Source of the DNA: Bacteroidota bacterium
Lineage (GTDB): Bacteria > Bacteroidota > Rhodothermia > Balneolales > HLUCCA01
Direction of reading: 5' to 3'
Assembly (NCBI GenBank): GCA_020832235.1
Contig: JAFIEZ010000018.1
Location: 248,001-312,000, forward strand
DNA length: 64,000 bases
Part shown: positions 1 to 64,000 of the stretch, piece after piece
How positions within the stretch are numbered: position 1 is the stretch's first letter
Layout: every line of letters begins with the position of its first letter
Notes under the pieces: model-generated
Databases searched by the model: none
Seen by the model: the letters and a program-made list of their open reading frames with translations, nothing else
What the model was told of the DNA's origin: nothing
Made by a program: the position numbers and the translations under genes

Positions 1-1491
1 TTGTTGAATAACGGCTCTTCTTTCGCCAACATCAACATTCCACGATACAGAATGAGCAGAACTCCAGCCGTGTCGGGTTCCGTATGAGCCTCTGTTATAT
101 AGTCCCAAAACAATGGATGTATTTGCATCCCTAAATGTCAGATTATCAAATAAGAGGCCCATACTCCATCGGCGATGCCCTTCGGAAGCATTATATGCAC
201 CTGTGGAAGTGCCGTTGTGAAACACCACACCTGAAACTGAAGCTGTTCCATTTGATACAAAGTCGTGCCGTCCTTCTGAAGCGTGTACGTCGGTAAATAG
301 AATATTAGTGGCACGGGCTTGTACGTTGAAGTTATATCGAAGTGCACCATCGATTGGTGAGTGCGGTTCCAGTGCTCTTGAATTCTGTATAGTTACGTGT
401 GACCCGTTGGTTACCCCTATACCTTGAAAACGAAAATGTAACACGGTTACACCGTATGCCCAACTATCTACAACTCCATTAAATATGAGTGCATTATTGC
501 CGTGGTTATTGGCGAACTCGCCATCACTTTCCAATACAAGTCGGAGGTGTTCTACGCCAGACTCAGCAACACGTTGACCGAAATTAGGTTTGGAAACCAA
601 TACTCTGGAAAGTCGTCTCTCCAGATGGTTGTACACAGGTGCATCGATCGCTATTACATTGCCGGATATACCTGTAATGGTACGGAGTTTTACAATATTC
701 AGATTGGACTCGAATTGTCGCCAAGGGTTTGGAGCTGTTTCAGCAAGACCGCCAAATTCGACAGCCTCAATCCAATCGTTTGTTGCTCCATGAAAAATGA
801 TAATCTCGTCTCCAACATCAAAACGTGATGCATCAGAAACTTCAAAGTGACGGTTGCCTACTGCAACAAATTCGCTCATAATTTCAACAATAGGAGAGCC
901 AGACACTGTACTCCAGTCTACATTGCCTCTTCCAACTTGGATCGATACACTACCAATTTCTTTGGCGGCATGTATTACCGTATTTTGCGCAGGGTCAACA
1001 TCGTCGCCGGACCCACGCAGCACAACACCACTTTGTGTAATGCGGATGGTGTTGGTGATTCGATACGTACCGGGATTCAGTAAAACGGCGCCTCTATGTC
1101 CATTCTCATCGGGCTCCATTTCACCAACTTCATCTAACGCTTCTTGTATTTGCTGGGTATCGTTGCCGGTAGAAGAAGGACTCAAGGTTATTCTTACGGG
1201 TAATTCAGGGAGCGGAACTCCGCCGCCTCGATAACCGGCATGACTAAAATCAGGAATACGATTTCCATCTTCGTCGGAGTAGTAAACCAGAGTCCCGTCT
1301 GCTCCTTTATAAATGATTGATGAATTCCAGCTTCCGGATTGTGAACTGGCAGAAGACGTGCTGAAGCGGGCGGATTCTTCGGCAAGTTGAGCTTGCAGTA
1401 AAACTGGAGAAAATCCAAAAATAGCTGCTGTTACCAAAAAAAGGGAAATAATACGAAGTTCAGATACTATTGAGAAAGGGATATTAGTCAT
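1..1491 (-). CDS. secreted right-handed beta-helix protein, 3'-truncated by window edge
   Basis: The minus frame is open from an ATG at 1491 to the left edge (about 497 codons, no stop). Residues 1-35 form a signal peptide ending in LLQAQ. A pectate-lyase-3-like start follows around residues 110-170: 'NDTQQIQEAL' then 'GAVLLNPGTYRI' and 'VVLRGSG', the usual entry of a parallel beta-helix. Later residues are short-turn helix repeats. This is a likely extracellular polysaccharide lyase or glycan-binding beta-helix; the family cannot be fixed, and DUF4955-like proteins are one possibility. A T9SS tail, if present, lies outside the window. An in-frame ATG at 1521 would add ten residues. It lies 177 bp downstream of the next beta-helix gene with terminator-like hairpins between, so it may be transcribed by read-through. 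Confidence 0.85.
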   Translation of the reverse strand, partial: MTNIPFSIVSELRIISLFLVTAAIFGFSPVLLQAQLAEESARFSTSSASSQSGSWNSSIIYKGADGTLVYYSDEDGNRIPDFSHAGYRGGGVPLPELPVRITLSPSSTGNDTQQIQEALDEVGEMEPDENGHRGAVLLNPGTYRITNTIRITQSGVVLRGSGDDVDPAQNTVIHAAKEIGSVSIQVGRGNVDWSTVSGSPIVEIMSEFVAVGNRHFEVSDASRFDVGDEIIIFHGATNDWIEAVEFGGLAETAPNPWRQFESNLNIVKLRTITGISGNVIAIDAPVYNHLERRLSRVLVSKPNFGQRVAESGVEHLRLVLESDGEFANNHGNNALIFNGVVDSWAYGVTVLHFRFQGIGVTNGSHVTIQNSRALEPHSPIDGALRYNFNVQARATNILFTDVHASEGRHDFVSNGTASVSGVVFHNGTSTGAYNASEGHRRWSMGLLFDNLTFRDANTSIVLGLYNRGSYGTRHGWSSAHSVSWNVDVGERRAVIQQ

Positions 1492-1524
1492 GGTCGTACT
1501 ACTACGTGGGATGATGATCATGTA

Positions 1525-1551
1525 AACCAAAAAAAAGGGCGTGAGAGCCCT
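1525..1551 (-). terminator. U-tract hairpin just upstream of the beta-helix start
   Basis: Read on the minus strand, AGGGC-tctcac-GCCCT is a 5 bp stem (6 with a G-U pair) followed directly by eight T. It ends only about 34 bases before the ATG at 1491 and 4 bases before the in-frame ATG at 1521. It has the form of an intrinsic terminator for the upstream gene, or an attenuator in the leader of the downstream gene. Confidence 0.5.
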
Positions 1552-1610
1552 CGTGTGATAAGAAAAGGGTACATCGCCTTTAACAGCGAGATACCCGAGG
1601 AGATAAAATG

Positions 1611-1637
1611 AGGGCCCTGAAAACGTCTCAGGGCCCT
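1611..1637 (-). terminator. hairpin downstream of the T9SS beta-helix gene
   Basis: AGGGCCCTGA at 1611-1620 is a perfect inverted repeat of TCAGGGCCCT at 1628-1637, a 10 bp GC-rich stem with a 7-base loop. It lies 32 bases past the stop of the minus-strand gene ending at 1669. On that strand the following bases (CATTTTATC) make only a weak U-tract; on the plus strand TTTT follows directly. Confidence 0.6.
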
Positions 1638-1668
1638 TTTATGTTAAACCATTCGGTTTAAAAAAGCA

Positions 1669-3546
1669 TTACTTGAGTAATGTCATTGAGTGAACCAGTG
1701 TTCTACCACTTGAGCCAACTTGCATTCTCACAATATAAACACCACTTGATAAGTTAGCAGCGTCGAAAGTTACAGTATGCTGACCTGCACTCTTCATACC
1801 CAGCTGCATGTTAGCAACACGCTGACCAACAACGTTGAATACTTCCATGGTCACGTTATCTGGTGTACCCAATTCAAAAACGATATTTGTTGTTGGGTTG
1901 AATGGATTAGGGAAGTTACCTACAAGACGGAAATCAGCAGGAACTTCTTCAGCTCTTTCTACACTTACCAAAACTTCACCATCACCCCATTTCTGGCGTA
2001 ACTCAGGATAGTAATTCAGGTTTCCTACTGGATAACCGTTTTCCGCATGCTGGAATGATTGAGAATCTGAGTTAAACCCAAGATCACGGAACCAACCTGC
2101 TGTAGGACCAGTAGGATCGATTGGATCGCCATCGCCAAAGAAGAAATATCTATCATCGGGATTTGCAATCAAATCTTCCCAGCGATCGTAGTGAGGAAAA
2201 GGGTCACCGGTTCCGAACCAGGTTTGACGAATTACATCAATCATACTATCTGGCATGTCGTTGATTGCGACATTTTCACGGATATTATTGTTGATGGTTA
2301 CCCAAGGCTCGTTGTTTTCACCCCAGGCTGTCAGTACGGAATCCATAGGAGCACGTAAAATTCTTACCAATGGAATTGTATCACGCAGAGCCCAGATTGG
2401 ATTGTCGGGCTCAATGTCTGGATTAGCCCATCTCCATGCAGGATCTGTTGCTGACGGATAGCTGCCTCGGCCGAGAGAAGGATGGCTCTCACGAGTGACG
2501 TTACTAACTTCTGTCCAGAGGTCGAGGTATTGCTGAGCCGGTAGCCCGCCAAAATTATTGTTTTTTATCACAATAGTTCGCTCTGAATCCAGCATGGGTG
2601 CCTCATCAGGATTTTCTTCGAAGATATCTGCATAAAGGTTTATGCCAATAAATCCGCCAGTACTAAAGTAGCGAGGGCCATCGTAACCAGGACCGGCATC
2701 ACCTACGAGTTCAGCTGACTCCCAATCTCCGTCAAGCGCAACATTGTGGAATAAGCTGTTCTTGATTGTAATTTCTCTGGCAAGATGTAAATCAAAGCTG
2801 CTAAGAGAGTGATTTACTACCGTTACATGGTCCATGTATACATGGTTTATGACGGCACCACCAGAGCGAATCAGATGGAAATTAATTTGATAAATACTGC
2901 TGTTTATAACAATAAGTGAGTCAGTGTCATTACCACGGGTATCAATAAAGCGTTGGTTAGGTACACTTGTGTGACGACCTGCATTTGCGAAGAACGAATC
3001 TTCTACTCTTACAGTATTACCGGTAGCACCAAGCCACCAGAAGTAGCCTCGACCCCCAACAAAATAACTGTGCTGGTATTTCATATGAATATCTTGTACA
3101 GCAGATCGTTGGTTTTCTGTTTTGCCACCAAAGTCATCCAGACCGAAGAACATTACACCTTTAACGTCAACATCATCGCGGTAAAAAGATATTCTTCCGC
3201 TAGCTCCCAGAAGGTCTGTCCCTCTGCGAATGATGGGGGGATTGTCAGATGGAAATTCTTCCGCTTCAATATGAAGTGGGTGCTGATAACCCAGCTGGTT
3301 TTCAAGGAAGTAGGTTTTTCCGTTTCGTAGTACATAAATAACATCGCCACCATTATCCTCGATAGCTTTATTTAAAGCTCCAATTTCTAGAGGAAAGTCA
3401 TCCGGTTCTACAATTATACGTGTTTTCTCCTGAGCCTGGAGTGATTGTACCCCGGCTGTTGCACACAGCATCAAAAGTGCTACGAGCGTTATCCACAATT
3501 TCCCAAAAATGGGTTTCTGTGTTGTTTTTGTATTACTAAGTTTCAT
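1669..3546 (-). CDS. secreted parallel beta-helix protein with T9SS type-A sorting tail
   Basis: The start is taken at the ATG at 3546, because the signal peptide 'LWITLVALLMLCATAGVQS' begins soon after it; an upstream ATG at 3591 would put 15 charged residues in front. Residues about 60-330 are a right-handed beta-helix of short repeats with asparagine ladders, such as 'VINSSIYQINFHLIRSGG' and 'VYMDHVTVVNHS'. This resembles polysaccharide-lyase-6/pectate-lyase type folds, but no catalytic residues were assigned. The last ~75 residues are a sorting domain ('GNFPNPFNPTTNIVFEL' to 'MTLLK'), so the protein should be exported by the type IX system and anchored or released at the surface. It lies 133 bp downstream of the TonB-dependent receptor and is probably co-expressed with it, as the surface glycan-handling partner where a SusD would normally sit. 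Confidence 0.8.
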   Translation of the reverse strand: MKLSNTKTTQKPIFGKLWITLVALLMLCATAGVQSLQAQEKTRIIVEPDDFPLEIGALNKAIEDNGGDVIYVLRNGKTYFLENQLGYQHPLHIEAEEFPSDNPPIIRRGTDLLGASGRISFYRDDVDVKGVMFFGLDDFGGKTENQRSAVQDIHMKYQHSYFVGGRGYFWWLGATGNTVRVEDSFFANAGRHTSVPNQRFIDTRGNDTDSLIVINSSIYQINFHLIRSGGAVINHVYMDHVTVVNHSLSSFDLHLAREITIKNSLFHNVALDGDWESAELVGDAGPGYDGPRYFSTGGFIGINLYADIFEENPDEAPMLDSERTIVIKNNNFGGLPAQQYLDLWTEVSNVTRESHPSLGRGSYPSATDPAWRWANPDIEPDNPIWALRDTIPLVRILRAPMDSVLTAWGENNEPWVTINNNIRENVAINDMPDSMIDVIRQTWFGTGDPFPHYDRWEDLIANPDDRYFFFGDGDPIDPTGPTAGWFRDLGFNSDSQSFQHAENGYPVGNLNYYPELRQKWGDGEVLVSVERAEEVPADFRLVGNFPNPFNPTTNIVFELGTPDNVTMEVFNVVGQRVANMQLGMKSAGQHTVTFDAANLSSGVYIVRMQVGSSGRTLVHSMTLLK

Positions 3547-3679
3547 AGTGTTATTTTTTGGATTTGGTGCCCTGCCAATCAGTATGCACACTTGTTGTTT
3601 ATGTTTCTATTGACTGCGATTTATTGTTGAATATTTATTTATAGTTGGTGTGGTTTGATGCCTGTTGTGCTGGCTGCTG

Positions 3680-6600
3680 TTAGAATGTAATTTCCATCCC
3701 TACATCAAAGGATGCACCATAATATTCTATGGTTCTGGGTCTGTCGTAGGTAAACTGAGAAGATCTATCTGCCCGGTTTGTGACATTATTCAAGTTTGCA
3801 TAGATGCTCAACCTGCGGTTAAAGAAACGTTGACGAATACTGGCATCATATCTCAAGTAATCGTCTGTATACCGGTCTGTTTCTGGTCTGGAACCAACAG
3901 ATCGTAATGTAGCTCCCTGAAATTGAACAGAGACTCTGGAGGAGAACCCTTTATAGTCATAACCCAGTGAGAGATTAGCAATAAGATCAGCCTGATGAAT
4001 CATTGGTGCTACGCGGAAGGTGTCTATACCAACAATGCCCTGCCTTGTTCTTCTGAATTCAAAGCTATGATAGTTTGCCTCAGAGAAGAACCTGGACATA
4101 TTTGCGTTTACTACCAGACCATTAAAGGGATTGGGCAACCATGTCAGGTTACTTTGCCACTCGATTTCAAATCCATGTACGGTTGTAAGATTCTCATTGT
4201 TTACCGGTTCCGTAATTTCGAATAACCTGGTATTTGCTGGGAGACCTATTTCTGCAGGGGTAATGACATTTGCATTTCTGGTGTAAATAAGATCTTCTAT
4301 CTCTTTGTAGAAACCACCCACAGTAAAGAGCCCTAAGCGATTATGAAAAACAGTTAAGAACAAATCATAATTGGTAGCACGCATGGGTTTAATTTGTGTA
4401 TTACCTCTTCTCACAGTACCCGCATCGTAACCGATAAAGAATCGTGGTGACATATGATTAAATGATGGTCTTGACGTTGAGACCGTTCGCGCGGCACGTA
4501 CGTCAAACCAGTCGGTTACACGAAACCTTGCCTGCACCATAGGAAATACCATCCCTTTATTACGTGACGCAGTAGAGTCTACGGTTAGCTCATCAAATGC
4601 ATCTTCTGTTAAGTCCTGAAGGTTTCCAGAAAAAATTGCTTTAGGGGCAGTGTAATCGGAATGTTCATGCTCATAACGTACGCCAGGTAAAATCATCAGC
4701 CTGGAGCCGATATTGAGCTCGGTCATTATATAAGCGGCCGACAGCCTCTCGTTAGCTCTGTAATCGTTAAGGCTACTTTGAGCCTGGGTTCGGTAATAAT
4801 TTTCGTGCGCACCCCATATCATATCCAAAAAGCTGATAGCAGGGAGGTGTGCCATTTCGTAATTCCCATTCACGATGCTGAACGACCTGTCTGGTTGAGA
4901 AATGAACGGAATCATGCTGGCCCGACCGCTCTGATTAATAACCCACGGGAACGGTGACTCAGGATCATTGAATAAGTTGGGTGTTTCCCAGTTATATACC
5001 CGGTAACCGAGCGTATTTCTTTCTCTGAACGTATCGTAGTGCTTACCACCTAATTTCACGTAGCCCGATACATACCGACTTACATTTACTGGAATGGTAA
5101 AGTCTAGAGATGCTGCAAGATTCTCCTGTTTTTGGAAGCTTACTTCATTCAGGAACGTCTCCAGGAAAGCCCGTTCTGTTCTATTTAAGGCCAACGGTGG
5201 AATAGCATCTGGACCGATGGTGGCGAAGTCTACATTTGTTCTCTCAAACGCACTTGGCTCAAAAAACCACGCTTGGTGATCATAAGGAATATCATTTGTA
5301 GTTACACTTCTGTTGAGACGCCAGTCTATTTCGAGCCATGTAAATTGATGACGACCAGAGAGTGTGCTATTAAGCGTAGAGGTTTCTCTCAAGGTTTTCC
5401 GAGGTCTCCACTCCTGACGGTTGTTACTAAGGCTGTAGTTCCTTCTATTTTGTAAATCTTCTCTGTCGAGACTGCTGTACGTATTATTGAAGAACAATCG
5501 ACCATTTTTCAATCTCCAATCTAGAGATAGTCCGCCACCGAGACGATTACGCGTACTTGACATGTCGGTAAGATTAAGGCTGGTTACCTCAATTGGTGCA
5601 TGCGGCTCACCCTCACGCGCATCTCTTAAGATGGAATAGGATGAACCTAAGACATGAGCACTTCGCTCAACTTGCTCTGCCGTCAGAGAGCCCATAACGC
5701 CCAGACGGTTATCAAGAAAACGACTGCTGGCAGACGCTGTAATGTTGTACCTGCCAACTGCACCTAGCTGATTATTGTATCCACTGCCGATATTTAAACG
5801 ATATCGCGTTTCATCGGGTGCTCCTCCCATACGGAAATTCACGGAACCACCGATTGCATCGGCATCCATATCGGGCCTGATAGCTTTGTAAACTTCAATA
5901 CCGGCAAGCATTTCAGGGGAAATCATACTCAAATTAACAGACCTGTCATCATCCGTTCCGGGTACTCTGTTCCCGTCAATCGTGATGGAACTGAATCGTG
6001 GACCCATACCCCGTATGGCAACCCGGCTTCCCTCACCAGCATCACGCAATATGGCTACACCCGGCAGACGACCAATAGATTCGGCTGCATTTGCATCAGG
6101 TAACTCACGCAGGCGTGTTTCTGAAACCACATTTACGATTGTGTTGGAATTTACCTGTTGCCGAATCGCATTAGCTTGCCCCAATGCCTGCGTCTGAATA
6201 ACAATTTCCTCACCCATCACCGTATCGGTTTGCAATCGGATGTTCAGGGTAATACGCTCGCCGCCTACCACATTAGCCACCAACTCCTGGGTAACATAAC
6301 CCAGGTAGCGTACAATAAGGACTTGCTCACCTGCAGGTAGCCTCGTTATCAAGAATTCACCGTCGTAGTTGGTAACGGCACCTATTGCCGTATTTCGCAA
6401 TATAATACTGGCGCCTATAAGCGCTTCGCCAGTACCCGCATCAACTATGGTACCGGCAACTTCTCCGCGCTCTTGTTGTTGAGGATCATTAGAAGATGCA
6501 TAATTGGCTTGCCCTTCACCTGAGTCAGGATTTGACAAAGCTGTATTCAAAGCGCTTCCATAAAGTGGCGAAAAAAAAGCAAGTTCCTGGGTGGTTTGAT

Positions 6601-6700
6601 TTTGATTCGTTTGTTGTCCAAAAGCAGTGCTTACCGTAAAGTAAGCGGTAAAGCTAAGCAGTACTGAAACGTTGAAAAGGAATTTGTAATATCTAGACAT
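3680..6700 (-). CDS. TonB-dependent outer-membrane receptor (SusC-like, CarboxypepD_reg N-terminus)
   Basis: 1006 residues. The signal peptide ends near 'STAFGQQ'. A carboxypeptidase-regulatory-like beta-sandwich lies at about residues 80-160 ('GTIVDAGTGEALIGASIIL', 'GYVTQELV'). The plug follows at about 180-290 ('AAESIGRLPGVAILRDAGEG', 'IRGMGPRFSSITIDGNRVP'), then a large beta-barrel ending in aromatic 'MEITF', the outer-membrane insertion signal. Its role is TonB-driven import of an oligosaccharide. The plug style ('SIGRLPGV', 'RPDMDADAIGGSVNFR') is that of receptors found in SusD-independent carbohydrate loci. It lies downstream of an ECF sigma factor and FecR remnant and upstream of secreted beta-helix proteins. 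No SusD gene is present. The substrate is inferred to be a breakdown product of the glycan attacked by the neighbours. Confidence 0.93.
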   Translation of the reverse strand: MSRYYKFLFNVSVLLSFTAYFTVSTAFGQQTNQNQTTQELAFFSPLYGSALNTALSNPDSGEGQANYASSNDPQQQERGEVAGTIVDAGTGEALIGASIILRNTAIGAVTNYDGEFLITRLPAGEQVLIVRYLGYVTQELVANVVGGERITLNIRLQTDTVMGEEIVIQTQALGQANAIRQQVNSNTIVNVVSETRLRELPDANAAESIGRLPGVAILRDAGEGSRVAIRGMGPRFSSITIDGNRVPGTDDDRSVNLSMISPEMLAGIEVYKAIRPDMDADAIGGSVNFRMGGAPDETRYRLNIGSGYNNQLGAVGRYNITASASSRFLDNRLGVMGSLTAEQVERSAHVLGSSYSILRDAREGEPHAPIEVTSLNLTDMSSTRNRLGGGLSLDWRLKNGRLFFNNTYSSLDREDLQNRRNYSLSNNRQEWRPRKTLRETSTLNSTLSGRHQFTWLEIDWRLNRSVTTNDIPYDHQAWFFEPSAFERTNVDFATIGPDAIPPLALNRTERAFLETFLNEVSFQKQENLAASLDFTIPVNVSRYVSGYVKLGGKHYDTFRERNTLGYRVYNWETPNLFNDPESPFPWVINQSGRASMIPFISQPDRSFSIVNGNYEMAHLPAISFLDMIWGAHENYYRTQAQSSLNDYRANERLSAAYIMTELNIGSRLMILPGVRYEHEHSDYTAPKAIFSGNLQDLTEDAFDELTVDSTASRNKGMVFPMVQARFRVTDWFDVRAARTVSTSRPSFNHMSPRFFIGYDAGTVRRGNTQIKPMRATNYDLFLTVFHNRLGLFTVGGFYKEIEDLIYTRNANVITPAEIGLPANTRLFEITEPVNNENLTTVHGFEIEWQSNLTWLPNPFNGLVVNANMSRFFSEANYHSFEFRRTRQGIVGIDTFRVAPMIHQADLIANLSLGYDYKGFSSRVSVQFQGATLRSVGSRPETDRYTDDYLRYDASIRQRFFNRRLSIYANLNNVTNRADRSSQFTYDRPRTIEYYGASFDVGMEITF

Positions 6701-6938
6701 CTGTTTTTTCAGATTTAATTATTGCGGCAATAGATCAAGACGCGACTATAGTTTCAAAAAGAAATCGGGGACCGTTCCCCAAAAAAGAAATGAAGCTACA
6801 CATAGTTCTTTCACAAGAAGACGATTGAAACACGAAAAACCCTTACACCCTATTTGAAATTAATTCTGCTTAATGACGTACCCGAAGTTCAAAAAATAGC
6901 TAACTCATTATCCCCTAAAGAAATTCTCACTCCGCCTA

Positions 6939-7157
6939 TCAAGACTTCGATAACAATTCTACTTCATGTCTTTCTATCAGAGCGTCTAATTCAGCCCATG
7001 AAGCTTCTATTTTCCAGCGAGGTATAGATGTTTTTTTTGTATACCAGAGTTTTCGCAAGTCCGCTGCCAATACCTCGAGCTGTGGATTTTGACACAATAT
7101 GGTTTCCAGCTGGTCTGCCTGAACCTTTGTATACTCGCGGGACAGGTATTTGCCCAT
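6939..7157 (-). CDS. truncated FecR-like anti-sigma domain (N-terminal part only)
   Basis: 72 residues match the shape of the cytoplasmic N-terminal helical domain of FecR anti-sigma factors: a short acidic/helical start, 'QADQLETILCQNPQLEVL', then 'LRKLW' and 'ASWAELDALI', the conserved tryptophan pattern. A full FecR is normally about 300-350 residues with a membrane helix and periplasmic FecR/DUF4974 domain. Here a TGA stops the frame right after the helical domain, and I see no membrane helix or FecR domain in the 240 bp before the receptor gene. The frame is open for some 25 codons upstream without another ATG, so a GTG or TTG start is possible. It sits between sigma factor and receptor, exactly where fecR belongs. 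It may be a decaying gene or a free-standing soluble anti-sigma domain. Confidence 0.6.
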   Translation of the reverse strand: MGKYLSREYTKVQADQLETILCQNPQLEVLAADLRKLWYTKKTSIPRWKIEASWAELDALIERHEVELLSKS

Positions 7158-7353
7158 TTTGTTATATATACTATTCTCGTCGATGTCTTTTTCTGTTTTA
7201 TAATGCCTGCCTGCTATGCTTATTCTACTAACAACGATGCTTTCAAAGAAACACCAGCTGTATGTAGTATAGATACGACAGAAATCTTACACACCCTTAC
7301 AACTGCAAGCCAATCAAAAACAATTAGTTCATTTCGGTATGATAATAGAATAG

Positions 7354-7911
7354 CTATAGATAATCCTTCAGGGATGTACGCAGCTTTTTTAATGCTCGCC
7401 CTATTTGAGTTTCAACCGTTTTTACCGAAACCCCCTGAATTTCAGCAATTTCTTTATATGTGAGCCCCTGCTGACGACTCATAAGAAAAATTATCCGACA
7501 TTTGGGTGGCAACTGGTTTACTTCTTTATTTATCGCGCTGGCAAGTTGCTGGCTAGACAAGAGATCTTCATCCTCGGAAGTATCAATCTGGTTGAGAATA
7601 CTACGATTCTCCCATTTTCTCACCACCTTCTGATGTTTCAGGTAATCTAACGAGCGATTTTTTGTAGCTCTGTAGAGATATGATCTGATGCTGCCCGAAG
7701 GTGACCAGCTCTCCCGTTGCTCCCATATCGCTAAAAACATATCCTGTACCAGTTCTTTGGCCACTTCTGCATCATGAGTCATATAGTAAGCGAATTCACA
7801 AAGACTCAAAAAATTCACCCTGTATATTTGAGCAAATGCCTCTTTGTCCCCATTATTTACAGCTAACACCAAGCTAGACTCATCTTGCTTTTCAGTACCC
7901 TTAGAAGCCAT
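7354..7911 (-). CDS. ECF RNA polymerase sigma factor, FecI/sigma-70 Bacteroidetes type
   Basis: 185 residues. Sigma region 2 is at about residues 25-95 ('FAQIYRVNFLSLCEFAYYMT', 'ELVQDMFLAIWEQRE'). Region 4 is at about 125-180 ('LPPKCRIIFLMSRQQGLTYK', 'IAEIQGVSVKTVETQIGRAL', a helix-turn-helix). The length and the 'SIRSYLYRATKNRSLDYLKH' segment fit the FecI-like group that controls TonB-dependent receptor genes in Bacteroidota. The start at 7911 has an unusually good Shine-Dalgarno for this window (GGGGGTGAG, 5 bases upstream). The gene heads the series FecI - FecR remnant - receptor - beta-helix proteins, so it probably drives that series once its anti-sigma factor is released. The partner anti-sigma is truncated, which makes constitutive activity or a changed control mode possible. 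Confidence 0.93.
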   Translation of the reverse strand: MASKGTEKQDESSLVLAVNNGDKEAFAQIYRVNFLSLCEFAYYMTHDAEVAKELVQDMFLAIWEQRESWSPSGSIRSYLYRATKNRSLDYLKHQKVVRKWENRSILNQIDTSEDEDLLSSQQLASAINKEVNQLPPKCRIIFLMSRQQGLTYKEIAEIQGVSVKTVETQIGRALKKLRTSLKDYL

Positions 7912-8248
7912 TTATCTCACCCCCACAATATTCAACGTTGACGCTAAAATGGCGCAACAATAATGTCCACTTTGTTTATTCGCCAATAAACAGGTGCCTA
8001 AACCCTTAATTAAACGGTTAAGTAAAATTAGAAAAAACCTCATCTTGTAAAGCACAACCCTAATTGATTACCTATATCATCCCTAATTTTGGCTCATCTT
8101 TTAGCCATTCAGTACCAAGACGATGCCATGACCTGTTTTCCGTGTCTTGGAACCTTTTTTTACAGGCCGATTGAGGTTATGCAGAAGGTCGGCACACCAA
8201 ATACGATTTGCAAGGCAACACATTAAATCTGGCACAAAAATTAATCCT
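7912..8248. promoter_or_regulatory. intergenic region upstream of the ECF sigma gene
   Basis: These 337 bp without a gene lie between the sigma-factor start and the BNR-4 gene stop. A perfect 7 bp inverted repeat (GTTTATT-cgcc-AATAAAC, 7974-7991) lies 63-80 bases upstream of the sigma-factor ATG and could be an operator. Another inverted repeat, CCAAGAC (8115-8121) with GTCTTGG (8144-8150), has a 22-base loop and a T-run on the plus strand, where no gene ends. I could not assign a promoter with confidence. Confidence 0.35.
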
Positions 8249-9817
8249 CTAGGGGATTACCATTTGCTCAGGAGCTTCCCAATCGTCTTGCATGGTGTAT
8301 GGCAACCGCCAGACCTTGGTTCCGTCCCTATTGCTGAAATAAAACCGCGACTCACTTTCACGCTCAGTATCACCGTCAGCCCAGAATACAAAGAAAGGGT
8401 CTTGAGCGTTGACGGGCCTTCGAACATACATGTGGTTAAATTCGCTATGGCGGGTGACTTGTTTTTTTAACTTCCAGGTTTCACCACGGTCCTCGGATAC
8501 CCAGATTTCAACTTCGCCTCCGGTACCCCAAAGCTGAGGTCCCTCCCCGGAAGGCAAATAGGCCAGCCACCGGTTACCATCCACATGCAAGCTTCCCATA
8601 TCATAACTGTGGGTGGTTTCTGTAATCACGGATGTGGCCCATTCGCTGCCCGTCCAGCGGGTAAGGTGCCATGCCCTGGCAGGCGACGATGGGCCGGGCG
8701 TAAGCACTGGATCATGCATAGACACCGAGCCGGGCATCGACACTGGATCCGGCATAGACACCGGACCCGGCATATAGGATGTACTCGCCACATACATCAA
8801 AAGCGGGTTCCCGTGCGCATCCCAGTTCAAATCACTGGTATATTGAAGAATTCCGCGCGACTCATATTCCACCGCTAGGGCTGGATTTTGCACTTCCGTA
8901 AGCGGTAGTGCAAGGGGAGCCCCTTCAATGGTAGTCCAGTTTTCACCCCCATCCCCCGACTCGATATAATAGACGTTGGTACGACGATCTACATTGCTTT
9001 CGGGGTGGTAATTGAAAAACGTGCCGATACGACCCGTTTGTGGATGGATGCCGGATACCTGATAATGTCCGCCGAAACGGGCCAGTTCTTTATCCTCCGA
9101 CCAGTTCACACCATCGCTGCTGGATGAAAAGTACAGATTACGAGGGCGGGTGTACTTCGTGAAAAAGAAATGGAAGGTATTGCCGTCGAACCAGGGCTGA
9201 GGGTAGGTCATTCCGGGCCAGACTCGAATCGTTTCGAAGGATTCAATACTGTACGGTTGCGTTGATCGCAGGATGGTACCATCCCTCCTGACATTTCGCC
9301 CGGCCACAAAAATCCAGATATAGCCATTGGCATCCAGCGTAATTGCGGGATTATCATGAGCATCGTAGACGCCCTCGAACCCTTTGTCGTACACGATTGT
9401 CGGACGGCTTACCCTATGCGTTTCATGATTATAAGCCCCCGCCAGAATGAGCAGGTACTGCTGGTCGGCTTCCGGAGTACCTCCGACTACAAAAAACGTG
9501 GTGTTGGCTTCTTCAGCATACACTGCGAGCGGTTTATGATTGGCCGTGTAGGTGCCGAGTCCGCCGGAGTACTTGTCGCCGAACTCATAATCACGTCCGA
9601 GCCGGTACCAGATTCCACGGTAACCATCTGCCCGGGTGCCTGAGAGATCTACCGGATCGGGTATTGTGTCGGCAGGAAGGGATTCATCCGTTTCGAAAAC
9701 AAAAATAAATCCCGTTTCATCGGTTCGAATAGGTTCTTCCGATATGTTTAAGGATGTAAATACTGCCACTACAAGCAGTAGTGCGAAATATAAGTAGTGG
9801 GGTTTAATTTGATTCAT
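8249..9817 (-). CDS. secreted BNR-4 repeat beta-propeller protein (candidate polysaccharide lyase/glycosidase)
   Basis: 522 residues with a signal peptide or anchor ('YFALLLVVAVFTSLNI'). The body is a BNR-4-type propeller: 'GYRGIWYRLGRDYEFGDKYS' at about residue 65, 'YDAHDNPAITLDANGYIWIF', then several Asp-box-like blades ('SSSDGVNWSEDKEL', 'SGDGGENWTTIEG', 'SEDRGETWKLKKQ'). Proteins of this family include the seven-bladed ulvan lyases PL24/PL25, and many uncharacterised members occur in polysaccharide loci. Catalytic residues were not assigned, so lyase function is an inference. An in-frame run of five 18-bp repeats inserts a Met/Pro-rich stretch at about residues 349-378. The gene is divergent from the esterase at 10087, with a 269 bp shared promoter region. 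Confidence 0.8.
   Translation of the reverse strand: MNQIKPHYLYFALLLVVAVFTSLNISEEPIRTDETGFIFVFETDESLPADTIPDPVDLSGTRADGYRGIWYRLGRDYEFGDKYSGGLGTYTANHKPLAVYAEEANTTFFVVGGTPEADQQYLLILAGAYNHETHRVSRPTIVYDKGFEGVYDAHDNPAITLDANGYIWIFVAGRNVRRDGTILRSTQPYSIESFETIRVWPGMTYPQPWFDGNTFHFFFTKYTRPRNLYFSSSSDGVNWSEDKELARFGGHYQVSGIHPQTGRIGTFFNYHPESNVDRRTNVYYIESGDGGENWTTIEGAPLALPLTEVQNPALAVEYESRGILQYTSDLNWDAHGNPLLMYVASTSYMPGPVSMPDPVSMPGSVSMHDPVLTPGPSSPARAWHLTRWTGSEWATSVITETTHSYDMGSLHVDGNRWLAYLPSGEGPQLWGTGGEVEIWVSEDRGETWKLKKQVTRHSEFNHMYVRRPVNAQDPFFVFWADGDTERESESRFYFSNRDGTKVWRLPYTMQDDWEAPEQMVIP
8684..8773 (-). repeat. five tandem 18-bp coding repeats (minisatellite) in the BNR-4 gene
   Basis: Five consecutive 18-base units encode MPGPVS, MPDPVS, MPGSVS, MHDPVL and TPGPSS. 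Units 1 and 3 resemble each other, as do 2 and 4, so a 36-base higher order is visible. The run lies in a loop between propeller blades. The reading frame is kept by the multiple-of-three unit. Confidence 0.85.
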
Positions 9818-10086
9818 TTACACGGTATTATCTGAAATTACGAGTATGTGTGCGTCTCGTGTTTACTATTACTCCTCTAACAATGTGTTGAACCGCATCA
9901 CGGTTAATCATTGTCTGTTGACTGCCGCTCGAAATACAATCATTTTCGCAGAGATGTGTTTCGCAGAAATCATGTATCTGTAGTGATTATTGTGCTCCAA
10001 TCTGTCTGATTGAAGTAACAATGATGAATTGCAGAGTATAACTGTATAGTATAGACTCCGAAATCTCACAAACTCACCCCTCCTTC

Positions 10087-11016
10087 ATGAAAAATTTACT
10101 CTTTGCCGGTGCCGCTATACTGTTTCTGGTGGGCAATATACAAGCTCAGCAAATGACCATGCCGCTGTGGCCTGTGAACGAAATACCAAATTTTATCGAC
10201 ACTGGTGAACCCGAGATTTCCGACACTACCGATATCATTCGAATCAGACATGTTCAGACGCCAGATATCAGCGTTTTTCTACCATCCAGGAGGAACTCGA
10301 CCGGTAAAGCTATGCTGGTAATACCAGGTGGCGGATACCGGGTATTGGCCTACGACGCGGGCGGTACTGAAATCGCACAATGGCTGAATTCGAAAGGTAT
10401 AGCCGCTGTTGTACTCAAATATCGTCTGCCGTTTACCAGCAATAACATTACGGGACATCTATCTCCAATGCTGGACGCCCAACGGGCGATGCGACTGATC
10501 AGGCATCATGCCGACCAGTGGGGAATTGATCCCCATCAGGTTGGTGTAATCGGGATTTCCGCAGGCGGACATCTGGCCGCCATGCTATCAACGCAGTTCG
10601 ATTATGGGGATGCCGCACATACTGATCCGGTTGAAATACACAGCTCCCGGCCGGACTTTACGGCGCTGTTATATCCGGTCATAACGACGGATTCCACCTT
10701 CTGGCACCGCGGTTCTTTTCGAGCACTGCTCGGTGATAATCCCACCGATGCATTGCTTCACAAATATTCCACCGAGAAGCATGTGACTTCAGACACCCCT
10801 CCAACCATTCTTATACATGCGGCGGATGACACCTCAGTGCCGGTGAAGAACAGCATCGCCTACTTCCAGGCGTTGAACGAAAATGGTATTCCGGCCGAGA
10901 TGCATATTTATCCCCATGGCGGACATGGATTTTCACTTGCCATAGGCCGGGGGCACCTTTCAACCTGGCCCGATCGGGTTATAGACTGGATTTTCTCGCT
11001 GGACGCAACCGACTGA
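10087..11016 (+). CDS. secreted alpha/beta-hydrolase, acetyl/feruloyl esterase-like
   Basis: 309 residues, with a signal peptide ending 'VGNIQAQ'. It has an alpha/beta-hydrolase fold: oxyanion-hole loop 'IPGGGYRVL' at about residue 80, nucleophile elbow 'GISAGGHLAAML' at about 155, acid 'HAADDTSVP' near 255 and catalytic histidine 'HGGHGFSL' near 280. This pattern fits BD-FAE/xylan-esterase-like hydrolases that remove acetyl or feruloyl groups from polysaccharides. It is predicted to act in the periplasm or at the surface. It is divergent from the BNR-4 gene and may share its control region. Specificity (acetyl, feruloyl or other) cannot be read from the sequence. Confidence 0.88.
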   Translation: MKNLLFAGAAILFLVGNIQAQQMTMPLWPVNEIPNFIDTGEPEISDTTDIIRIRHVQTPDISVFLPSRRNSTGKAMLVIPGGGYRVLAYDAGGTEIAQWLNSKGIAAVVLKYRLPFTSNNITGHLSPMLDAQRAMRLIRHHADQWGIDPHQVGVIGISAGGHLAAMLSTQFDYGDAAHTDPVEIHSSRPDFTALLYPVITTDSTFWHRGSFRALLGDNPTDALLHKYSTEKHVTSDTPPTILIHAADDTSVPVKNSIAYFQALNENGIPAEMHIYPHGGHGFSLAIGRGHLSTWPDRVIDWIFSLDATD

Positions 11017-11343
11017 GAACCCCTTGGTCTTTGTCGGAATTACGGAAATAGGCTGGGGAAATAATCGCAATACACCTATGCAAGATTGCAGCCGTTCTGT
11101 CGGCGAGGAGGTTGGAATCCGTTCAGCCATCCTGGTAAAAACATTGAAAATCTAACATCAGACTTTAGAATTTTAATATACTTGGTCAATATAGTCTTGA
11201 AAATCTAACACCAAACTTTAGAGTTTCAACTTAATTGACCACTATTACTTTGAAAATCTAATATCGAACTTTAGATTTTCCACATTTATGCTATCTTTAT
11301 AGAACCGGGAGCAAACAAATACTTTTGTCTCAATACAAAGAAG
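11017..11343 (+). promoter_or_regulatory. control region of the AAA/DUF4143 gene
   Basis: These 327 bp without a gene lie between the esterase stop and the ATPase start. The first ~125 bases show nothing recognisable. Bases 11144-11280 carry three palindromic repeats at a constant 53-base spacing (separate entry), which makes the stretch a likely operator or promoter region for the ATPase gene 64 bases further on. Confidence 0.55.
11144..11280. repeat. three imperfect palindromic repeats, period 53 bp
   Basis: Units at 11144-11174, 11197-11226 and 11250-11280 share the pattern TTGAAAATCTAA, seven variable bases, CTTTAGAnTTT; each unit is itself an inverted repeat (GAAAATCTAA against TTTAGATTTTC). 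Unit starts are exactly 53 bases apart, about five helical turns. The two spacers also carry short mutually inverted elements (GGTCAAT in the first, ATTGACC in the second). Confidence 0.85.
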
Positions 11344-12486
11344 ATGGTTATAAACAGACCTGCATTCATCGATGATATTAAAACATCTATAAGCAATAAT
11401 CCTATTACAGCCATAATGGGCCCACGTCAGTGTGGGAAAACCACCCTGGCCCGCACAATTGCTCGAACTACCGATAGTACTATTTTTGACCTTGAAGACC
11501 CCTCTGATTATGATTTATTAAGTGAACAGCCCAAAGTCATTCTACAGCAACACAAAGGTCTGATAATTCTGGATGAGGTACAACGCCTTCCAGACCTGTT
11601 TCCACTGCTTCGGGTGTTGGCAGATGAGCCAGACTCTCAAAGAAAATTCTTGATTCTTGGCAGCGCCTCCCCTGATTTGGTTCAAAAATCTTCAGAAAGT
11701 CTGGCTGGAAGAGTCGGATTTATACATCTGACCGGATTCAATTTATTTGAAATCGGAATCGAAAACATTGAACCACTATGGCTGCGCGGCGGGTTTCCAA
11801 AGGCCTATCTTGGTACAAATGACGAACAAAGTTACTCGTGGAGGGAAAATTTTATCCAAACATTTTTGGAAAGAGATATCTCGAATTTCGGGTTTAATAT
11901 TCCTGCGGTTACGCTCAGGCGATTCTGGCTGATGCTCGCACATTACCACGGTCAGATATGGAATGGTGCGGAATTTGCCCGCGCTATGGGGATTTCGGAA
12001 CCAACCGTTAAAAGATATCTTGATATTCTTACCGGTACATACATGATCAGGCAACTTCAGCCCTGGTACGAAAACATCAAAAAAAGACAGGTAAAAGCCC
12101 CAAAAATTTATCTCCGAGACACTGGTATTCTTCATACCCTGCTTGGAATGGAAGGTCGTTCGATTATTACGAATGTAAAATCAGGTGCCTCCTGGGAAGG
12201 CTTTATAATAGAACAACTGGTCTCCAGACTAAAAACACGTGATTTCTATTACTGGAGAACGCATACCGGAACAGAGCTGGATTTAATGGTTCTGAAAGGC
12301 GGCAGAAGATTGGGATTTGAGATTAAATATTCTGAAAACCCAACATCAACCCGATCCATGCATACTGCTCTGGATGATTTAAAACTAGACAAACTGTACG
12401 TTGTGTATAAAGGTCACAGAGTACTTTCATTTGATGAGAAAATTACTGCTGTTCCCGTGTCCAATATCGTTGATTTCGACTTCTGA
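11344..12486 (+). CDS. AAA-family ATPase with C-terminal DUF4143
   Basis: 380 residues. The N-terminal P-loop domain (AAA_14) has Walker A 'GPRQCGKTTLA' at about residue 25, Walker B 'GLIILDEVQRLPDL' at about 80 and sensor-like 'FLILGSASPDL'. A helical/winged-helix part follows ('FARAMGISEPTVKRYLDIL', about 220). The C-terminal DUF4143 is nuclease-like in layout: 'FYYWRTHTGTELDLMV' then 'LGFEIKYSENP', the D-x-n-E-x-K arrangement of PD-(D/E)XK folds. The family is widespread, often strain-variable, and its biological role is unknown. It stands alone between two blocks of CAZyme genes on a different strand from the block that follows, which suggests insertion into the locus. The winged helix and the upstream palindromes suggest autoregulation; this is inference. 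Confidence 0.9.
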   Translation: MVINRPAFIDDIKTSISNNPITAIMGPRQCGKTTLARTIARTTDSTIFDLEDPSDYDLLSEQPKVILQQHKGLIILDEVQRLPDLFPLLRVLADEPDSQRKFLILGSASPDLVQKSSESLAGRVGFIHLTGFNLFEIGIENIEPLWLRGGFPKAYLGTNDEQSYSWRENFIQTFLERDISNFGFNIPAVTLRRFWLMLAHYHGQIWNGAEFARAMGISEPTVKRYLDILTGTYMIRQLQPWYENIKKRQVKAPKIYLRDTGILHTLLGMEGRSIITNVKSGASWEGFIIEQLVSRLKTRDFYYWRTHTGTELDLMVLKGGRRLGFEIKYSENPTSTRSMHTALDDLKLDKLYVVYKGHRVLSFDEKITAVPVSNIVDFDF

Positions 12487-12531
12487 CCAGCTGCACCTCC
12501 ACCGCAAACTGCAGCATAGGTTTCAGCTGGT
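12486..12531. terminator. weak convergent-gene hairpin
   Basis: ACCAGCTG (12486-12493) is a perfect inverted repeat of CAGCTGGT (12524-12531) with a 30-base loop, in the 62 bp between the convergent ATPase and GH43-like genes. There is no clear U-tract, so a terminator role is tentative. Confidence 0.25.
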
Positions 12532-12548
12532 TGTGAAGCCTTCTTTAA

Positions 12549-13727
12549 CTAATCCTCTAATGGAATCACCATATTCCACGAGCGAGTACCATTGGCGAAT
12601 CCCCCCAGACCATCCATTGTGGCGAAAAACAGGTGGGTAATGCGACCATTTTCAATCAGGCCGAACACTCTTTCCAATTGACCCATCACAATAGTCTCGC
12701 CGTCCGACCAGGCAACTTCCCGGGTATAGGCCAGGGGTTCCTCATTCAGTACCCAATGAATACCATCTTCCGAGTGCGCCAAAATTCCGGCGTGCCGATT
12801 ACCTGTGATACTGCCGCGCTGATCCTTACCCAGCATGTGGTATCCGTTTTCATCCTTCCACAAAAAGATATCCTCCACCTCACCCATCTTATCAACCCCG
12901 AAAATTGGTCCGTCACCAACAACCTCAAACGGTTCGCCGATGGATGGAGCTTTAGCAACGCCAATCATCATGGACGTCTGAAACGGATAGTCTTCTTTGT
13001 AGCTGCGGGACTTGAAAAGCATGACCATGCTTCCATCTTCATTTATCCACGGTGAAGGATTTGACGTTAGGAAACTGTAAAAGGTACCGGGTTTGGTATC
13101 CAGAATCGGCCGGTCTCTGCGCTCCCAGGGACCATACGGGCTTTGGGATGTAGCGATGCCAATACGCTTGTTCGCACGGCCAACGGTGGTAAATGCGGAG
13201 GCCAGCGTAAGGGTATCGGGATTAACAACATCATCAAAAGGATTCGTGGAGCCCATGTAAATGAGCACATAGGTATCGCCGTGTTTCAATATCCTGGGGT
13301 TATGAGTAGAGCGACCATCCCAGTATTCGGGTCCACGGGCGGGCAATGCAACATCCACAAACTCGTACGGACCCTCCGGGGTGTCTGAAACCGCATGTAC
13401 AATTTCACTGGCGACCATCCAACCCGGATGAAAAGGCAGAAATTTGGGCCATCGCGAGACGTACATATGATACTTGCCATCGTCGCCCTTAATCACCGAG
13501 CTGCCCCACACCCAGTAGTCATCTTGAGCGAAGCCACCGTCAACCGGAGCTGTGCCGAGTCGTGGGTAAATGTCGTTGGCCCATGTAGAAGTATCGAATG
13601 TTTGCTGGGGCAATCCTGTTGTTTGCTGGGATAATGTTTGTTGAGCTGTTGTTTGCTGGGCCGTTGCTGTGATACCGGTGACAAGCATGGCAAGAAGCAC
13701 TAAGAAACCTGTTAATTTTACTCTCAT
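12549..13727 (-). CDS. secreted GH43-like five-bladed beta-propeller glycosidase
   Basis: 392 residues. The signal peptide is 'LTGFLVLLAMLVTGITATAQ', followed by a short Gln/Thr-rich linker made of repeated 'QQT'. The body has the layout of GH43/GH117-type propellers: 'DDYWVWGSSVIKGDDGKYHM', 'STHNPRILKHGDTYVLIYMG', 'SNPSPWINEDGSMVMLFKS', 'VEDIFLWKDENGYHML'. The alternating acidic residues in these blades are those that usually carry the base, pKa modulator and acid, but I did not assign them individually. The likely role is exo-cleavage of oligosaccharides. It is the last gene of a five-gene minus-strand operon (gap to the toroid gene 36 bp). Confidence 0.8.
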   Translation of the reverse strand: MRVKLTGFLVLLAMLVTGITATAQQTTAQQTLSQQTTGLPQQTFDTSTWANDIYPRLGTAPVDGGFAQDDYWVWGSSVIKGDDGKYHMYVSRWPKFLPFHPGWMVASEIVHAVSDTPEGPYEFVDVALPARGPEYWDGRSTHNPRILKHGDTYVLIYMGSTNPFDDVVNPDTLTLASAFTTVGRANKRIGIATSQSPYGPWERRDRPILDTKPGTFYSFLTSNPSPWINEDGSMVMLFKSRSYKEDYPFQTSMMIGVAKAPSIGEPFEVVGDGPIFGVDKMGEVEDIFLWKDENGYHMLGKDQRGSITGNRHAGILAHSEDGIHWVLNEEPLAYTREVAWSDGETIVMGQLERVFGLIENGRITHLFFATMDGLGGFANGTRSWNMVIPLED

Positions 13728-13763
13728 ATCAGCCTATTTATGATATTATTCTACGTTGGTTAC

Positions 13764-15683
13764 TTACACCCGAAACTGTAATACAAGTTTCTCCCGATGC
13801 ATATCAGCCCCGTCGAACACCAACGGAAACGCCTGCAGCCCGGGCACAAAGTTGTACACCCGTTTGTTTTCGGGCAGGATGGTTTCCATGGTTTGGTTGG
13901 ATGTAACAGTTACACGTCCGGCGGCTGAACGACGCTCAAAACGACGATCTGCAATCGAAATACTATCGTTACCCGAGCTTACAACGGGATATATAAACTG
14001 CAGTTTTCCGCCTGCAACCGCTCCATCCATCGAAATCTCCACCGTGAAAACGTCGTTTTTTATTTTGTAGTCGATGGAGACTTCGGGTGAGCCTTCATCA
14101 GGCGCAATTTGATTCCCATCCACAAGACGCGATTTCGTAGATATAATCAATTCATCGCCGGTTTCGGCATAGGATAGCTTCGCGCGATGGTCGCAGATAT
14201 TGCGAAAAACACGGCCATCATCTAGCCTGAGTTCAAGCCGGGGTGTGAGGTCCATAAAATGCTCAACCATGGCCTCATCCAGCATATTAAACTGCTCCCA
14301 GCGCTGGTATTCAATCATACTGGAGGCACTTACGATGTCGTGTTTCATGTGATAGAGCATGGATAGCGCACCACCACTGGGTCGACCGTTAATCGTGCCC
14401 GTAGCCCGATAATTCATCGCATACGCGGTAACCGTGCCCCGCCACGATCCCTTAGAGAACATGAGGGTATCTACATTCTCGAAATGCTTAACGCCATATT
14501 CCTTCTCGCGCGGCAACACACGGTCTGTATAAGGAAGGTTCGGTTCATCCAGCAACAGTAAATTCACCAGCGCCTTGGCATGATTAAACGTATGGTGCAT
14601 AGAGGGCAGAATGCCCTCCACAAACTCATGCGGACCACTATGCAGGAGGTTGTTGTACGTGGAATCTTCGAGGCATTTCAGATTTCGGTAAACAGCCTCG
14701 GCAAAAACGGGCTCTTCGCCAGACATCATATAATACCCGGGATGACATCCATCCGAAGTCCGACTTCCCCAAAGTGTCCATTTGAAACTCCGGGTTCCCC
14801 AGCTATTGTCCCACCCACCATTGGGCAGCATAAATTCGAGGTGCACTTTTTTCGAGAACAGGACTTTGTCGTACAGCTCCTGGTTGCCGGTAAGTCGGGC
14901 ATAATACGCCAGAGCCGGAAGACTTTCTTCAACGTTATAGCCGAGGTCGACCGGATATTGGCCAAACTGATTCGGTACGCGCGTGCCTTCTCCAAAAAAC
15001 AGTCCATCCTCCAGAAAATACGGGGACAGTCCTTCTGCGAGATCTTCGGCCCGTTTGATGTAGCGGGGCTCGTTAAATAGCTTACCCAGACTGTAAAACG
15101 CCAGGGTTCCGAAAGCGGGATAATTGATATTGCCAAAGTTGATCGTCAGCGTATCGTACAGGTATTCCGATGCACGGTATAAACGGGCTTTCCATTCCTT
15201 GATGGTCTCCTCCCCCAGAAGCTCAGGGAAATACGTGATCGCCTCGTATTTGGTCATGGCCGCGAAAACCGTGATGCCTTTCCAGCTGCTGGGCATGTTT
15301 GGATTATTAAACCAGCATCCGAGCTCGTCATCCCAGCAGTTGTTTTGCTCCCAATCGTAGAGCAGCTTGGCCGCTTCTACATAGCTAAGGTCGCCGGTAT
15401 GTTTTGCCATCCAAAGCAACGGGAAAATGCCGTCAGCTGAGCGACCCAGATAGGCATCGTCGCCGGGACTGTACAAACCTCCATGGGTTATGAGGTTGTC
15501 GGGCGTGATGGTCTGATGCGCAACCATACCCTTGCACCATTCTTCAAGCAGCTTCACGGTGAGACCGGTGATGCGACCATGATCTGATAATAATGATTCC
15601 CTCGCACAGCCGCCAAGTGCAGCCGGCAAAAAAAGTAGTGAAGATGCCGCAGCTGTATTTTTAATAAAGGTTCTTCTGTCCAT
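13764..15683 (-). CDS. Tat-exported lipoprotein, alpha/alpha-toroid plus beta-sandwich (candidate polysaccharide lyase)
   Basis: 639 residues. The N-terminus 'MDRRTFIKNTAAASSLL' is a Tat signal and 'ALGGC' (Cys26) a lipobox, so the protein is exported folded and lipidated. Residues about 45-400 are rich in paired helices with toroid-like features ('GIFPLLWMAKHTGDLSYVEA', 'YEAITYFPELLG', 'RYIKRAEDLAEGL', 'GYNVEESLPALAYYARLTG'). Residues about 420-639 are beta-rich. This two-part layout is that of many toroid polysaccharide lyases and some glycosidases; I do not recognise the exact family. In the same operon are a beta-helix lipoprotein, GH43-like and esterase genes. The substrate is unknown. 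Alternative: a GH88/GH105-related hydrolase, but the C-terminal sandwich argues against it. Confidence 0.7.
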   Translation of the reverse strand: MDRRTFIKNTAAASSLLFLPAALGGCARESLLSDHGRITGLTVKLLEEWCKGMVAHQTITPDNLITHGGLYSPGDDAYLGRSADGIFPLLWMAKHTGDLSYVEAAKLLYDWEQNNCWDDELGCWFNNPNMPSSWKGITVFAAMTKYEAITYFPELLGEETIKEWKARLYRASEYLYDTLTINFGNINYPAFGTLAFYSLGKLFNEPRYIKRAEDLAEGLSPYFLEDGLFFGEGTRVPNQFGQYPVDLGYNVEESLPALAYYARLTGNQELYDKVLFSKKVHLEFMLPNGGWDNSWGTRSFKWTLWGSRTSDGCHPGYYMMSGEEPVFAEAVYRNLKCLEDSTYNNLLHSGPHEFVEGILPSMHHTFNHAKALVNLLLLDEPNLPYTDRVLPREKEYGVKHFENVDTLMFSKGSWRGTVTAYAMNYRATGTINGRPSGGALSMLYHMKHDIVSASSMIEYQRWEQFNMLDEAMVEHFMDLTPRLELRLDDGRVFRNICDHRAKLSYAETGDELIISTKSRLVDGNQIAPDEGSPEVSIDYKIKNDVFTVEISMDGAVAGGKLQFIYPVVSSGNDSISIADRRFERRSAAGRVTVTSNQTMETILPENKRVYNFVPGLQAFPLVFDGADMHREKLVLQFRV

Positions 15684-15759
15684 AAATGGTGTTTTATTTA
15701 CGTGCTAATCGTTTAAAGACCTTTCGACTAATCAATGGTTTTTGAGAACTTTCGACTTT

Positions 15760-17391
15760 TTATTCACGGATTATCTTCACATTCCGGAACATGAATTCGT
15801 TGTCGCTCACCCTCAGCGGTTTGCCGCTGGCGGTTGTCACGTTGCGTAGTACCACTTCTTCGGTAATGGCAATCGGAAACGGCTCATGATGGTGCTTATC
15901 CGTCTTATCGGGATTAAAATTCGCAAAAATGGCAGGACCTCTATAACCCTCGGGGTGATTCGAATCGTCGATGTGCAGATTTTCAATGATGATGCGGTGC
16001 GGCATGAAGGTCGGGTAACCGAAATCGTGCTGACCCGGATTGCGTCCGCCGATTAAACTGGCACTGGCCGTTCGTCCGCCAAACGGTACAAAGACTACAT
16101 CCCGAATCACCAGCTCCCCCTCCCAGGTACTGCCATAGTCCTGCCTGAGATTGATGAGGCTCCTGCCATAAACCCTCGAATTCTCCAGCAAAAAAATCCC
16201 GGTTCCGATGGCATTGATTCCCTGATGTCCCAGGGTTGAGTTCCGAATGGTTCCATTCGCAACCCCCATATGGGCATCGAAGCGGGAAAACACACAATTG
16301 TCGTACACCAGGTTTTTGCTGTAATTGGACCCCATAATGCCCCAGTAGGTGAGGTCGTTGATGTCGTTGGTCTGACGGCAATTCACAAAAGTGACATTAA
16401 TTGACCGGTTCACCGAAATATCGTAGCTGCCCATGGAGACGGGCAAACCGGCCGCCCCAATGGTTTCATAAGTTTTGCGACCGGTTAACAGCACATTGCT
16501 CACCGTTACATTCGCCGCCTGGCCGATGTTGATGAATCCGGAATAGGGTGCCCCGTGGTCACCCTCACCGATCACATGATGCTCAAGCCCGTCCACTACC
16601 ACATTCGACCGCCTGATTCCCAAACCCCGGTTGTGATACGTATACCTCGACTCCGCCTGATTGGCTATCGTGGTAAAATGTCCGCCGGTAACGCGCAGCG
16701 TGACCTCATCTATGGGAAGCGCCAGAACATCCGAAATACGGTCAAAGTCCCAGATAATCGGTCCATCCATATCCACATTCCCGTCGGCATCCACAATAAA
16801 AATATCGGTCTGAGGTGACCCCAAATTCTGATTTCGCCCGAACCGGATGAATCGCCGCACGGAGTCATCCGTCACCTGAACCAAGGCCGGACCCGGCAGG
16901 GTGACCCCAATATTGGTCTGATTTCGTTTCAGGCTGGTAATCCCCTCCAGCGCGAAAGGCTCCATGCTGGAAGTAACTTCAAAAACCTGCGCACGAATGT
17001 TTTCCAGGTCGGTATCGTCGATGATGAAGGATGCCGCCCCGAAATCCGTATCGGTCTGAATGGTGGCCGTGAGATCCCGCCCGCCGATGTAGTATGCGAA
17101 GCCTTCATCCGCCCGTACCGGCAACGCGTGTTCGTTGGCAAAATCATGTGTGGCGACGATGGCCGGCATGTCGTCGGTAGCACCATCCCCAATTGCACCA
17201 AAATCAGAGTAACGCACATACCCCCGGTTTATAAACGCATGCATTTCCTGATCAGACAAAGAATTCGCCCGACTTGCAGGAGTTGCTAAACCAGCTTCCC
17301 CGGCAGTGGTAGTCTCCATAACAGGCCGGCAGGAAATGGCCAGGACAAAGCCTAACGTCAACAGAACGGAATTTCGAAACATGTTTTTCAT
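15760..17391 (-). CDS. pectate-lyase-superfamily beta-helix lipoprotein
   Basis: 543 residues from the ATG at 17391. That start is preferred over one at 17460, since it is followed at once by a lipoprotein signal ('SVLLTLGFVLAISC', Cys21). 'VRYSDFGAIGDGATDDMPAI' at about residue 60 is the classic Pectate_lyase_3/GH28-type entry. The following 450 residues are a parallel beta-helix with Asn/Asp-rich turns ('NRSINVTFVNCRQTNDINDL', 'NSTLGHQGINAIGTGIFLLE'). It probably binds or cleaves a polysaccharide chain at the inner face of the outer membrane or at the surface. The gap to the toroid gene is 76 bp and to the VOC gene upstream 71 bp, so it is in the same operon. Whether it is a lyase or a hydrolase is not decidable from the sequence alone. 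Confidence 0.8.
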   Translation of the reverse strand: MKNMFRNSVLLTLGFVLAISCRPVMETTTAGEAGLATPASRANSLSDQEMHAFINRGYVRYSDFGAIGDGATDDMPAIVATHDFANEHALPVRADEGFAYYIGGRDLTATIQTDTDFGAASFIIDDTDLENIRAQVFEVTSSMEPFALEGITSLKRNQTNIGVTLPGPALVQVTDDSVRRFIRFGRNQNLGSPQTDIFIVDADGNVDMDGPIIWDFDRISDVLALPIDEVTLRVTGGHFTTIANQAESRYTYHNRGLGIRRSNVVVDGLEHHVIGEGDHGAPYSGFINIGQAANVTVSNVLLTGRKTYETIGAAGLPVSMGSYDISVNRSINVTFVNCRQTNDINDLTYWGIMGSNYSKNLVYDNCVFSRFDAHMGVANGTIRNSTLGHQGINAIGTGIFLLENSRVYGRSLINLRQDYGSTWEGELVIRDVVFVPFGGRTASASLIGGRNPGQHDFGYPTFMPHRIIIENLHIDDSNHPEGYRGPAIFANFNPDKTDKHHHEPFPIAITEEVVLRNVTTASGKPLRVSDNEFMFRNVKIIRE

Positions 17392-17462
17392 CGTGTTTGG
17401 TAATGTTGAGTCATACAAGAGTAAGCAATTATTCGTACATAAGCGGCGGCTACACTGCACTA

Positions 17463-17852
17463 CTATGGGACCAACATCGGCATGCCACGTTTGCAGAATT
17501 GAAGCGCAAGACCCCAGGGATCGCGCATCATGAGCAAATGCGAGCCGTCATCCAGATGCATTTCACTGACAAGCTCGGCGCCGGCCTCCAACAGTCGGGC
17601 TTTATCGCTGGATGGATCCTCCGAAACAAAAGCCAGGTGCAGAACCAGCGGATCCATCCGTTTATAATCGGGCACTCCATCGACCGGATTTCGATAGATT
17701 TCGATCATCACTTGTCCGCTGTCATCGGCCAGAAAGGTCATATACGGTGCTGCAGCCTGTTGCTTGACTACCCTCAAACCCAGATGCTTTTCATACCAAA
17801 TAGACATAGCTACAGGGTCTTCGACATTAAAGGCAACGTGTTCAATTTTCAT
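17463..17852 (-). CDS. VOC-superfamily (glyoxalase/dioxygenase-fold) protein
   Basis: 129 residues, two beta-alpha-beta-beta-beta modules. Metal-ligand positions expected for the superfamily are visible as His4 ('KIEHVAF'), Glu near 51 ('MIEIYRNP') and His near 73 ('LVLHLAF'). The fourth position, usually Glu, is Gln in 'GLALQFCKR', so metal binding may be weakened. Function in the glycan operon is unknown; conversion of a small aldehyde or keto product is possible. It sits between the acetylesterase (30 bp) and the beta-helix lipoprotein (71 bp), hence co-transcribed. Confidence 0.85.
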   Translation of the reverse strand: MKIEHVAFNVEDPVAMSIWYEKHLGLRVVKQQAAAPYMTFLADDSGQVMIEIYRNPVDGVPDYKRMDPLVLHLAFVSEDPSSDKARLLEAGAELVSEMHLDDGSHLLMMRDPWGLALQFCKRGMPMLVP

Positions 17853-17882
17853 ACATTTGGATGTAAATATTTATGTGGATGG

Positions 17883-18752
17883 CTATCGGAACAAACCACG
17901 GAGCCACTGCCAAAACCCGCGCTTTTGCACGGTTTCTGTGGCATGAAAGGTGTTCAAATAGGTCTGTGCATAGCGCTCACCCATGGTGCGCAACGCCTCC
18001 GAGCTGAAATGGGTACTATCGCCAATGTGCGACAAATCGGTTGTTGGCACGACTGCCGAACGAGGATCGTTTGCGGCATAGTCATGAATTACATCATTGA
18101 TGCGAGCGCGATTTACAGCGTTTTTGTCGTGCAGTCCGAGCTCGCCAAGTATCACCGGAAGCTGCTCATTTCCGGCATACTCCCGAAATAGGCGAAATAA
18201 TTCGGTTATTCGATCTTGATAATATGGGATGTTCCTGTCGTTGGCATCGCTCTCGCCCTGATGCCAGAGTACCGCTTTCGGTGTTCCCCGTTGCATGGCA
18301 GCATCCAGTTGCTCCCGAAAATTTGTGCGTAAATGCACGCCTCGAAACAGCTCATCGTCCAGCCATTGTGAAATGGCACTTCCACCGACCGCCGTAGGAA
18401 CGAGCAGCACCGAAATAGAATCGGGCAGTTGCGTGATCAAGGTATAGCCAAAACGGTGCCCAAGATCGAGCCCGGTTCGGGTTGGTTCGAGGTAATGCAG
18501 TGGGGACTTGGCCAGAACAATATTGCCGTTGCGGTCAAGGGTGAAGACCCTCGGGTGCGAAAGGGTGTCTTGCGGCTCTACCTGACCCCGCCCGGCCATA
18601 TTCGACTGTCCGGCCATCATGAAAATCCACAGGTTATGCTTCTCCGGGAGGGCTTCCGGGTACTCTACCGCGATTGGAAAGTAGCGGGTGCGATCATCTG
18701 TCTGGATAAAAGCCAGCAGAAACGCTGTAATTAATAGCAGGGCGATTTTCAT
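17883..18752 (-). CDS. sialate O-acetylesterase-like (SASA/SGNH) carbohydrate acetylesterase
   Basis: 289 residues with an N-terminal export signal ('IALLLITAFLLAFIQ'). SGNH-hydrolase blocks: 'MMAGQSNMAGRG' (nucleophile Ser, about residue 50), 'WHQGESDANDRN' (about 165) and 'DSTHFSSEALRTMG' (Asp/His pair, about 245). This is the SASA domain of carbohydrate esterases that remove O-acetyl groups from sugars. It is the first gene of the five-gene minus-strand operon ending at 12549. With the esterase at 10087 it gives the locus two deacetylation activities, so the glycan is probably acetylated. Confidence 0.9.
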   Translation of the reverse strand: MKIALLLITAFLLAFIQTDDRTRYFPIAVEYPEALPEKHNLWIFMMAGQSNMAGRGQVEPQDTLSHPRVFTLDRNGNIVLAKSPLHYLEPTRTGLDLGHRFGYTLITQLPDSISVLLVPTAVGGSAISQWLDDELFRGVHLRTNFREQLDAAMQRGTPKAVLWHQGESDANDRNIPYYQDRITELFRLFREYAGNEQLPVILGELGLHDKNAVNRARINDVIHDYAANDPRSAVVPTTDLSHIGDSTHFSSEALRTMGERYAQTYLNTFHATETVQKRGFWQWLRGLFR

Positions 18753-18987
18753 GTAGAATTACATTACAGCAAACGATGGGTGCACACCTGGAAGCAACTA
18801 CTTTAGACGTTCGAAAATAAGCTTTGACAAAAAGGGTGCACATTAGTGCAGGTTGAAGCACAAATGAAAGATGAGAGACATCTGGATTACCAACACATGG
18901 AAATCAAACGCTCTCAGTTGTGTTAATGACGTTAGAAAAGCCAAATATCGTTACATCAATTCATGTTCTTGAAGTAAGACTTCCTTC

Positions 18988-21447
18988 TCATTTACTCAAC
19001 ACCTCTTTCAACTTTTGGATGGATACCGGCTTTGTTAAGAATTCGTCCATCCCGGCTTTCAGGCACCTGTCTTTTTCTTCCTCGAAAGCCCCGGCTGTGA
19101 GAGCAACAATCCGTGTTTTATTTTGGGCATCGCCTTCAAGTTCACGGATAGCTCGCGTTGCTTCCAACCCGTCCATTTCGGGCATTTGTATATCCATAAA
19201 TATGATTTCGGGCGCGTGTTTTTTATACAGCTCAACAGCGCTGACACCATTCAGTGCCTCAAATACATCAGCACCCGGGCATTCTGTTTTGAGAATGGCT
19301 TTTAACAAAATTGTATTCAGTGGCACATCCTCTGCAATTAAAATGCGTTTACCCGAACAGTAATCTGCTGAGACGGCAACTCGACTTAGTTTACTTACAT
19401 CCGTTTTGTGTATTTCCGGTGCAATTTCATTCGGATCATAAGTGGTAGTTAATGTAAACCAGAAACGACTACCCTTTCCCGGGGTGCTTTCCAGGTAAAT
19501 TTCAGAGTCCATTTTCGCAGCCAACAGATTTGATATAATAAGCCCAAGCCCGGTACCCCCGAATTTTCGCGTTGTTGACGTATCTGCCTGTTGAAATGCT
19601 TGAAAAAGTCTACTTTTTTGATCTGGTTTAATCCCTATACCCGTATCGGTTACGGCAAAAGTCAACCTACCTGTGTGCTCGTTCCCGTTCACTGCGCTAC
19701 GTAGTTCAGAACTGTCTTTCGAGGTGGTATCTTCGTCAGCGTGGTCAAAAGATACCTGCAGACGAACACTACCTTCATTCGTAAATTTGATGGCATTACT
19801 CAAAAGGTTTACGATGATCTGCTTTACGCGAAGGGCATCTAAAGTGACCATATTTGGCACCGTTTCATTTTTTACAATCTCAAGTGAAAGTCCTTTTGAT
19901 TCAGCCTGAAACTTTACAACATTAACAGCATCATCGAGCACTTCCGACAACACCACTTTTTGCAAATCAAGTTGCATGTAACCGGCTTCTATCTTTGAAA
20001 AATCCAGGATGTCGTTGATAATGCCAAGCAAGGTCTTTCCGGATGTCTGAGCATTAAGGGTATATGCCCGCTGCGTATCATCCAGCGGTGTTCTGAGCAA
20101 CAGGTCTGTGAAACCAATTACCCCATTCAGGGGCGTTCGAATTTCATGGCTCATGTTGGCCAGGAAACGACTCTTGGCCTGACTCGCCTCCTCTGCTTTC
20201 AGTGCAAGCTTTTCATTCTCCAGCGATCGGTTTTCAAGCTCCTTATTAACAGACATCATTTCCTTTTGAAACTTTTCCCTGTTAATCTTTTCACGTGTAA
20301 GAGCCATCACCCAGGCTGCCATTAACGCAAGAATAAGCATCGTTGCAGTTGTTCCAGTTACAATGAAGGGCCACCAGCCTTGCCATATATCCTTTAATGT
20401 CGTCTCAGGAATATCATCGAAAGGTGGCAACCTTAATGCACGAGACAATACTTCTACATCGAGATAGTCGGCAGGTATGGTATAACCATAGATTCCCGCC
20501 TCACGCGCAGCCGGGTGCTCCGGATCAATCGAAAGCAAGGCGGATGTAAACTGTCGCACTGCCCGATGATTCACATGTGGAAGAGCAAACACCGGCCATT
20601 CGGGATAAAGACGGGTAGACGTTATAAATCCTAAATGATCAAAATACTTTTGGTTTATAATATAAAGTGAATCCGGATCGATTTCGCCCCGCGCTGCCAT
20701 TTCCTCTACCACACCACTCCTTACAAATGCAACATTGGCTTCACCTGAAAACAATGTAAGCAGCGATTCTTGATGCCCCCCGGTTAATAAAAGATTCTTG
20801 ATGTCACGGGGTAATTGAATACCCTGCTCTGCCAGTTCCATAGCCTGTGCCCGGTACCCTCCCATGTGCTGCGTGCTTGGAGCTGCAACTATTGTATTTC
20901 GTACATCACCAAGGCTTCGGATGTGCGTGTTCCTTTGGTGGGTTGCAATTACGCCAGACAGGTATTGCTGAGGATTTCCGGAAGCATCGAGAGAAACCAA
21001 GGTGGCAATAACTCCAGACAGCGGAAACTGTCGACGAATTGCCAAAAAGTGGGTAGGATTGGTAGTAACAATGTCGAACTCTCGGTTTTGAATACCTTCG
21101 TAAATCCCATCCATTAGTACTACATGCATTAGGATCTCATAATCTGGCATAGCATTGTTTAAATAGGCTACTATTGGTGCGTACTGCTCGGCAGTACGTT
21201 CCACACCCAAATAGGCAAATATACCCCAATTGATTTGCTCTAGATAGCGCTCCTGATCAGGCAACGTTCCTGTAAGACTACCAACTGCTGTGAGTTCAGA
21301 CACTACGCTTTCTGTACGAAGCTCTGTGCCATTAGCCACATCAACTATGCCTGACAATATGAATAGGGCGAAAGCAGCTTTGGCGGTAGTTGCGACCATC
21401 CCTTTTAAAAAGCTCAAAAAATATGAGCGAGCAGACAATTTATCCAT
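18988..21447 (-). CDS. hybrid sensor histidine kinase with fused PhnD/TtrS-like solute-binding sensor
   Basis: 819 residues. An N-terminal export signal is followed by a periplasmic PhnD/SsuA-type binding domain (about 70-350: '[17 protein letters not shown]', '[16 protein letters not shown]', '[20 protein letters not shown]') like that of tetrathionate sensors TtrS. Then come a membrane helix (360-384), a coiled coil, HisKA with phospho-acceptor His434 ('[12 protein letters not shown]'), HATPase ('NLLSNAIKF', 'DTGIGI', 'FGGTGLGL') and a C-terminal receiver with Asp about 752 ('[10 protein letters not shown]') and 'LTKPV'. It detects a small periplasmic solute, possibly an anion. No DNA-binding response regulator is adjacent. 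It lies 235 bp upstream of the glycan operon on the same strand, so a role in its control is possible but unproven. Confidence 0.92.
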
Positions 21448-21698
21448 AGCACCCGGTCACCTGCCTGTTTACCACATTAACAGACACTCATTATTTACAA
21501 TGTTGCAATTAAACGGTTAGAAGCAACGCCCCAATTGTGCTTCATAATAATTACGTTATCGTCACCAAACTCGTAACCTAAATGTACTGCTAAAAAACAA
21601 ATTTGATGTAAAATTTATCCCAAATCTATTACCAACTTTTTACGTACCCCATACAATGTATTCTTAATAACTTACCGCGCAATTTGTAACCAAATCAA

Positions 21699-23972
21699 AT
21701 GAAATTGGAATCTTATATCCAGCGTATATATTTAGCAACTTATAGGTACAGGCAATTTGCCTTACCACTTCTATTATCTTGCCTTTTCACCGTATTCAGT
21801 CCACTTGCAAGCGCAGCTCAGCACGACACACAGGGGTTCACGAGCACAGCCGATGAAACCCATCTGATTACCGCACATCGCCTGCTTGCTGGTGAAATCA
21901 TATCCATCGATGGTCGACTTGATGAAGACGTATGGAATCGCATTCCCGGCATAAGCAGCTTTCGCCAGCAAGAACCGGTTGAAGGCGCCACTCCCAGCCA
22001 GGAAACCTACATTCAGATTGCCTACGACAGCGACAACCTGTACATCGCAGCCCGCATGTTCGACTCGGATGTAAGCGGTATACGCGGATGGGAACGGCGC
22101 CGCGATCAGGGCCTTGGCGCCGACGATCGCTTTATGTGGATTCTCGACACCTTCAACGACGGCCGAACCGCCTACTTCTTCGAAGTAAATCCACTCGGAC
22201 TCATGGGTGACGGCCTGCTCACTACCGGTCAGGGCAGCAGCGTGAATAAAGCCTGGAATGGCATTTGGGATGCCAGAGTAGAAATTACCAGCGAAGGATG
22301 GATGGTAGAAGTACGCATCCCCTTCCGAACACTTGATTTCAATCCCGACAATCCGGTCTGGGGAGTTAATTTTCAACGCACGGTCCGCCGAAACAACGAA
22401 GAAATCGTATGGGCAGGATGGCGACGAAATCAAGGACTTTTCAGACCACAAAACGCAGGTACGTTAATCGGACTGGAAGGACTTAGTCAGGGCCTCGGTC
22501 TCGAAATAAAGCCCTACCTCATGGCAAATCCATCCCGCCGTTGGCAAGACGGTAGCACATCCAATACATTACGCCGCGATGCCGGCTTCGATATCACCTA
22601 CAGCATTACGCCCGGCATTCGAAGCTCACTTTCGGTTAACACCGATTTTGCCGAAGCAGAAGTGGACGAACGCCGTGTTAACCTCACCCGTTTCCCACTG
22701 CAATTTCCCGAGCAGCGCGATTTCTTCCTCGAAGGCAGCAGTATCTTTTCATTCGCTCCGGGCAGTGGTCCGAATCCGTTTTTCAGTCGTCGTATCGGTC
22801 TTGTAGGCGGCAACCCCGTTCCCATTGTACTGGGGGCCCGTGTTATTGGCCGAACTGGCAACACCGGAATCGGATTCTACCAGATACGTACCGGTGAAAG
22901 CACCCTTCCATCAGAAGACTTCACTGTCGCACGACTCACCCAGAATTTCGGAGCCGAAAGTAAGATTGGCGTAATCTACACCCGCAGAGATCAGTTCGGC
23001 GACAAAAACGCGTTCGCCAGAGAGACCTTCGGAACAGACCTTGAACTGGAAACTTCCCGCTTTATGGGCAACAAAAATCTCCAATTTCAGCTGTTTTTTG
23101 TAGGTCACACCGCAGACAGTCCTCTCGATGAATCTTCTTTCTACGACCGAACCGTACGCGGTATGCGCATATCCTTCCCCAACTTCCCATTTTACGGTCA
23201 CGCCAGCTACAGGGAGTTCGGCGATGCTTACAATCCCGCTGTCGGATTCGCCCCACGCAACGGATTCCGCCGTTTTCAGCCAACGGTTGGATACACGCAC
23301 ATGACGCGGAACAGTACGCTGGTACGCTCCCTCAACACCCAGCTGTACTACGAATACCTCATGGACATGGACTTCCGGGCAGAAACGATTCGGGTGAACG
23401 CCCGTCCTGTTACGGTGCGCCTCGAATCGGGCGGACAATTCGGATTCAGCCTGGATTGGATTTACGATCGATTGGATGCGCCTTTTGATATCCGCCGCGA
23501 TGGCAGCATTATTATTCCTGCAGATGAATACCGCAACGTGGGAGGAGAATTTTGGATGAGTACCAATCGGGCAGCGCCTATTTCCGCAGATTTCGGGCTT
23601 TCGCACGAAAGCTTCTGGACCGGAACCCGCACCCAGCTGCAGGCCGGCTCAACGGTTCGTCCGGCGCCGGGTATTAATTTGAGCAGCGCCTGGGCGCGTA
23701 CACAGGTAGACCTGGCAGAAGGCAGCTTCACAACAGACCTGCTGCGATTCAGAGGTAACCTTGACTTCACCCCATTTGTGTCGGTTACCGGCATCGTTCA
23801 GTACGACACGCTCAGCGAGCTGGTAGGCTTCTATCAACGACTACGCTGGATTGTACGTCCCGGTGCGGATGTGTACCTGGTGTACATCTACAATTGGATT
23901 AACGAAGACGACCGTCTACGCCCTTTGGAGACCAGCGGCTCGGTGAAAGTCAGCTACACCTACCGTTTTTAG
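21699..23972 (+). CDS. secreted CBM9-like / DUF5916 outer-membrane protein
   Basis: 757 residues. The signal peptide ends 'SPLASAAQ'. Residues about 60-240 are a family-9 carbohydrate-binding-like (DOMON-type) sandwich ('SIDGRLDEDVWNRIPGISSF', 'YIAARMFDSD', 'EVRIPFRTLDF'). Residues about 260-757 are DUF5916, a predicted outer-membrane beta-barrel, ending in 'KVSYTYRF' with a terminal Phe. The family is common in Bacteroidota-related bacteria and its function is not established; hydrolase or peptidase association has been suggested by context only. It is divergent from the hybrid kinase at 21447 across a 251 bp region. Confidence 0.88.
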   Translation: MKLESYIQRIYLATYRYRQFALPLLLSCLFTVFSPLASAAQHDTQGFTSTADETHLITAHRLLAGEIISIDGRLDEDVWNRIPGISSFRQQEPVEGATPSQETYIQIAYDSDNLYIAARMFDSDVSGIRGWERRRDQGLGADDRFMWILDTFNDGRTAYFFEVNPLGLMGDGLLTTGQGSSVNKAWNGIWDARVEITSEGWMVEVRIPFRTLDFNPDNPVWGVNFQRTVRRNNEEIVWAGWRRNQGLFRPQNAGTLIGLEGLSQGLGLEIKPYLMANPSRRWQDGSTSNTLRRDAGFDITYSITPGIRSSLSVNTDFAEAEVDERRVNLTRFPLQFPEQRDFFLEGSSIFSFAPGSGPNPFFSRRIGLVGGNPVPIVLGARVIGRTGNTGIGFYQIRTGESTLPSEDFTVARLTQNFGAESKIGVIYTRRDQFGDKNAFARETFGTDLELETSRFMGNKNLQFQLFFVGHTADSPLDESSFYDRTVRGMRISFPNFPFYGHASYREFGDAYNPAVGFAPRNGFRRFQPTVGYTHMTRNSTLVRSLNTQLYYEYLMDMDFRAETIRVNARPVTVRLESGGQFGFSLDWIYDRLDAPFDIRRDGSIIIPADEYRNVGGEFWMSTNRAAPISADFGLSHESFWTGTRTQLQAGSTVRPAPGINLSSAWARTQVDLAEGSFTTDLLRFRGNLDFTPFVSVTGIVQYDTLSELVGFYQRLRWIVRPGADVYLVYIYNWINEDDRLRPLETSGSVKVSYTYRF

Positions 23973-24039
23973 GGTGTAACATTCGGTTTAAGGCGCATCA
24001 TGCGAAAATAAGACTCTTGAAATCCCTATTTTCACATCC

Positions 24040-24912
24040 ATGCAGTACCTCATATTTGTCACTTTTTTGTGGGCCTTCTCCTTCAGCCTCATTGATGTCT
24101 ACCTTGCCGGCAAGGTAGATGGCGATTTTGCCGTATTAACACGCGTGATCCTGGCCGGACTCCTATTCCTGCCGCTTACCCGCTGGAACGGTGTTCCGGG
24201 CAAGCTGAAACTGGGCACAATGGCCGTTGGGACACTCATGATTGGTATCACCTATCTGTGTTTATACCGGTCGTTTCTGTACCTCACCGTACCCGAAGTA
24301 CTGCTCTTCACCGTCACTACACCACTGTATGTATCGCTCATTGACGATGCGCTCAACAAACGCTTCTCCCCCATAGCGCTCATAGCGGCCCTGCTTGCCG
24401 TTCTGGGTGCCGGATACATCCGCTATGACGGCATTACAGGCTCATTTCTAACAGGATTCATCCTCATTCAAACAGCCAACCTGGCCTTCGCCGCCGGACA
24501 AACCGGCTATGCGAACCTTGTGCGTCGCTTCCCGACCGACATCCCTCAACACCGCTTTTTTGGTTATTTCTTCGCCGGTGGACTCCTCATTACACTTCCA
24601 TCCTTCCTCATATTCGGAAACACAGCCATGATGCCCGAAACTACGCTTCAATGGGGCATTCTGCTTTGGCTCGGACTCGGAGCATCGGGTGTGGGACTCT
24701 TCCTGTGGAACAAAGGGGCAACACGGGTGGATGCCGGCACGCTCGCCATTATGAATAATATGCTGATTCCAGCCGGAATTCTGGTCAACCTGCTGTTCTG
24801 GAACAAAGAGGCAGACCTGCTGAGGCTTGCCATCGGCGGGGCGGTTATTTTACTGTCGCTGTGGGTAAACCATCGTTTTTCGAAGCGTGGGAGTGTCGTC
24901 GCTACAATTTAA
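24040..24912 (+). CDS. EamA/DMT-family membrane transporter
   Basis: 290 residues, ten predicted hydrophobic helices in two EamA repeats ('LIFVTFLWAFSFSLIDVYLA' at the start; second repeat from about residue 150). The family exports or imports small metabolites such as amino acids and sugars across the inner membrane; the substrate is not predictable. It follows the DUF5916 gene by 67 bp. Its stop overlaps by four bases the stop of the convergent amino-acid permease at 24909. Confidence 0.9.
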   Translation: MQYLIFVTFLWAFSFSLIDVYLAGKVDGDFAVLTRVILAGLLFLPLTRWNGVPGKLKLGTMAVGTLMIGITYLCLYRSFLYLTVPEVLLFTVTTPLYVSLIDDALNKRFSPIALIAALLAVLGAGYIRYDGITGSFLTGFILIQTANLAFAAGQTGYANLVRRFPTDIPQHRFFGYFFAGGLLITLPSFLIFGNTAMMPETTLQWGILLWLGLGASGVGLFLWNKGATRVDAGTLAIMNNMLIPAGILVNLLFWNKEADLLRLAIGGAVILLSLWVNHRFSKRGSVVATI

Positions 24913-27131
24913 GCTGAGTTTTTACTGATGAAAATGAGTGCGGTATTGGTTTCTTCAGCCAATGCCATAGGCACACTTCCAAATGCACGCGCTTTTGTAC
25001 CGGCAGGTCCCAGGCCCATGATCACCAAATCGTGATTTCGGGTTTGTTCAATAAGCTCCGATTTAACATCATCGCTCAGAATAATTTTACTCTCCGTTTT
25101 ACCGGGGATCATACGACCGGCAAAGCGCGTGAGTTTTTCCATCTGCTTATCGACCTGAGCCTTAGATGAGTTACCCGGCATAATCTGGAGAAATGTAATG
25201 TCAGGTTGGTATACCCTCCACAGACTGGCCGCAACGCGAGCCCGCAGGGCATCATGACTGGCAAAGCCGGCTACTGGTATCAGTATCTTATTCGCTTCGT
25301 TGATTTTCCATCCGCTAAACGGTTGACGAAACACAACAACATCGCATTTCACTTCCCGCACGAGATGCTCCAGATTCTCGCTCGTTCTGAGGTCCGAAAA
25401 GTTACTTAGTCCTAATAGAACGCTGCGGCATTGATGCACCTTGATAACTCGGGCAATTTCCTGCCAGGGTTCATTGGCGATGGTTGTAAGAGCGTCAGGA
25501 CGTAGCCCAGAGTCGAATGAAGCCCGTAACGCTTGCTGCATCGCGTCTCTGTTTGCATCGAGGCGGGCCGTAAGGCTGTGCTCCTCATCTGTAGGAATTA
25601 CGATAGATAGCAGCAGCACCCTTCCAACAACCGGTGGTGCCAGCGCATTGGCCACGAATACCATAGATTCGGCATTGGCCGGATTCGCAATAGGCATCAA
25701 AACCAGCGGGCTCAATCCCCTCAGTCGCAAAATATCAGGATTCAGGGCTTCATCTGAGGCATCGAACACTGTGGCTCGATTCACAAAAAATACTAGGTAC
25801 AACACTACGCCCGCCAGTAACCACATCAATGCAATAAGTCCGGCTGCGGGTACAGCTATCGCCTGAAATCCGGCAAGAGCAAAACATGCGACCATTCCCA
25901 GAATTGGCAATACCGGAAAAAATGGAACACGAAACGTCTTCCCATCTTCGAAGCTTCGCTTACGCATCAGCATCATGATGATATGAGCCAGTGCAAACGT
26001 CAACAGAAAAATCAAGCTGGATGCAGCCCCTGCTGCGGCTACATTTGGCAGCGCGAGTACGAGAAGTGCGATGATCAAAGCTGTTGCATAGATCGCTCTG
26101 TTCGGTGTACCAAACGTAGGATCTACCACTGATAGGTGGTGCGACAGTGTTCGGTCTTTCGCCATGCTTAATGCAATTCTCGAACCAGCAAAGACATTAG
26201 CCTGCAATGCCGATAGCATTGAAAAAATACCGGCAACCAAAACTAGCCAGAACCCGAATGCACCCAAAAACTCTTGTGCAGCCAACGCAATTACGGTCTC
26301 CGGATTATCGGCACTGAGTACGGAAATATGCTCGCCGGGGATAACACCAATGGTGCTTACAACGAAGAGTAGGGGAATATAAATGCCCAGACCTACCAAG
26401 ATGGTTGCAACCATAGCCCGTGGAATGGTGCGTTCCGGATTTTTAATTTCTCCGGCGGCTGATGCAATTAAATCGAAGCCCTGCAAGGCAATAAACGTAT
26501 ATCCCATAGCTGCAATTACACCGCTGAAACCACCCGAGAAAAATGGATCCAGGCTAGATGTAATCTGTGAGAATGGCGTCTGAATCATAACAGCCAATCC
26601 ACCCGCAATCAGTATGGCAAATACAGCCAACTTACCGATATTGGCGAAAGCCCCGCCACTTCCGGTACTGCGTGTCAGGCGATAGGTGTAGAAAGCAAGG
26701 GCAGATAATGCAAGTATAACAGTAGCTGAATGCCCTTGTACAAACACGTGAAGGGCCTCATTTTGGATGGGGAATTGCTGAATGGCAAAGGTAGCAAAGG
26801 CCCCGAAACCCAGCGCATATAAAACAGCTGCTACCAGGGATGCAAACCAGACAACCCAGCCAACTCCAAAGGCCGTCTGAACGGTGAGCGCCTTTTTGGC
26901 ATAGGTATAGGTACCCCCGCTCTGCGGATTGGCAGCAGCCATTTCTGCGAAACTAAGAGCCGTAACCAGGGCTATGAGACCATTTAACATGAAAGCCAAA
27001 ATGGCAGAAGGACCACTCACAGCAAATGCTACACCGGCCAATGCAAGTATACCTCCCCCAACCATAGCACCGATACCAATACCGGTTGCACCGAAAAAGC
27101 CAATGGTTCTGGGCGATAGTGGTGTATTCAT
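24909..27131 (-). CDS. APC amino-acid permease with C-terminal universal-stress-protein domain
   Basis: 740 residues. The N-terminal ~445 residues are an APC-superfamily transporter of about 12 helices ('GIGIGAMVGGGILALAGVAF', 'EMAAANPQSGGTYTYAKKAL', 'AAAGEIKNPERTIPRAMVA'). The C-terminal ~280 residues are soluble with two Usp-like halves ('SPLVLMPIANPANAESMVFV' and 'ANKILIPVAGFASHDALRAR', ending 'HDLVIMGLGPAG' and 'NTALIFIS'). Such Usp tails probably bind nucleotide and gate the carrier. The substrate, likely an amino acid or amine, is unknown. Transcribed from a start at 27131, 85 bp downstream of the hybrid kinase gene on the same strand. Confidence 0.92.
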   Translation of the reverse strand: MNTPLSPRTIGFFGATGIGIGAMVGGGILALAGVAFAVSGPSAILAFMLNGLIALVTALSFAEMAAANPQSGGTYTYAKKALTVQTAFGVGWVVWFASLVAAVLYALGFGAFATFAIQQFPIQNEALHVFVQGHSATVILALSALAFYTYRLTRSTGSGGAFANIGKLAVFAILIAGGLAVMIQTPFSQITSSLDPFFSGGFSGVIAAMGYTFIALQGFDLIASAAGEIKNPERTIPRAMVATILVGLGIYIPLLFVVSTIGVIPGEHISVLSADNPETVIALAAQEFLGAFGFWLVLVAGIFSMLSALQANVFAGSRIALSMAKDRTLSHHLSVVDPTFGTPNRAIYATALIIALLVLALPNVAAAGAASSLIFLLTFALAHIIMMLMRKRSFEDGKTFRVPFFPVLPILGMVACFALAGFQAIAVPAAGLIALMWLLAGVVLYLVFFVNRATVFDASDEALNPDILRLRGLSPLVLMPIANPANAESMVFVANALAPPVVGRVLLLSIVIPTDEEHSLTARLDANRDAMQQALRASFDSGLRPDALTTIANEPWQEIARVIKVHQCRSVLLGLSNFSDLRTSENLEHLVREVKCDVVVFRQPFSGWKINEANKILIPVAGFASHDALRARVAASLWRVYQPDITFLQIMPGNSSKAQVDKQMEKLTRFAGRMIPGKTESKIILSDDVKSELIEQTRNHDLVIMGLGPAGTKARAFGSVPMALAEETNTALIFISKNSA

Positions 27132-27215
27132 TATTTAATTTGTGAGGTTTAGGCCTTGCTAAAAGATATCTGCGGCACCGAAACAACATCGTGATTTTCT
27201 TAAAAATACACTACA

Positions 27216-29657
27216 CTAGTCTTTGAAACGGAGGTTGTCTTCACCGAGTAGCGTAATCATCACGTCTTTCAGCTCCGTTACGTTTAACGGTTTGGTTAAG
27301 AAACCATTCATGCCACTCTCAAGAGCCAGATTTCGGTCTTCCACGAGCACACCTGCCGTCAGAGCTACAATAGGAACAGATGGTCGCACATTTTCTTTTT
27401 CAAATTTGCGTATGGCGCGTGTGGCATCGAGTCCATCCATTTCGGGCATGTTTACATCCATGAGAACCATGTCAACCGTATTGCTGGTTACGATATCCAC
27501 GGCTTCCTTCCCGTTCTTGGCTTCCAATATCAGGGCATCGGGTACCCGGGCTTTCAGTACGGCTTTAATTAGCATCATGTTTAACGGCGTATCTTCTGCA
27601 ACCAAAATACGAAGGGTATCAAAAAGGCCAGGTTCGGTGGGCTCATTATCGGATTCAGATTTTGACGACGCTTTGGAATCTTGAAGTGGAACAGCACTAA
27701 AATCACCTACCAGGAGCTCGTCTACAATATTAATCATTACTTTATCGCGAGATGTATTTTCAGGTTTATTACGTGCCTCGAAGTTGACTGTAAAGGTAGT
27801 ACCATTCCCGGGGGTACTCTTCAGTGTAATTTCTCCGTTCATCTTTTCAACCAACAACCGCGAAATTGTCAAACCTAAACCGGTGCCTCCATACTTCCGA
27901 CTGGTAGAACTATCCGCTTGAGAAAACGCACTGAAAAGTTTATCGGCAGACTGCGGATGTATGCCAATACCAGTATCAATAACATTTATGCGATATTGGC
28001 ATTTACCATCGGATGTTTCCTTTGCAGTAACTGTCAGGCAAACTTCTCCATGTTCAGTGAATTTCACCGCATTACTTAGCAAATTCACACATACTTGCTT
28101 GAGTCGGGTTTCGTCCACTTCGGCAAGCCAGGGGAATCCGGCCTCAATTTCAAGCACAAGTTTAAGATTTTTCGCTTTAGCCTGGGTGGCAATTATTTGC
28201 ATTGACTCACGAAACACCTTCCGAAGATCAACATAGTCAAGCTCCAGTTTCAATCCACCTGCCTCAATCTTGGATATATCCAGAACGTCATTGATAATTC
28301 GCAGCAATGACTTACCTGAAACCTGGGCGCTTTCTACATAAATACGTTGTTTTTCATTGAGGGGAGTATCTTTGAGAAGCTCTGTAAAACCAATTACCCC
28401 ATTCAATGGCGTACGAATTTCATGGCTCATTGTAGCAAGAAAGACCCCTTTGGCGCGATTTGCGGTTTCGGCTACCTGGAGTGCCTCCTTCAAATCCCGG
28501 GTTCTACTATCAACTTCAGATTCCAGGTTCGACTGATAAGCACGGACACTGCTCAACAACGTATTGAAACTCTTTCCCAATTCTGCAATTTCGAATCTGC
28601 CACGTATAGGTACCGATTCAGGTAGACGGTTTTTCTTAATACTTTTAACATCATTGGCAAATTGCACCAGAGGACCGGATACTCCCTTGTATGTTAAAAT
28701 TGCACCCCCAATGGCCAGTAATACGGCAAAAAAGACTATCCAGGTGAGTACACCAAAAAAATATGTTGTGGCAGCATAAAGCTCCGCCGTATTTACCATG
28801 ACCACCATTCCCCAGTTCAGGGAAGGCAGATACCTCCACTCCGCAAGAACTTCATGCCCTCTATGATTCACATAGATTCCTCCACCCTGATCGCCCATTA
28901 GAGAAGCTGTAAGAGGGGGAAATTGGTCTTCATCCACAATTTGTAATGCCAGGTCAGGATCAAAACGGGAGGGCGTAGTAATCATGATGCTTCCGTCAAT
29001 GCGGGTACCTGTAAGTATATCGCCCGTCTCGCCAATACCCTGATAGCGGTTAATTACTCGTGTTAAAACACCCTGGTCAACTTGAAGAACTATACTTCCA
29101 ATAATGCGCCCCTCGTCAAAGATTGGAGAAGCAATAAACGCCGCAAAACCTTCAGAAGGCGAATAATTTGCAAAATTAGATATTTCCGTTTGCATCAATG
29201 TTATCGATGCATCAACAACATTGGTAAGCTCGGAAGCGTTAAGCTCTTCACCGTAAATATTCAGGCCCAGATTCCTTTCCTGTTTCACCGTTAAGCGAAT
29301 CATTCCATCAAGATCAATCAAAAGCAAATCATAATATTCCTTCTCACTGATGTATGCCATCAGATTCAAGCGCGCCGCCTGTGACACCTGTATTACATTT
29401 TCGCCCTCTAAGCGAAGTAAATTAACCCACATAGATAAATTAGACAGCGCATTCACATCGGTTATTCTTGTAAGGATGAAGTCTTCTATACGATCGCGGG
29501 TAGCATCAGCTACGGCCGATAATGCTTCTGTTCGTTCTTCTTGTATTGTTTTGGTATAGAGTGTACTTGAAAACAGAGCGGTAACCAGTACCGGAATTAG
29601 GGCAATCAGAAGAAAAAATGCGCCAAGACGAACAGCTATGGAAGCAAATTTTTTCAC
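27216..29657 (-). CDS. hybrid histidine kinase, Cache-HAMP-HisKA-HATPase-REC, coupled to a UrtA-like protein
   Basis: Start assigned to a GTG at 29657 (813 residues, 'VKKFASIAVRLGAFFLLIAL'). It overlaps the stop of the upstream UrtA-like gene by four bases (GTGA), and the membrane helix follows at once; an ATG at 29795 would add 46 unrelated residues read inside the upstream gene. Layout: membrane helix (~10-30), periplasmic Cache-like region, second helix (~300), HAMP-like, coiled coil, HisKA ('[13 protein letters not shown]'), HATPase ('NLLSNAVKF', 'DTGIGI', 'YGGTGLGL') and receiver ('MDVNMPEMDG', 'LTKPL'). Its kinase and receiver halves closely resemble those of the kinase at 18988. The coupling suggests that the periplasmic binding protein feeds its signal to this kinase. 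Output partner not in the window. Confidence 0.92.
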   Translation of the reverse strand: MKKFASIAVRLGAFFLLIALIPVLVTALFSSTLYTKTIQEERTEALSAVADATRDRIEDFILTRITDVNALSNLSMWVNLLRLEGENVIQVSQAARLNLMAYISEKEYYDLLLIDLDGMIRLTVKQERNLGLNIYGEELNASELTNVVDASITLMQTEISNFANYSPSEGFAAFIASPIFDEGRIIGSIVLQVDQGVLTRVINRYQGIGETGDILTGTRIDGSIMITTPSRFDPDLALQIVDEDQFPPLTASLMGDQGGGIYVNHRGHEVLAEWRYLPSLNWGMVVMVNTAELYAATTYFFGVLTWIVFFAVLLAIGGAILTYKGVSGPLVQFANDVKSIKKNRLPESVPIRGRFEIAELGKSFNTLLSSVRAYQSNLESEVDSRTRDLKEALQVAETANRAKGVFLATMSHEIRTPLNGVIGFTELLKDTPLNEKQRIYVESAQVSGKSLLRIINDVLDISKIEAGGLKLELDYVDLRKVFRESMQIIATQAKAKNLKLVLEIEAGFPWLAEVDETRLKQVCVNLLSNAVKFTEHGEVCLTVTAKETSDGKCQYRINVIDTGIGIHPQSADKLFSAFSQADSSTSRKYGGTGLGLTISRLLVEKMNGEITLKSTPGNGTTFTVNFEARNKPENTSRDKVMINIVDELLVGDFSAVPLQDSKASSKSESDNEPTEPGLFDTLRILVAEDTPLNMMLIKAVLKARVPDALILEAKNGKEAVDIVTSNTVDMVLMDVNMPEMDGLDATRAIRKFEKENVRPSVPIVALTAGVLVEDRNLALESGMNGFLTKPLNVTELKDVMITLLGEDNLRFKD

Positions 29658-30922
29658 GGCTGTGCCTCCGTGATACCCGGGTTTGTCCAGGCTCCACCCC
29701 ACGACTCGTATAGCCCCTGTAAGAAATACTCCCAGCTTTGCCGCGGTCTGTAAGGTGGAAAGGGCAATGGTCGTACAGGTTTCGGAGACGACCATAATAT
29801 GTCGATATCATCGTTGGCGGCAAACCGACCGATATAGACCGATTTCCATAAATGTTGGTTACGGGTCTCAACGCTCACCGGACCTTGTGGTGCAGCCATT
29901 GAAAGTCCCCCGATCACCGAACGAACTGAAACAGGATCTGTAGATCTCGTAATTGCGGCAGCTCTCGCCCAAAGATGTACACCAATGTAGGCCGCTTCCA
30001 TAGGGTCGGTAACAACCCGGTCGGCACCGTAGCGGTTTCTGAATGCCGAAATAAATTTCTGATTAGCCTCAGAATCGATTTGCTGAAAGTACGTCCAGGC
30101 CAGATAATCACCTTTCAATAACTCTTCCCCCATAATCTGATATTCTGTTTGGGTAATACTAAACGAAATAGACGGTATGTGTGATGGTGTTACACCCCTT
30201 GCACGTAATGCCTCATAGAAAGCAATATTACTGTCACCGTTGAGGGTATTTACAATAACGTCGGCGCCTGAGGCCAATATCTCATCAATTATTCCAGAGA
30301 CCAGCGTATCACCGAGCAAAACGTAGGCCTCGCCGGCAATACTGCCGCCCACAGAGGTAAGCTGATCACGGATGATGGCATTGGCCGCATGAGGAAACAC
30401 ATAATCGGAGCCAACCAGAAACATATGTTCACCATAGCGCTTACGCATCCAGTTAATAGCGGGAATGATCTGTTGATTGGGGGCCGACCCGGTATATACA
30501 ATGTTAGGTGATTGCTCCATCCCTTCGTATTGCACCGGGTAAAACAGCAAGTGATTATGCTCGGTAATTACCGGGAGTACACTTTTTCGGGATGCAGATG
30601 TCCAACATCCAAAAATTACATCCACCTTGTCTTCTTCAATCAAAATGCGTGCTTTACGTGCGAACGTTTCTCCGTCTGAGGCACCGTCTCGTAAGATTGG
30701 CACAAGCTGACGCCTATTTACCCCTCCTGCTGCGTTAATTTCTTCTATAGCAAGCATGGTGGCTTCAATAACACTTTGCTCGCTGAAACTCATGGTTCCC
30801 GTCACCGAATGAAGCACTCCAACGCGAATGGGCTCATTATTACCGGCGCGTTGAGCACGTACATCCGGCTTACAGACTGTAAACAATAGTAAAGTCACCA
30901 GAACAATCGGCCAAATTCGCAT
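29654..30922 (-). CDS. UrtA-like urea/amide-binding periplasmic protein
   Basis: 422 residues with an N-terminal signal. Strong likeness to urea ABC-transporter binding proteins (UrtA/AmiC, Peripla_BP_5): 'IRVGVLHSVTGTMSFSEQSV', 'EINAAGGVNRRQLVPILRDG', 'VIFGCWTSASRKSVLPVITE', 'LLFYPVQYEGMEQSPNIVYT'. In transporters urtA is followed by permease and ATPase genes. None is here; instead its stop codon overlaps the start of a hybrid histidine kinase. It is therefore better read as a ligand-binding sensor subunit, perhaps for urea or a short amide, than as a transport component. Divergent from the S9 peptidase gene at 31295. Confidence 0.88.
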   Translation of the reverse strand: MRIWPIVLVTLLLFTVCKPDVRAQRAGNNEPIRVGVLHSVTGTMSFSEQSVIEATMLAIEEINAAGGVNRRQLVPILRDGASDGETFARKARILIEEDKVDVIFGCWTSASRKSVLPVITEHNHLLFYPVQYEGMEQSPNIVYTGSAPNQQIIPAINWMRKRYGEHMFLVGSDYVFPHAANAIIRDQLTSVGGSIAGEAYVLLGDTLVSGIIDEILASGADVIVNTLNGDSNIAFYEALRARGVTPSHIPSISFSITQTEYQIMGEELLKGDYLAWTYFQQIDSEANQKFISAFRNRYGADRVVTDPMEAAYIGVHLWARAAAITRSTDPVSVRSVIGGLSMAAPQGPVSVETRNQHLWKSVYIGRFAANDDIDILWSSPKPVRPLPFPPYRPRQSWEYFLQGLYESWGGAWTNPGITEAQP

Positions 30923-31294
30923 AAGATTTAAGAAATAGTTATTTCAAGTTGTCCATCTTCACCCCAAGCATATTTCCACCACAATAAAATAAATGATAAC
31001 CATAAGAAAGCAATAATCATCGAGGTAAAGCTGAAAGCTCTCCCTAACTAGCTACGTTTATGGGAGGAGGTCACATCAGTCGGGCAGTGACTTGATCTTT
31101 CATTCTTTTCGTTATCGGAATAAATCCATAAAACTTTCATTTTTACGCCACATAACCTTTTACTGTTAAGTGTGGAGGGGTCTCGCCCCCCTCTTGCACT
31201 ACTTCTTTAAACCAGCAGTTAGGATTATCGTGTTCACTTATCTACTTTTCTGCTTGAACTGGTCTTATTTGTTATCGTCTCATTCATAATCATT
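30923..31294. promoter_or_regulatory. divergent intergenic region, UrtA-like gene / S9 peptidase gene
   Basis: 372 bp without a gene. A GAGGGG (31175-31180) and CCCCTC (31188-31193) pair makes a short GC-rich hairpin about 100 bases before the peptidase start. I saw no riboswitch, tRNA or gene remnant. It must hold the promoters of both flanking genes, but none could be placed confidently. Confidence 0.3.
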
Positions 31295-33313
31295 TTGAAT
31301 ATGCAACTGCTCATTCTTTTACTCGCTTTATTTGGTTTCACTACATATAACCCGATCATGCATGCTGCTTACGAACAGCACAGCGTTTCCGAACTAACTC
31401 AACCAGCACCCGTTACCATCGCTGATTTTTTTGACCTCCGTTATGTGGGCGCTCCTCAGATTAGTCCCGACGGCGCATGGATTGCTTATACAGTCAGGCA
31501 AACGGATACGCTGAAACAATCTTCGCAAACCCGTATATGGATGGCGCCTGCCGGCGGAGGCGACCCGCTGCCGATGACCGCGGCCGGAAGTTCGGCGAGT
31601 AATCCACGTTGGAGTCCCGACGGGAAATACCTCTCGTTTACCGCAACCCGTGGTGATGGCGCTAAAAACCAGGTTTGGGTGCTTGATCGCCGGGGTGGCG
31701 AAGCACAACAACTCACTTTTGTTGAGCAAGGCGTTTCGGGGTACGAGTGGTCGCCTGATGGAAGCCGGCTTTTGCTGCTGATTCGCGATGCCGATGAGGA
31801 TACAAGCGGTGAGCCTCGACCGTATGTTATTGATCGCCTCCAGTTTAAGCGTGATTACATCGGCTATCTGGATCGTCGGCGGATTCACATCTACACCTTT
31901 ACGCCTGGCGACGATGCCCCTGTTCAGCTTACGTTTGGCGATTACGATCACAGCTCACCAGTCTGGAGCCCTGACGGAACCCGCATTGCTTTTGTGAGCA
32001 ATCGTACCGATGAACCCGATGGCAATATCGACAGCAATATCTGGGTGGTTCAATCCAATTGCAGCGAGGCCGATTGCGGACTGGTACAGGTGACCCGAAA
32101 TCCTGGTCCGGATACCCAGCCTGCCTGGAGCCCCGACGGACGAGAAATCGCCTACATAACCAACATCGAACCCGATAAATTCTGGTATGCTACCACACAC
32201 CTGGCCATCACCAGCGCCGATGGCAGCGGACCCGAGCGCGTACTCACCCGCGAAATCGACCGTAATATGGGCAGTCCACGGTTTTCACGCGATGGTCGTT
32301 CCATTTTATTCTTGAAAGAAGAGGGCGGGATGGTGAAACTCTCGAGTATCGGTCGCGATGGCAGAAGATTTACCAACCTGATTGAAGGCACGATGGAGGT
32401 AAACTCCTTCGCGATACAAGGCGATTTGATTGCAGCATCCATTGGCAATTTCTCGGCTCCCGATGAAATTTACACGCTCAATCGCGGTCGCTTGTCGCAG
32501 CTGACATTCACAAATCGTGAATATCTGGCGCGTATTGAAACGGCATCCTTCCGTGAAATTCGATTCCCAAGTAAAGGCGGCACGGAAATTCACGGCTTTA
32601 TGGTGCTTCCGAACGGGTATCAGGCCGGTCAGCGGTATCCAACTATTCTTTGGATTCACGGGGGACCGGTGGCGCAGTACAGTCACAGTTACAATTTCAA
32701 CGCCCAACTGTTTGCCGCCAACGGATATGTGGTGCTAATGATTAATCCACGCGGATCAAGTGGTTATGGTCAGGCTTTTTCGGAGATTCTGTTCGCCGAC
32801 TGGGGCAACAAAGATTTTGAGGATGTAATGGCGGGTGTAGATTATGCCATCGAGAACGGCTATGCCGACCCGAATCACCTGGGGGTTGGCGGATGGTCGT
32901 ATGGCGGCATCCTAACCAACTATGTGATTACCAAAACCGATCGCTTTCATGGAGCGATATCGGGTTCCAGCGAAACCCTTATGCGCTCGAATTACGGCCA
33001 CGATCATTATCAGTTATTCTGGGAGAAAGAACTGGGCTTGCCCTGGGAAACGCCCGAAAAATGGGAGCGTATTTCGCCTTTCAACGATGTTGCCAATGTG
33101 GTAACACCGACCCTATGGATTGGTGGTGCTGAAGACTGGAACGTGCCAATTCTCGGCTCGGAACAGATGTATCAGGCGATGCGTCGCCTCGGTGTGGAAA
33201 CCCTGCTGGTGGTTTATCCCGGCGAGCATCACGGCATCAGTCGTCCGGCATTTCAGAAAGATCGGTTCGAACGTTACCTCGATTGGTTTAACCGGTATGT
33301 AAAGAACAGATAA
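31295..33313 (+). CDS. S9-family serine peptidase (prolyl oligopeptidase/acyl-aminoacyl peptidase type)
   Basis: 672 residues. An export signal is followed by a TolB-like beta-propeller of PD40 repeats (about 45-400: 'PQISPDGAWIAYTV', 'NPRWSPDGKYLSFTA', 'SPVWSPDGTRIAFVSN', 'QPAWSPDGREIAYITN'). The C-terminal ~250 residues are a peptidase-S9 alpha/beta-hydrolase: 'ILWIHGGPVAQYSHSY', nucleophile 'GVGGWSYGGILTNY', acid 'IGGAEDWNVPI', His 'GEHHGIS'. It cleaves short peptides, probably in the periplasm. It stands alone, with a long hairpin 15 bases past its stop. Confidence 0.95.
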   Translation: MNMQLLILLLALFGFTTYNPIMHAAYEQHSVSELTQPAPVTIADFFDLRYVGAPQISPDGAWIAYTVRQTDTLKQSSQTRIWMAPAGGGDPLPMTAAGSSASNPRWSPDGKYLSFTATRGDGAKNQVWVLDRRGGEAQQLTFVEQGVSGYEWSPDGSRLLLLIRDADEDTSGEPRPYVIDRLQFKRDYIGYLDRRRIHIYTFTPGDDAPVQLTFGDYDHSSPVWSPDGTRIAFVSNRTDEPDGNIDSNIWVVQSNCSEADCGLVQVTRNPGPDTQPAWSPDGREIAYITNIEPDKFWYATTHLAITSADGSGPERVLTREIDRNMGSPRFSRDGRSILFLKEEGGMVKLSSIGRDGRRFTNLIEGTMEVNSFAIQGDLIAASIGNFSAPDEIYTLNRGRLSQLTFTNREYLARIETASFREIRFPSKGGTEIHGFMVLPNGYQAGQRYPTILWIHGGPVAQYSHSYNFNAQLFAANGYVVLMINPRGSSGYGQAFSEILFADWGNKDFEDVMAGVDYAIENGYADPNHLGVGGWSYGGILTNYVITKTDRFHGAISGSSETLMRSNYGHDHYQLFWEKELGLPWETPEKWERISPFNDVANVVTPTLWIGGAEDWNVPILGSEQMYQAMRRLGVETLLVVYPGEHHGISRPAFQKDRFERYLDWFNRYVKNR

Positions 33314-33327
33314 TACAGCAACGAAAT

Positions 33328-33367
33328 CCCATTTTGAATAAACGATATTTCGTTTATTCAAAATGGG
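33328..33367. terminator. 18-bp perfect hairpin between convergent genes
   Basis: CCCATTTTGAATAAACGA, a TATT loop, and its exact reverse complement form a perfect 18 bp stem. It lies between the S9 peptidase stop (33313) and the stop of the minus-strand gene at 33445. No U-tract follows on either strand, so a bidirectional transcription barrier or an mRNA-stabilising 3' structure is likelier than a textbook intrinsic terminator. Confidence 0.7.
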
Positions 33368-33444
33368 AAAACCAACACGCCAATAAAAAACAACGATATA
33401 TAGTTTACACAACACCTATATTTCATTATTTCGTATCATATAGG

Positions 33445-34074
33445 CTATATATCAATCCGAATACCAATTCCCATTGGACTTGGCTCAACGGTAATTCGGT
33501 TTAGGTATCGAGTAGACTCTACCATGAGAAACAAATCGTATGCAAAGAGAAATGCTCCCTGAACCAACACCGAAGTTCCGTATTGCCGTATCATGCTGCT
33601 ATTGCCTTCCTGCATCATTGCAAGTCCTGCTATCATATATCCTACATCCAGTCCCGTATTTAAGGCTACTATGCGGTTGAATTGCTGCTCGTCGCGAAGC
33701 ATCTGCCAATGCGAGGGTGCAGAATCGGCACGGCTGCGAGAATCGCGAAGTGCAAATATTGCAATGCCGGTATTGATGGCTCCCCAAGACGCGTTCATCA
33801 CGCCGAAATCCTGGTAATCACTTCCGATTAACAGCGCGCCAGAGAGCATGTTTGCGGCACCCCAACCAAGCAATACATATTTATTACGCTTCATCTGTTG
33901 CTGCCTTTCCACGTACTGCTGGAGGAGTCCATCATTATAGCTTTGTGTTTGCATAAGCGCTGTCGTGTATAACGAGCGCTCTCCCTGCCATGCTTGTGCC
34001 ATTTTCGGTACGCATAAATGGACAAAACCCATTACCATAAACACTAACAAGCTGTATCTGATGATGCGAACCAT
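33445..34074 (-). CDS. hypothetical membrane-associated protein
   Basis: 209 residues. The N-terminal signal/anchor is 'LLVFMVMGFVHLCVPKMAQA'. A short polar helix follows ('LLQQYVERQQQMKRNKY'), then three or four hydrophobic stretches ('LLGWGAANMLSGALLIGSDY', 'GAINTGIAIFAL', 'TGLDVGYMIAGLAMM', 'SVLVQGAFLFAYDLFLMV'). It resembles small Bacteroidota membrane proteins of unknown function; I do not recognise the family. It starts 16 bases after the stop of the truncated serine hydrolase, so the two are co-transcribed. Confidence 0.8.
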   Translation of the reverse strand: MVRIIRYSLLVFMVMGFVHLCVPKMAQAWQGERSLYTTALMQTQSYNDGLLQQYVERQQQMKRNKYVLLGWGAANMLSGALLIGSDYQDFGVMNASWGAINTGIAIFALRDSRSRADSAPSHWQMLRDEQQFNRIVALNTGLDVGYMIAGLAMMQEGNSSMIRQYGTSVLVQGAFLFAYDLFLMVESTRYLNRITVEPSPMGIGIRIDI

Positions 34075-34089
34075 TACAATCGTTCCATT

Positions 34090-34887
34090 TTAGATGAGGC
34101 TAAAAAAGGCACAACATACATGTCCATCGTTGTATAGATAAGGCCATTCATCCTCCGGCGACCGGTCCCACCCACCAATTCTCACGCCCATGGGTCGAAA
34201 CAGACGAGATTCAGCATAGGCTCTTGTCGACATACCCGTAGCTTCGCTTAATACAGCCGACAGAATATGTGTATCCCCCGTACTGTAGCGCATTCTTGTA
34301 CCGGGCTCAGCTTCCAGCTCCCCATTCAAAGCAGCTCGCGTCCAGTCGCGCGAGACAACCCATCTGCCGTAATTACCAAAGCTTGTAGAAGGTAAGCCGC
34401 TGGACATAGTGAGAAGGTGCCGTATAGTAATGTCTCGTTTGACGTCGTGGTCTGCATCTCGCATATAATCGGTTAAATAAAGAGCAATTTGATCATCGAT
34501 ACTTTCTATGAACCCCTCTTCAATAGCGATTCCAACCAAGGTTGAGAGTACATTTTTTGAAGCTGACTTTATATTAAGCGGAAGATCGCCTCGATGGTTT
34601 CTCCAATACCTCTCGGCAATAACGCCCTCATTCTGGTATATAATAAACGATGACACTTCTGGAATCTGACTAACCGCATCAAGAACGTCATCTTTACTGA
34701 TTGTACTGAAAACCTGATAGCGGTTAACTGCTATAAGGCTGTCTGTATCGAACTTTTCCAGCCCGACAACCATACGATATTCTACAGACTCATCAGAAAA
34801 TGGTTTTGCAGCGATGATATATACACCTACGAAAACGAGTAAAAACACCAGCAACCAGAGCGCCGAATTGTTATACGGATTTTTCAA
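34090..34887 (-). CDS. serine hydrolase (beta-lactamase/PBP-like), C-terminally truncated
   Basis: 265 residues. After an N-terminal membrane anchor the class-C beta-lactamase-like fold is clear. 'SASK' gives the SxxK nucleophile motif (Ser108, Lys111); then 'IRHLLTMSSGLPS' and 'MRYSTGDTHILSAVLSEATG' give the tyrosine motif. Related full-length proteins continue about 100-150 residues past 'MGVRIGGWDRSP', with a third active-site motif. Here the chain ends in unrelated 'VCCAFFSLI' and a stop. So the C-terminal part, including the KTG/HTG-like strand, is missing. It is probably inactive or a decaying gene; a shortened but functional product cannot be excluded. The stop lies 16 bases before the next start. 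Confidence 0.75.
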   Translation of the reverse strand: MKNPYNNSALWLLVFLLVFVGVYIIAAKPFSDESVEYRMVVGLEKFDTDSLIAVNRYQVFSTISKDDVLDAVSQIPEVSSFIIYQNEGVIAERYWRNHRGDLPLNIKSASKNVLSTLVGIAIEEGFIESIDDQIALYLTDYMRDADHDVKRDITIRHLLTMSSGLPSTSFGNYGRWVVSRDWTRAALNGELEAEPGTRMRYSTGDTHILSAVLSEATGMSTRAYAESRLFRPMGVRIGGWDRSPEDEWPYLYNDGHVCCAFFSLI

Positions 34888-35132
34888 CGTGTTAGGTATG
34901 TGTTTTGCTTAGATTGTATTTATACACGCAACTTAGCTATACTGTTATTGTTTAGAAAACAATGGCTCAAATCCAAACGTTCAAAACGGCAGCTGTTATT
35001 AGGACGACTGATTTGGTAGCCTTTAAAGCAAATTAGATTAGATTCATAGCGCTTTACCGCTAAAAACGGCATCTGCCAGACCTATCGATTTTCAAAGAGT
35101 ACATCATCTTGATCACCTACAGTAACCCTATT

Positions 35133-36005
35133 ATGAAACATCCAATACCAATACTGTCTATCCTCGTTTTTGCATTTTTCGCCTGCGGAACCAGCAGCGG
35201 ATCTGTATCAAAGCATACGCCTCAGCCCGTAACACAACCAGCAGGAGCCCAGGCGACTGCATCCGTGTCTGAAGAACGTGTTTACGTGCAGATACAATAC
35301 CTGGAGGTTCAATATGCGTCATTGATGAATGAGATTCTGAGCCAAACCCTGCTGCCATTTCAACAACAACGCGTAAACAATGGCGATATACTGGATTGGA
35401 GTATCTACGAAACGCTTATAAGCGGACCAGGCGACCGCTACGGGATGATCTCCATCACGAAAACAACCCATTACAATGAACTGTTCAGGGAGTTTTCAGC
35501 CTCCGAAAACCACCGAAATCTGGGCGGAACAGTACCCCGCCAATCGATGATGAGTTTTCATGGAGCTATTCGTGTTTTGTATAGCGAGATCTGGATACTT
35601 GAAGGCACAGCTCTTCCACCGGGCGATGATCTGGCACAAGGAAATTACCTGACAAAAAACTATCTGGATTCGCGCGGACGTAGTGGTGAACACCGGGTAC
35701 TTGAGCTCGATTTTTGGCAGCCTATTCACGTAAAACGCATTGAAAACGGCATTTTAAATGCCTGGGGGATGTATACGTTGTCTAAACCCGGAGGATCTTC
35801 CAGAAAATACACGTACAGCACCATAGATTACTACGAGACTTTGGGGGATGTTGCTGGATTCGATTCTCGTGAGATGGCTCGTCTGGCACATCCGGAATTG
35901 TCGGAAGATGAACTCAGCAACTTTTTTAACCGTACTGGCCCATCAAGAACGGCCTGGAAGACGGAGCTATGGCGTCGTATTCTGGGAACATCATCACCAG
36001 AATAA
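35133..36005 (+). CDS. hypothetical secreted lipoprotein
   Basis: 290 residues from the ATG at 35133, chosen over one at 35109 because a lipoprotein-like signal follows directly ('ILSILVFAFFACG', Cys18). A Ser/Thr/Pro linker precedes a soluble domain from about residue 50 ('VYVQIQYLEVQYASLMNEIL'), with 'GRSGEHRVLELDFW' and a C-terminal segment ending 'TAWKTELWRRILGTSSPE'. No family recognised and no catalytic motif seen. It stands alone, convergent with the large kinase gene at 36115 (110 bp gap). Confidence 0.75.
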   Translation: MKHPIPILSILVFAFFACGTSSGSVSKHTPQPVTQPAGAQATASVSEERVYVQIQYLEVQYASLMNEILSQTLLPFQQQRVNNGDILDWSIYETLISGPGDRYGMISITKTTHYNELFREFSASENHRNLGGTVPRQSMMSFHGAIRVLYSEIWILEGTALPPGDDLAQGNYLTKNYLDSRGRSGEHRVLELDFWQPIHVKRIENGILNAWGMYTLSKPGGSSRKYTYSTIDYYETLGDVAGFDSREMARLAHPELSEDELSNFFNRTGPSRTAWKTELWRRILGTSSPE

Positions 36006-36114
36006 ACATACGGGTGGTAAATATCTGCACACACACTTGTTTGAGGGTGTGAAATACAGCACTGATGATCTGTCGAGAATGCTTTCCATCTCAGGCCTGC
36101 GTACCTGTCGACGT

Positions 36115-39100
36115 TCAGAAACCAGGAAGTGAAATAGTAAACGAGGTTCCTTTCCCCGGCTGACTCTCACAGCGAATTTCTCCTTTCATCATGGTAAGGA
36201 GGTGTTTTACTATAGAAAGTCCTAGTCCGGTAGAGACTTCACCGCCAGTGGGCACATTGCCAATTTTTGCGAATTTTTTATAGAGGTCTGCCATTTTTTC
36301 CTGCGGAATTCCAGGTCCGTTATCTGTTACCGTAACATACCCTGCCTTGCCATCTCCAGACAGATGCACAGTAATTTCTGAGCCGATCGGCGAGTATTTA
36401 ATCGCATTTGATATCAGGTTATCGAGTACTTGTTCGGTCAGCGACGGATCTGCGGAAACGACGATTTCCTGGTCGGCTCCCAAAACATTGATTGTCATTT
36501 TTTTCTTGGCTGCCTGCTGCTCAAACCGTTCTATGCTCTTCTTTATGGCCTCCTGAAGCCGCATCGATTGCACTTGGGCTATAACCTCACCTTGTTCAAG
36601 CTTGTGCACGTTCAAATAATTTTCAATAAGCTCGAACATACGATCGGAACTTGTAGATATGATATCTGCAAAATCAAGAATTTCTTCTTTGGTAAATGTA
36701 TCATTCGGATCGGCCATTATGCTGGCAATACCCTGAACGGCGGTAAGTGGATTACGTAAATCGTGTGCTGCGATATTCATGAAGTCTGATTTCTCTTGAT
36801 TCATTTGACGTAATTTTTCATTCTGGAGGCGAATTTCTTCAGAGCGTTCATCCACCATTTTTTCAAGTTCCCGATTGAATTTCTCGAGTTTCTGAACTCT
36901 GTTTCTGGCCACTTGCCGGCTGCCGACATAGGTTAGAAGCAATAAACCCGATGCATAAAAAATGTACGCCCAAATCGTGCGAAACCAGGGAGGCGTTACC
37001 TGAAATGACCACTGAACCGGGTCGGAAACTATGCCTTCACGATTTCTTGCCTGAACTTCGAGGCTATACCGCCCTTCGCGGAGTGAGGTATACTCAACAA
37101 AGGGTTGCATCGACCACGTTGACCACTGTGTATCTAATCCGGTCAGGCGATATCGATATTCCATGAACTGGTTGGAATCAAACCAGGGTGAAGCAAAACT
37201 AAATCGCAGTCGAGAGTTATCAAATGGCAGCCTAAGCGGCTCACTTTCAACAGGATAGTAACTACGTGTAGTATCATCCATCACCACTTCCAGCTCACGT
37301 ATCATTACATCGTTAAATTCAGCGTACAGTTGGGACTTCCCGGGAGTATAGCGATACAGATCTGCCGTGGTCCCGAACCAGATATCACCCATGGCTCGTT
37401 CAACTCTCAGAGTTATTGCTCCAGGTGCAATGGCAGCAAAATCGTGGGTATTGATTTGGGGTGAGTCGCCAAAAAAATCGGTGATTTCAGTGATTCGACT
37501 GCGCTGGAAAGACGAGCCAAACCACATTGTTCCGTCGTGGTACACAAAGTGAAAGGCACCCCGCAAGTCTTCCTCGGTTAATCCGGGTGGTGTATATCGC
37601 TGGAATTCGTCAGCATCGGAATCATAGCGATAAAACCATTCATTATTAGATGCATAGAGTGTTCCGTAGATATCGCGGATCAATGCGTTAGACAGCAACC
37701 TGCCGTCGGAACCGTGGGTGTATATCCGCATAGCATCAGCATCAAATGAGTCGGGAAGATAACGAAAACCATCCGCCTGAGTAGCAATCCACAGACCGTC
37801 GTCCTTGTCTTCAACAAGATATCGTACCGGATCTTCCAAAGGTATATTGTGTGTATTGCGGAACTCCCCGTTTTGCCTCTCGAACCTCATAATTGCTATC
37901 TGAGTACCCAAATACAAAATATCAGGATTTCGTCTCGATTGTAAAACACTGCTGGTACCTCCCTCGAACAGTGTCTGGGTATTTGGGGAATCTTTGAGGT
38001 AAAGTCCGAATTGATTTGAGGCAAAAATCTTGCCTGTGGGTATCCCTTGTGCATCGTGATGTAGGTCGAGATCCCAGGTTACTGCCCGAACACTTTCGCT
38101 GGGAGTAATTATGCTGTTTTCAAGGGTATGTAATCCGGTAGTGGTACCTATGTAGATTTGTTCACCTGATTGCAGCATTGCCACTGTTAAGCCGGTAAGT
38201 CCATTGAGTTCACCATAAAAAGTTAATGGTGAGGCGACTTCCGCCAATATGAGTCCGTTATTCTGACCAATCCACAAATTTCCTTGCCTGTCTTCAAATA
38301 GAGCGTTTACAAAATCTGGAGATATGCCTGAATCGCGGTTAATGCGCTGAACCAGCTCACCGTTACGATTAATAATGAATACCCCTTCACTACCAGTACC
38401 AATGGCATACAGCCACGATTTTAATTCAATTCCTTCAATAGTGACAGCCTCAGCCAATAAATCGTTTACTTCATTTGGAAACGGGAGGATGGTGCCGGCT
38501 GCGTGCTCGCTGGTCTGTTGTGGATAATACCAGAACAATCCCGCTCGTGAGGTGCCAAAAACTACTTTTTCATCGTCATAGGGCAACATGAAATATGGAA
38601 TCATTCTTCCAGTAAACTGCTCACCTCCAGCAGCGGTGATGAGGGAGTCGTTATGGAGTTTAAAAAGTCCGTCAAGTTGTGTAGCTACGTACAGGCTGTC
38701 GTAGAGTGTAAATGCTCGAAAAAACCGCGTCACAGTTGAAGGAATTGTATCAAAAGCACCCCCACTGAAGCGCAAAAGAGATTCCCGCACCGGAATGTAT
38801 GTAGCCTCATTAAATTCAACCAGGTTAAATACCCCTCCAATAGCCTGATTTTCCCAATTACTGCTATGGTTTAGGTAGCTGTAGCCGGCAGACGATGAAG
38901 GCACAAGCGTTCCGAGGTAACTGTTGCCCCCGTAAACTATACTATCGCCGGTGGCAACATGCAGGTGCGTCACCATTTTCCGTTGGCCACCAATCGCCCG
39001 AAATCGAGTACCATCGAATTGAATAACGCCCTGACCGGTTGCAAAGAGCAGGGTATTATCCGGAGCCTGGGTGATATCAAATACCTGGGTCTGACTTTGA

Positions 39101-39225
39101 TAGTCTTCAGGGGTGAAGTGTCTGACGAACGGATTCCCCTTTTGCTGAGCGTAAATCTCGGCCGCAGTTAAACCAACCACTATCAGAACGGCTATAACAA
39201 GTTTATTGAGCCTTGTGTAAATCAT
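36115..39225 (-). CDS. Reg_prop/Y_Y_Y sensor histidine kinase (non-hybrid)
   Basis: 1036 residues. Signal peptide ('LVIAVLIVVGLTAAEIYAQQ'). Reg_prop propeller repeats run to about residue 650 ('FEDRQGNLWIGQNNGLILAE', 'LVEDKDDGLWIATQADGFRY'). The Y_Y_Y domain at about 675-740 ('YRYRLTGLDTQWSTWS', 'YTSLREGRYSLEVQARNREG') is followed by one membrane helix ('WAYIFYASGLLLLTYV'), a coiled coil, HisKA ('MNIAAHDLRNPLTAVQG', His about 815) and HATPase ('NLISNAIKY', 'DNGPGIP', 'STGLGLSIV'). This is the sensory half of hybrid two-component systems, but without receiver or AraC domain, so a separate regulator is needed and none is adjacent. The periplasmic propeller dimer typically senses oligosaccharides; the ligand here is unknown. 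Confidence 0.93.
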   Translation of the reverse strand: MIYTRLNKLVIAVLIVVGLTAAEIYAQQKGNPFVRHFTPEDYQSQTQVFDITQAPDNTLLFATGQGVIQFDGTRFRAIGGQRKMVTHLHVATGDSIVYGGNSYLGTLVPSSSAGYSYLNHSSNWENQAIGGVFNLVEFNEATYIPVRESLLRFSGGAFDTIPSTVTRFFRAFTLYDSLYVATQLDGLFKLHNDSLITAAGGEQFTGRMIPYFMLPYDDEKVVFGTSRAGLFWYYPQQTSEHAAGTILPFPNEVNDLLAEAVTIEGIELKSWLYAIGTGSEGVFIINRNGELVQRINRDSGISPDFVNALFEDRQGNLWIGQNNGLILAEVASPLTFYGELNGLTGLTVAMLQSGEQIYIGTTTGLHTLENSIITPSESVRAVTWDLDLHHDAQGIPTGKIFASNQFGLYLKDSPNTQTLFEGGTSSVLQSRRNPDILYLGTQIAIMRFERQNGEFRNTHNIPLEDPVRYLVEDKDDGLWIATQADGFRYLPDSFDADAMRIYTHGSDGRLLSNALIRDIYGTLYASNNEWFYRYDSDADEFQRYTPPGLTEEDLRGAFHFVYHDGTMWFGSSFQRSRITEITDFFGDSPQINTHDFAAIAPGAITLRVERAMGDIWFGTTADLYRYTPGKSQLYAEFNDVMIRELEVVMDDTTRSYYPVESEPLRLPFDNSRLRFSFASPWFDSNQFMEYRYRLTGLDTQWSTWSMQPFVEYTSLREGRYSLEVQARNREGIVSDPVQWSFQVTPPWFRTIWAYIFYASGLLLLTYVGSRQVARNRVQKLEKFNRELEKMVDERSEEIRLQNEKLRQMNQEKSDFMNIAAHDLRNPLTAVQGIASIMADPNDTFTKEEILDFADIISTSSDRMFELIENYLNVHKLEQGEVIAQVQSMRLQEAIKKSIERFEQQAAKKKMTINVLGADQEIVVSADPSLTEQVLDNLISNAIKYSPIGSEITVHLSGDGKAGYVTVTDNGPGIPQEKMADLYKKFAKIGNVPTGGEVSTGLGLSIVKHLLTMMKGEIRCESQPGKGTSFTISLPGF

Positions 39226-39329
39226 ATACTTCGAACATTTGCACTTAATTCCTGGATTGGTTCTCGTGTGTAGAGAATATAAATAACCTCAGGGTACTCT
39301 GCTCGTTTAAGATGTAAGATGACACCGTT

Positions 39330-40685
39330 TTATCTGATGAGTGTCATACGAACACTATGGTAATGCGCGCCATTCACAATGAGTCGTGCCAGGTATATAC
39401 CAGAAGAGTGATTCTGTGCGTCATAACGGATTCTATACTCACCCTGCGAAAGTATTTCGTCTTTGAGCACCGTCACCAAGCGTCCCATCGTGTCAAATAT
39501 TTCAAGACGAACATGAGACGCAGCGCCCAATGTAAAGGGTATATGCGTCGTCGGGTTAAATGGATTGGGATAGTTTTGCTTCAATGTAGTTGCTACAGGC
39601 AACTCTTCAAAATAGTCGCTATCCATACTTGTTACGGTGCCTGTTTCCCAGGCCAGCGCTGCTATATTGAGCTTGGTCACCCTTTTAACTTGTTCGAAGT
39701 TAATACGATTGTGCGTATCGCTAATTTTGTGATAGTACGGATTGGCTGTGTAATATTGATTTGTGTTCCATGGCGCTGCATTTTCAATTATTAAGATAGC
39801 CGGATACCCTTCATCCGCAAATGACTGGTGGTCGCTATATACTCCATTTGCGAATGGGAAACTGTTCATAATCAGTTGGGTAAAGAAATTATCATTCGCG
39901 GCTGCATACCTGGCTCCCAAAGCTGCCGATTGAGAAGCCATGTCATTGTTTACTTTTACAATAGCAGCATAGTTAAACCGTTCATTGAATCCGATCATAT
40001 CAACGGAAACCATTCCAATAATCTGGTGATTCTCAATACGTGCCTGCCGCGCCATATGTTTACTGCCCCAGTGGTTTCCTACACCAACGGGTGAAGGGAG
40101 TCGCTCCTCGGCACCAAACGCTACAAACTTTATTGTGTGCTTTGGACTGAATCCGGATGAAGGATCGCTCATAATCCGTGCCATTTCTAGCAAAGCTGCC
40201 ACACCAGAACCATTATCATTAGCTCCGGGTGCCTGAATAGTCTGCCAGTCAACACCGTTATTCCATGCCGGATCCCGATCCGATACAGAATCGTAGTGAG
40301 ACCCAATAACATAATACTCGTCGGGATATACCGTACCACGTAATGTGGCTACCACATTAACTTGGGGACGTGTGTTATAGGGTGCTACTGCACCAGGGAT
40401 GTAAAACGTATCTAACTCAACGGAGGTTAATCCAGGCATAGATTCGAAAACTTGCTGGATGTATACAGCGGCACTGTCTTTGCCCGCTGTAAAAGTGATT
40501 CGGCTTCGTGTGCCCCCTGCGTTCTCCAGTTCCATAACATGCGACTTAAGCGAATCAATATGTACCCTATCCATGAGGGTGTGGATCAGCGTTTCAAGCT
40601 CATTCTGAGCATTTGCGCTGGAAAGTGGAATCCATGTTATAAAAACTAACAAACAGGCTGCAATGGATCTAGCTGGGCGATTCAT
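39330..40685 (-). CDS. secreted M28-family metallopeptidase with T9SS sorting tail
   Basis: 451 residues from the ATG at 40685. This start gives a clean signal peptide ('SIAACLLVFITWIPLSSANA'), whereas the ATG at 40772 would add a second hydrophobic stretch. The peptidase-M28 zinc site is visible: 'VIGSHYDSVSDRDP' (His, Asp), 'GANDNGSGVAALLEMARI' (Asp), 'VAFGAEE' (Glu-Glu), 'VSVDMIGFN' (Asp) and 'SDHQSFADEGYPAI' (His). The C-terminal ~80 residues are a type-A sorting domain ('NYPNPFNPTTHIPF' to 'RMTLIR'). It is an aminopeptidase-like secreted enzyme. Divergent from the GLUG protein gene at 40844. Confidence 0.92.
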   Translation of the reverse strand: MNRPARSIAACLLVFITWIPLSSANAQNELETLIHTLMDRVHIDSLKSHVMELENAGGTRSRITFTAGKDSAAVYIQQVFESMPGLTSVELDTFYIPGAVAPYNTRPQVNVVATLRGTVYPDEYYVIGSHYDSVSDRDPAWNNGVDWQTIQAPGANDNGSGVAALLEMARIMSDPSSGFSPKHTIKFVAFGAEERLPSPVGVGNHWGSKHMARQARIENHQIIGMVSVDMIGFNERFNYAAIVKVNNDMASQSAALGARYAAANDNFFTQLIMNSFPFANGVYSDHQSFADEGYPAILIIENAAPWNTNQYYTANPYYHKISDTHNRINFEQVKRVTKLNIAALAWETGTVTSMDSDYFEELPVATTLKQNYPNPFNPTTHIPFTLGAASHVRLEIFDTMGRLVTVLKDEILSQGEYRIRYDAQNHSSGIYLARLIVNGAHYHSVRMTLIR

Positions 40686-40843
40686 GAAAAAGTAGATGAT
40701 GATTAAAATAGCAAGAGCTGAAAAATGCTTAACATATTTTGATAACATCAAGCTATTTATTAACATAGTCAAGTCGCGTCGACTTTTATCCTTAAACCTG
40801 TTTTTTTCAGGACATCTACAATACGAACCTCACTTAGTCTACT

Positions 40844-42208
40844 ATGAAAAAATATCTACAACATATCGGTGTTTTTACACTCTTACTTTGTCTGGCTTAT
40901 CCTTCAATTGGACTGAGTCAAGTTGAAATTCGGGATTGGAACGATCTCAATAACATGCGGAACAATCTTTCGGGCAGTTATATCCTTGCCAATGATTTAA
41001 CCTCCGAGACAGCAGGCTTTTCTACCTATGCTGCCGGTGAAGGGTGGCTACCCGTTGGAACAGCCGCTGACCCTTTCACAGGTACGCTCGATGGTCAGGG
41101 GTATTCGATTCAAAGCCTCCGCATTAATCGCTCGGCTGGGAATGTTGGTTTATTTGCAGTCACAACCAACGCCACAATTAAGAACCTGAAATTAACCAGT
41201 GTTGATATCACCGCCGTGGCCACCAGTTCCGGTGTATTGGTGGGTAATGCCATTGATACGCGAGTAGAAAATGTGCATGTTACCGGTTCATTCCGACAGA
41301 TAGAAAATGCTGATGCTACCAGTTTCGGAGGTATGATGGGGAGAATGGCAGGTGGTATCATCACAGAAAGTTCATCGGGAGTGAATATTACAACTGTCGG
41401 ACGATTTGTAGGTGGCCTGGTTGGTACTGCCACATCCGGACTTAACATTGAGAAGTCTTTCAACACGGGTAATATTAACTCACAGTTTCGTTGGATCGGC
41501 GGCCTTGCAGGACAATTCGGAGGCAGTTCGATAATCAGGGATTCATACAATACAGGCGATATAAACGGAACCACGCAGGTTGGCGGCTTGGTTGGCTTTC
41601 ACTGGAGGGCTTCTGAAATTCACAACTCCTACACTGTAGGAACCATCTCTGGCGAGGATGAAGTTGGAGCTGTTTCAGGCTTTATAGATCCACCGGTAGG
41701 TGATGCTGTTGCCATAATTACGAATACCTTCTTCAATTCAGAAACCTCCGGAGTAGTGGTTGGAGCAAGTAATAATCCAGATTATAACGGAAACGGCCGA
41801 TCAACAACTGAATTAAAAACTCAGGCAACATTTACTGATTGGGATTTCAACAACACTTGGACAATCGATCCGGACTTCAACGATGGTTATCCTGTTCTTC
41901 AATACCAGACAGTAACATCTCTTGAAAGCTTTGATCAGATTCCGGTACAGGTAATGCTTTCGCAGAACTTCCCGAATCCGTTTAACCCGAGTACTTCTAT
42001 TCGGTTTACACTTCCCGAAACGATGCACGTAGAACTTTCCGTCTACTCACTTACAGGACAAAGATTGGCGACATTAGTTAATGAGATCCGTCCTACCGGA
42101 GTACATGAAGTGTCATTTAATGCTTCATCATTGGCCTCTGGTGTTTATCTCTACACTATTCGGGCTGGTGGACAAACGCAGACCATGCGCATGACTCTCC
42201 TTAAATAG
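40844..42208 (+). CDS. secreted GLUG-repeat protein with T9SS sorting tail
   Basis: 454 residues. The signal peptide ends 'YPSIGLSQ'. The N-terminal part ('WNDLNNMRNNLSGSYILAND', 'FTGTLDGQGYSIQSLRIN') is the usual start of GLUG-type repeat proteins. Repeats such as 'NVGLFAVTTNATIKNLKLTS', 'FVGGLVGTATSGLNIEKSFN' and 'QVGGLVGFHWRASEIHNSYT' follow to about residue 300 and form a beta-helix-like stalk. A linker leads to a type-A sorting domain ('NFPNPFNPSTSIRFTL' to 'MRMTLLK'). It is probably a surface adhesin or structural protein. A good terminator follows at 42243. Confidence 0.9.
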   Translation: MKKYLQHIGVFTLLLCLAYPSIGLSQVEIRDWNDLNNMRNNLSGSYILANDLTSETAGFSTYAAGEGWLPVGTAADPFTGTLDGQGYSIQSLRINRSAGNVGLFAVTTNATIKNLKLTSVDITAVATSSGVLVGNAIDTRVENVHVTGSFRQIENADATSFGGMMGRMAGGIITESSSGVNITTVGRFVGGLVGTATSGLNIEKSFNTGNINSQFRWIGGLAGQFGGSSIIRDSYNTGDINGTTQVGGLVGFHWRASEIHNSYTVGTISGEDEVGAVSGFIDPPVGDAVAIITNTFFNSETSGVVVGASNNPDYNGNGRSTTELKTQATFTDWDFNNTWTIDPDFNDGYPVLQYQTVTSLESFDQIPVQVMLSQNFPNPFNPSTSIRFTLPETMHVELSVYSLTGQRLATLVNEIRPTGVHEVSFNASSLASGVYLYTIRAGGQTQTMRMTLLK

Positions 42209-42242
42209 ATAAAACGAATTATTTTTTTAATCGTGCGTAAGC

Positions 42243-42277
42243 AAAAAGGCATCTCTCCAGAGGAAGATGCCTTTTTG
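42243..42277 (+). terminator. intrinsic terminator of the GLUG-protein gene
   Basis: AAAAAGGCATCT (42243-42254) pairs with AGATGCCTTTTT (42265-42276) around a 10-base loop: a perfect 12 bp stem with a T-run on the plus strand, 35 bases after the stop codon. The A-run on the other side could also serve the minus-strand gene ending at 42365. Confidence 0.85.
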
Positions 42278-42364
42278 ATTTTAATTGACCAGCTCAATGA
42301 AACACTAGCGAAAAATTAAACTAAGATAGCGAACCCATGTAGTAATACGTGAAATTGCACGCTG

Positions 42365-42853
42365 TCACACCTTTTCGTCCAGTCCATTGACCCCAGCATA
42401 TTTGAGACATACCGTCAGCGTAATGCCATATACCACATGCATCAGAAAACCAGCTAAGAGCAGTAATGCAGGTGCCCAGGTATTCAAATAGAAAAAACCA
42501 AACCATTCACCTGCAGCAAGCGACATCAAGGGTGAGAGTACTGAACCCGATACGAAAGTAATTCCAATGCCGTATACCGCACCTTGAACAAACCATCCTC
42601 CAGGCACACGTTGCTGCAAAAAGGCAACCCAGGCGAGCGCAAGCATAACACCACCCATGAAATACCCGATATTACCCCAGAGAATGCTATAGGGCTGATC
42701 AACATGTACAAAATTGAACATTCCGGTTATAATATGACCAATATCAACAACAGGTAGACCCAAACCGCCTAGAATAAATGCTGTCATAGCCATTGTGAAA
42801 GTAGCAAAAAAGCCACTAATAACGGTGCGAATAAAGGTGTTTGCTGAAAACAT
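42365..42853 (-). CDS. small four-helix membrane protein, function unknown
   Basis: 162 residues with four hydrophobic helices: 'TVISGFFATFTMAMTAFILG', 'ILWGNIGYFMGGVMLALAWV', 'FVQGAVYGIGITFVSGSVLS' and 'WAPALLLLAGFLMHVVYGIT'. The length and loop pattern resemble DUF6789/YagU-like membrane proteins, but the match is by impression only. It stands alone; about 300 bp upstream on the same strand lies a degraded sorting-domain fossil. Confidence 0.75.
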   Translation of the reverse strand: MFSANTFIRTVISGFFATFTMAMTAFILGGLGLPVVDIGHIITGMFNFVHVDQPYSILWGNIGYFMGGVMLALAWVAFLQQRVPGGWFVQGAVYGIGITFVSGSVLSPLMSLAAGEWFGFFYLNTWAPALLLLAGFLMHVVYGITLTVCLKYAGVNGLDEKV

Positions 42854-42934
42854 ACAAAGGTAATTTATTAAGAGAAGATTGGGAAATATGTATTACCCAA
42901 GTAAACAAAAAAACAATCAAATTGGAAGCCTTAA

Positions 42935-42983
42935 AAAAGAACATCCCCGTACCCTATTCTCCTCGAATACGGCATGGGGATGT
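42935..42983 (-). terminator. candidate minus-strand terminator
   Basis: On the minus strand ACATCCCC (complement of 42976-42983) pairs with GGGGATGT (complement of 42941-42948). The loop contains a second short pairing (CCGTA/TACGG), and TCTTTTTTAA follows. It would end transcripts coming from the porin gene at 44294. Confidence 0.5.
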
Positions 42984-43111
42984 ATACATTTTCGATCTCT
43001 GGAATGTTGACCCGGCTGAACAACAACATAATCGAACGCCGTTATTCAAAGCAGAGTCCTCGCTGAGTTTAGTCTCACTTTGGTGCACATTCCGTATTTC
43101 ATTCAGATAAC

Positions 43112-43270
43112 TTATCTAACCAACATCATTTCGACCAGGATCCAACCTGTAGCCTGTAAATATAGACGCCACAGGCCATTCGACTGGCATCAAGCTGAAC
43201 CGGATGACTGCCTGCGGGCATCTGATCATCTGAGCATGAGACCACCATCAGCTGCCTACCGATTATTTTC
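43112..43270 (-). pseudogene. frameshifted remnant of a T9SS type-A sorting domain
   Basis: The minus frame reads 'IIGRQ', then after a diverged stretch 'QMPAGSHPVQLDASRMACG' and 'VYIYRLQVGSWSK' to a stop at 43126-43128. In the next frame the tail continues 'EMMLVR' to a stop at 43112. This is the typical C-terminal half of a sorting domain (GRQ..., AGSH.V..DAS.MASGVYIYRL..G...RKMMLVR), one base out of frame. No 'NPFNP' half is left; its place is taken by the 3' end of the porin gene. The protein that once carried it is gone. Confidence 0.8.
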
Positions 43271-43280
43271 TTTCTGATTA

Positions 43281-44294
43281 TCAGAAACTAAACTGAAACT
43301 GAGCCGATAATCCGGCTGCATTGTCGGCGTCTTTATTAAACTGAGCCAGCGCATTTACGGTAATCTTAATTACCGATGTTGGGAAGTGGCTCCAGCCTAG
43401 TGTCGCCAGGCCCGAACTTCTGTCGAGCACATCGTATTGAAGCTGGTCCCAACGGGCAAGTATCTGATTTTTACCATCTAACTTGTAACCAACAGTACCG
43501 TAGTAACCAAGAATAGTCTCTGTAACATTACCCAGCTGTGCGGCGTCAAAGGAGGTCTGCAGAATCTCGAATGCCCCGAATATAGTATCGCTGTCGTAAT
43601 CTGTAAAAAGGCCGAATAAAACCCGGTCACTGGTTGTTGTAAGACCTGAGTTGCCTACATTTACATCACGTGTCTGATTAATGAACCCGGAGAAGCCGAA
43701 TCTAAGTCGCGCATCGTCATGCGGTTGCAGCGTGTAGGTTAAGCGAGCTGTGTACATAAAACGGTCGTCGTTCTGACGCGTGAGACCGGTGCCATTGTAC
43801 ATGCCAAGTCGGTACGAAAAAGCTCCATGATCACCAAGAAGTGTAAGACCAATTTCTCTGGAATTCATCATCGCACCTACATGTCGTGCACGGTTGATAA
43901 AGTCGGTCTGATGAGGACCAGGATCTAGATCTAAACTTGTAAATGGTTTAAAAGCACCTGCAATAAGCTGCGTACTATTGTTTAACCGGTAACCTACCTG
44001 AGCATCCAATAAACTAATTTGCTGACGAACATCTACCTGAAAACGGTAGGTAAAATTACCGTCGAGCCTTCCTCGCAAGTCAACTCTTGTAGCGCCAAGA
44101 TCAAACCTGCGGCCACCATTAAACCCATCGTCATCAAGTGAAAAAACACCACGAGACTGCAATAAAACACCAAGCTGAAAAGCATCCGACTTCAACATTG
44201 ATCTCATTTGATCGTCGAGAGATTCACCTTGTTGCCCCATAAGCAGTAGTGAGTTGAATAATAAAACTACTGTTAGTAAACATACTCTGTTCAT
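43281..44294 (-). CDS. outer-membrane porin, phosphate-selective porin O/P type
   Basis: 337 residues from the ATG at 44294. This start is set by a clear Shine-Dalgarno GGAGGTG six bases upstream, unusual in this window; an ATG at 44306 lies in front of that site. Signal peptide 'VCLLTVVLLFNSLLLMGQQG'. The porin O/P pattern is 'LGATRVDLRGRLDGNFTYRF', 'LDAQVGYRLNNSTQLIAGAF', then alternating beta-strands to a terminal Phe ('AQFQFSF'). It forms a diffusion channel for an anion or other small solute. The final strand overlaps the fossil described at 43112-43270, suggesting that the gene arrived or expanded into that site. Confidence 0.85.
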   Translation of the reverse strand: MNRVCLLTVVLLFNSLLLMGQQGESLDDQMRSMLKSDAFQLGVLLQSRGVFSLDDDGFNGGRRFDLGATRVDLRGRLDGNFTYRFQVDVRQQISLLDAQVGYRLNNSTQLIAGAFKPFTSLDLDPGPHQTDFINRARHVGAMMNSREIGLTLLGDHGAFSYRLGMYNGTGLTRQNDDRFMYTARLTYTLQPHDDARLRFGFSGFINQTRDVNVGNSGLTTTSDRVLFGLFTDYDSDTIFGAFEILQTSFDAAQLGNVTETILGYYGTVGYKLDGKNQILARWDQLQYDVLDRSSGLATLGWSHFPTSVIKITVNALAQFNKDADNAAGLSAQFQFSF

Positions 44295-44477
44295 AGACAC
44301 CTCCACTAAATATTAATAAAAAAGCTTCCTCTTATAGCAAGGAAGCTCACAATCACCATTGTAGTTCACTTATCGACAAACTTCAAAAAAGGATAAGCCT
44401 TAACGAATTTAAAAAAGAGCATCCCAAGTTCGCGAAGAAAAGTCTGCAAGCTTAGAATCCGGACGGTAACAATGTAA

Positions 44478-44729
44478 TTATTTATTCAGAAAATAGTAAA
44501 CCTTACCGTTTGCAGAATCCTTACTGCTTTTTACTTTGACGTTATTTGCCCTGTTGTATGCATAAACAACGTTGCGCATTGCCGCAAATTCTTTTTCGTT
44601 TGAAAAGGTAGCTTCAATAGCTTGCCCCCCAGGCTTTAATTGGTCCAGCGCTTCCAGCAATGGTTTATATTTTGATGTCGTTTTTTTGGTAATCTTTACG
44701 TCACTTCGGGGTACGATTTTTATTTTCAT
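44478..44729 (-). CDS. small hypothetical protein
   Basis: 83 residues, basic (many Lys), no signal or membrane segment: 'MKIKIVPRSDVKITKKT', a helical middle, 'ALDQLKPGGQAIEATFSNEK', and 'FAAMRNVVYAYNRANNVKVK' ending 'GKVYYFLNK'. The composition and compact length suggest a real, cytoplasmic protein, perhaps nucleic-acid related, but no family is recognised. It stands 171 bp upstream of nothing co-directional except the porin gene's start side. Confidence 0.6.
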   Translation of the reverse strand: MKIKIVPRSDVKITKKTTSKYKPLLEALDQLKPGGQAIEATFSNEKEFAAMRNVVYAYNRANNVKVKSSKDSANGKVYYFLNK

Positions 44730-45094
44730 GTCTTAAATGTATGATTCGATTTTGATGAATTTGTATGACTCAACGTTTACAGCTTCCCGCTTTATATACA
44801 CAGTAAATATAACTAAATATTGGAAGTTATATTTAAAACCATTTTAAGATAATTGTATTTTTTTTGTGCAAGATATCGTGGAGTTCTGCTTTTGATAGCC
44901 CTCCTTTTGTGCCGTAATCGGTGATACAATTCGTTTGATTTAACATAGGCTACGGGAATACTGGCACAACTATATAATTAACCTTCCCTGAAATACAGAT
45001 TGCTCGATTATGGTTATCTTTAAGACGTAAGCTAACATGTGGCCTTTATCAGAACCCGTCGCAACAAACAATTTCAACATTCAGTACGTAACCT
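44730..45094. promoter_or_regulatory. divergent intergenic region before glnS
   Basis: 365 bp without a gene between the 83-residue protein (minus) and glnS (plus). The stretch is AT-rich in its first half, with ATAACT...AGTTAT as a short inverted repeat near 44810. No T-box, tRNA or other leader element was recognised. Promoters for both genes are expected here. Confidence 0.3.
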
Positions 45095-46804
45095 ATGTCT
45101 GGTACGAAAAAAACAGAGAACCCATCAGAAGAACGCGCACCCCGCAATTTTCTCGAAGAAATTATTGATAACGACCTTGCAGAAGGCCGTCATAAAACTA
45201 TCCTTACGCGATTTCCACCTGAGCCAAACGGATATTTGCATATAGGTCATGCAAAGTCTATCACCGTTAATTTCGGACTTGGGCAAAAGTATGGTGGGGC
45301 AACGAATTTACGCTTCGATGACACCAACCCAATAACAGAAGACACTGAGTATGTTGATAGCATCAAACAGGATGTGCAGTGGCTGGGTTATCAGTGGAAG
45401 GAAGAGCTCTATGCCAGCGATTACTTCGAAAACTTGTTCGAATTTGCGATTAAACTCATTCGTGACGGACTTGCTTACGTAGATGATTCTACCTCGGAAG
45501 AAATTGCCGCACTGAAAGGTACCCCAACCCGTCCCGGCAGTGATTCTCCATTCCGCACCCGTACCCCGGACGAAAACGAAGACCTGTTCCGTCGCATGAG
45601 AGCGGGTGAGTTTCCCGACGGTTCTCGTATCCTTCGGGCAAAAATCGATATGAGCTCACCCAATATGCTCATGCGCGACCCTGTAATTTATCGCATAAAA
45701 CATGCCCATCATCACCGTACCGGTGACCAGTGGTGTATTTATCCGACCTACGATTTTGCTCACGGACAAAGCGATGCCATTGAAAACATCACCCATTCCA
45801 TCTGTACGCTTGAATTCATGTCGCACCGGGAGCTGTACAACTGGTTCATCGAAAAACTGGAGTTATTCCCCTCCCGACAGTACGAATTCGCTCGCCTGAA
45901 TCTCTCGTATACCATCATGAGTAAACGAAAGCTGCTGCAACTGGTTAACGAGAAACATGTGGATGGCTGGGATGATCCGCGGATGCCAACTATTTCCGGA
46001 CTTCGCCGACGAGGTTATACGCCTAAATCTATACAGGAATTCTGCGCCCGTATCGGTGTTGCAAAACGCGATAATCTCATCGATGTGTCGCTGTTGGAGT
46101 TCTGTGCCCGCGAAGATCTCAATAAAATCGCCCTCCGCCGTATGGTGGTATTTGATCCGGTAAAGCTGGTGATCACAAACTGGCCGAAAGGCAAGGTTGA
46201 AATGCTCGAAAGTGAGAATAATCCGGAGGATGCAACCACCGGTGAACGTTCAATTGCCTTCAACGGAACCATCTATATAGAGCGGGATGATTTCATGGAA
46301 GACGCTCCGAAGAAATACTTCCGCCTGTCGCCGGGTGCCAGCGTTCGACTCAAAAGCGCCTACATTATTACCTGTGAGGATGTAGTGAAAGACGACTCCG
46401 GCACGGTCACCGAGATTCGTTGTGTGTACCATCCTGATTCACGGTCGGGCAGCGACACCTCCGGCATTAAGGCTAAGGGAACCCTGCACTGGGTGAGTAC
46501 AGAACATGCCATTGAGGTAGAAGTGCGCGATTACGATCGATTATTCCGAGTTGAAAATCCAGCCGAAGAAGAAGGTGATTTCCTGGACTACGTAAATCCG
46601 GATAGTTTGACCGTTTTTCCGAAAGCTTATGCCGAGCCGGCGCTGATTGATGATGCCAACGAAGCCGCGGCTTCTGGCAAAATACCGCACTACCAGTTCA
46701 TGCGAAAAGGCTATTACTATGCCGATACGTCATCCACATCGGACAAGCTTGTTTTTAACCAAACGGTTGGCCTTCGTGATACCTGGGCGAAAATGAATAA
46801 ATAA
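45095..46804 (+). CDS. glnS: glutaminyl-tRNA synthetase
   Basis: 569 residues, close to the E. coli enzyme in length. Class-I signature 'PPEPNGYLHIGHAKS' (HIGH) at about residue 42 and the KMSKS-type loop 'IMSKRKL' at about 275. GlnRS-specific blocks 'LRFDDTNP', 'GYQWKEELYASDYFENLFEF', 'YPTYDFAHGQSDAIENITHS' and the C-terminal anticodon-binding beta-barrels ('GTLHWVSTEHAIEVEVRDYD') are all present. It charges tRNA-Gln directly, so this organism does not depend on the amidotransferase route for Gln. Cytoplasmic, stands alone, and is followed by an intrinsic terminator. Confidence 0.98.
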   Translation: MSGTKKTENPSEERAPRNFLEEIIDNDLAEGRHKTILTRFPPEPNGYLHIGHAKSITVNFGLGQKYGGATNLRFDDTNPITEDTEYVDSIKQDVQWLGYQWKEELYASDYFENLFEFAIKLIRDGLAYVDDSTSEEIAALKGTPTRPGSDSPFRTRTPDENEDLFRRMRAGEFPDGSRILRAKIDMSSPNMLMRDPVIYRIKHAHHHRTGDQWCIYPTYDFAHGQSDAIENITHSICTLEFMSHRELYNWFIEKLELFPSRQYEFARLNLSYTIMSKRKLLQLVNEKHVDGWDDPRMPTISGLRRRGYTPKSIQEFCARIGVAKRDNLIDVSLLEFCAREDLNKIALRRMVVFDPVKLVITNWPKGKVEMLESENNPEDATTGERSIAFNGTIYIERDDFMEDAPKKYFRLSPGASVRLKSAYIITCEDVVKDDSGTVTEIRCVYHPDSRSGSDTSGIKAKGTLHWVSTEHAIEVEVRDYDRLFRVENPAEEEGDFLDYVNPDSLTVFPKAYAEPALIDDANEAAASGKIPHYQFMRKGYYYADTSSTSDKLVFNQTVGLRDTWAKMNK

Positions 46805-46869
46805 GTTGAATTGCCTGTAAACGTGTTTACCCGGTTGTTTTTTCCACACCGGTAAGCAATTGTTAGTAG

Positions 46870-46906
46870 AAGGACTGTAACCATAAGATTACAGTCCTTT
46901 TTTTTT
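46870..46906 (+). terminator. intrinsic terminator of glnS
   Basis: AAGGACTGTAA (46870-46880) pairs perfectly with TTACAGTCCTT (46889-46899) around an 8-base loop and runs into nine T (46898-46906). It lies 66 bases after the glnS stop. Confidence 0.93.
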
Positions 46907-47097
46907 GGACATCTCCTAAAACACTTTAACAGATTAGCTATTTCACAAAGACAAATGTCGCTTTTTTGAAATTATATACGCTAAAATGTGTAGGCTTGAA
47001 ACAACCTACCAACATGAAATAGTCGCTATTAGCGTCAGGTTTTATCGGTTTACGTGACAACTTGTACTCATAAATTGAAACAAAATCGGTTCCAATC

Positions 47098-50000
47098 ATG
47101 AATTTGATACTTCGAAACAGCTATATATTGGTCGTCGCTCTTTTGTTAACCTCCGTAACCACAACAACTGCGCACAGCCAGCAAGACGGAGCTGCAAGTA
47201 TAACAGAGGGCATTTTTGGCATGGGCTCCGACGACACCATAAACGCCATTGTTGAAGACGAAAATGGTAACCTCTACTTTGGCGGCACATTCACAGAGAT
47301 GGGCGGGGTATCCGGTCGCATTGTGAAATACGATGGAGAAAACTGGCACAGCCTTGGTTTCCCTCACGCCAACACTTCACCGACGGTACGAACACTTGCT
47401 ATACGTGGCGACTACTTATATGCTGGTGGTTTTTTTAGCACTATTACGCACAACGGCGAGCGCATATCGGCACGAAATTTGGCCAGATATCACATACCAA
47501 CCGGCACCTGGTCAGAAGCCGGTGGTGGTGTGAACGGGTTTGTAAGAACCATACAGATTATTGATGGATCTATGTATGTTGGAGGGGGTTTCACACTGGC
47601 TTACAATGAGCCTGAAAATATATCATTAAACCGAATTGGAATACTGGGCAGCAGCGGCAACTGGACTCCTTTGGTAACCGGGAGTGACGACTACCAATTT
47701 ACAGGCTTTCCGAATGGGGGAGTCACTACGATTTATAAAGACCCTGAGAGCGGATTAATTTACATAGGTGGGTCATTTTCAGTTGTGCGTATTTTCGATC
47801 CTTCTCACACACAAACAGATGGTTACCGTACAGCATTCTCCGGTGGCATTGTGAGTTGGAACGGCTCCCGATTCAGCCTCTTAGGCGGGGGGCTGCACGT
47901 ACAAACAGCAACTACGATATCATCTGGAACCGTAACCAATATCAACCGTGATCCGCACGGCAGTGGACTACTGGTAACGGGGTCATTCGGTATGGCTTAT
48001 CAGTCGGAACGTACAGAAACCGCGCTGTCTACGCACGACCCAGAAACAGATCCTCAGGTAGCTGGGGTTGCCATATGGAACGGCAATAAATGGGAAAGTA
48101 CCATGTCTACGAGCTTTAATCGCTCGGCCGGGGGTACAACTACCACTGGTACGCACTTCACTGAAGACCGAATCTATGTTTTTGGAGCCTTTAACGGATT
48201 TATCAGGCCACATGCCAACGACAATGGCACCAATATACGTGCTGCCGGCATTATCGTTTGGGACCGTACTGAACAAAAATATCTCGAAACCAACAATGAA
48301 AGTGCCATCGGATACACCATAGACAGCAGCATTGGCAGTGCATCCGGATCGGTTTCGGATATGCTAAAACGAGGTGACGACCTTTACCTTGTTGGCAGCT
48401 TCGCAAGATATCAGCTTTCATCAGGAGGACAAATTATCACGAATAATTTCATGCGGTATGATGGAGAAACGTTCTGGCAGGTTGGCCTGGGAATTGACAG
48501 AGGATTCATCGAAACCATGACTAAACTCAGCGATGGCAGCTACTTTATAGGTGGAAACTTCCGCAGTATTCACAATCACGATAATGAGAATCACCGAACG
48601 CCCTTAATTGCACATTTCAACCCGGAAACTCGAAGATTGAGTCCTCTGGGAAGAGGGTTATGGGGTGGAGGAACCAATACGCGTGTTCTTGATATGGTTA
48701 TTGACCCTGCTACCGACGATTTATACGTGGCAGGACTCTTCGCCGAAGGTATTAACTTTGACGGTACCAGAGTAGGTTCCCAGGGGCTAATTCGTTGGAG
48801 CGGTAACGAGTGGCATGAGGTTACAAGCCTTGTTGGTGGTGGTTCGCGATACATATCGAAAGTCAAGACCTTGAAAATTGTTGACGACTATCTTTATTTT
48901 GGAGGCTTCTTCAGCACCATTCCCGACCGTAACGCCAATCAACTCTCCATTGGTCGTATGCACCTGCAGACCAGTGAATTTGTACCGATTCCAATACCCG
49001 AAAAGCTCAGCATGACAGACCGTTTAGTGAGCGATTTTGCCGTTCTGGGTGATTATTTGTACGTGCTAATGGAGTCTCATAATCAGGCCTCAACCAAAAA
49101 TGGCTCCGTTTTCCGCATTCATCGCGAGACGGACGAGATTGAGGTATATAATGTTCGCTTCCTGGGGATGCGCTCACACGAACGCATTCAGCCCTGGGGC
49201 GAGTTATTAATAGTGAGCGGCCGTTTCAGCAGTTATGAAATACTGAACGAAGATGGTACTGCAGAACCTCCGGTGGCTACAGGAACTAACAGCTTCATCA
49301 TGCACCCGGAAACTGGTGAAGTTTGGACTTTCGGTGAGTGGTTTGATTTCCAGGGCATTGCAGGTCGAGGCGCTGCTTACGATGCATTGGCCCATGGCAA
49401 CGCATTTTACGTGGCATCCGGAGGCAATGCGAATGGCATCGCCTTACAAAAACTAGATTTGGGAACACGGCAATGGTCATCCCCCGCTCCTGACCTTGGC
49501 AATTCAGTATTTGCACGCTCAGCATCAAGCAGTATACGGCATCTGAAAGTTGATGGGGACTCTTTATGGCTAACCGGAACATTCACCGTACCCGGAAATG
49601 GTCTGGCCCGGACAAAATTGAATGAAGGCACACCGGGGCCCTATACCTTGTTCAATACCCCAAAAGATGAATTCAGCCTTACCACCGGTGATATCGATAC
49701 CTTACAGATGTCTCTCGGAAACATCGGTTCACAAGCGTTGGTCTGGAATATAGCCATCAATGGAGACAATATTCCTGCCGGATTAATACAATCATCTACA
49801 AACGGCGGTACAATTGCGTCTAGAAGTGCCGATTCATTTTACATCATGATTGATGCGTCGGATGCTGCCACAAACTTTATCGAAGCAGAAATAGTACTCA
49901 CTTCCAATGACCCGGGATTTGAAGAAAACATTCTACCGTTACGGATATTCATCAACAGACTCCGTGAAGTAGACCAGCCAACTCCGGCAAGCGGTACTAT

Positions 50001-51750
50001 GGATGTTGCTGTAAATGACGTACTGAGTTGGAATGGCGATATAATTGCAGACTCTGTAATCGTATTTCTAGATTCTAATCCTGATTCATTACAAAAGAAC
50101 ATTGCATACGCAGGTCCTTTTACAGACAGCCTATCTCTTCATGGTCTTGTTCAGTACTACACCGATTACTACTGGCAGGTGAAGCAATTCAATGCTGCAT
50201 CAACCACGGAGAGTGCCGTATGGACTTTCCGTACCGAGCTAGACCCTGAAGAGCGGCGATGGACGTTACTGCCAACTGATTTTACATCAAACGTAAATGA
50301 TATTCATGCCATGGGCATCGATACGCTATTTGCATTCGGTTCTAATGTCTATTATAGATCAACAGACGGGGGCGAAACTTGGGAAACGCTGAGCGACGCC
50401 ATCCTTAGTGGATTTCGGTTCGGGATGTATGCCTCAGGCAGCTCGATCTGGCTTGGCAGGTCGAGGGGAGAGCTGGTGTATACGCTGGATGCCGGAGATA
50501 CCTGGAACCAGACAGCAACAGGTATTTCTACAAGTATGTATTCTGTTCACTTTCTGGATGAAAACAACGGCTTTATCGGCGGCGATAATGGGTCTCTACA
50601 ACGAACGGCCGATGCCGGTGCAACATGGACGGTAGTACCAATCAACAACTCCTGGCGAATAAACAGCATTCAATTTGCCGACTCGTTACATGGTTACCTT
50701 GTTGGGCGTGGTGGCTTAGCTATGAAAACTATCGATGGGGGCTCAACCTGGTCTGACATGCAACACGGAGTAACTGCTGAGTTATCTTCTCTGGAAGTAC
50801 TCTCGAACAACCGAATCTTCATTGGTTCCGCAAACGGTACTATTCTGGAGTCGTCTGATGGCGGCGAGACTTGGGAAACCCGGTTTTCACCGCCAGCCTT
50901 CGGTTTCAATATACGGTCTATTCGCTTTGAGGATGAGTTAACAGGAATTGCGGTTGGCTCTGCCGGGTTTGGCACTGCCTTGACACTCGTTACATTTGAC
51001 GGTGGTCTGAGCTGGGTACGCCGACCGGTTCCGGATGGAATTGCATCTTTAAATGGACTTTCATTTTACACTAATACCGGCTTCTGGGCTGCTGGTAGTT
51101 CTGGATCTGTGCTTCGATATCTGTTACCAGAAGCTCCTGAACCAGAACCCGAGCCAGAGCCTGCAATTCCTGACGCTATTGTATTAACAGTACCAGCGAA
51201 TGCAGAAACTGACGTGTCAGTGCAGCCTGAATTCAAATGGCAAGCCGATAATCTTGCTGCAACCTACCATCTGCAGGTAGCTGAAGATGAAATTTTCTCA
51301 GAAATAGTTATTAACCGTTCAGGTCTCAATAATCTAAGTTTCACGCCGGATAACGAGTTACAGAATAATACCACCTACTTTTGGCGTGTTAGAGGTAGCA
51401 GCGCAGATGGCACCGGCAACTGGAGCGAGGTATGGGCATTCACTACACGCACCGGTGTTAGTTTAGATACCCAAAGCGACTTACCTGCCGTGGTAACCCT
51501 CCATCAGAATTACCCGAACCCGTTTAATCCAACTACAACCATCCGATTTGGATTACCGGAAACAGCGGAGGTACGACTGGAGGTGTTCAATATACTGGGG
51601 CAGCGGGTGGCAGTGTTAGCCGAAGACGTCCGTTCTGCCGGTTGGCATACGGTACAATTTAATGGTACTGCATTGTCTAGCGGCACGTATATCTATCGCC
51701 TGACAACCGGAAACACCGTTTATAACCGAACATTGATGTTGATCAAATAA
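47098..51750 (+). CDS. giant secreted multi-domain protein: propeller, Ycf48-like repeats, T9SS tail
   Basis: 1550 residues. The signal peptide ends 'TTTTAHSQQ'. Residues about 35-850 are repeated propeller-type motifs ('DENGNLYFGGTFTEMGG', 'IRGDYLYAGGFFST', 'LSDGSYFIGGNFRSI', 'DDLYVAGLFAEG'). About 860-960 is a beta-sandwich of the 'abnormal spindle/choice-of-anchor' kind; about 960-1040 is Fn3-like. About 1050-1330 are Ycf48/BNR-type blades ('STDGGETWETLSDA', 'TIDGGSTWSDMQHG', 'SSDGGETWETRFSP'). A 'PEPEPEPEP' linker and another Ig/Fn3-like domain precede the sorting domain ('NYPNPFNPTTTIRFGL' to 'LMLIK'). Surface or released protein of unknown binding role. No enzyme motif was seen. Nothing co-transcribed is evident. 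Confidence 0.9.
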   Translation: MNLILRNSYILVVALLLTSVTTTTAHSQQDGAASITEGIFGMGSDDTINAIVEDENGNLYFGGTFTEMGGVSGRIVKYDGENWHSLGFPHANTSPTVRTLAIRGDYLYAGGFFSTITHNGERISARNLARYHIPTGTWSEAGGGVNGFVRTIQIIDGSMYVGGGFTLAYNEPENISLNRIGILGSSGNWTPLVTGSDDYQFTGFPNGGVTTIYKDPESGLIYIGGSFSVVRIFDPSHTQTDGYRTAFSGGIVSWNGSRFSLLGGGLHVQTATTISSGTVTNINRDPHGSGLLVTGSFGMAYQSERTETALSTHDPETDPQVAGVAIWNGNKWESTMSTSFNRSAGGTTTTGTHFTEDRIYVFGAFNGFIRPHANDNGTNIRAAGIIVWDRTEQKYLETNNESAIGYTIDSSIGSASGSVSDMLKRGDDLYLVGSFARYQLSSGGQIITNNFMRYDGETFWQVGLGIDRGFIETMTKLSDGSYFIGGNFRSIHNHDNENHRTPLIAHFNPETRRLSPLGRGLWGGGTNTRVLDMVIDPATDDLYVAGLFAEGINFDGTRVGSQGLIRWSGNEWHEVTSLVGGGSRYISKVKTLKIVDDYLYFGGFFSTIPDRNANQLSIGRMHLQTSEFVPIPIPEKLSMTDRLVSDFAVLGDYLYVLMESHNQASTKNGSVFRIHRETDEIEVYNVRFLGMRSHERIQPWGELLIVSGRFSSYEILNEDGTAEPPVATGTNSFIMHPETGEVWTFGEWFDFQGIAGRGAAYDALAHGNAFYVASGGNANGIALQKLDLGTRQWSSPAPDLGNSVFARSASSSIRHLKVDGDSLWLTGTFTVPGNGLARTKLNEGTPGPYTLFNTPKDEFSLTTGDIDTLQMSLGNIGSQALVWNIAINGDNIPAGLIQSSTNGGTIASRSADSFYIMIDASDAATNFIEAEIVLTSNDPGFEENILPLRIFINRLREVDQPTPASGTMDVAVNDVLSWNGDIIADSVIVFLDSNPDSLQKNIAYAGPFTDSLSLHGLVQYYTDYYWQVKQFNAASTTESAVWTFRTELDPEERRWTLLPTDFTSNVNDIHAMGIDTLFAFGSNVYYRSTDGGETWETLSDAILSGFRFGMYASGSSIWLGRSRGELVYTLDAGDTWNQTATGISTSMYSVHFLDENNGFIGGDNGSLQRTADAGATWTVVPINNSWRINSIQFADSLHGYLVGRGGLAMKTIDGGSTWSDMQHGVTAELSSLEVLSNNRIFIGSANGTILESSDGGETWETRFSPPAFGFNIRSIRFEDELTGIAVGSAGFGTALTLVTFDGGLSWVRRPVPDGIASLNGLSFYTNTGFWAAGSSGSVLRYLLPEAPEPEPEPEPAIPDAIVLTVPANAETDVSVQPEFKWQADNLAATYHLQVAEDEIFSEIVINRSGLNNLSFTPDNELQNNTTYFWRVRGSSADGTGNWSEVWAFTTRTGVSLDTQSDLPAVVTLHQNYPNPFNPTTTIRFGLPETAEVRLEVFNILGQRVAVLAEDVRSAGWHTVQFNGTALSSGTYIYRLTTGNTVYNRTLMLIK

Positions 51751-51894
51751 CCTTCCATAGCTCCCTGATGCTCCGTATTTAAAAGTTCCAAAAAAAGATG
51801 ACAACTGTATCTCCTCCAATTAGGGGGAGAGAGCGACTTGTGTGTATAGCAGTTATAGTACAATAACGGAGTATCAGAGGTATAAAATGGAAAA

Positions 51895-52065
51895 ATGGGG
51901 AGGCAGCGTATGAATACGAACATAGACCAGCGCCTCAGACCTAACGGTAATCCACAACGCCTGATCATTTCAGAAGAGGAAAACAAAGCAGTCATAGCTT
52001 TCTTGAAAACACTGGCCGGAGAAAAACTATATACCGCCGAAATATGGTCAAATCCGTTTCCCTAA
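51895..52065 (+). pseudogene. C-terminal fossil of a cytochrome-c-peroxidase-type gene
   Basis: A short frame reads 'NIDQRLRPNGNPQRLIISEE', then 'AVIAFLKTLAGEKLYT' and 'AEIWSNPFP' before the stop. This is the characteristic end of di-haem cytochrome c peroxidase/MauG-like proteins (...LDxRL.P.GNPQRL.LT..E...LVAFLKTLTG..Y....WSNPF). No haem-binding CxxCH or the preceding ~300 residues are found between it and the T9SS gene stop at 51750; the frame has a TAA at 51883-51885. The rest of the gene was therefore deleted. Apparent ATG codons at 51895 and 51910 are probably chance. Confidence 0.85.
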
Positions 52066-52174
52066 CTAAGGTAAAACTAGTAAGTTATTGATTATATTAT
52101 ACAAAATTGGAATTCCTTGATTGTGTTGCATAGTTTGATGTGCAGTTAACAATAACTACCTAAGGTCATCAACT

Positions 52175-53419
52175 ATGTTTCGAGTACTTATACTGACTAT
52201 ACTTATGTCAGTTCTTATACCATTATTTAATTTTTCAAATTCCAATGCCACTGTTTCGGCATTCGTCCAAGGCAACGATTCGTCTGAAGGGCCGCAGCTC
52301 CACGTAGGTGGAGCACTTCGATATAACTTTTTTTACCGTGATTTCGGAGGCGGGTTCGACGAAAATGATGTCATATTCACCCTGGATATGTGGCGAATTA
52401 ATGCCACGGTAGACTGGCCTGGCAACATTGGATTAAATTTCGAGTATCGCTTTTATCCCACCTTCAATACGCATTTCATCAAGCAGGGCTGGCTTGAATA
52501 TACCCACAATGAAAAGCATAATTTCCAGCTAGGTGTAACACAAGTACCATTCGGTAATGTACAATACAACTCGCACAACTGGTGGTTTCAGCTCCCCTAC
52601 TACCTCGGACTTGAAGACGACCATGATATGGGTCTGAAATATACCTACAGCGGTGATAGTTACACCCTGAGTGCCGCCTGGTTTATGATGCCGGAGGCAG
52701 CCGGCCCTGCTTATGGAGCTGCTTCTTTTGGCATAGGCGGCAGCGGAAGATATTCCTACGATATCATCCCGGTTACTGGCAACAACCCATGGGATTATGT
52801 GCTTGGTGCAGGCCAGACCCCTCAATCCAATCAGGAGCGCAATCAGTTTAACCTTCAGGGTATATACCACTGGTCTCACAACGACAGAGCTCAATCAAAT
52901 ATCGGCATTTCGCTGCAGTACCACTCTATTTACAACCAGGTACAGCAATCTACCCTATGGTCGCCCGCTTTTGCAGTTCACCTTGATGGTGACTACGGGA
53001 ACTTCAATGTAAAGGCGCAGTATCTGTACTATAATTATGATGCCGTTGACGACGCCGGAAGCCCGCTAGATGCTGTATTTATGGCAGCATATGGAGATCC
53101 TTATGCTGTTTCCGCCGAAGGACAAATTCTGACGCTGGGTATTGCGTACAGCCATGATGTAAATTGGGGACCCATCAGCAATATTCAGTTTTACGATAAC
53201 TTCAGTTACATGACCAAATCGCCGGCAGGTCATAATGAAACCCTCCAACATGTAATTGGGATGCTCGTTTCAGCTGGAAACGTGTATACCTATTTCGATA
53301 TAGCCTCTGGTACAAATCACCCATGGCTAACATCAAATTTCGGGGAGGGACTCGCCGCGGGAGTGAGTGACCCACGCATCAATACGCGTTTCAATATTAA
53401 TATTGGTTACTATTTCTGA
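52175..53419 (+). CDS. outer-membrane porin
   Basis: 414 residues. Signal peptide ('LILTILMSVLIPLFNFSNSN'). The rest is amphipathic beta-strand rich in aromatic residues ('HVGGALRYNFFYRDFGGG', 'GNIGLNFEYRFYPTFNTHFI', 'HNFQLGVTQVPFGNVQYNSH', 'ADYRF'-like strand ends), closing with 'RFNINIGYYF' and a terminal Phe. It resembles porin O/P-like or sugar/anion porins; specificity is unknown. It lies 67 bp upstream of a BCCT transporter and then a Usp gene, all on one strand, so it probably lets a betaine-type osmolyte cross the outer membrane for that carrier. Confidence 0.82.
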   Translation: MFRVLILTILMSVLIPLFNFSNSNATVSAFVQGNDSSEGPQLHVGGALRYNFFYRDFGGGFDENDVIFTLDMWRINATVDWPGNIGLNFEYRFYPTFNTHFIKQGWLEYTHNEKHNFQLGVTQVPFGNVQYNSHNWWFQLPYYLGLEDDHDMGLKYTYSGDSYTLSAAWFMMPEAAGPAYGAASFGIGGSGRYSYDIIPVTGNNPWDYVLGAGQTPQSNQERNQFNLQGIYHWSHNDRAQSNIGISLQYHSIYNQVQQSTLWSPAFAVHLDGDYGNFNVKAQYLYYNYDAVDDAGSPLDAVFMAAYGDPYAVSAEGQILTLGIAYSHDVNWGPISNIQFYDNFSYMTKSPAGHNETLQHVIGMLVSAGNVYTYFDIASGTNHPWLTSNFGEGLAAGVSDPRINTRFNINIGYYF

Positions 53420-53486
53420 TAGCTGGCATGCTATCGACGATTGCACCGTCACTGTAAATTTTCACCCACAGGAACAAACTTAAATC

Positions 53487-55241
53487 ATGTCGTCACCAAA
53501 GAAAAACAAATATTTCACCATACATAAACCGGTTTTTTATCCATCTGTAATATTAATCGTCCTGCTGATTGCAGGAACCATGATAGCCGGGGATGCTGCC
53601 GAACAGATATTCAATAATGTACGTGTAGGTATTACCAACTCTGCCGACTGGCTCTTCGTTGCCGGTGTTAACATATTTATTGGTTTTGCACTCTATTTTG
53701 CCTTCAGCAAATTTGGAAACATCCGTCTTGGGGGTGAAGATGCAAAAACCGAGTTCAGCACCGCTGCCTGGTTTGCTATGTTATTTAGTGCCGGTATGGG
53801 TATTGGACTTATGTTTTTCGCCGTAGCGGAACCCATGTGGCACCTGCTATATCCGCCTCATGCCGAAGTGGGCAGTACCGATTCGGTTCGCGATGCCATG
53901 GGTGTGACTTTTCTGCATTGGGGATTGCACGCATGGGCTGTGTACGCCATTGTGGGTCTGGCGCTGGCTTTCTTTGCCTTCAACAGAAAGCTTCCGCTAT
54001 CTTTTCGCTCTGTTTTTTATCCATTGCTGGGTGACCGAATTAAGGGTTGGATGGGTGATGTGATAGACATCCTTGCTGTAATGGCAACCGTTTTTGGTCT
54101 GGCAACCTCACTCGGACTGGGAGCCGCTCAAGCCGGCGCTGGTATGGAATATGTTTTCGGTCTTTCCAACACGGTCACGCTTCAGGTACTCATCATCGTT
54201 GGTGTTACAGCTATTGCGGTTGTTTCGGTAGTTCTGGGTGTACAGAAAGGGGTTAAAGTACTCAGTGAGTTCAATATTCGCCTGGCGGCGCTGTTTCTTA
54301 TATTCATTCTGGTGCTGGGACCAACGATGTACATCCTCAGTACCTTTGTGCAAAGTACCGGTTATTACCTGCAGAATTTTGCAGAATATGCCACCTGGAT
54401 GCAAAACTTTGAAGACGGAAGCTTCATGAGCGACTGGACTGTGTTTTACTGGGCCTGGTGGATATCATGGTCGCCCTATGTAGGGATGTTTATTGCCAGA
54501 ATTTCTCGTGGCAGAACCGTAAAGGAATTTGTATTAGGAGTACTTCTAGCGCCGACGCTCGTAACATTTTTATGGATGAGCGGTTTCGGGGGAACAGCCC
54601 TCTTCCTGGAAACCGGAGCCTTTGCTGAAATCGCTTCAGCCGTTGAAGCCGATCAAACTACTTCACTGTTCGTCCTGCTGGATCAATTTCCGCTGGCTAC
54701 ACTAACTTCATTTTTAGCGATCATACTTGTACTAAGTTTCTTCGTCACATCATCCGACTCCGGATCTCTTGTAATTGACAGTCTTACATCCGGAGGCAAG
54801 ATTGATACACCTGTGGCTCAGCGTGTATTCTGGGCATCTACGGAAGGTGCCGTTGCAGCGGTTCTGCTTGTAGGCGGTGGACTCGGGGCTCTACAGGCTG
54901 CCTCCATCAGCACGGGCTTACCATTTGTACTCGTATTGCTGGTCATGTGCTACAGCCTGCGCCAGGGCCTTAGTGCCGAATACAAACGCCTGCAGAGTGA
55001 TGAGCGTGGTAAGAGCCGTGAAAGCTACACCGAACTCATTAAAAAAACGCTCAGTAACTTACAGGGCGGCAGCTATGAAGGCGAAGGCCTTGGCACTATC
55101 AGACCGGAAGCGCCAATAAAACTACGCAAGAAGGGAGAATCCAGACAGCGAAAAGAGTCTGCATCTTCCGATTCAACAGGCTCAGATTCAGGCACCGACC
55201 AAAGTATATCACAAGACAACCCTGAAAAGCCAAAAGAGTAA
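53487..55241 (+). CDS. BCCT-family osmolyte transporter (betaine/choline/carnitine type)
   Basis: 584 residues with 12 helices. BCCT signatures: glycine-rich 'SAGMGIGLMFFAVAEPMWHL' (about 92-111) and the tryptophan-rich 'FYWAWWISWSPYVGMFIARI' followed by 'SRGRTVKEFVLG' (about 315). The ~70-residue C-terminal cytoplasmic tail is Lys/Ser-rich, ending in a Ser/Asp/Glu stretch; such tails sense K+ or membrane state in osmoregulated members. It takes up compatible solutes with Na+ or H+, which fits a saline habitat. Operon: porin (67 bp upstream) - BCCT - Usp (84 bp downstream). Confidence 0.95.
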   Translation: MSSPKKNKYFTIHKPVFYPSVILIVLLIAGTMIAGDAAEQIFNNVRVGITNSADWLFVAGVNIFIGFALYFAFSKFGNIRLGGEDAKTEFSTAAWFAMLFSAGMGIGLMFFAVAEPMWHLLYPPHAEVGSTDSVRDAMGVTFLHWGLHAWAVYAIVGLALAFFAFNRKLPLSFRSVFYPLLGDRIKGWMGDVIDILAVMATVFGLATSLGLGAAQAGAGMEYVFGLSNTVTLQVLIIVGVTAIAVVSVVLGVQKGVKVLSEFNIRLAALFLIFILVLGPTMYILSTFVQSTGYYLQNFAEYATWMQNFEDGSFMSDWTVFYWAWWISWSPYVGMFIARISRGRTVKEFVLGVLLAPTLVTFLWMSGFGGTALFLETGAFAEIASAVEADQTTSLFVLLDQFPLATLTSFLAIILVLSFFVTSSDSGSLVIDSLTSGGKIDTPVAQRVFWASTEGAVAAVLLVGGGLGALQAASISTGLPFVLVLLVMCYSLRQGLSAEYKRLQSDERGKSRESYTELIKKTLSNLQGGSYEGEGLGTIRPEAPIKLRKKGESRQRKESASSDSTGSDSGTDQSISQDNPEKPKE

Positions 55242-55325
55242 GTAGATTCAATGATTCTTTTGAGCACCCGAAAGGAACTACAATCTGCTCGCACAACAAT
55301 TTTTAATCGATAAAAAGCAACCGAT

Positions 55326-56243
55326 ATGAATGCCCTTAATAAATGGCTTGTATGCCTCGACCTCACTAAAATGGACGAACTGCTGGTAGGTTATGTCAGC
55401 TTTCTGGCCAAGATACTGAAGCCTAAAGAAGTCCAGTTTGTACACATTATTGAAACCAACAATTTCAATGCCGACATTCTCGAACTTTTTGAAGATGTCA
55501 ATTCCATAGAGGATCTGCAGGAGCGCTTAAAAGATCATTTTGAAGACCTTATAGATGATCTTTTCGAGGTTGAGGGGGTAAAAACCAAGTTTTTCATTGA
55601 AAAAGGGACGGCAACCAATCGTATTCTGGCTCTGATGAAAACCTGGCCGTATGATTTGCTGGTACTTGGAAAGAAAAACTCTTACATCGGTGAAGGTGTT
55701 GCTGCCCGCAAATTGGTAAAATACGTACCGGCAAGTATATTAATGGTTCCGGAAACAGCTCGATACACAATGGATCATGTTACCGTACCCGTTGATTTTT
55801 CAGAACAATCGGCCCGTGCCACAAATTTGGCCTTCCAATTAGCTGATAAGCAACCAGACCGGATTACATTGCAGCACATTTATGAACCGCCAAAAGAGTT
55901 CTTCCCCTATATGCCTGGTGAAAAAGAGAAGAAACAGGCTCACGATAACGCTATTAAAGCGGCTGCCGAATTTATTCGGGACTATAAGATTAATGAGGAT
56001 GTTGATGTAGAACTTACCCTGTTCCGAGAAGAACGTATGTCGGATGAAATCTACAATCTTTGTAATCAGAAAAAGTCGGATTTGATTGTGGTAGGATACA
56101 GGGCAAGAAAAAACCTAATTGCTTCACTCAAAGATAACCTTCCCGAACGCATGAGCGGTTATGGTTTTGGAATACCTTTACTGATAGTGAAAAATCCAAA
56201 AACTACATTGAATCTTTACGAGAGCCTGATTGACGCTCAATAA
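55326..56243 (+). CDS. tandem universal stress protein (two Usp domains)
   Basis: 305 residues. The first Usp domain is about 1-150 ('NALNKWLVCLDLTKMDELLV', 'PYDLLVLGKKNSYIGEGVAA', 'VPASILMVPE'); the second is about 155-295 ('MDHVTVPVDFSEQSARATNL', 'SDLIVVGYRARKN'). The ATP-binding G-x2-G-x9-G-[ST] loop appears altered in both halves. A small soluble regulator, probably of the preceding BCCT carrier, matching the fused permease-Usp protein at 24909. Last gene of the operon, followed by a terminator. Confidence 0.92.
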   Translation: MNALNKWLVCLDLTKMDELLVGYVSFLAKILKPKEVQFVHIIETNNFNADILELFEDVNSIEDLQERLKDHFEDLIDDLFEVEGVKTKFFIEKGTATNRILALMKTWPYDLLVLGKKNSYIGEGVAARKLVKYVPASILMVPETARYTMDHVTVPVDFSEQSARATNLAFQLADKQPDRITLQHIYEPPKEFFPYMPGEKEKKQAHDNAIKAAAEFIRDYKINEDVDVELTLFREERMSDEIYNLCNQKKSDLIVVGYRARKNLIASLKDNLPERMSGYGFGIPLLIVKNPKTTLNLYESLIDAQ

Positions 56244-56267
56244 AACAGGACTCCATCATACATCTCT

Positions 56268-56306
56268 ACTGGATTTGCCATTTTTCCAAGGCGAATCCAG
56301 TTTATT
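56268..56306 (+). terminator. intrinsic terminator of the porin-BCCT-Usp operon
   Basis: ACTGGATTTGCC (56268-56279) pairs with GGCGAATCCAGT (56290-56301), 12 bp with one G-U pair and a 10-base loop. TTATTT follows, 25 bases after the Usp stop codon. Confidence 0.75.
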
Positions 56307-56460
56307 TAAGTAGACATTTTGTTATTCACGGACATTCTTTGTGAAAATAGAGTTATGTGAAGAGGCTATATAGGCATACGGCCTGGTGGTTGAGATGGAG
56401 CCCCCGCCCCTTTGTAATCGGCGTCTCAAAGGGGGTAAACCTCTGCCCTACGGGCTTTAT

Positions 56461-57099
56461 TCAGTCTTTGTTGATGAGAGCTGCGGCGGCGGCGAGCTCG
56501 TCTTCATTAACAAAATGTCCCATTCCAGGATAAATCCGTTTGTCAACCGTGGCCCCGAGTTCAGTTACCATGGTTTCAGAATCATGGATACGCTCTACCG
56601 GAATGTGAAAATCAACATCGCTGCAACCCATCAGAATTTCTGTGCCCTGGAAGTTCCCATTATAGTTTGAGCGCTCAATATGTGGACCGATAAGTCCGCC
56701 ACTCAGCACGATAAGTCCGCCATACTTCTGCGCATGTCGGGATGCATACTCCAACGACAAGCAGGCCCCCTGGGAGAACCCTAACAGGTATATTTTTGAG
56801 GTGGGTATTCCATTATCATTGAAATGGGTAACAACATCGTGCACAAGATTGAGAGCCGAGTCGAGCCAGGGTTGGTTGACATCCCATGGCTGCAGAAAAC
56901 TCGCAGGGTACCATGTAGCATTTGTAGCTTTGGGGAAAGCCATAGCAACAGAGTCGTCTTTAATTAGCTGACGAGCCAGTTCTTGCATACCATCTGATGC
57001 ATCCCCGCGTCCGTGAATACATATTATGGCTTTTGATGCTTTGGACGGTTCGGGGCCTTTAAAAACAACATTTTCGAACAAATGCAATGGCTGATTCAT
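56461..57099 (-). CDS. alpha/beta-hydrolase, phospholipase/carboxylesterase type
   Basis: 212 residues, no signal peptide, hence cytoplasmic. Blocks: 'IICIHGRGDASDGMQELARQ' (oxyanion loop), 'KIYLLGFSQGACLSLEYASR' (nucleophile Ser), 'ILMGCSDVDFHIPVERI' (Asp) and 'YPGMGHFVNEDEL' (His). This fits the Abhydrolase_2 (YpfH/EstB-like) carboxylesterases. Substrate unknown. Divergent from the MATE gene, with a 24-base perfect palindrome in the shared 209 bp region. Confidence 0.88.
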   Translation of the reverse strand: MNQPLHLFENVVFKGPEPSKASKAIICIHGRGDASDGMQELARQLIKDDSVAMAFPKATNATWYPASFLQPWDVNQPWLDSALNLVHDVVTHFNDNGIPTSKIYLLGFSQGACLSLEYASRHAQKYGGLIVLSGGLIGPHIERSNYNGNFQGTEILMGCSDVDFHIPVERIHDSETMVTELGATVDKRIYPGMGHFVNEDELAAAAALINKD

Positions 57100-57149
57100 A
57101 CTACTTACAGTTAAACTTGGTAATTACATTTCAGCATAAACATACCGTA

Positions 57150-57173
57150 TTTTATTTGTTTAAACAAATAAAA
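57150..57173. promoter_or_regulatory. 24-base perfect palindrome, candidate operator
   Basis: Centred at 57161/57162, the left arm TTTTATTTGTTT is the exact reverse complement of the right arm AAACAAATAAAA, with no spacer. It lies 51 bases upstream of the hydrolase ATG at 57099 and 136 bases upstream of the MATE start. The dyad position and AT-rich context fit a dimeric regulator site. Confidence 0.6.
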
Positions 57174-57308
57174 ACCCCCAAATGAAAGAGCTATGCTAAA
57201 CTGATTCTGTCTTCAACATAATGGATTGTGATTATACAGAAAATGATGGTTATCATTGCTGGCTGAAACTAAATTGGCGTAACGTGCAGAGATTGTAATC
57301 TAATACAT

Positions 57309-58607
57309 TTGAATAAGCAGATACTCAGACTAGCCATACCGAATATCATCAGCAACCTTTCGGTTCCGTTGCTGAGCTCGGTAGATACCGCCCTTGTGGG
57401 GCGATTAGATGGCATCTACTACCTGGGTGCACTAGCTATCGGGGGCATGATTTTCAGCGTACTGTACATGGCGTTCGGATTCCTCAGGATGGGAACCACG
57501 GGACTCACCGCCAATGCATTTGGGGCCCGAAACGACCTGGAAACCGGTGTTGTGTTAAACAGAGCTTTGATTACGGCTTTGCTTGTAAGTCTGCTGATTA
57601 TGGTACTTCAGTCGGCCATCTTCGCCGGAGCCATGCTTATTGTGAGTACGTCGGCTGATGTGGCCCATTACACCGGGGTGTATTTCTTCATTCGTATCTG
57701 GGATGCCCCCGCCGTACTTGGTCTCTACGCCATTCAGGGCTGGTTTCTGGGCATGCAAAACGCCCGCTATCCGATGTACATCACCATATTCATCAATCTG
57801 CTGAATATCGCATTGAGTGTGTATTTCATATACGGACTTGGCATGACGGTTGAGGGCGTGGCTTACGGCACCGTTATTGCCCAATATGCCGGACTCCTCC
57901 TCGCCGGCATCCTGTTTCTTCACAAATACGGCACAGGCTACATCCACATCGGCAAAAAAGCCATCATGGCCCTGGACGGACTCAAACGCTTTTTCAGTGT
58001 CAGTCGTGATATTTTCATCCGCACCATGAGTCTGCTGTTTACCTACTCCTTTTTCACCGTTCAAAGTGCGGCCCTTGGCGACGAAATTCTGGCCGTGAAC
58101 ACCATCCTCCTGCAGTTATGGCACATTATGGCGTACGGGGTTGACGGTTTTGCGTATGCCGCGGAGAGTATCACCGGAAAATACATGGGGGCTCGGCAAA
58201 CCAATCGGCTGCGACAGGCTGTTAAACTGCTTATTCTATGGGGCATGGGGCTCGGGGCTGTGTTTAGTCTTCTTTACGGACTCTTCGACGCATCCATCCT
58301 GCGGATATTCACCGATAATGAGGTATTGATCACCCTCGCCCTCGGGTATATGGCCTGGACCATCGCTGCTCCCCTGGTCAACAGTTTTTGTTTCATGCTA
58401 GATGGGGTCTTTATCGGAGCTACGGTTACGGCACCCATGCGCAACTCCATGCTCATATCAACTTTTCTGGTGTTTGTACCGGTGTACTATATAACGGTAG
58501 GATGGCTGGGAAATCACGCCCTGTGGCTGGCCATGGTCACCTACATGCTGGCCCGGGGAGGAACCTTGCTGTATTACCTCCCCCGGAAGATATTGGTCCG
58601 TACATAA
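57309..58607 (+). CDS. MATE-family efflux transporter (DinF-like)
   Basis: 432 residues, 12 helices. A TTG start at 57309 is chosen because it gives the family N-terminus '(M)NKQILRLAIPNIISNLSV' followed by 'LLSSVDTALVGRL'; the frame runs open to a TAA just upstream with no ATG. The second half repeats the fold ('LFTYSFFTVQSAALGDEILA', 'GFAYAAESITGKYMGARQT'). It exports cationic drugs or metabolites with Na+ or H+. The layout is that of the DinF-type MATE branch. Convergent with DUF4412 gene downstream (150 bp). Confidence 0.93.
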   Translation: MNKQILRLAIPNIISNLSVPLLSSVDTALVGRLDGIYYLGALAIGGMIFSVLYMAFGFLRMGTTGLTANAFGARNDLETGVVLNRALITALLVSLLIMVLQSAIFAGAMLIVSTSADVAHYTGVYFFIRIWDAPAVLGLYAIQGWFLGMQNARYPMYITIFINLLNIALSVYFIYGLGMTVEGVAYGTVIAQYAGLLLAGILFLHKYGTGYIHIGKKAIMALDGLKRFFSVSRDIFIRTMSLLFTYSFFTVQSAALGDEILAVNTILLQLWHIMAYGVDGFAYAAESITGKYMGARQTNRLRQAVKLLILWGMGLGAVFSLLYGLFDASILRIFTDNEVLITLALGYMAWTIAAPLVNSFCFMLDGVFIGATVTAPMRNSMLISTFLVFVPVYYITVGWLGNHALWLAMVTYMLARGGTLLYYLPRKILVRT

Positions 58608-58757
58608 GGTCCACTTCAAAAGACCGAACGAGATACACATATCTCAACTTAGGTTATGCTCGCCGGCGAAAAGCGGCAACATCCCAATCAAACAGAGTTG
58701 TCTCAAATTCAGAGCGTTGGCTTACCAACTACATGCGATGCGTATAAGTCAATCGTA

Positions 58758-59714
58758 CTATTCACCCAGCCGAACCAATGGAAATTCCTGCTTTGTGTAA
58801 TTTCTGCGCGCATTCCGATTGATATCCACAGACTCCATAATGAACACCGCTCCGGTTTCTTTATCGCTTACACGTGCCTCGAGAACGATACCGCCATGCG
58901 ATTGAGGAATACCCGGCATCATGAGCGTTGATGGTGACTGCATGAGTCCTCCTCGCGAAGCTGATTGACTCCCAAATTCGCTTGTTACCCAATACTCGAT
59001 GGAGACCGCTTCATCTTCCATCCGGTAACCGGTAGCCCGAATGCCGTTGATAGTTTTAGAGCCTATTTCGGTGAAGCGCTCAGCGTAATGATCTGGAATA
59101 TCTTCGGGCTCGAAATCCTCATCTTCAAACTCCTCATAATCACCAATGAAGGAGGCAAACATAGCATTCCCTCCATATACCATCGACATTTTTTCACCGT
59201 CTGATTGAATGAACATGATCATGGCATTGGTTTCTGAGTCGAACACCATGGTCACCTGGTCGTTACCCTCCTGCGGAACAAACGTACCACTATAGGTTGA
59301 TCCGGGTTCAATAAGTGAATAGAAATAGACGGGTTCGATGGGGCTTCCATCTTCATCGGTTCCGGAAATACGCATTCGGTTTACCACTGAAAAAGAGTAT
59401 GAATCGCGTGTATCTACATCAGCGCCCATGGCCATAATAGCTTTACGCCACTCGTTCATAGCTTCCTCGTATTCGGCCTCGCTGCCAAAGTCCTCCCGTT
59501 GGTGGGGAGATCCAAAAACAGAATCGAAAGCGTCATCTACCGCGCGGTACACTGCACGGTCTACCTCCTGATAAACACGTTCTTCTATGCGTTGCTCTAC
59601 CCTACGCTGGGCGGCATCGAGGGCACGGTCACGAAGACGGCCAAATTGGGCAAAAGCAGTTTCTGCGCCAAGAAGCAATAAAAACAAAACAATGAGTGCA
59701 ATACGGATGTTCAT
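58758..59714 (-). CDS. DUF4412-type secreted protein
   Basis: 318 residues. Signal peptide ('IALIVLFLLLLGAETAFAQF'). A charged helix of repeated R/E/V/Y follows ('LDAAQRRVEQRIEERVYQEV', 'DRAVYRAVDDAFDSVFG', likely coiled coil, 28-70). From about residue 110 comes the DUF4412 sandwich ('FVPQEGNDQVTMVFDSETNA', 'KTINGIRATGYRMEDEAVSI', 'SIEYWVTSEFG'). The family is of unknown function, often predicted periplasmic. Stands alone. Confidence 0.85.
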   Translation of the reverse strand: MNIRIALIVLFLLLLGAETAFAQFGRLRDRALDAAQRRVEQRIEERVYQEVDRAVYRAVDDAFDSVFGSPHQREDFGSEAEYEEAMNEWRKAIMAMGADVDTRDSYSFSVVNRMRISGTDEDGSPIEPVYFYSLIEPGSTYSGTFVPQEGNDQVTMVFDSETNAMIMFIQSDGEKMSMVYGGNAMFASFIGDYEEFEDEDFEPEDIPDHYAERFTEIGSKTINGIRATGYRMEDEAVSIEYWVTSEFGSQSASRGGLMQSPSTLMMPGIPQSHGGIVLEARVSDKETGAVFIMESVDINRNARRNYTKQEFPLVRLGE

Positions 59715-60069
59715 ATAAAACGGGTTTTAATTCTTGAGCGACCATACAGCCGCAATATTAACAATATCAAGGGTTAGCGCAAGGATGTGAAAAAAGTAAT
59801 CGCTACCGAGACTCTTTTCTTGAATATAGGTAGCGACAAAATAAGTACCTGTACGCTCCTTCATTCACCGTCATGTATTAACGGTAGCATCATTCGACAA
59901 TATTAACCCATGTGCAAATGATTTATTCTAGTAAGCGGAAAAACTTTTGAATATGCGACATCCTGTAACCTATACATGTTCCATCGAAGACACTATCCTA
60001 AAAGACATTATCTTGAAATGATACATCCACATTATCGGTTTAACAAGTTAGAATAATAAGCTTCGAACC
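59715..60069. promoter_or_regulatory. divergent intergenic region, DUF4412 gene / selO
   Basis: 355 bp without a gene. TCGCTACC (59800-59807) and GGTAGCGA (59829-59836) form a perfect 8 bp inverted repeat with a 21-base loop. No other feature was recognised; promoters for both neighbours are expected here. Confidence 0.3.
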
Positions 60070-61677
60070 ATGTTTCCATTTAAGAATACTTTCGCCCGAT
60101 TACCTGAAATTTTTCATGAGCGTATTGAGCCAACTAAGGTTTCTGCGCCGGAGTTACTCCGTGTAAATCGCACACTTGCCGATGAACTGGGTATACATTT
60201 ACCCTCAACCGATGCCGAAATCGCTGCTATATTCTCGGGCAATACACTGCCCGAAGGCGCCGAGCCGCTGGCTATGGCCTACGCCGGACATCAATTCGGC
60301 CATTTTGTACCGCAACTGGGCGATGGCAGGGCAATACTCTTGGGTGAGGTGACCGACAGCCGCGGTACGCAGCGCGATATTCAGCTCAAAGGTGCAGGGA
60401 GAACACGATTTTCCCGAGGTGGGGATGGAAGATCGGCGCTCGGACCGGTCATTCGTGAGTATATCGTGAGTGAGGCGATGCATACCATGGGCGTACCAAC
60501 CACACGGGCACTGGCTATGGTGCGCACCGGAGATCCGGTGTATCGGGAGACTCCCCTGCCCGGTGCCATCCTCACACGGGTGGGAGCCTCACATATACGC
60601 GTGGGCACCTTCGAATTTTTTGCCGCCCGGCACAATACCGACGCCATCAGAACCCTGTCGGAGTATGTTATTCAGCGCCATTATCCGCATTGTGCCGAAG
60701 ACTCGAATCCCATTCTGGTCATGCTCACCGAAATCATGCGTGCCCAGGCCCGGCTGGTTGCCAAATGGATGCAACTGGGATTTATTCACGGGGTGATGAA
60801 TACGGATAACACCACGGTCTCGGGCGAGACCATTGATTATGGTCCCTGCGCCTTTATGGACGATTACCAGCACGACAAGGTTTTCAGCTCCATCGATCAA
60901 TACAGCAGGTATGCATATAAAAATCAGCCGGTTATTGCCCGCTGGAATTTGGAAAATCTAAGTGCATGTCTGGCGCCATTGCTTGCCGAAACCACTGAGG
61001 AAGCCGTTGAGCTCATCAAGGGTGCCATTGAAGTCTACTCGGATACATTCCAACACCACTGGCGCGTGGGTTTTTTACAAAAAATCGGGCTTTTAGACCA
61101 AACCGTAAGCAATGCTGTCCAGAACAACCTCAGCAAAAAAGACCATGACGACGCGGCGTCTGAGAGTGAACATAGCGCGCAAGATGTGCAGTCGCAAAAC
61201 AAGCGTACTACCGAAACGACTCAACCGGATAGTTTAACGTACACAGAGCTAGTGCAGCGACTGCTGAGCCTGATGAATCGCCACCGGGCCGACTTTACCA
61301 ACACCTTCCGTTTTCTGGGGGATGACGATGCTAATCTGGCGCGCTTCCGCGCGCAGTTCCCCGATGCTGCTGAAACGGATCTGGATGTATGGATCTCTGA
61401 TTGGAGAGTTGCCATTTCAGAAGTGCATGACACAAGCGAGTCACCTGGTATTCCGGCATCCGTGCGGAATCAAATGAACCTGGTAAATCCGGCCTACATC
61501 CCACGGAATCATCGTATTGAAGAAGCCATTACTGCGGCGCTTCATGGCGATATGGGCCCTGCAAATACGTTATTGGAGCTTCTTGCCGACCCATATACCG
61601 AGCGCGTCGAGTTTCGTGACTTTGCCCAGCCTCCTACACCGGAACAAGTGGTGCACCAGACCTTCTGTGGCACATAG
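60070..61677 (+). CDS. selO: protein adenylyltransferase SelO
   Basis: 535 residues; SelO/YdiU family pseudokinase fold that transfers AMP to protein hydroxyls. Family blocks: 'AMAYAGHQFGHFVPQLGDGR' and 'AILLGEV' (about 75-100), 'LKGAGRTRFSRGGDGRSALG', 'GFIHGVMNTDNTTVSGETID' with 'YGPCAFMDDY' (catalytic Asp region, about 240-270) and 'NPAYIPRNHRIEEAI' near the C-terminus. An acidic and polar low-complexity insertion (about 350-390, 'KKDHDDAASESEHSAQD') is not part of the core. The C-terminus ends 'QVVHQTFCGT', a SelO-type CxS/CGT-like end with a Cys three residues from it. Cytoplasmic, stands alone. Confidence 0.95.
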   Translation: MFPFKNTFARLPEIFHERIEPTKVSAPELLRVNRTLADELGIHLPSTDAEIAAIFSGNTLPEGAEPLAMAYAGHQFGHFVPQLGDGRAILLGEVTDSRGTQRDIQLKGAGRTRFSRGGDGRSALGPVIREYIVSEAMHTMGVPTTRALAMVRTGDPVYRETPLPGAILTRVGASHIRVGTFEFFAARHNTDAIRTLSEYVIQRHYPHCAEDSNPILVMLTEIMRAQARLVAKWMQLGFIHGVMNTDNTTVSGETIDYGPCAFMDDYQHDKVFSSIDQYSRYAYKNQPVIARWNLENLSACLAPLLAETTEEAVELIKGAIEVYSDTFQHHWRVGFLQKIGLLDQTVSNAVQNNLSKKDHDDAASESEHSAQDVQSQNKRTTETTQPDSLTYTELVQRLLSLMNRHRADFTNTFRFLGDDDANLARFRAQFPDAAETDLDVWISDWRVAISEVHDTSESPGIPASVRNQMNLVNPAYIPRNHRIEEAITAALHGDMGPANTLLELLADPYTERVEFRDFAQPPTPEQVVHQTFCGT

Positions 61678-61784
61678 CCCCGGACCGATGCTTCTTGCAG
61701 TGAACCAGCACTCAGCGGCTTCGGAGGGTGCTGTGGGTACACGTTGCGATGCCTGAATTTTGCACTAGCGCGTATCATTATACG

Positions 61785-63320
61785 TTAAAACAGGGCGTAC
61801 ACCATACCCAGAATACCAATACCTGCCAGTATAAATACCAGTTTTTCGGGCATTATACCGTTATTTTCGGCCGTTTTACCAAAAATACCGAATACCAGCG
61901 GGTGCACCAGAAATGGCATCGCAAACACAAAGGCAATCATCTGAGCCGCCTGGTCACCAAACATCCCTTCCTGAATAGCAGCAAACAAACCGAAGTGCGA
62001 TATGGCCGAGGATGTGGCCATTACCGAGTCGTTGAGTCCCATACCACCGATGTACAAGATGGATAACCCTCCAAATACGGCGAGCAGCTGCCATCCCAGA
62101 GAAAACAACATGAGCCCTTTGATTTCAACGGCATCCCGACCGCCTGCATTTTTTAACACGCGCAGAGCCCAGACGGTGAATAAAATCCCGGCAAGTACAA
62201 TAAGCATGGTGTATGGAATGAGCAATGCTCCGGCCGTTGCACTGGCGGCAAGCAGGGAAAAGACAAAAATGTGGCCGATAAAGGGTACGTTAATCATAAT
62301 CGGTGCCCGAACGGCCGCTTCCGGGCCTAAGTCGCCGGCGGTACAGGCTCCGGTGAGTCCCGAGTGCGATAAGGATCCCGCCATACCAGGTGCCAGATTG
62401 CGGATATTATTCGCCCTCCCGAAATAAATGAGAATGGAGAGTCCTCCAAACATCCAGAATAACTGACCAAAAAAGCCATACGAAAGTACATTCGTCATTC
62501 CGGTTAATGCAAAGGCCTCGGCAATACGAGACCCCCCTACCATAAAGTTGGCTGCCAGTACCACCGGGATGCCGGCAAAGAGTAAAGCCCGAATGGTAGG
62601 ACCAAATTTCCATCGCGAGAAAATCATCCCCAGCGTTACAGAAAGTACCATGGCAAAAAAGATCTCCGGCAGAGCCAGGTGAGGTTTAATCCATCGGGCA
62701 ATGTAAAAGGCAATCACCAAGACAACCAAAATCACGGCGGTTTCCAGTATCCCCTTACGGATGTACTGGGCCTTGTTGGTAATTTGCGCCTTCGGATCAA
62801 TCAAAATAATGGATGCCGTAAGGCCGATGTAGCCCAAAACCGGATAATAGGCATCCAACGGAGCACCGGAATCGAACCCGATGATGACTCGTTTTACCGA
62901 CTCAATTCCGATCAATACAAAAAAAGCACGTACTAAAAACATGAATTGGGTCCACTTTGTACCCAGAAACAATTCTTCGTGCGAGGGGGTGATGATGTCG
63001 GTCTTATCGATCTCCTGATTACTCAACAGTTTGCGTATCTCCTGTCCACCCATAAAAAACGAGGCTATGAGGGCCGTTATGGTCACTTTACTCGTAAAAT
63101 CTACAATCGGGAATTCCTGCAAGCCCGGCGAAGCCATGCCGGTTTGCGTGAGGATATACCCCATCAGGAGTCCGAAAATGACGATAATAAGAATGGGAGA
63201 ATAGCGGGTTCCGGCAACGAAGGTACGCGAAACGAGTACCATTGTAATTACCATCAGAAAGGTGAGCCAGAATTGATTTAAAATATGTGATGTACCGGCA
63301 AAGTCAGTAAAATTTTCCAT
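61785..63320 (-). CDS. unrecognised polytopic membrane protein, probably a transporter
   Basis: 511 residues with about 12 hydrophobic helices. They include 'FWLTFLMVITMVLVSRTFV', 'SPILIIVIFGLLMGYILTQ', 'FGPTIRALLFAGIPVVLAAN' and 'GQLFWMFGGLSILIYFGRA'. A Gly/Ser-rich re-entrant-like segment 'GMAGSLSHSGLTGACTAGDL' with 'GPEAAVRAPIMINVPFIGH' lies near residue 330. A hydrophilic loop of ~30 residues ('EIRKLLSNQEIDKTDI') sits near 95-125. The central Gly-rich segment and inverted symmetry recall secondary carriers, distantly GltS-like, but I do not recognise the family. Convergent with selO (107 bp). Confidence 0.8.
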   Translation of the reverse strand: MENFTDFAGTSHILNQFWLTFLMVITMVLVSRTFVAGTRYSPILIIVIFGLLMGYILTQTGMASPGLQEFPIVDFTSKVTITALIASFFMGGQEIRKLLSNQEIDKTDIITPSHEELFLGTKWTQFMFLVRAFFVLIGIESVKRVIIGFDSGAPLDAYYPVLGYIGLTASIILIDPKAQITNKAQYIRKGILETAVILVVLVIAFYIARWIKPHLALPEIFFAMVLSVTLGMIFSRWKFGPTIRALLFAGIPVVLAANFMVGGSRIAEAFALTGMTNVLSYGFFGQLFWMFGGLSILIYFGRANNIRNLAPGMAGSLSHSGLTGACTAGDLGPEAAVRAPIMINVPFIGHIFVFSLLAASATAGALLIPYTMLIVLAGILFTVWALRVLKNAGGRDAVEIKGLMLFSLGWQLLAVFGGLSILYIGGMGLNDSVMATSSAISHFGLFAAIQEGMFGDQAAQMIAFVFAMPFLVHPLVFGIFGKTAENNGIMPEKLVFILAGIGILGMVYALF

Positions 63321-63473
63321 GTGCTTTTAAACAAAATAATATCAGGATCAGCAATTACATCCCAGTTCGAAGCCAAAATCCCTCTCTACCCCGGAGAATA
63401 CTTCACATAATATGTGAGGATTTAGACTAGAGCCAACGTGCAAAAGCTATTTAATAATAAGGTGCGTTTATAA

Positions 63474-64000
63474 TCAGACGAAATTTACGATAAATGCAGC
63501 ACCTTTGTCGGGTTCACTTTCAAGATCAATGGTACCACCCATTGCTTCAACTTGATTTTTCATGAGGAAGAGTCCCAGCCCTCTTGCGTCTTCATTTCCG
63601 TGGAACGTACGATACATACCAAATAGTTGATCTCGATATTTTGCAGCATCCAGGCCAAGCCCATTGTCCACAACCCGTAACTGCACGCCTTTTGAAGTTT
63701 TGGCTACATCAATTCGTAGTTCAAGTTTTCGTTCTGGGGAACGGTATTTAATCGAGTTGCTGATTAGATTTGTCAAAATATTACTCAAATAGGCAGGAAC
63801 CACGCGTATGGTAAGTTGGTCAGGAACATTTAAGATAATCTGTGCATTCAACGTATCGAGGGTGCCAGAAAATGATGCAAGCACTATTTGAATTTCTTCA
63901 CCTACATTAACCGGTTCTTTTATCGGATTGGCATTCCTGGTAATAGTAAGTACTTCATTCAGGTTATGAAGTGTTTCATCGAGTTTTTTACCCGTTTCGC
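63474..64000 (-). CDS. sensor histidine kinase, C-terminal part (runs off the right edge)
   Basis: The minus frame is open from the stop at 63474 to the window edge (about 174 residues); the upstream part, with the sensor, lies outside. The visible part begins 'ETGKKLDETLHNLNEVLTI', the end of a dimerisation helix of the PAS-kinase kind. The HATPase domain follows: 'ILTNLISNSIKYRSPERK' (N-box), 'VDNGLGLDAAKYRDQL' (G1), 'MYRTFHGNEDARGLGLFLMK' (G2) and 'DLESEPDKGAAFIVNF'. It has no receiver domain at its C-terminus. The output partner is unknown. Confidence 0.9.
   Translation of the reverse strand, partial: ETGKKLDETLHNLNEVLTITRNANPIKEPVNVGEEIQIVLASFSGTLDTLNAQIILNVPDQLTIRVVPAYLSNILTNLISNSIKYRSPERKLELRIDVAKTSKGVQLRVVDNGLGLDAAKYRDQLFGMYRTFHGNEDARGLGLFLMKNQVEAMGGTIDLESEPDKGAAFIVNFV

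Follow-up and report, generated by a model that had tools for sequence, protein, structure and literature searches.

Upstream of a gene for an AAA_14 + DUF4143 ATPase, the 64,000-nt window (the whole stretch of DNA analysed here) carries three regularly spaced palindromes, and related genes in many phyla are preceded by a palindrome of their own. The bases of these sites vary together with residues in two regions of the protein. We consider it likely that palindrome and gene form a portable, autoregulated ATPase-nuclease cassette, in which the three palindromes of the window would act as a helically phased operator array for the downstream ATPase.

The palindrome array and its gene

The direct repeats start at 11144, 11197 and 11250, at intervals of 53 and 53 bases, and at this spacing the three copies are identical at 25 of 31 positions. 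The best agreement in 300 Markov shuffles, over spacings of 32–89, was 14. This bears out the sequence-only reading, which had described three inverted repeats at an exact spacing of 53 bases as too regular for chance, and chance repeats were ruled out. Taken as a 33-nt inverted repeat, copies 2 and 3 have 11 matches among their 12 outer base pairs; copy 1 has a degenerate right arm (TTTAGAATTTTA). Alignment with relatives extended the full sites to 37 bp. The inverted short elements noticed earlier in the two spacers are present as well, and the midpoint of the pair coincides with the middle of copy 2. Between the end of copy 3 and the ATG lie 59 bp. The features of the locus are:

11142–11178, + strand: copy 1 of the candidate operator palindrome, 37 bp, with a degenerate right arm; promoter-like TTGAAA-N16-TAGAAT at 11144–11171
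11183–11190, + strand: spacer element TGGTCAAT, inverted partner of 11234–11241
11195–11231, + strand: candidate operator palindrome, copy 2, 53 bp on; promoter-like TTGAAA-N16-TAGAGT at 11197–11224
11234–11241, + strand: spacer element ATTGACCA, inverted partner of 11183–11190, the pair centred on copy 2
11248–11284, + strand: candidate operator palindrome, copy 3, 53 bp on; promoter-like TTGAAA-N16-TAGATT at 11250–11277; copy also present in the G002 orthologue
11344–12486, + strand: AAA_14 + DUF4143 ATPase, 380 aa, PADLOC PDC-S01 (Pfam and PADLOC profile matches)
11419–11442, + strand: Walker A, residues 26–33 (GPRQCGKT), from the alignment of relatives
11560–11577, + strand: Walker B, residues 73–78; D77 and E78 in 161/161 relatives
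11968–12036, + strand: winged-helix region, residues 209–231, with the recognition helix at 219–231; residues 209, 218, 219 and 220 covary with site positions 10–13
12244–12297, + strand: beta-hairpin of the PD-(D/E)XK-like domain, residues 301–318, whose tip residues covary with the site (307 with position 5, 308 with position 2)
12280–12327, + strand: putative nuclease residues D313, E326 and K328, from conservation; E285 at 12196–12198

The pattern GAAAATCTAA-N6..12-TTTAGA had three matches in the 3.38-Mb genome, every one at this locus, and its reversed control had none. The window palindrome is thus private to its locus, the reverse of repeats scattered over the genome without the gene.

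The ATPase matched AAA_14 (E 7.7e-26, 91.1 bits, curated cut-off 27) and DUF4143 (E 5e-45, 153.5 bits, curated cut-off 28.1) in Pfam, and no NCBIfam family above cut-off. Seven PADLOC PDC-S01 models matched, the best with E 1.9e-86. Both Walker motifs are intact. An AlphaFold model built from 79 sequences reached a pLDDT of 94.9 and a pTM of 0.92; the single sequence gave a pLDDT of 37, and our structural statements rest on the 79-sequence model. Residues 219–231 form the second helix of a helix-turn-helix, the position of a recognition helix, and residues 307–310 are the tip between strands 301–306 and 311–318 of the nuclease-like domain. The C-terminal domain has the PD-(D/E)XK signature (acidic-acidic-x-K in a beta-hairpin core, modeled strands 311–318 and 321–328), and its residues are nearly invariant among relatives (E285, D313 and E/D326 in 161/161, K328 in 160/161). 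Conservation and model support a putative PD-(D/E)XK-like nuclease, in line with the winged helix and nuclease-like C-terminus first read from the sequence. K328 is missing from a single relative, the G002 orthologue (L007, EVTFS), where the palindrome is still present. The nearest solved folds in Foldseek were an archaeal Walker ATPase (2qen), RuvB, ORC and STAND ATPases, all partial matches with a best TM of 0.51.

Sites at other DUF4143 genes

Palindromes also stand at other DUF4143 loci, each with its own version. The same-genus orthologue in G002, 77% identical at the protein level, carries a single copy of the window palindrome, and more distant genes have palindromes of different sequence in the same place. 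These sites share a geometry of ~37 bp, CCWTGNAAAT-N17-ATTTNCAWGG, with a half-site spacing of 17 in 149 of 177 sites. A second spacing of 10 proved to be an artefact of 7-bp repetition within half-sites.

A site was found just upstream of 91% of 177 DUF4143 genes, compared with 0.6% farther upstream, 3.4% downstream and 5.6% of shuffles. The scoring motif was derived on part of this phylum set; in a separately sampled multi-phylum set, gathered by protein pattern alone, 90% of the loci had the site. The ~9% of genes with low scores include some whose site sits farther up. With a motif-free inverted-repeat score, the threshold being the level passed by 1% of shuffles, 68% of 99 relatives passed against 4% of regions farther upstream; across many phyla the figures were 46% and 1%. 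Distant DUF4143 genes (68 loci) had palindromes with other cores in 44% of cases, versus 3%. Before two such genes in two genomes (L279 and L283) there was an identical 58-bp palindrome with 26-bp arms, apparently a different, longer type of operator.

We also searched 394 genomes of the phylum with a strict pattern, which was found in 27 places (reversed control 0). Nineteen of these precede intact DUF4143 genes. At one place (L148 in G382, 1501–1674) an intact palindrome lies beside a DUF4143 gene broken into two fragments; the related G406 has a complete gene at the matching place. At another (L138), the palindrome adjoins the 3' end of another DUF4143 gene. Four places (L129, L130, L136 and L139, position 1501) are true palindromes with no adjoining DUF4143 gene; they may be scars of gene loss, or may work in trans. 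The L130 palindrome is similar to the operators at L094 and L100, two loci of its genus. The last two places were barely palindromic and were taken as chance.

About 16 loci had several copies. Their lags were 53 or 54 bp (nine and eight counts), and 106–108 bp for double steps, although the letters of the sites vary between loci. A lag that holds across differing sequences makes the spacing of five helical turns look selected, and this phasing suggests that protein occupies a single face of the helix. Sites five turns apart would allow the molecules bound there to cooperate.

Residue–base covariation and the proposed reading of the site

Covariation was calculated as mutual information with background correction for 161 gene–site pairs (effective number 94). 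Inner bases tracked the winged helix: site position 11 with residue 219 (z 12.5), position 12 with residue 220 (z 10.8), position 13 with residues 218 and 220 (z 8.6 and 8.3), and position 10 with residue 209 (z 6.9). Outer bases tracked the hairpin tip: position 2 with residue 308 (z 11.8) and position 5 with residue 307 (z 7.8). Nearly all remaining pairs had z ≤ 5.

The residue–base tables are chemically sensible. With N308, position 2 was A in 62/62 half-sites, with Q308 A in 32/32, with H308 G in 18/18, and with D308 C in 14/14. For residue 219, H went with G (80/80) and D with C (28/32). Families with H308 have mostly CCGTG and those with E308 CCCTG, and L003, a paralogue in the genome of the window, obeys the code with Q308 and CCATG sites.

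In 71 disjoint closest pairs of relatives, residue and base changes coincided for five residue–base pairs, with p from 3.3e-5 to 0.013 (residue 220, 3.3e-5; 308, 2.7e-4; 209, 3.3e-4; 219, 0.013); residue 307 was not significant in this control (p 0.16). With relatives of >50% identity left out, residue 308 predicted position 2 in 80% of half-sites, to be compared with the commonest base, which makes up ~43% of left half-sites, since the computed baseline of 0.19 is lowered by a near tie of A and T. A Mantel test of site against protein distance over the whole set was weak, because the distances saturate (rho 0.10, level with the best of 300 permutations).

The covariation of palindrome bases with two regions of the protein makes it very probable that the protein binds the palindrome at its own gene. 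Together with the family-wide co-occurrence, this covariation strongly supports the earlier proposal that the ATPase itself binds the window palindromes. Presumably one dimer would sit on each palindrome, each half-site being read by two parts of the protein: the winged helix (209, 218–220) would contact the inner bases, and the hairpin tip (307–308) of the PD-(D/E)XK-like DUF4143 domain the outer CCWTGN bases. We infer that binding may be switched by ATP and that the nuclease may have an effector function.

Parts of this arrangement are known from other systems. Autoregulated winged-helix/HTH repressors and toxin-antitoxin operators likewise have a palindromic operator over their own promoter, read by the gene product, but here the gene product predicted to do so is an AAA+ ATPase, whose PD-(D/E)XK-like domain apparently reads half the site. 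Type II restriction endonucleases would offer a parallel for base-specific palindrome reading by such a domain; they differ from the long, bipartite 37-bp site at the promoter of an ATPase, and no methyltransferase partner was seen adjoining the window gene. STAND and archaeal Walker ATPases (2qen, MalT, Apaf-1) and the ORC/RuvB AAA+ proteins combine an ATPase with a winged helix, whereas the window protein has no sensor repeats and carries a C-terminal nuclease-like domain. REP palindromes and their RAYT transposases are also tied together in a mobile-looking unit. Such an element was rejected, as the three copies in the genome all lie at the window locus, on one side of the gene and unscattered, and Pfam gave no Y1 transposase domain.

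We take COG1373 to be the AAA_14 + DUF4143 family. COG1373 is listed among the genes that are shared through recent transfer (PMC10782964). The family shares its sequence and its fusion of an ATPase to a PD-(D/E)XK domain with PDC-S01, a phage-defence candidate made up of a single gene, which is very abundant (9,986 matches in Archaea and 29,494 in Bacteria, among the commonest defence-type matches), with validation pending for most PDCs (PMC12988326; for context see also PMC13356809). Its published description is without the private palindrome and the residue–base code seen here. In the literature searched, which included few subscription papers or preprints, there was almost nothing on the DUF4143 family and no function, ligand, DNA target or operator for it; within that literature, palindrome and code are new for the family. 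Two Mycobacterium locus tags gave no functional lead.

Promoter overlap, co-inheritance and alternative readings

The palindrome overlaps the promoter of its own gene. In the named loci, a TTGACA-like hexamer tends to fall in the left arm, at offset 2, and a -10-like hexamer either at offset 25, within the right arm, or at offset 37, immediately after it. At several loci the site centre is TTGACA, with TATAAT-like letters directly after and the start codon 12–14 bases on. Unlike copy 3 of the window, the site adjoins the ATG directly in many relatives, and loci where it ends immediately before the ATG are the largest single class, which suggests leaderless transcripts. All three window copies score as promoters, and the 401-bp region had eight promoter matches on both strands, where 1.3 were expected. 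A Bacteroidota promoter (TAnnTTTG within the palindrome) was rejected as a sufficient explanation, since many other phyla have this core too, there with sigma-70-type elements. We infer that this overlap favours repression over activation. Autorepression is probable, and the ATPase most likely limits its own expression because the sites overlap its promoter.

Site and gene also travel together. Between the window and G002, only 11250–12484 is common DNA, from copy 3 to the stop codon. One genus had several pairs of 86–96% identical copies at different loci, in which the common DNA is confined to a stretch that starts shortly before the palindrome and finishes with the stop codon. Homology limited to this stretch indicates that palindrome and gene are one heritable unit, which would make them a single portable, self-regulated cassette. 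At one locus the gene was present in two genomes of a genus, and most other members kept the flanks without it; the intergenic DNA there was replaced, so that the comparison gave no clean ends. Relatives at 41–72% identity occur across many phyla, on 278 plasmids and on some viral contigs. In the genus of G113 (65 genomes) there are many DUF4143 genes per genome, some of them fragmentary, and a ~200-bp gene fragment of PD-(D/E)XK type, which is repeated, lies beside one of them (L088, about 1193–1393).

Autoregulation alone leaves the nuclease signature unexplained. The palindrome could instead be a recognition or cleavage site for movement of the cassette, which the PD-(D/E)XK domain cuts or nicks so that palindrome and gene are copied together, up to the stop codon, to new locations, with autoregulation secondary. 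We regard this as unlikely. The shared boundaries, the absence of the gene between conserved flanks, the wide transfer across phyla and the near-invariant putative nuclease residues adjoining the base-reading hairpin would fit it, but in the loci compared the 3' end bore neither a palindrome nor any other repeat, and neither target duplication nor a clean empty-site junction was seen. Equal boundaries could also arise if scattered copies exchanged genes by homologous recombination, or if a minimal cassette were under selection. Of the mobile unit proposed in the sequence-only reading, co-inheritance of site and gene between unrelated loci stands, whereas no transposition ends were found. Quite improbable is a nuclease of defence or competition that cuts incoming DNA with the same palindrome (rival cassettes, plasmids or phages), its own copies being protected or serving as a sensor. 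The PDC-S01 match, the plasmid-borne relatives and a Thermus relative that was up 6.6-fold in a plasmid-carrying strain (PMC4406477) speak for it. Against it, an intact chromosomal site lies beside the gene, so that cutting would harm the host, no target outside the cassette was found, and PDC-S01 is only a candidate defence system (PMC12988326). Of the defence-like unit suggested earlier, the match to a defence candidate stands.

A role for the palindromes as RNA hairpins of the mRNA leader is very improbable. They can fold, and lie 60–200 nt before the ATG in the window, but a site that covers the promoter, as it does in many relatives, would not be transcribed in full. The fixed 17-nt spacing and the 53-bp phasing are features of the DNA helix, and outer and inner bases follow protein residues; on promoter overlap, spacing and covariation we rejected this reading. 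The chance that the repeats are random or belong to an unrelated host regulator is practically negligible: the shuffles exclude the former, and the sites are private to the ATPase gene, with bases that covary with ATPase residues. It is conceivable, if fairly unlikely, that these are single-gene selfish or defensive cassettes in which one palindrome is at once the operator, the recognition site of an ATP-gated PD-(D/E)XK nuclease and the end of the moving cassette.

If that last reading were true, the residue–base code would tell which DNA tens of thousands of family members bind, and perhaps cut. For the autoregulated cassette that we prefer, a base-reading PD-(D/E)XK-like domain would be unusual in an autoregulator. 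With an own site at nearly every sampled member, the residue–base rules give a predicted DNA target per gene, which would be the first readable DNA target for a very common protein family of unknown role.
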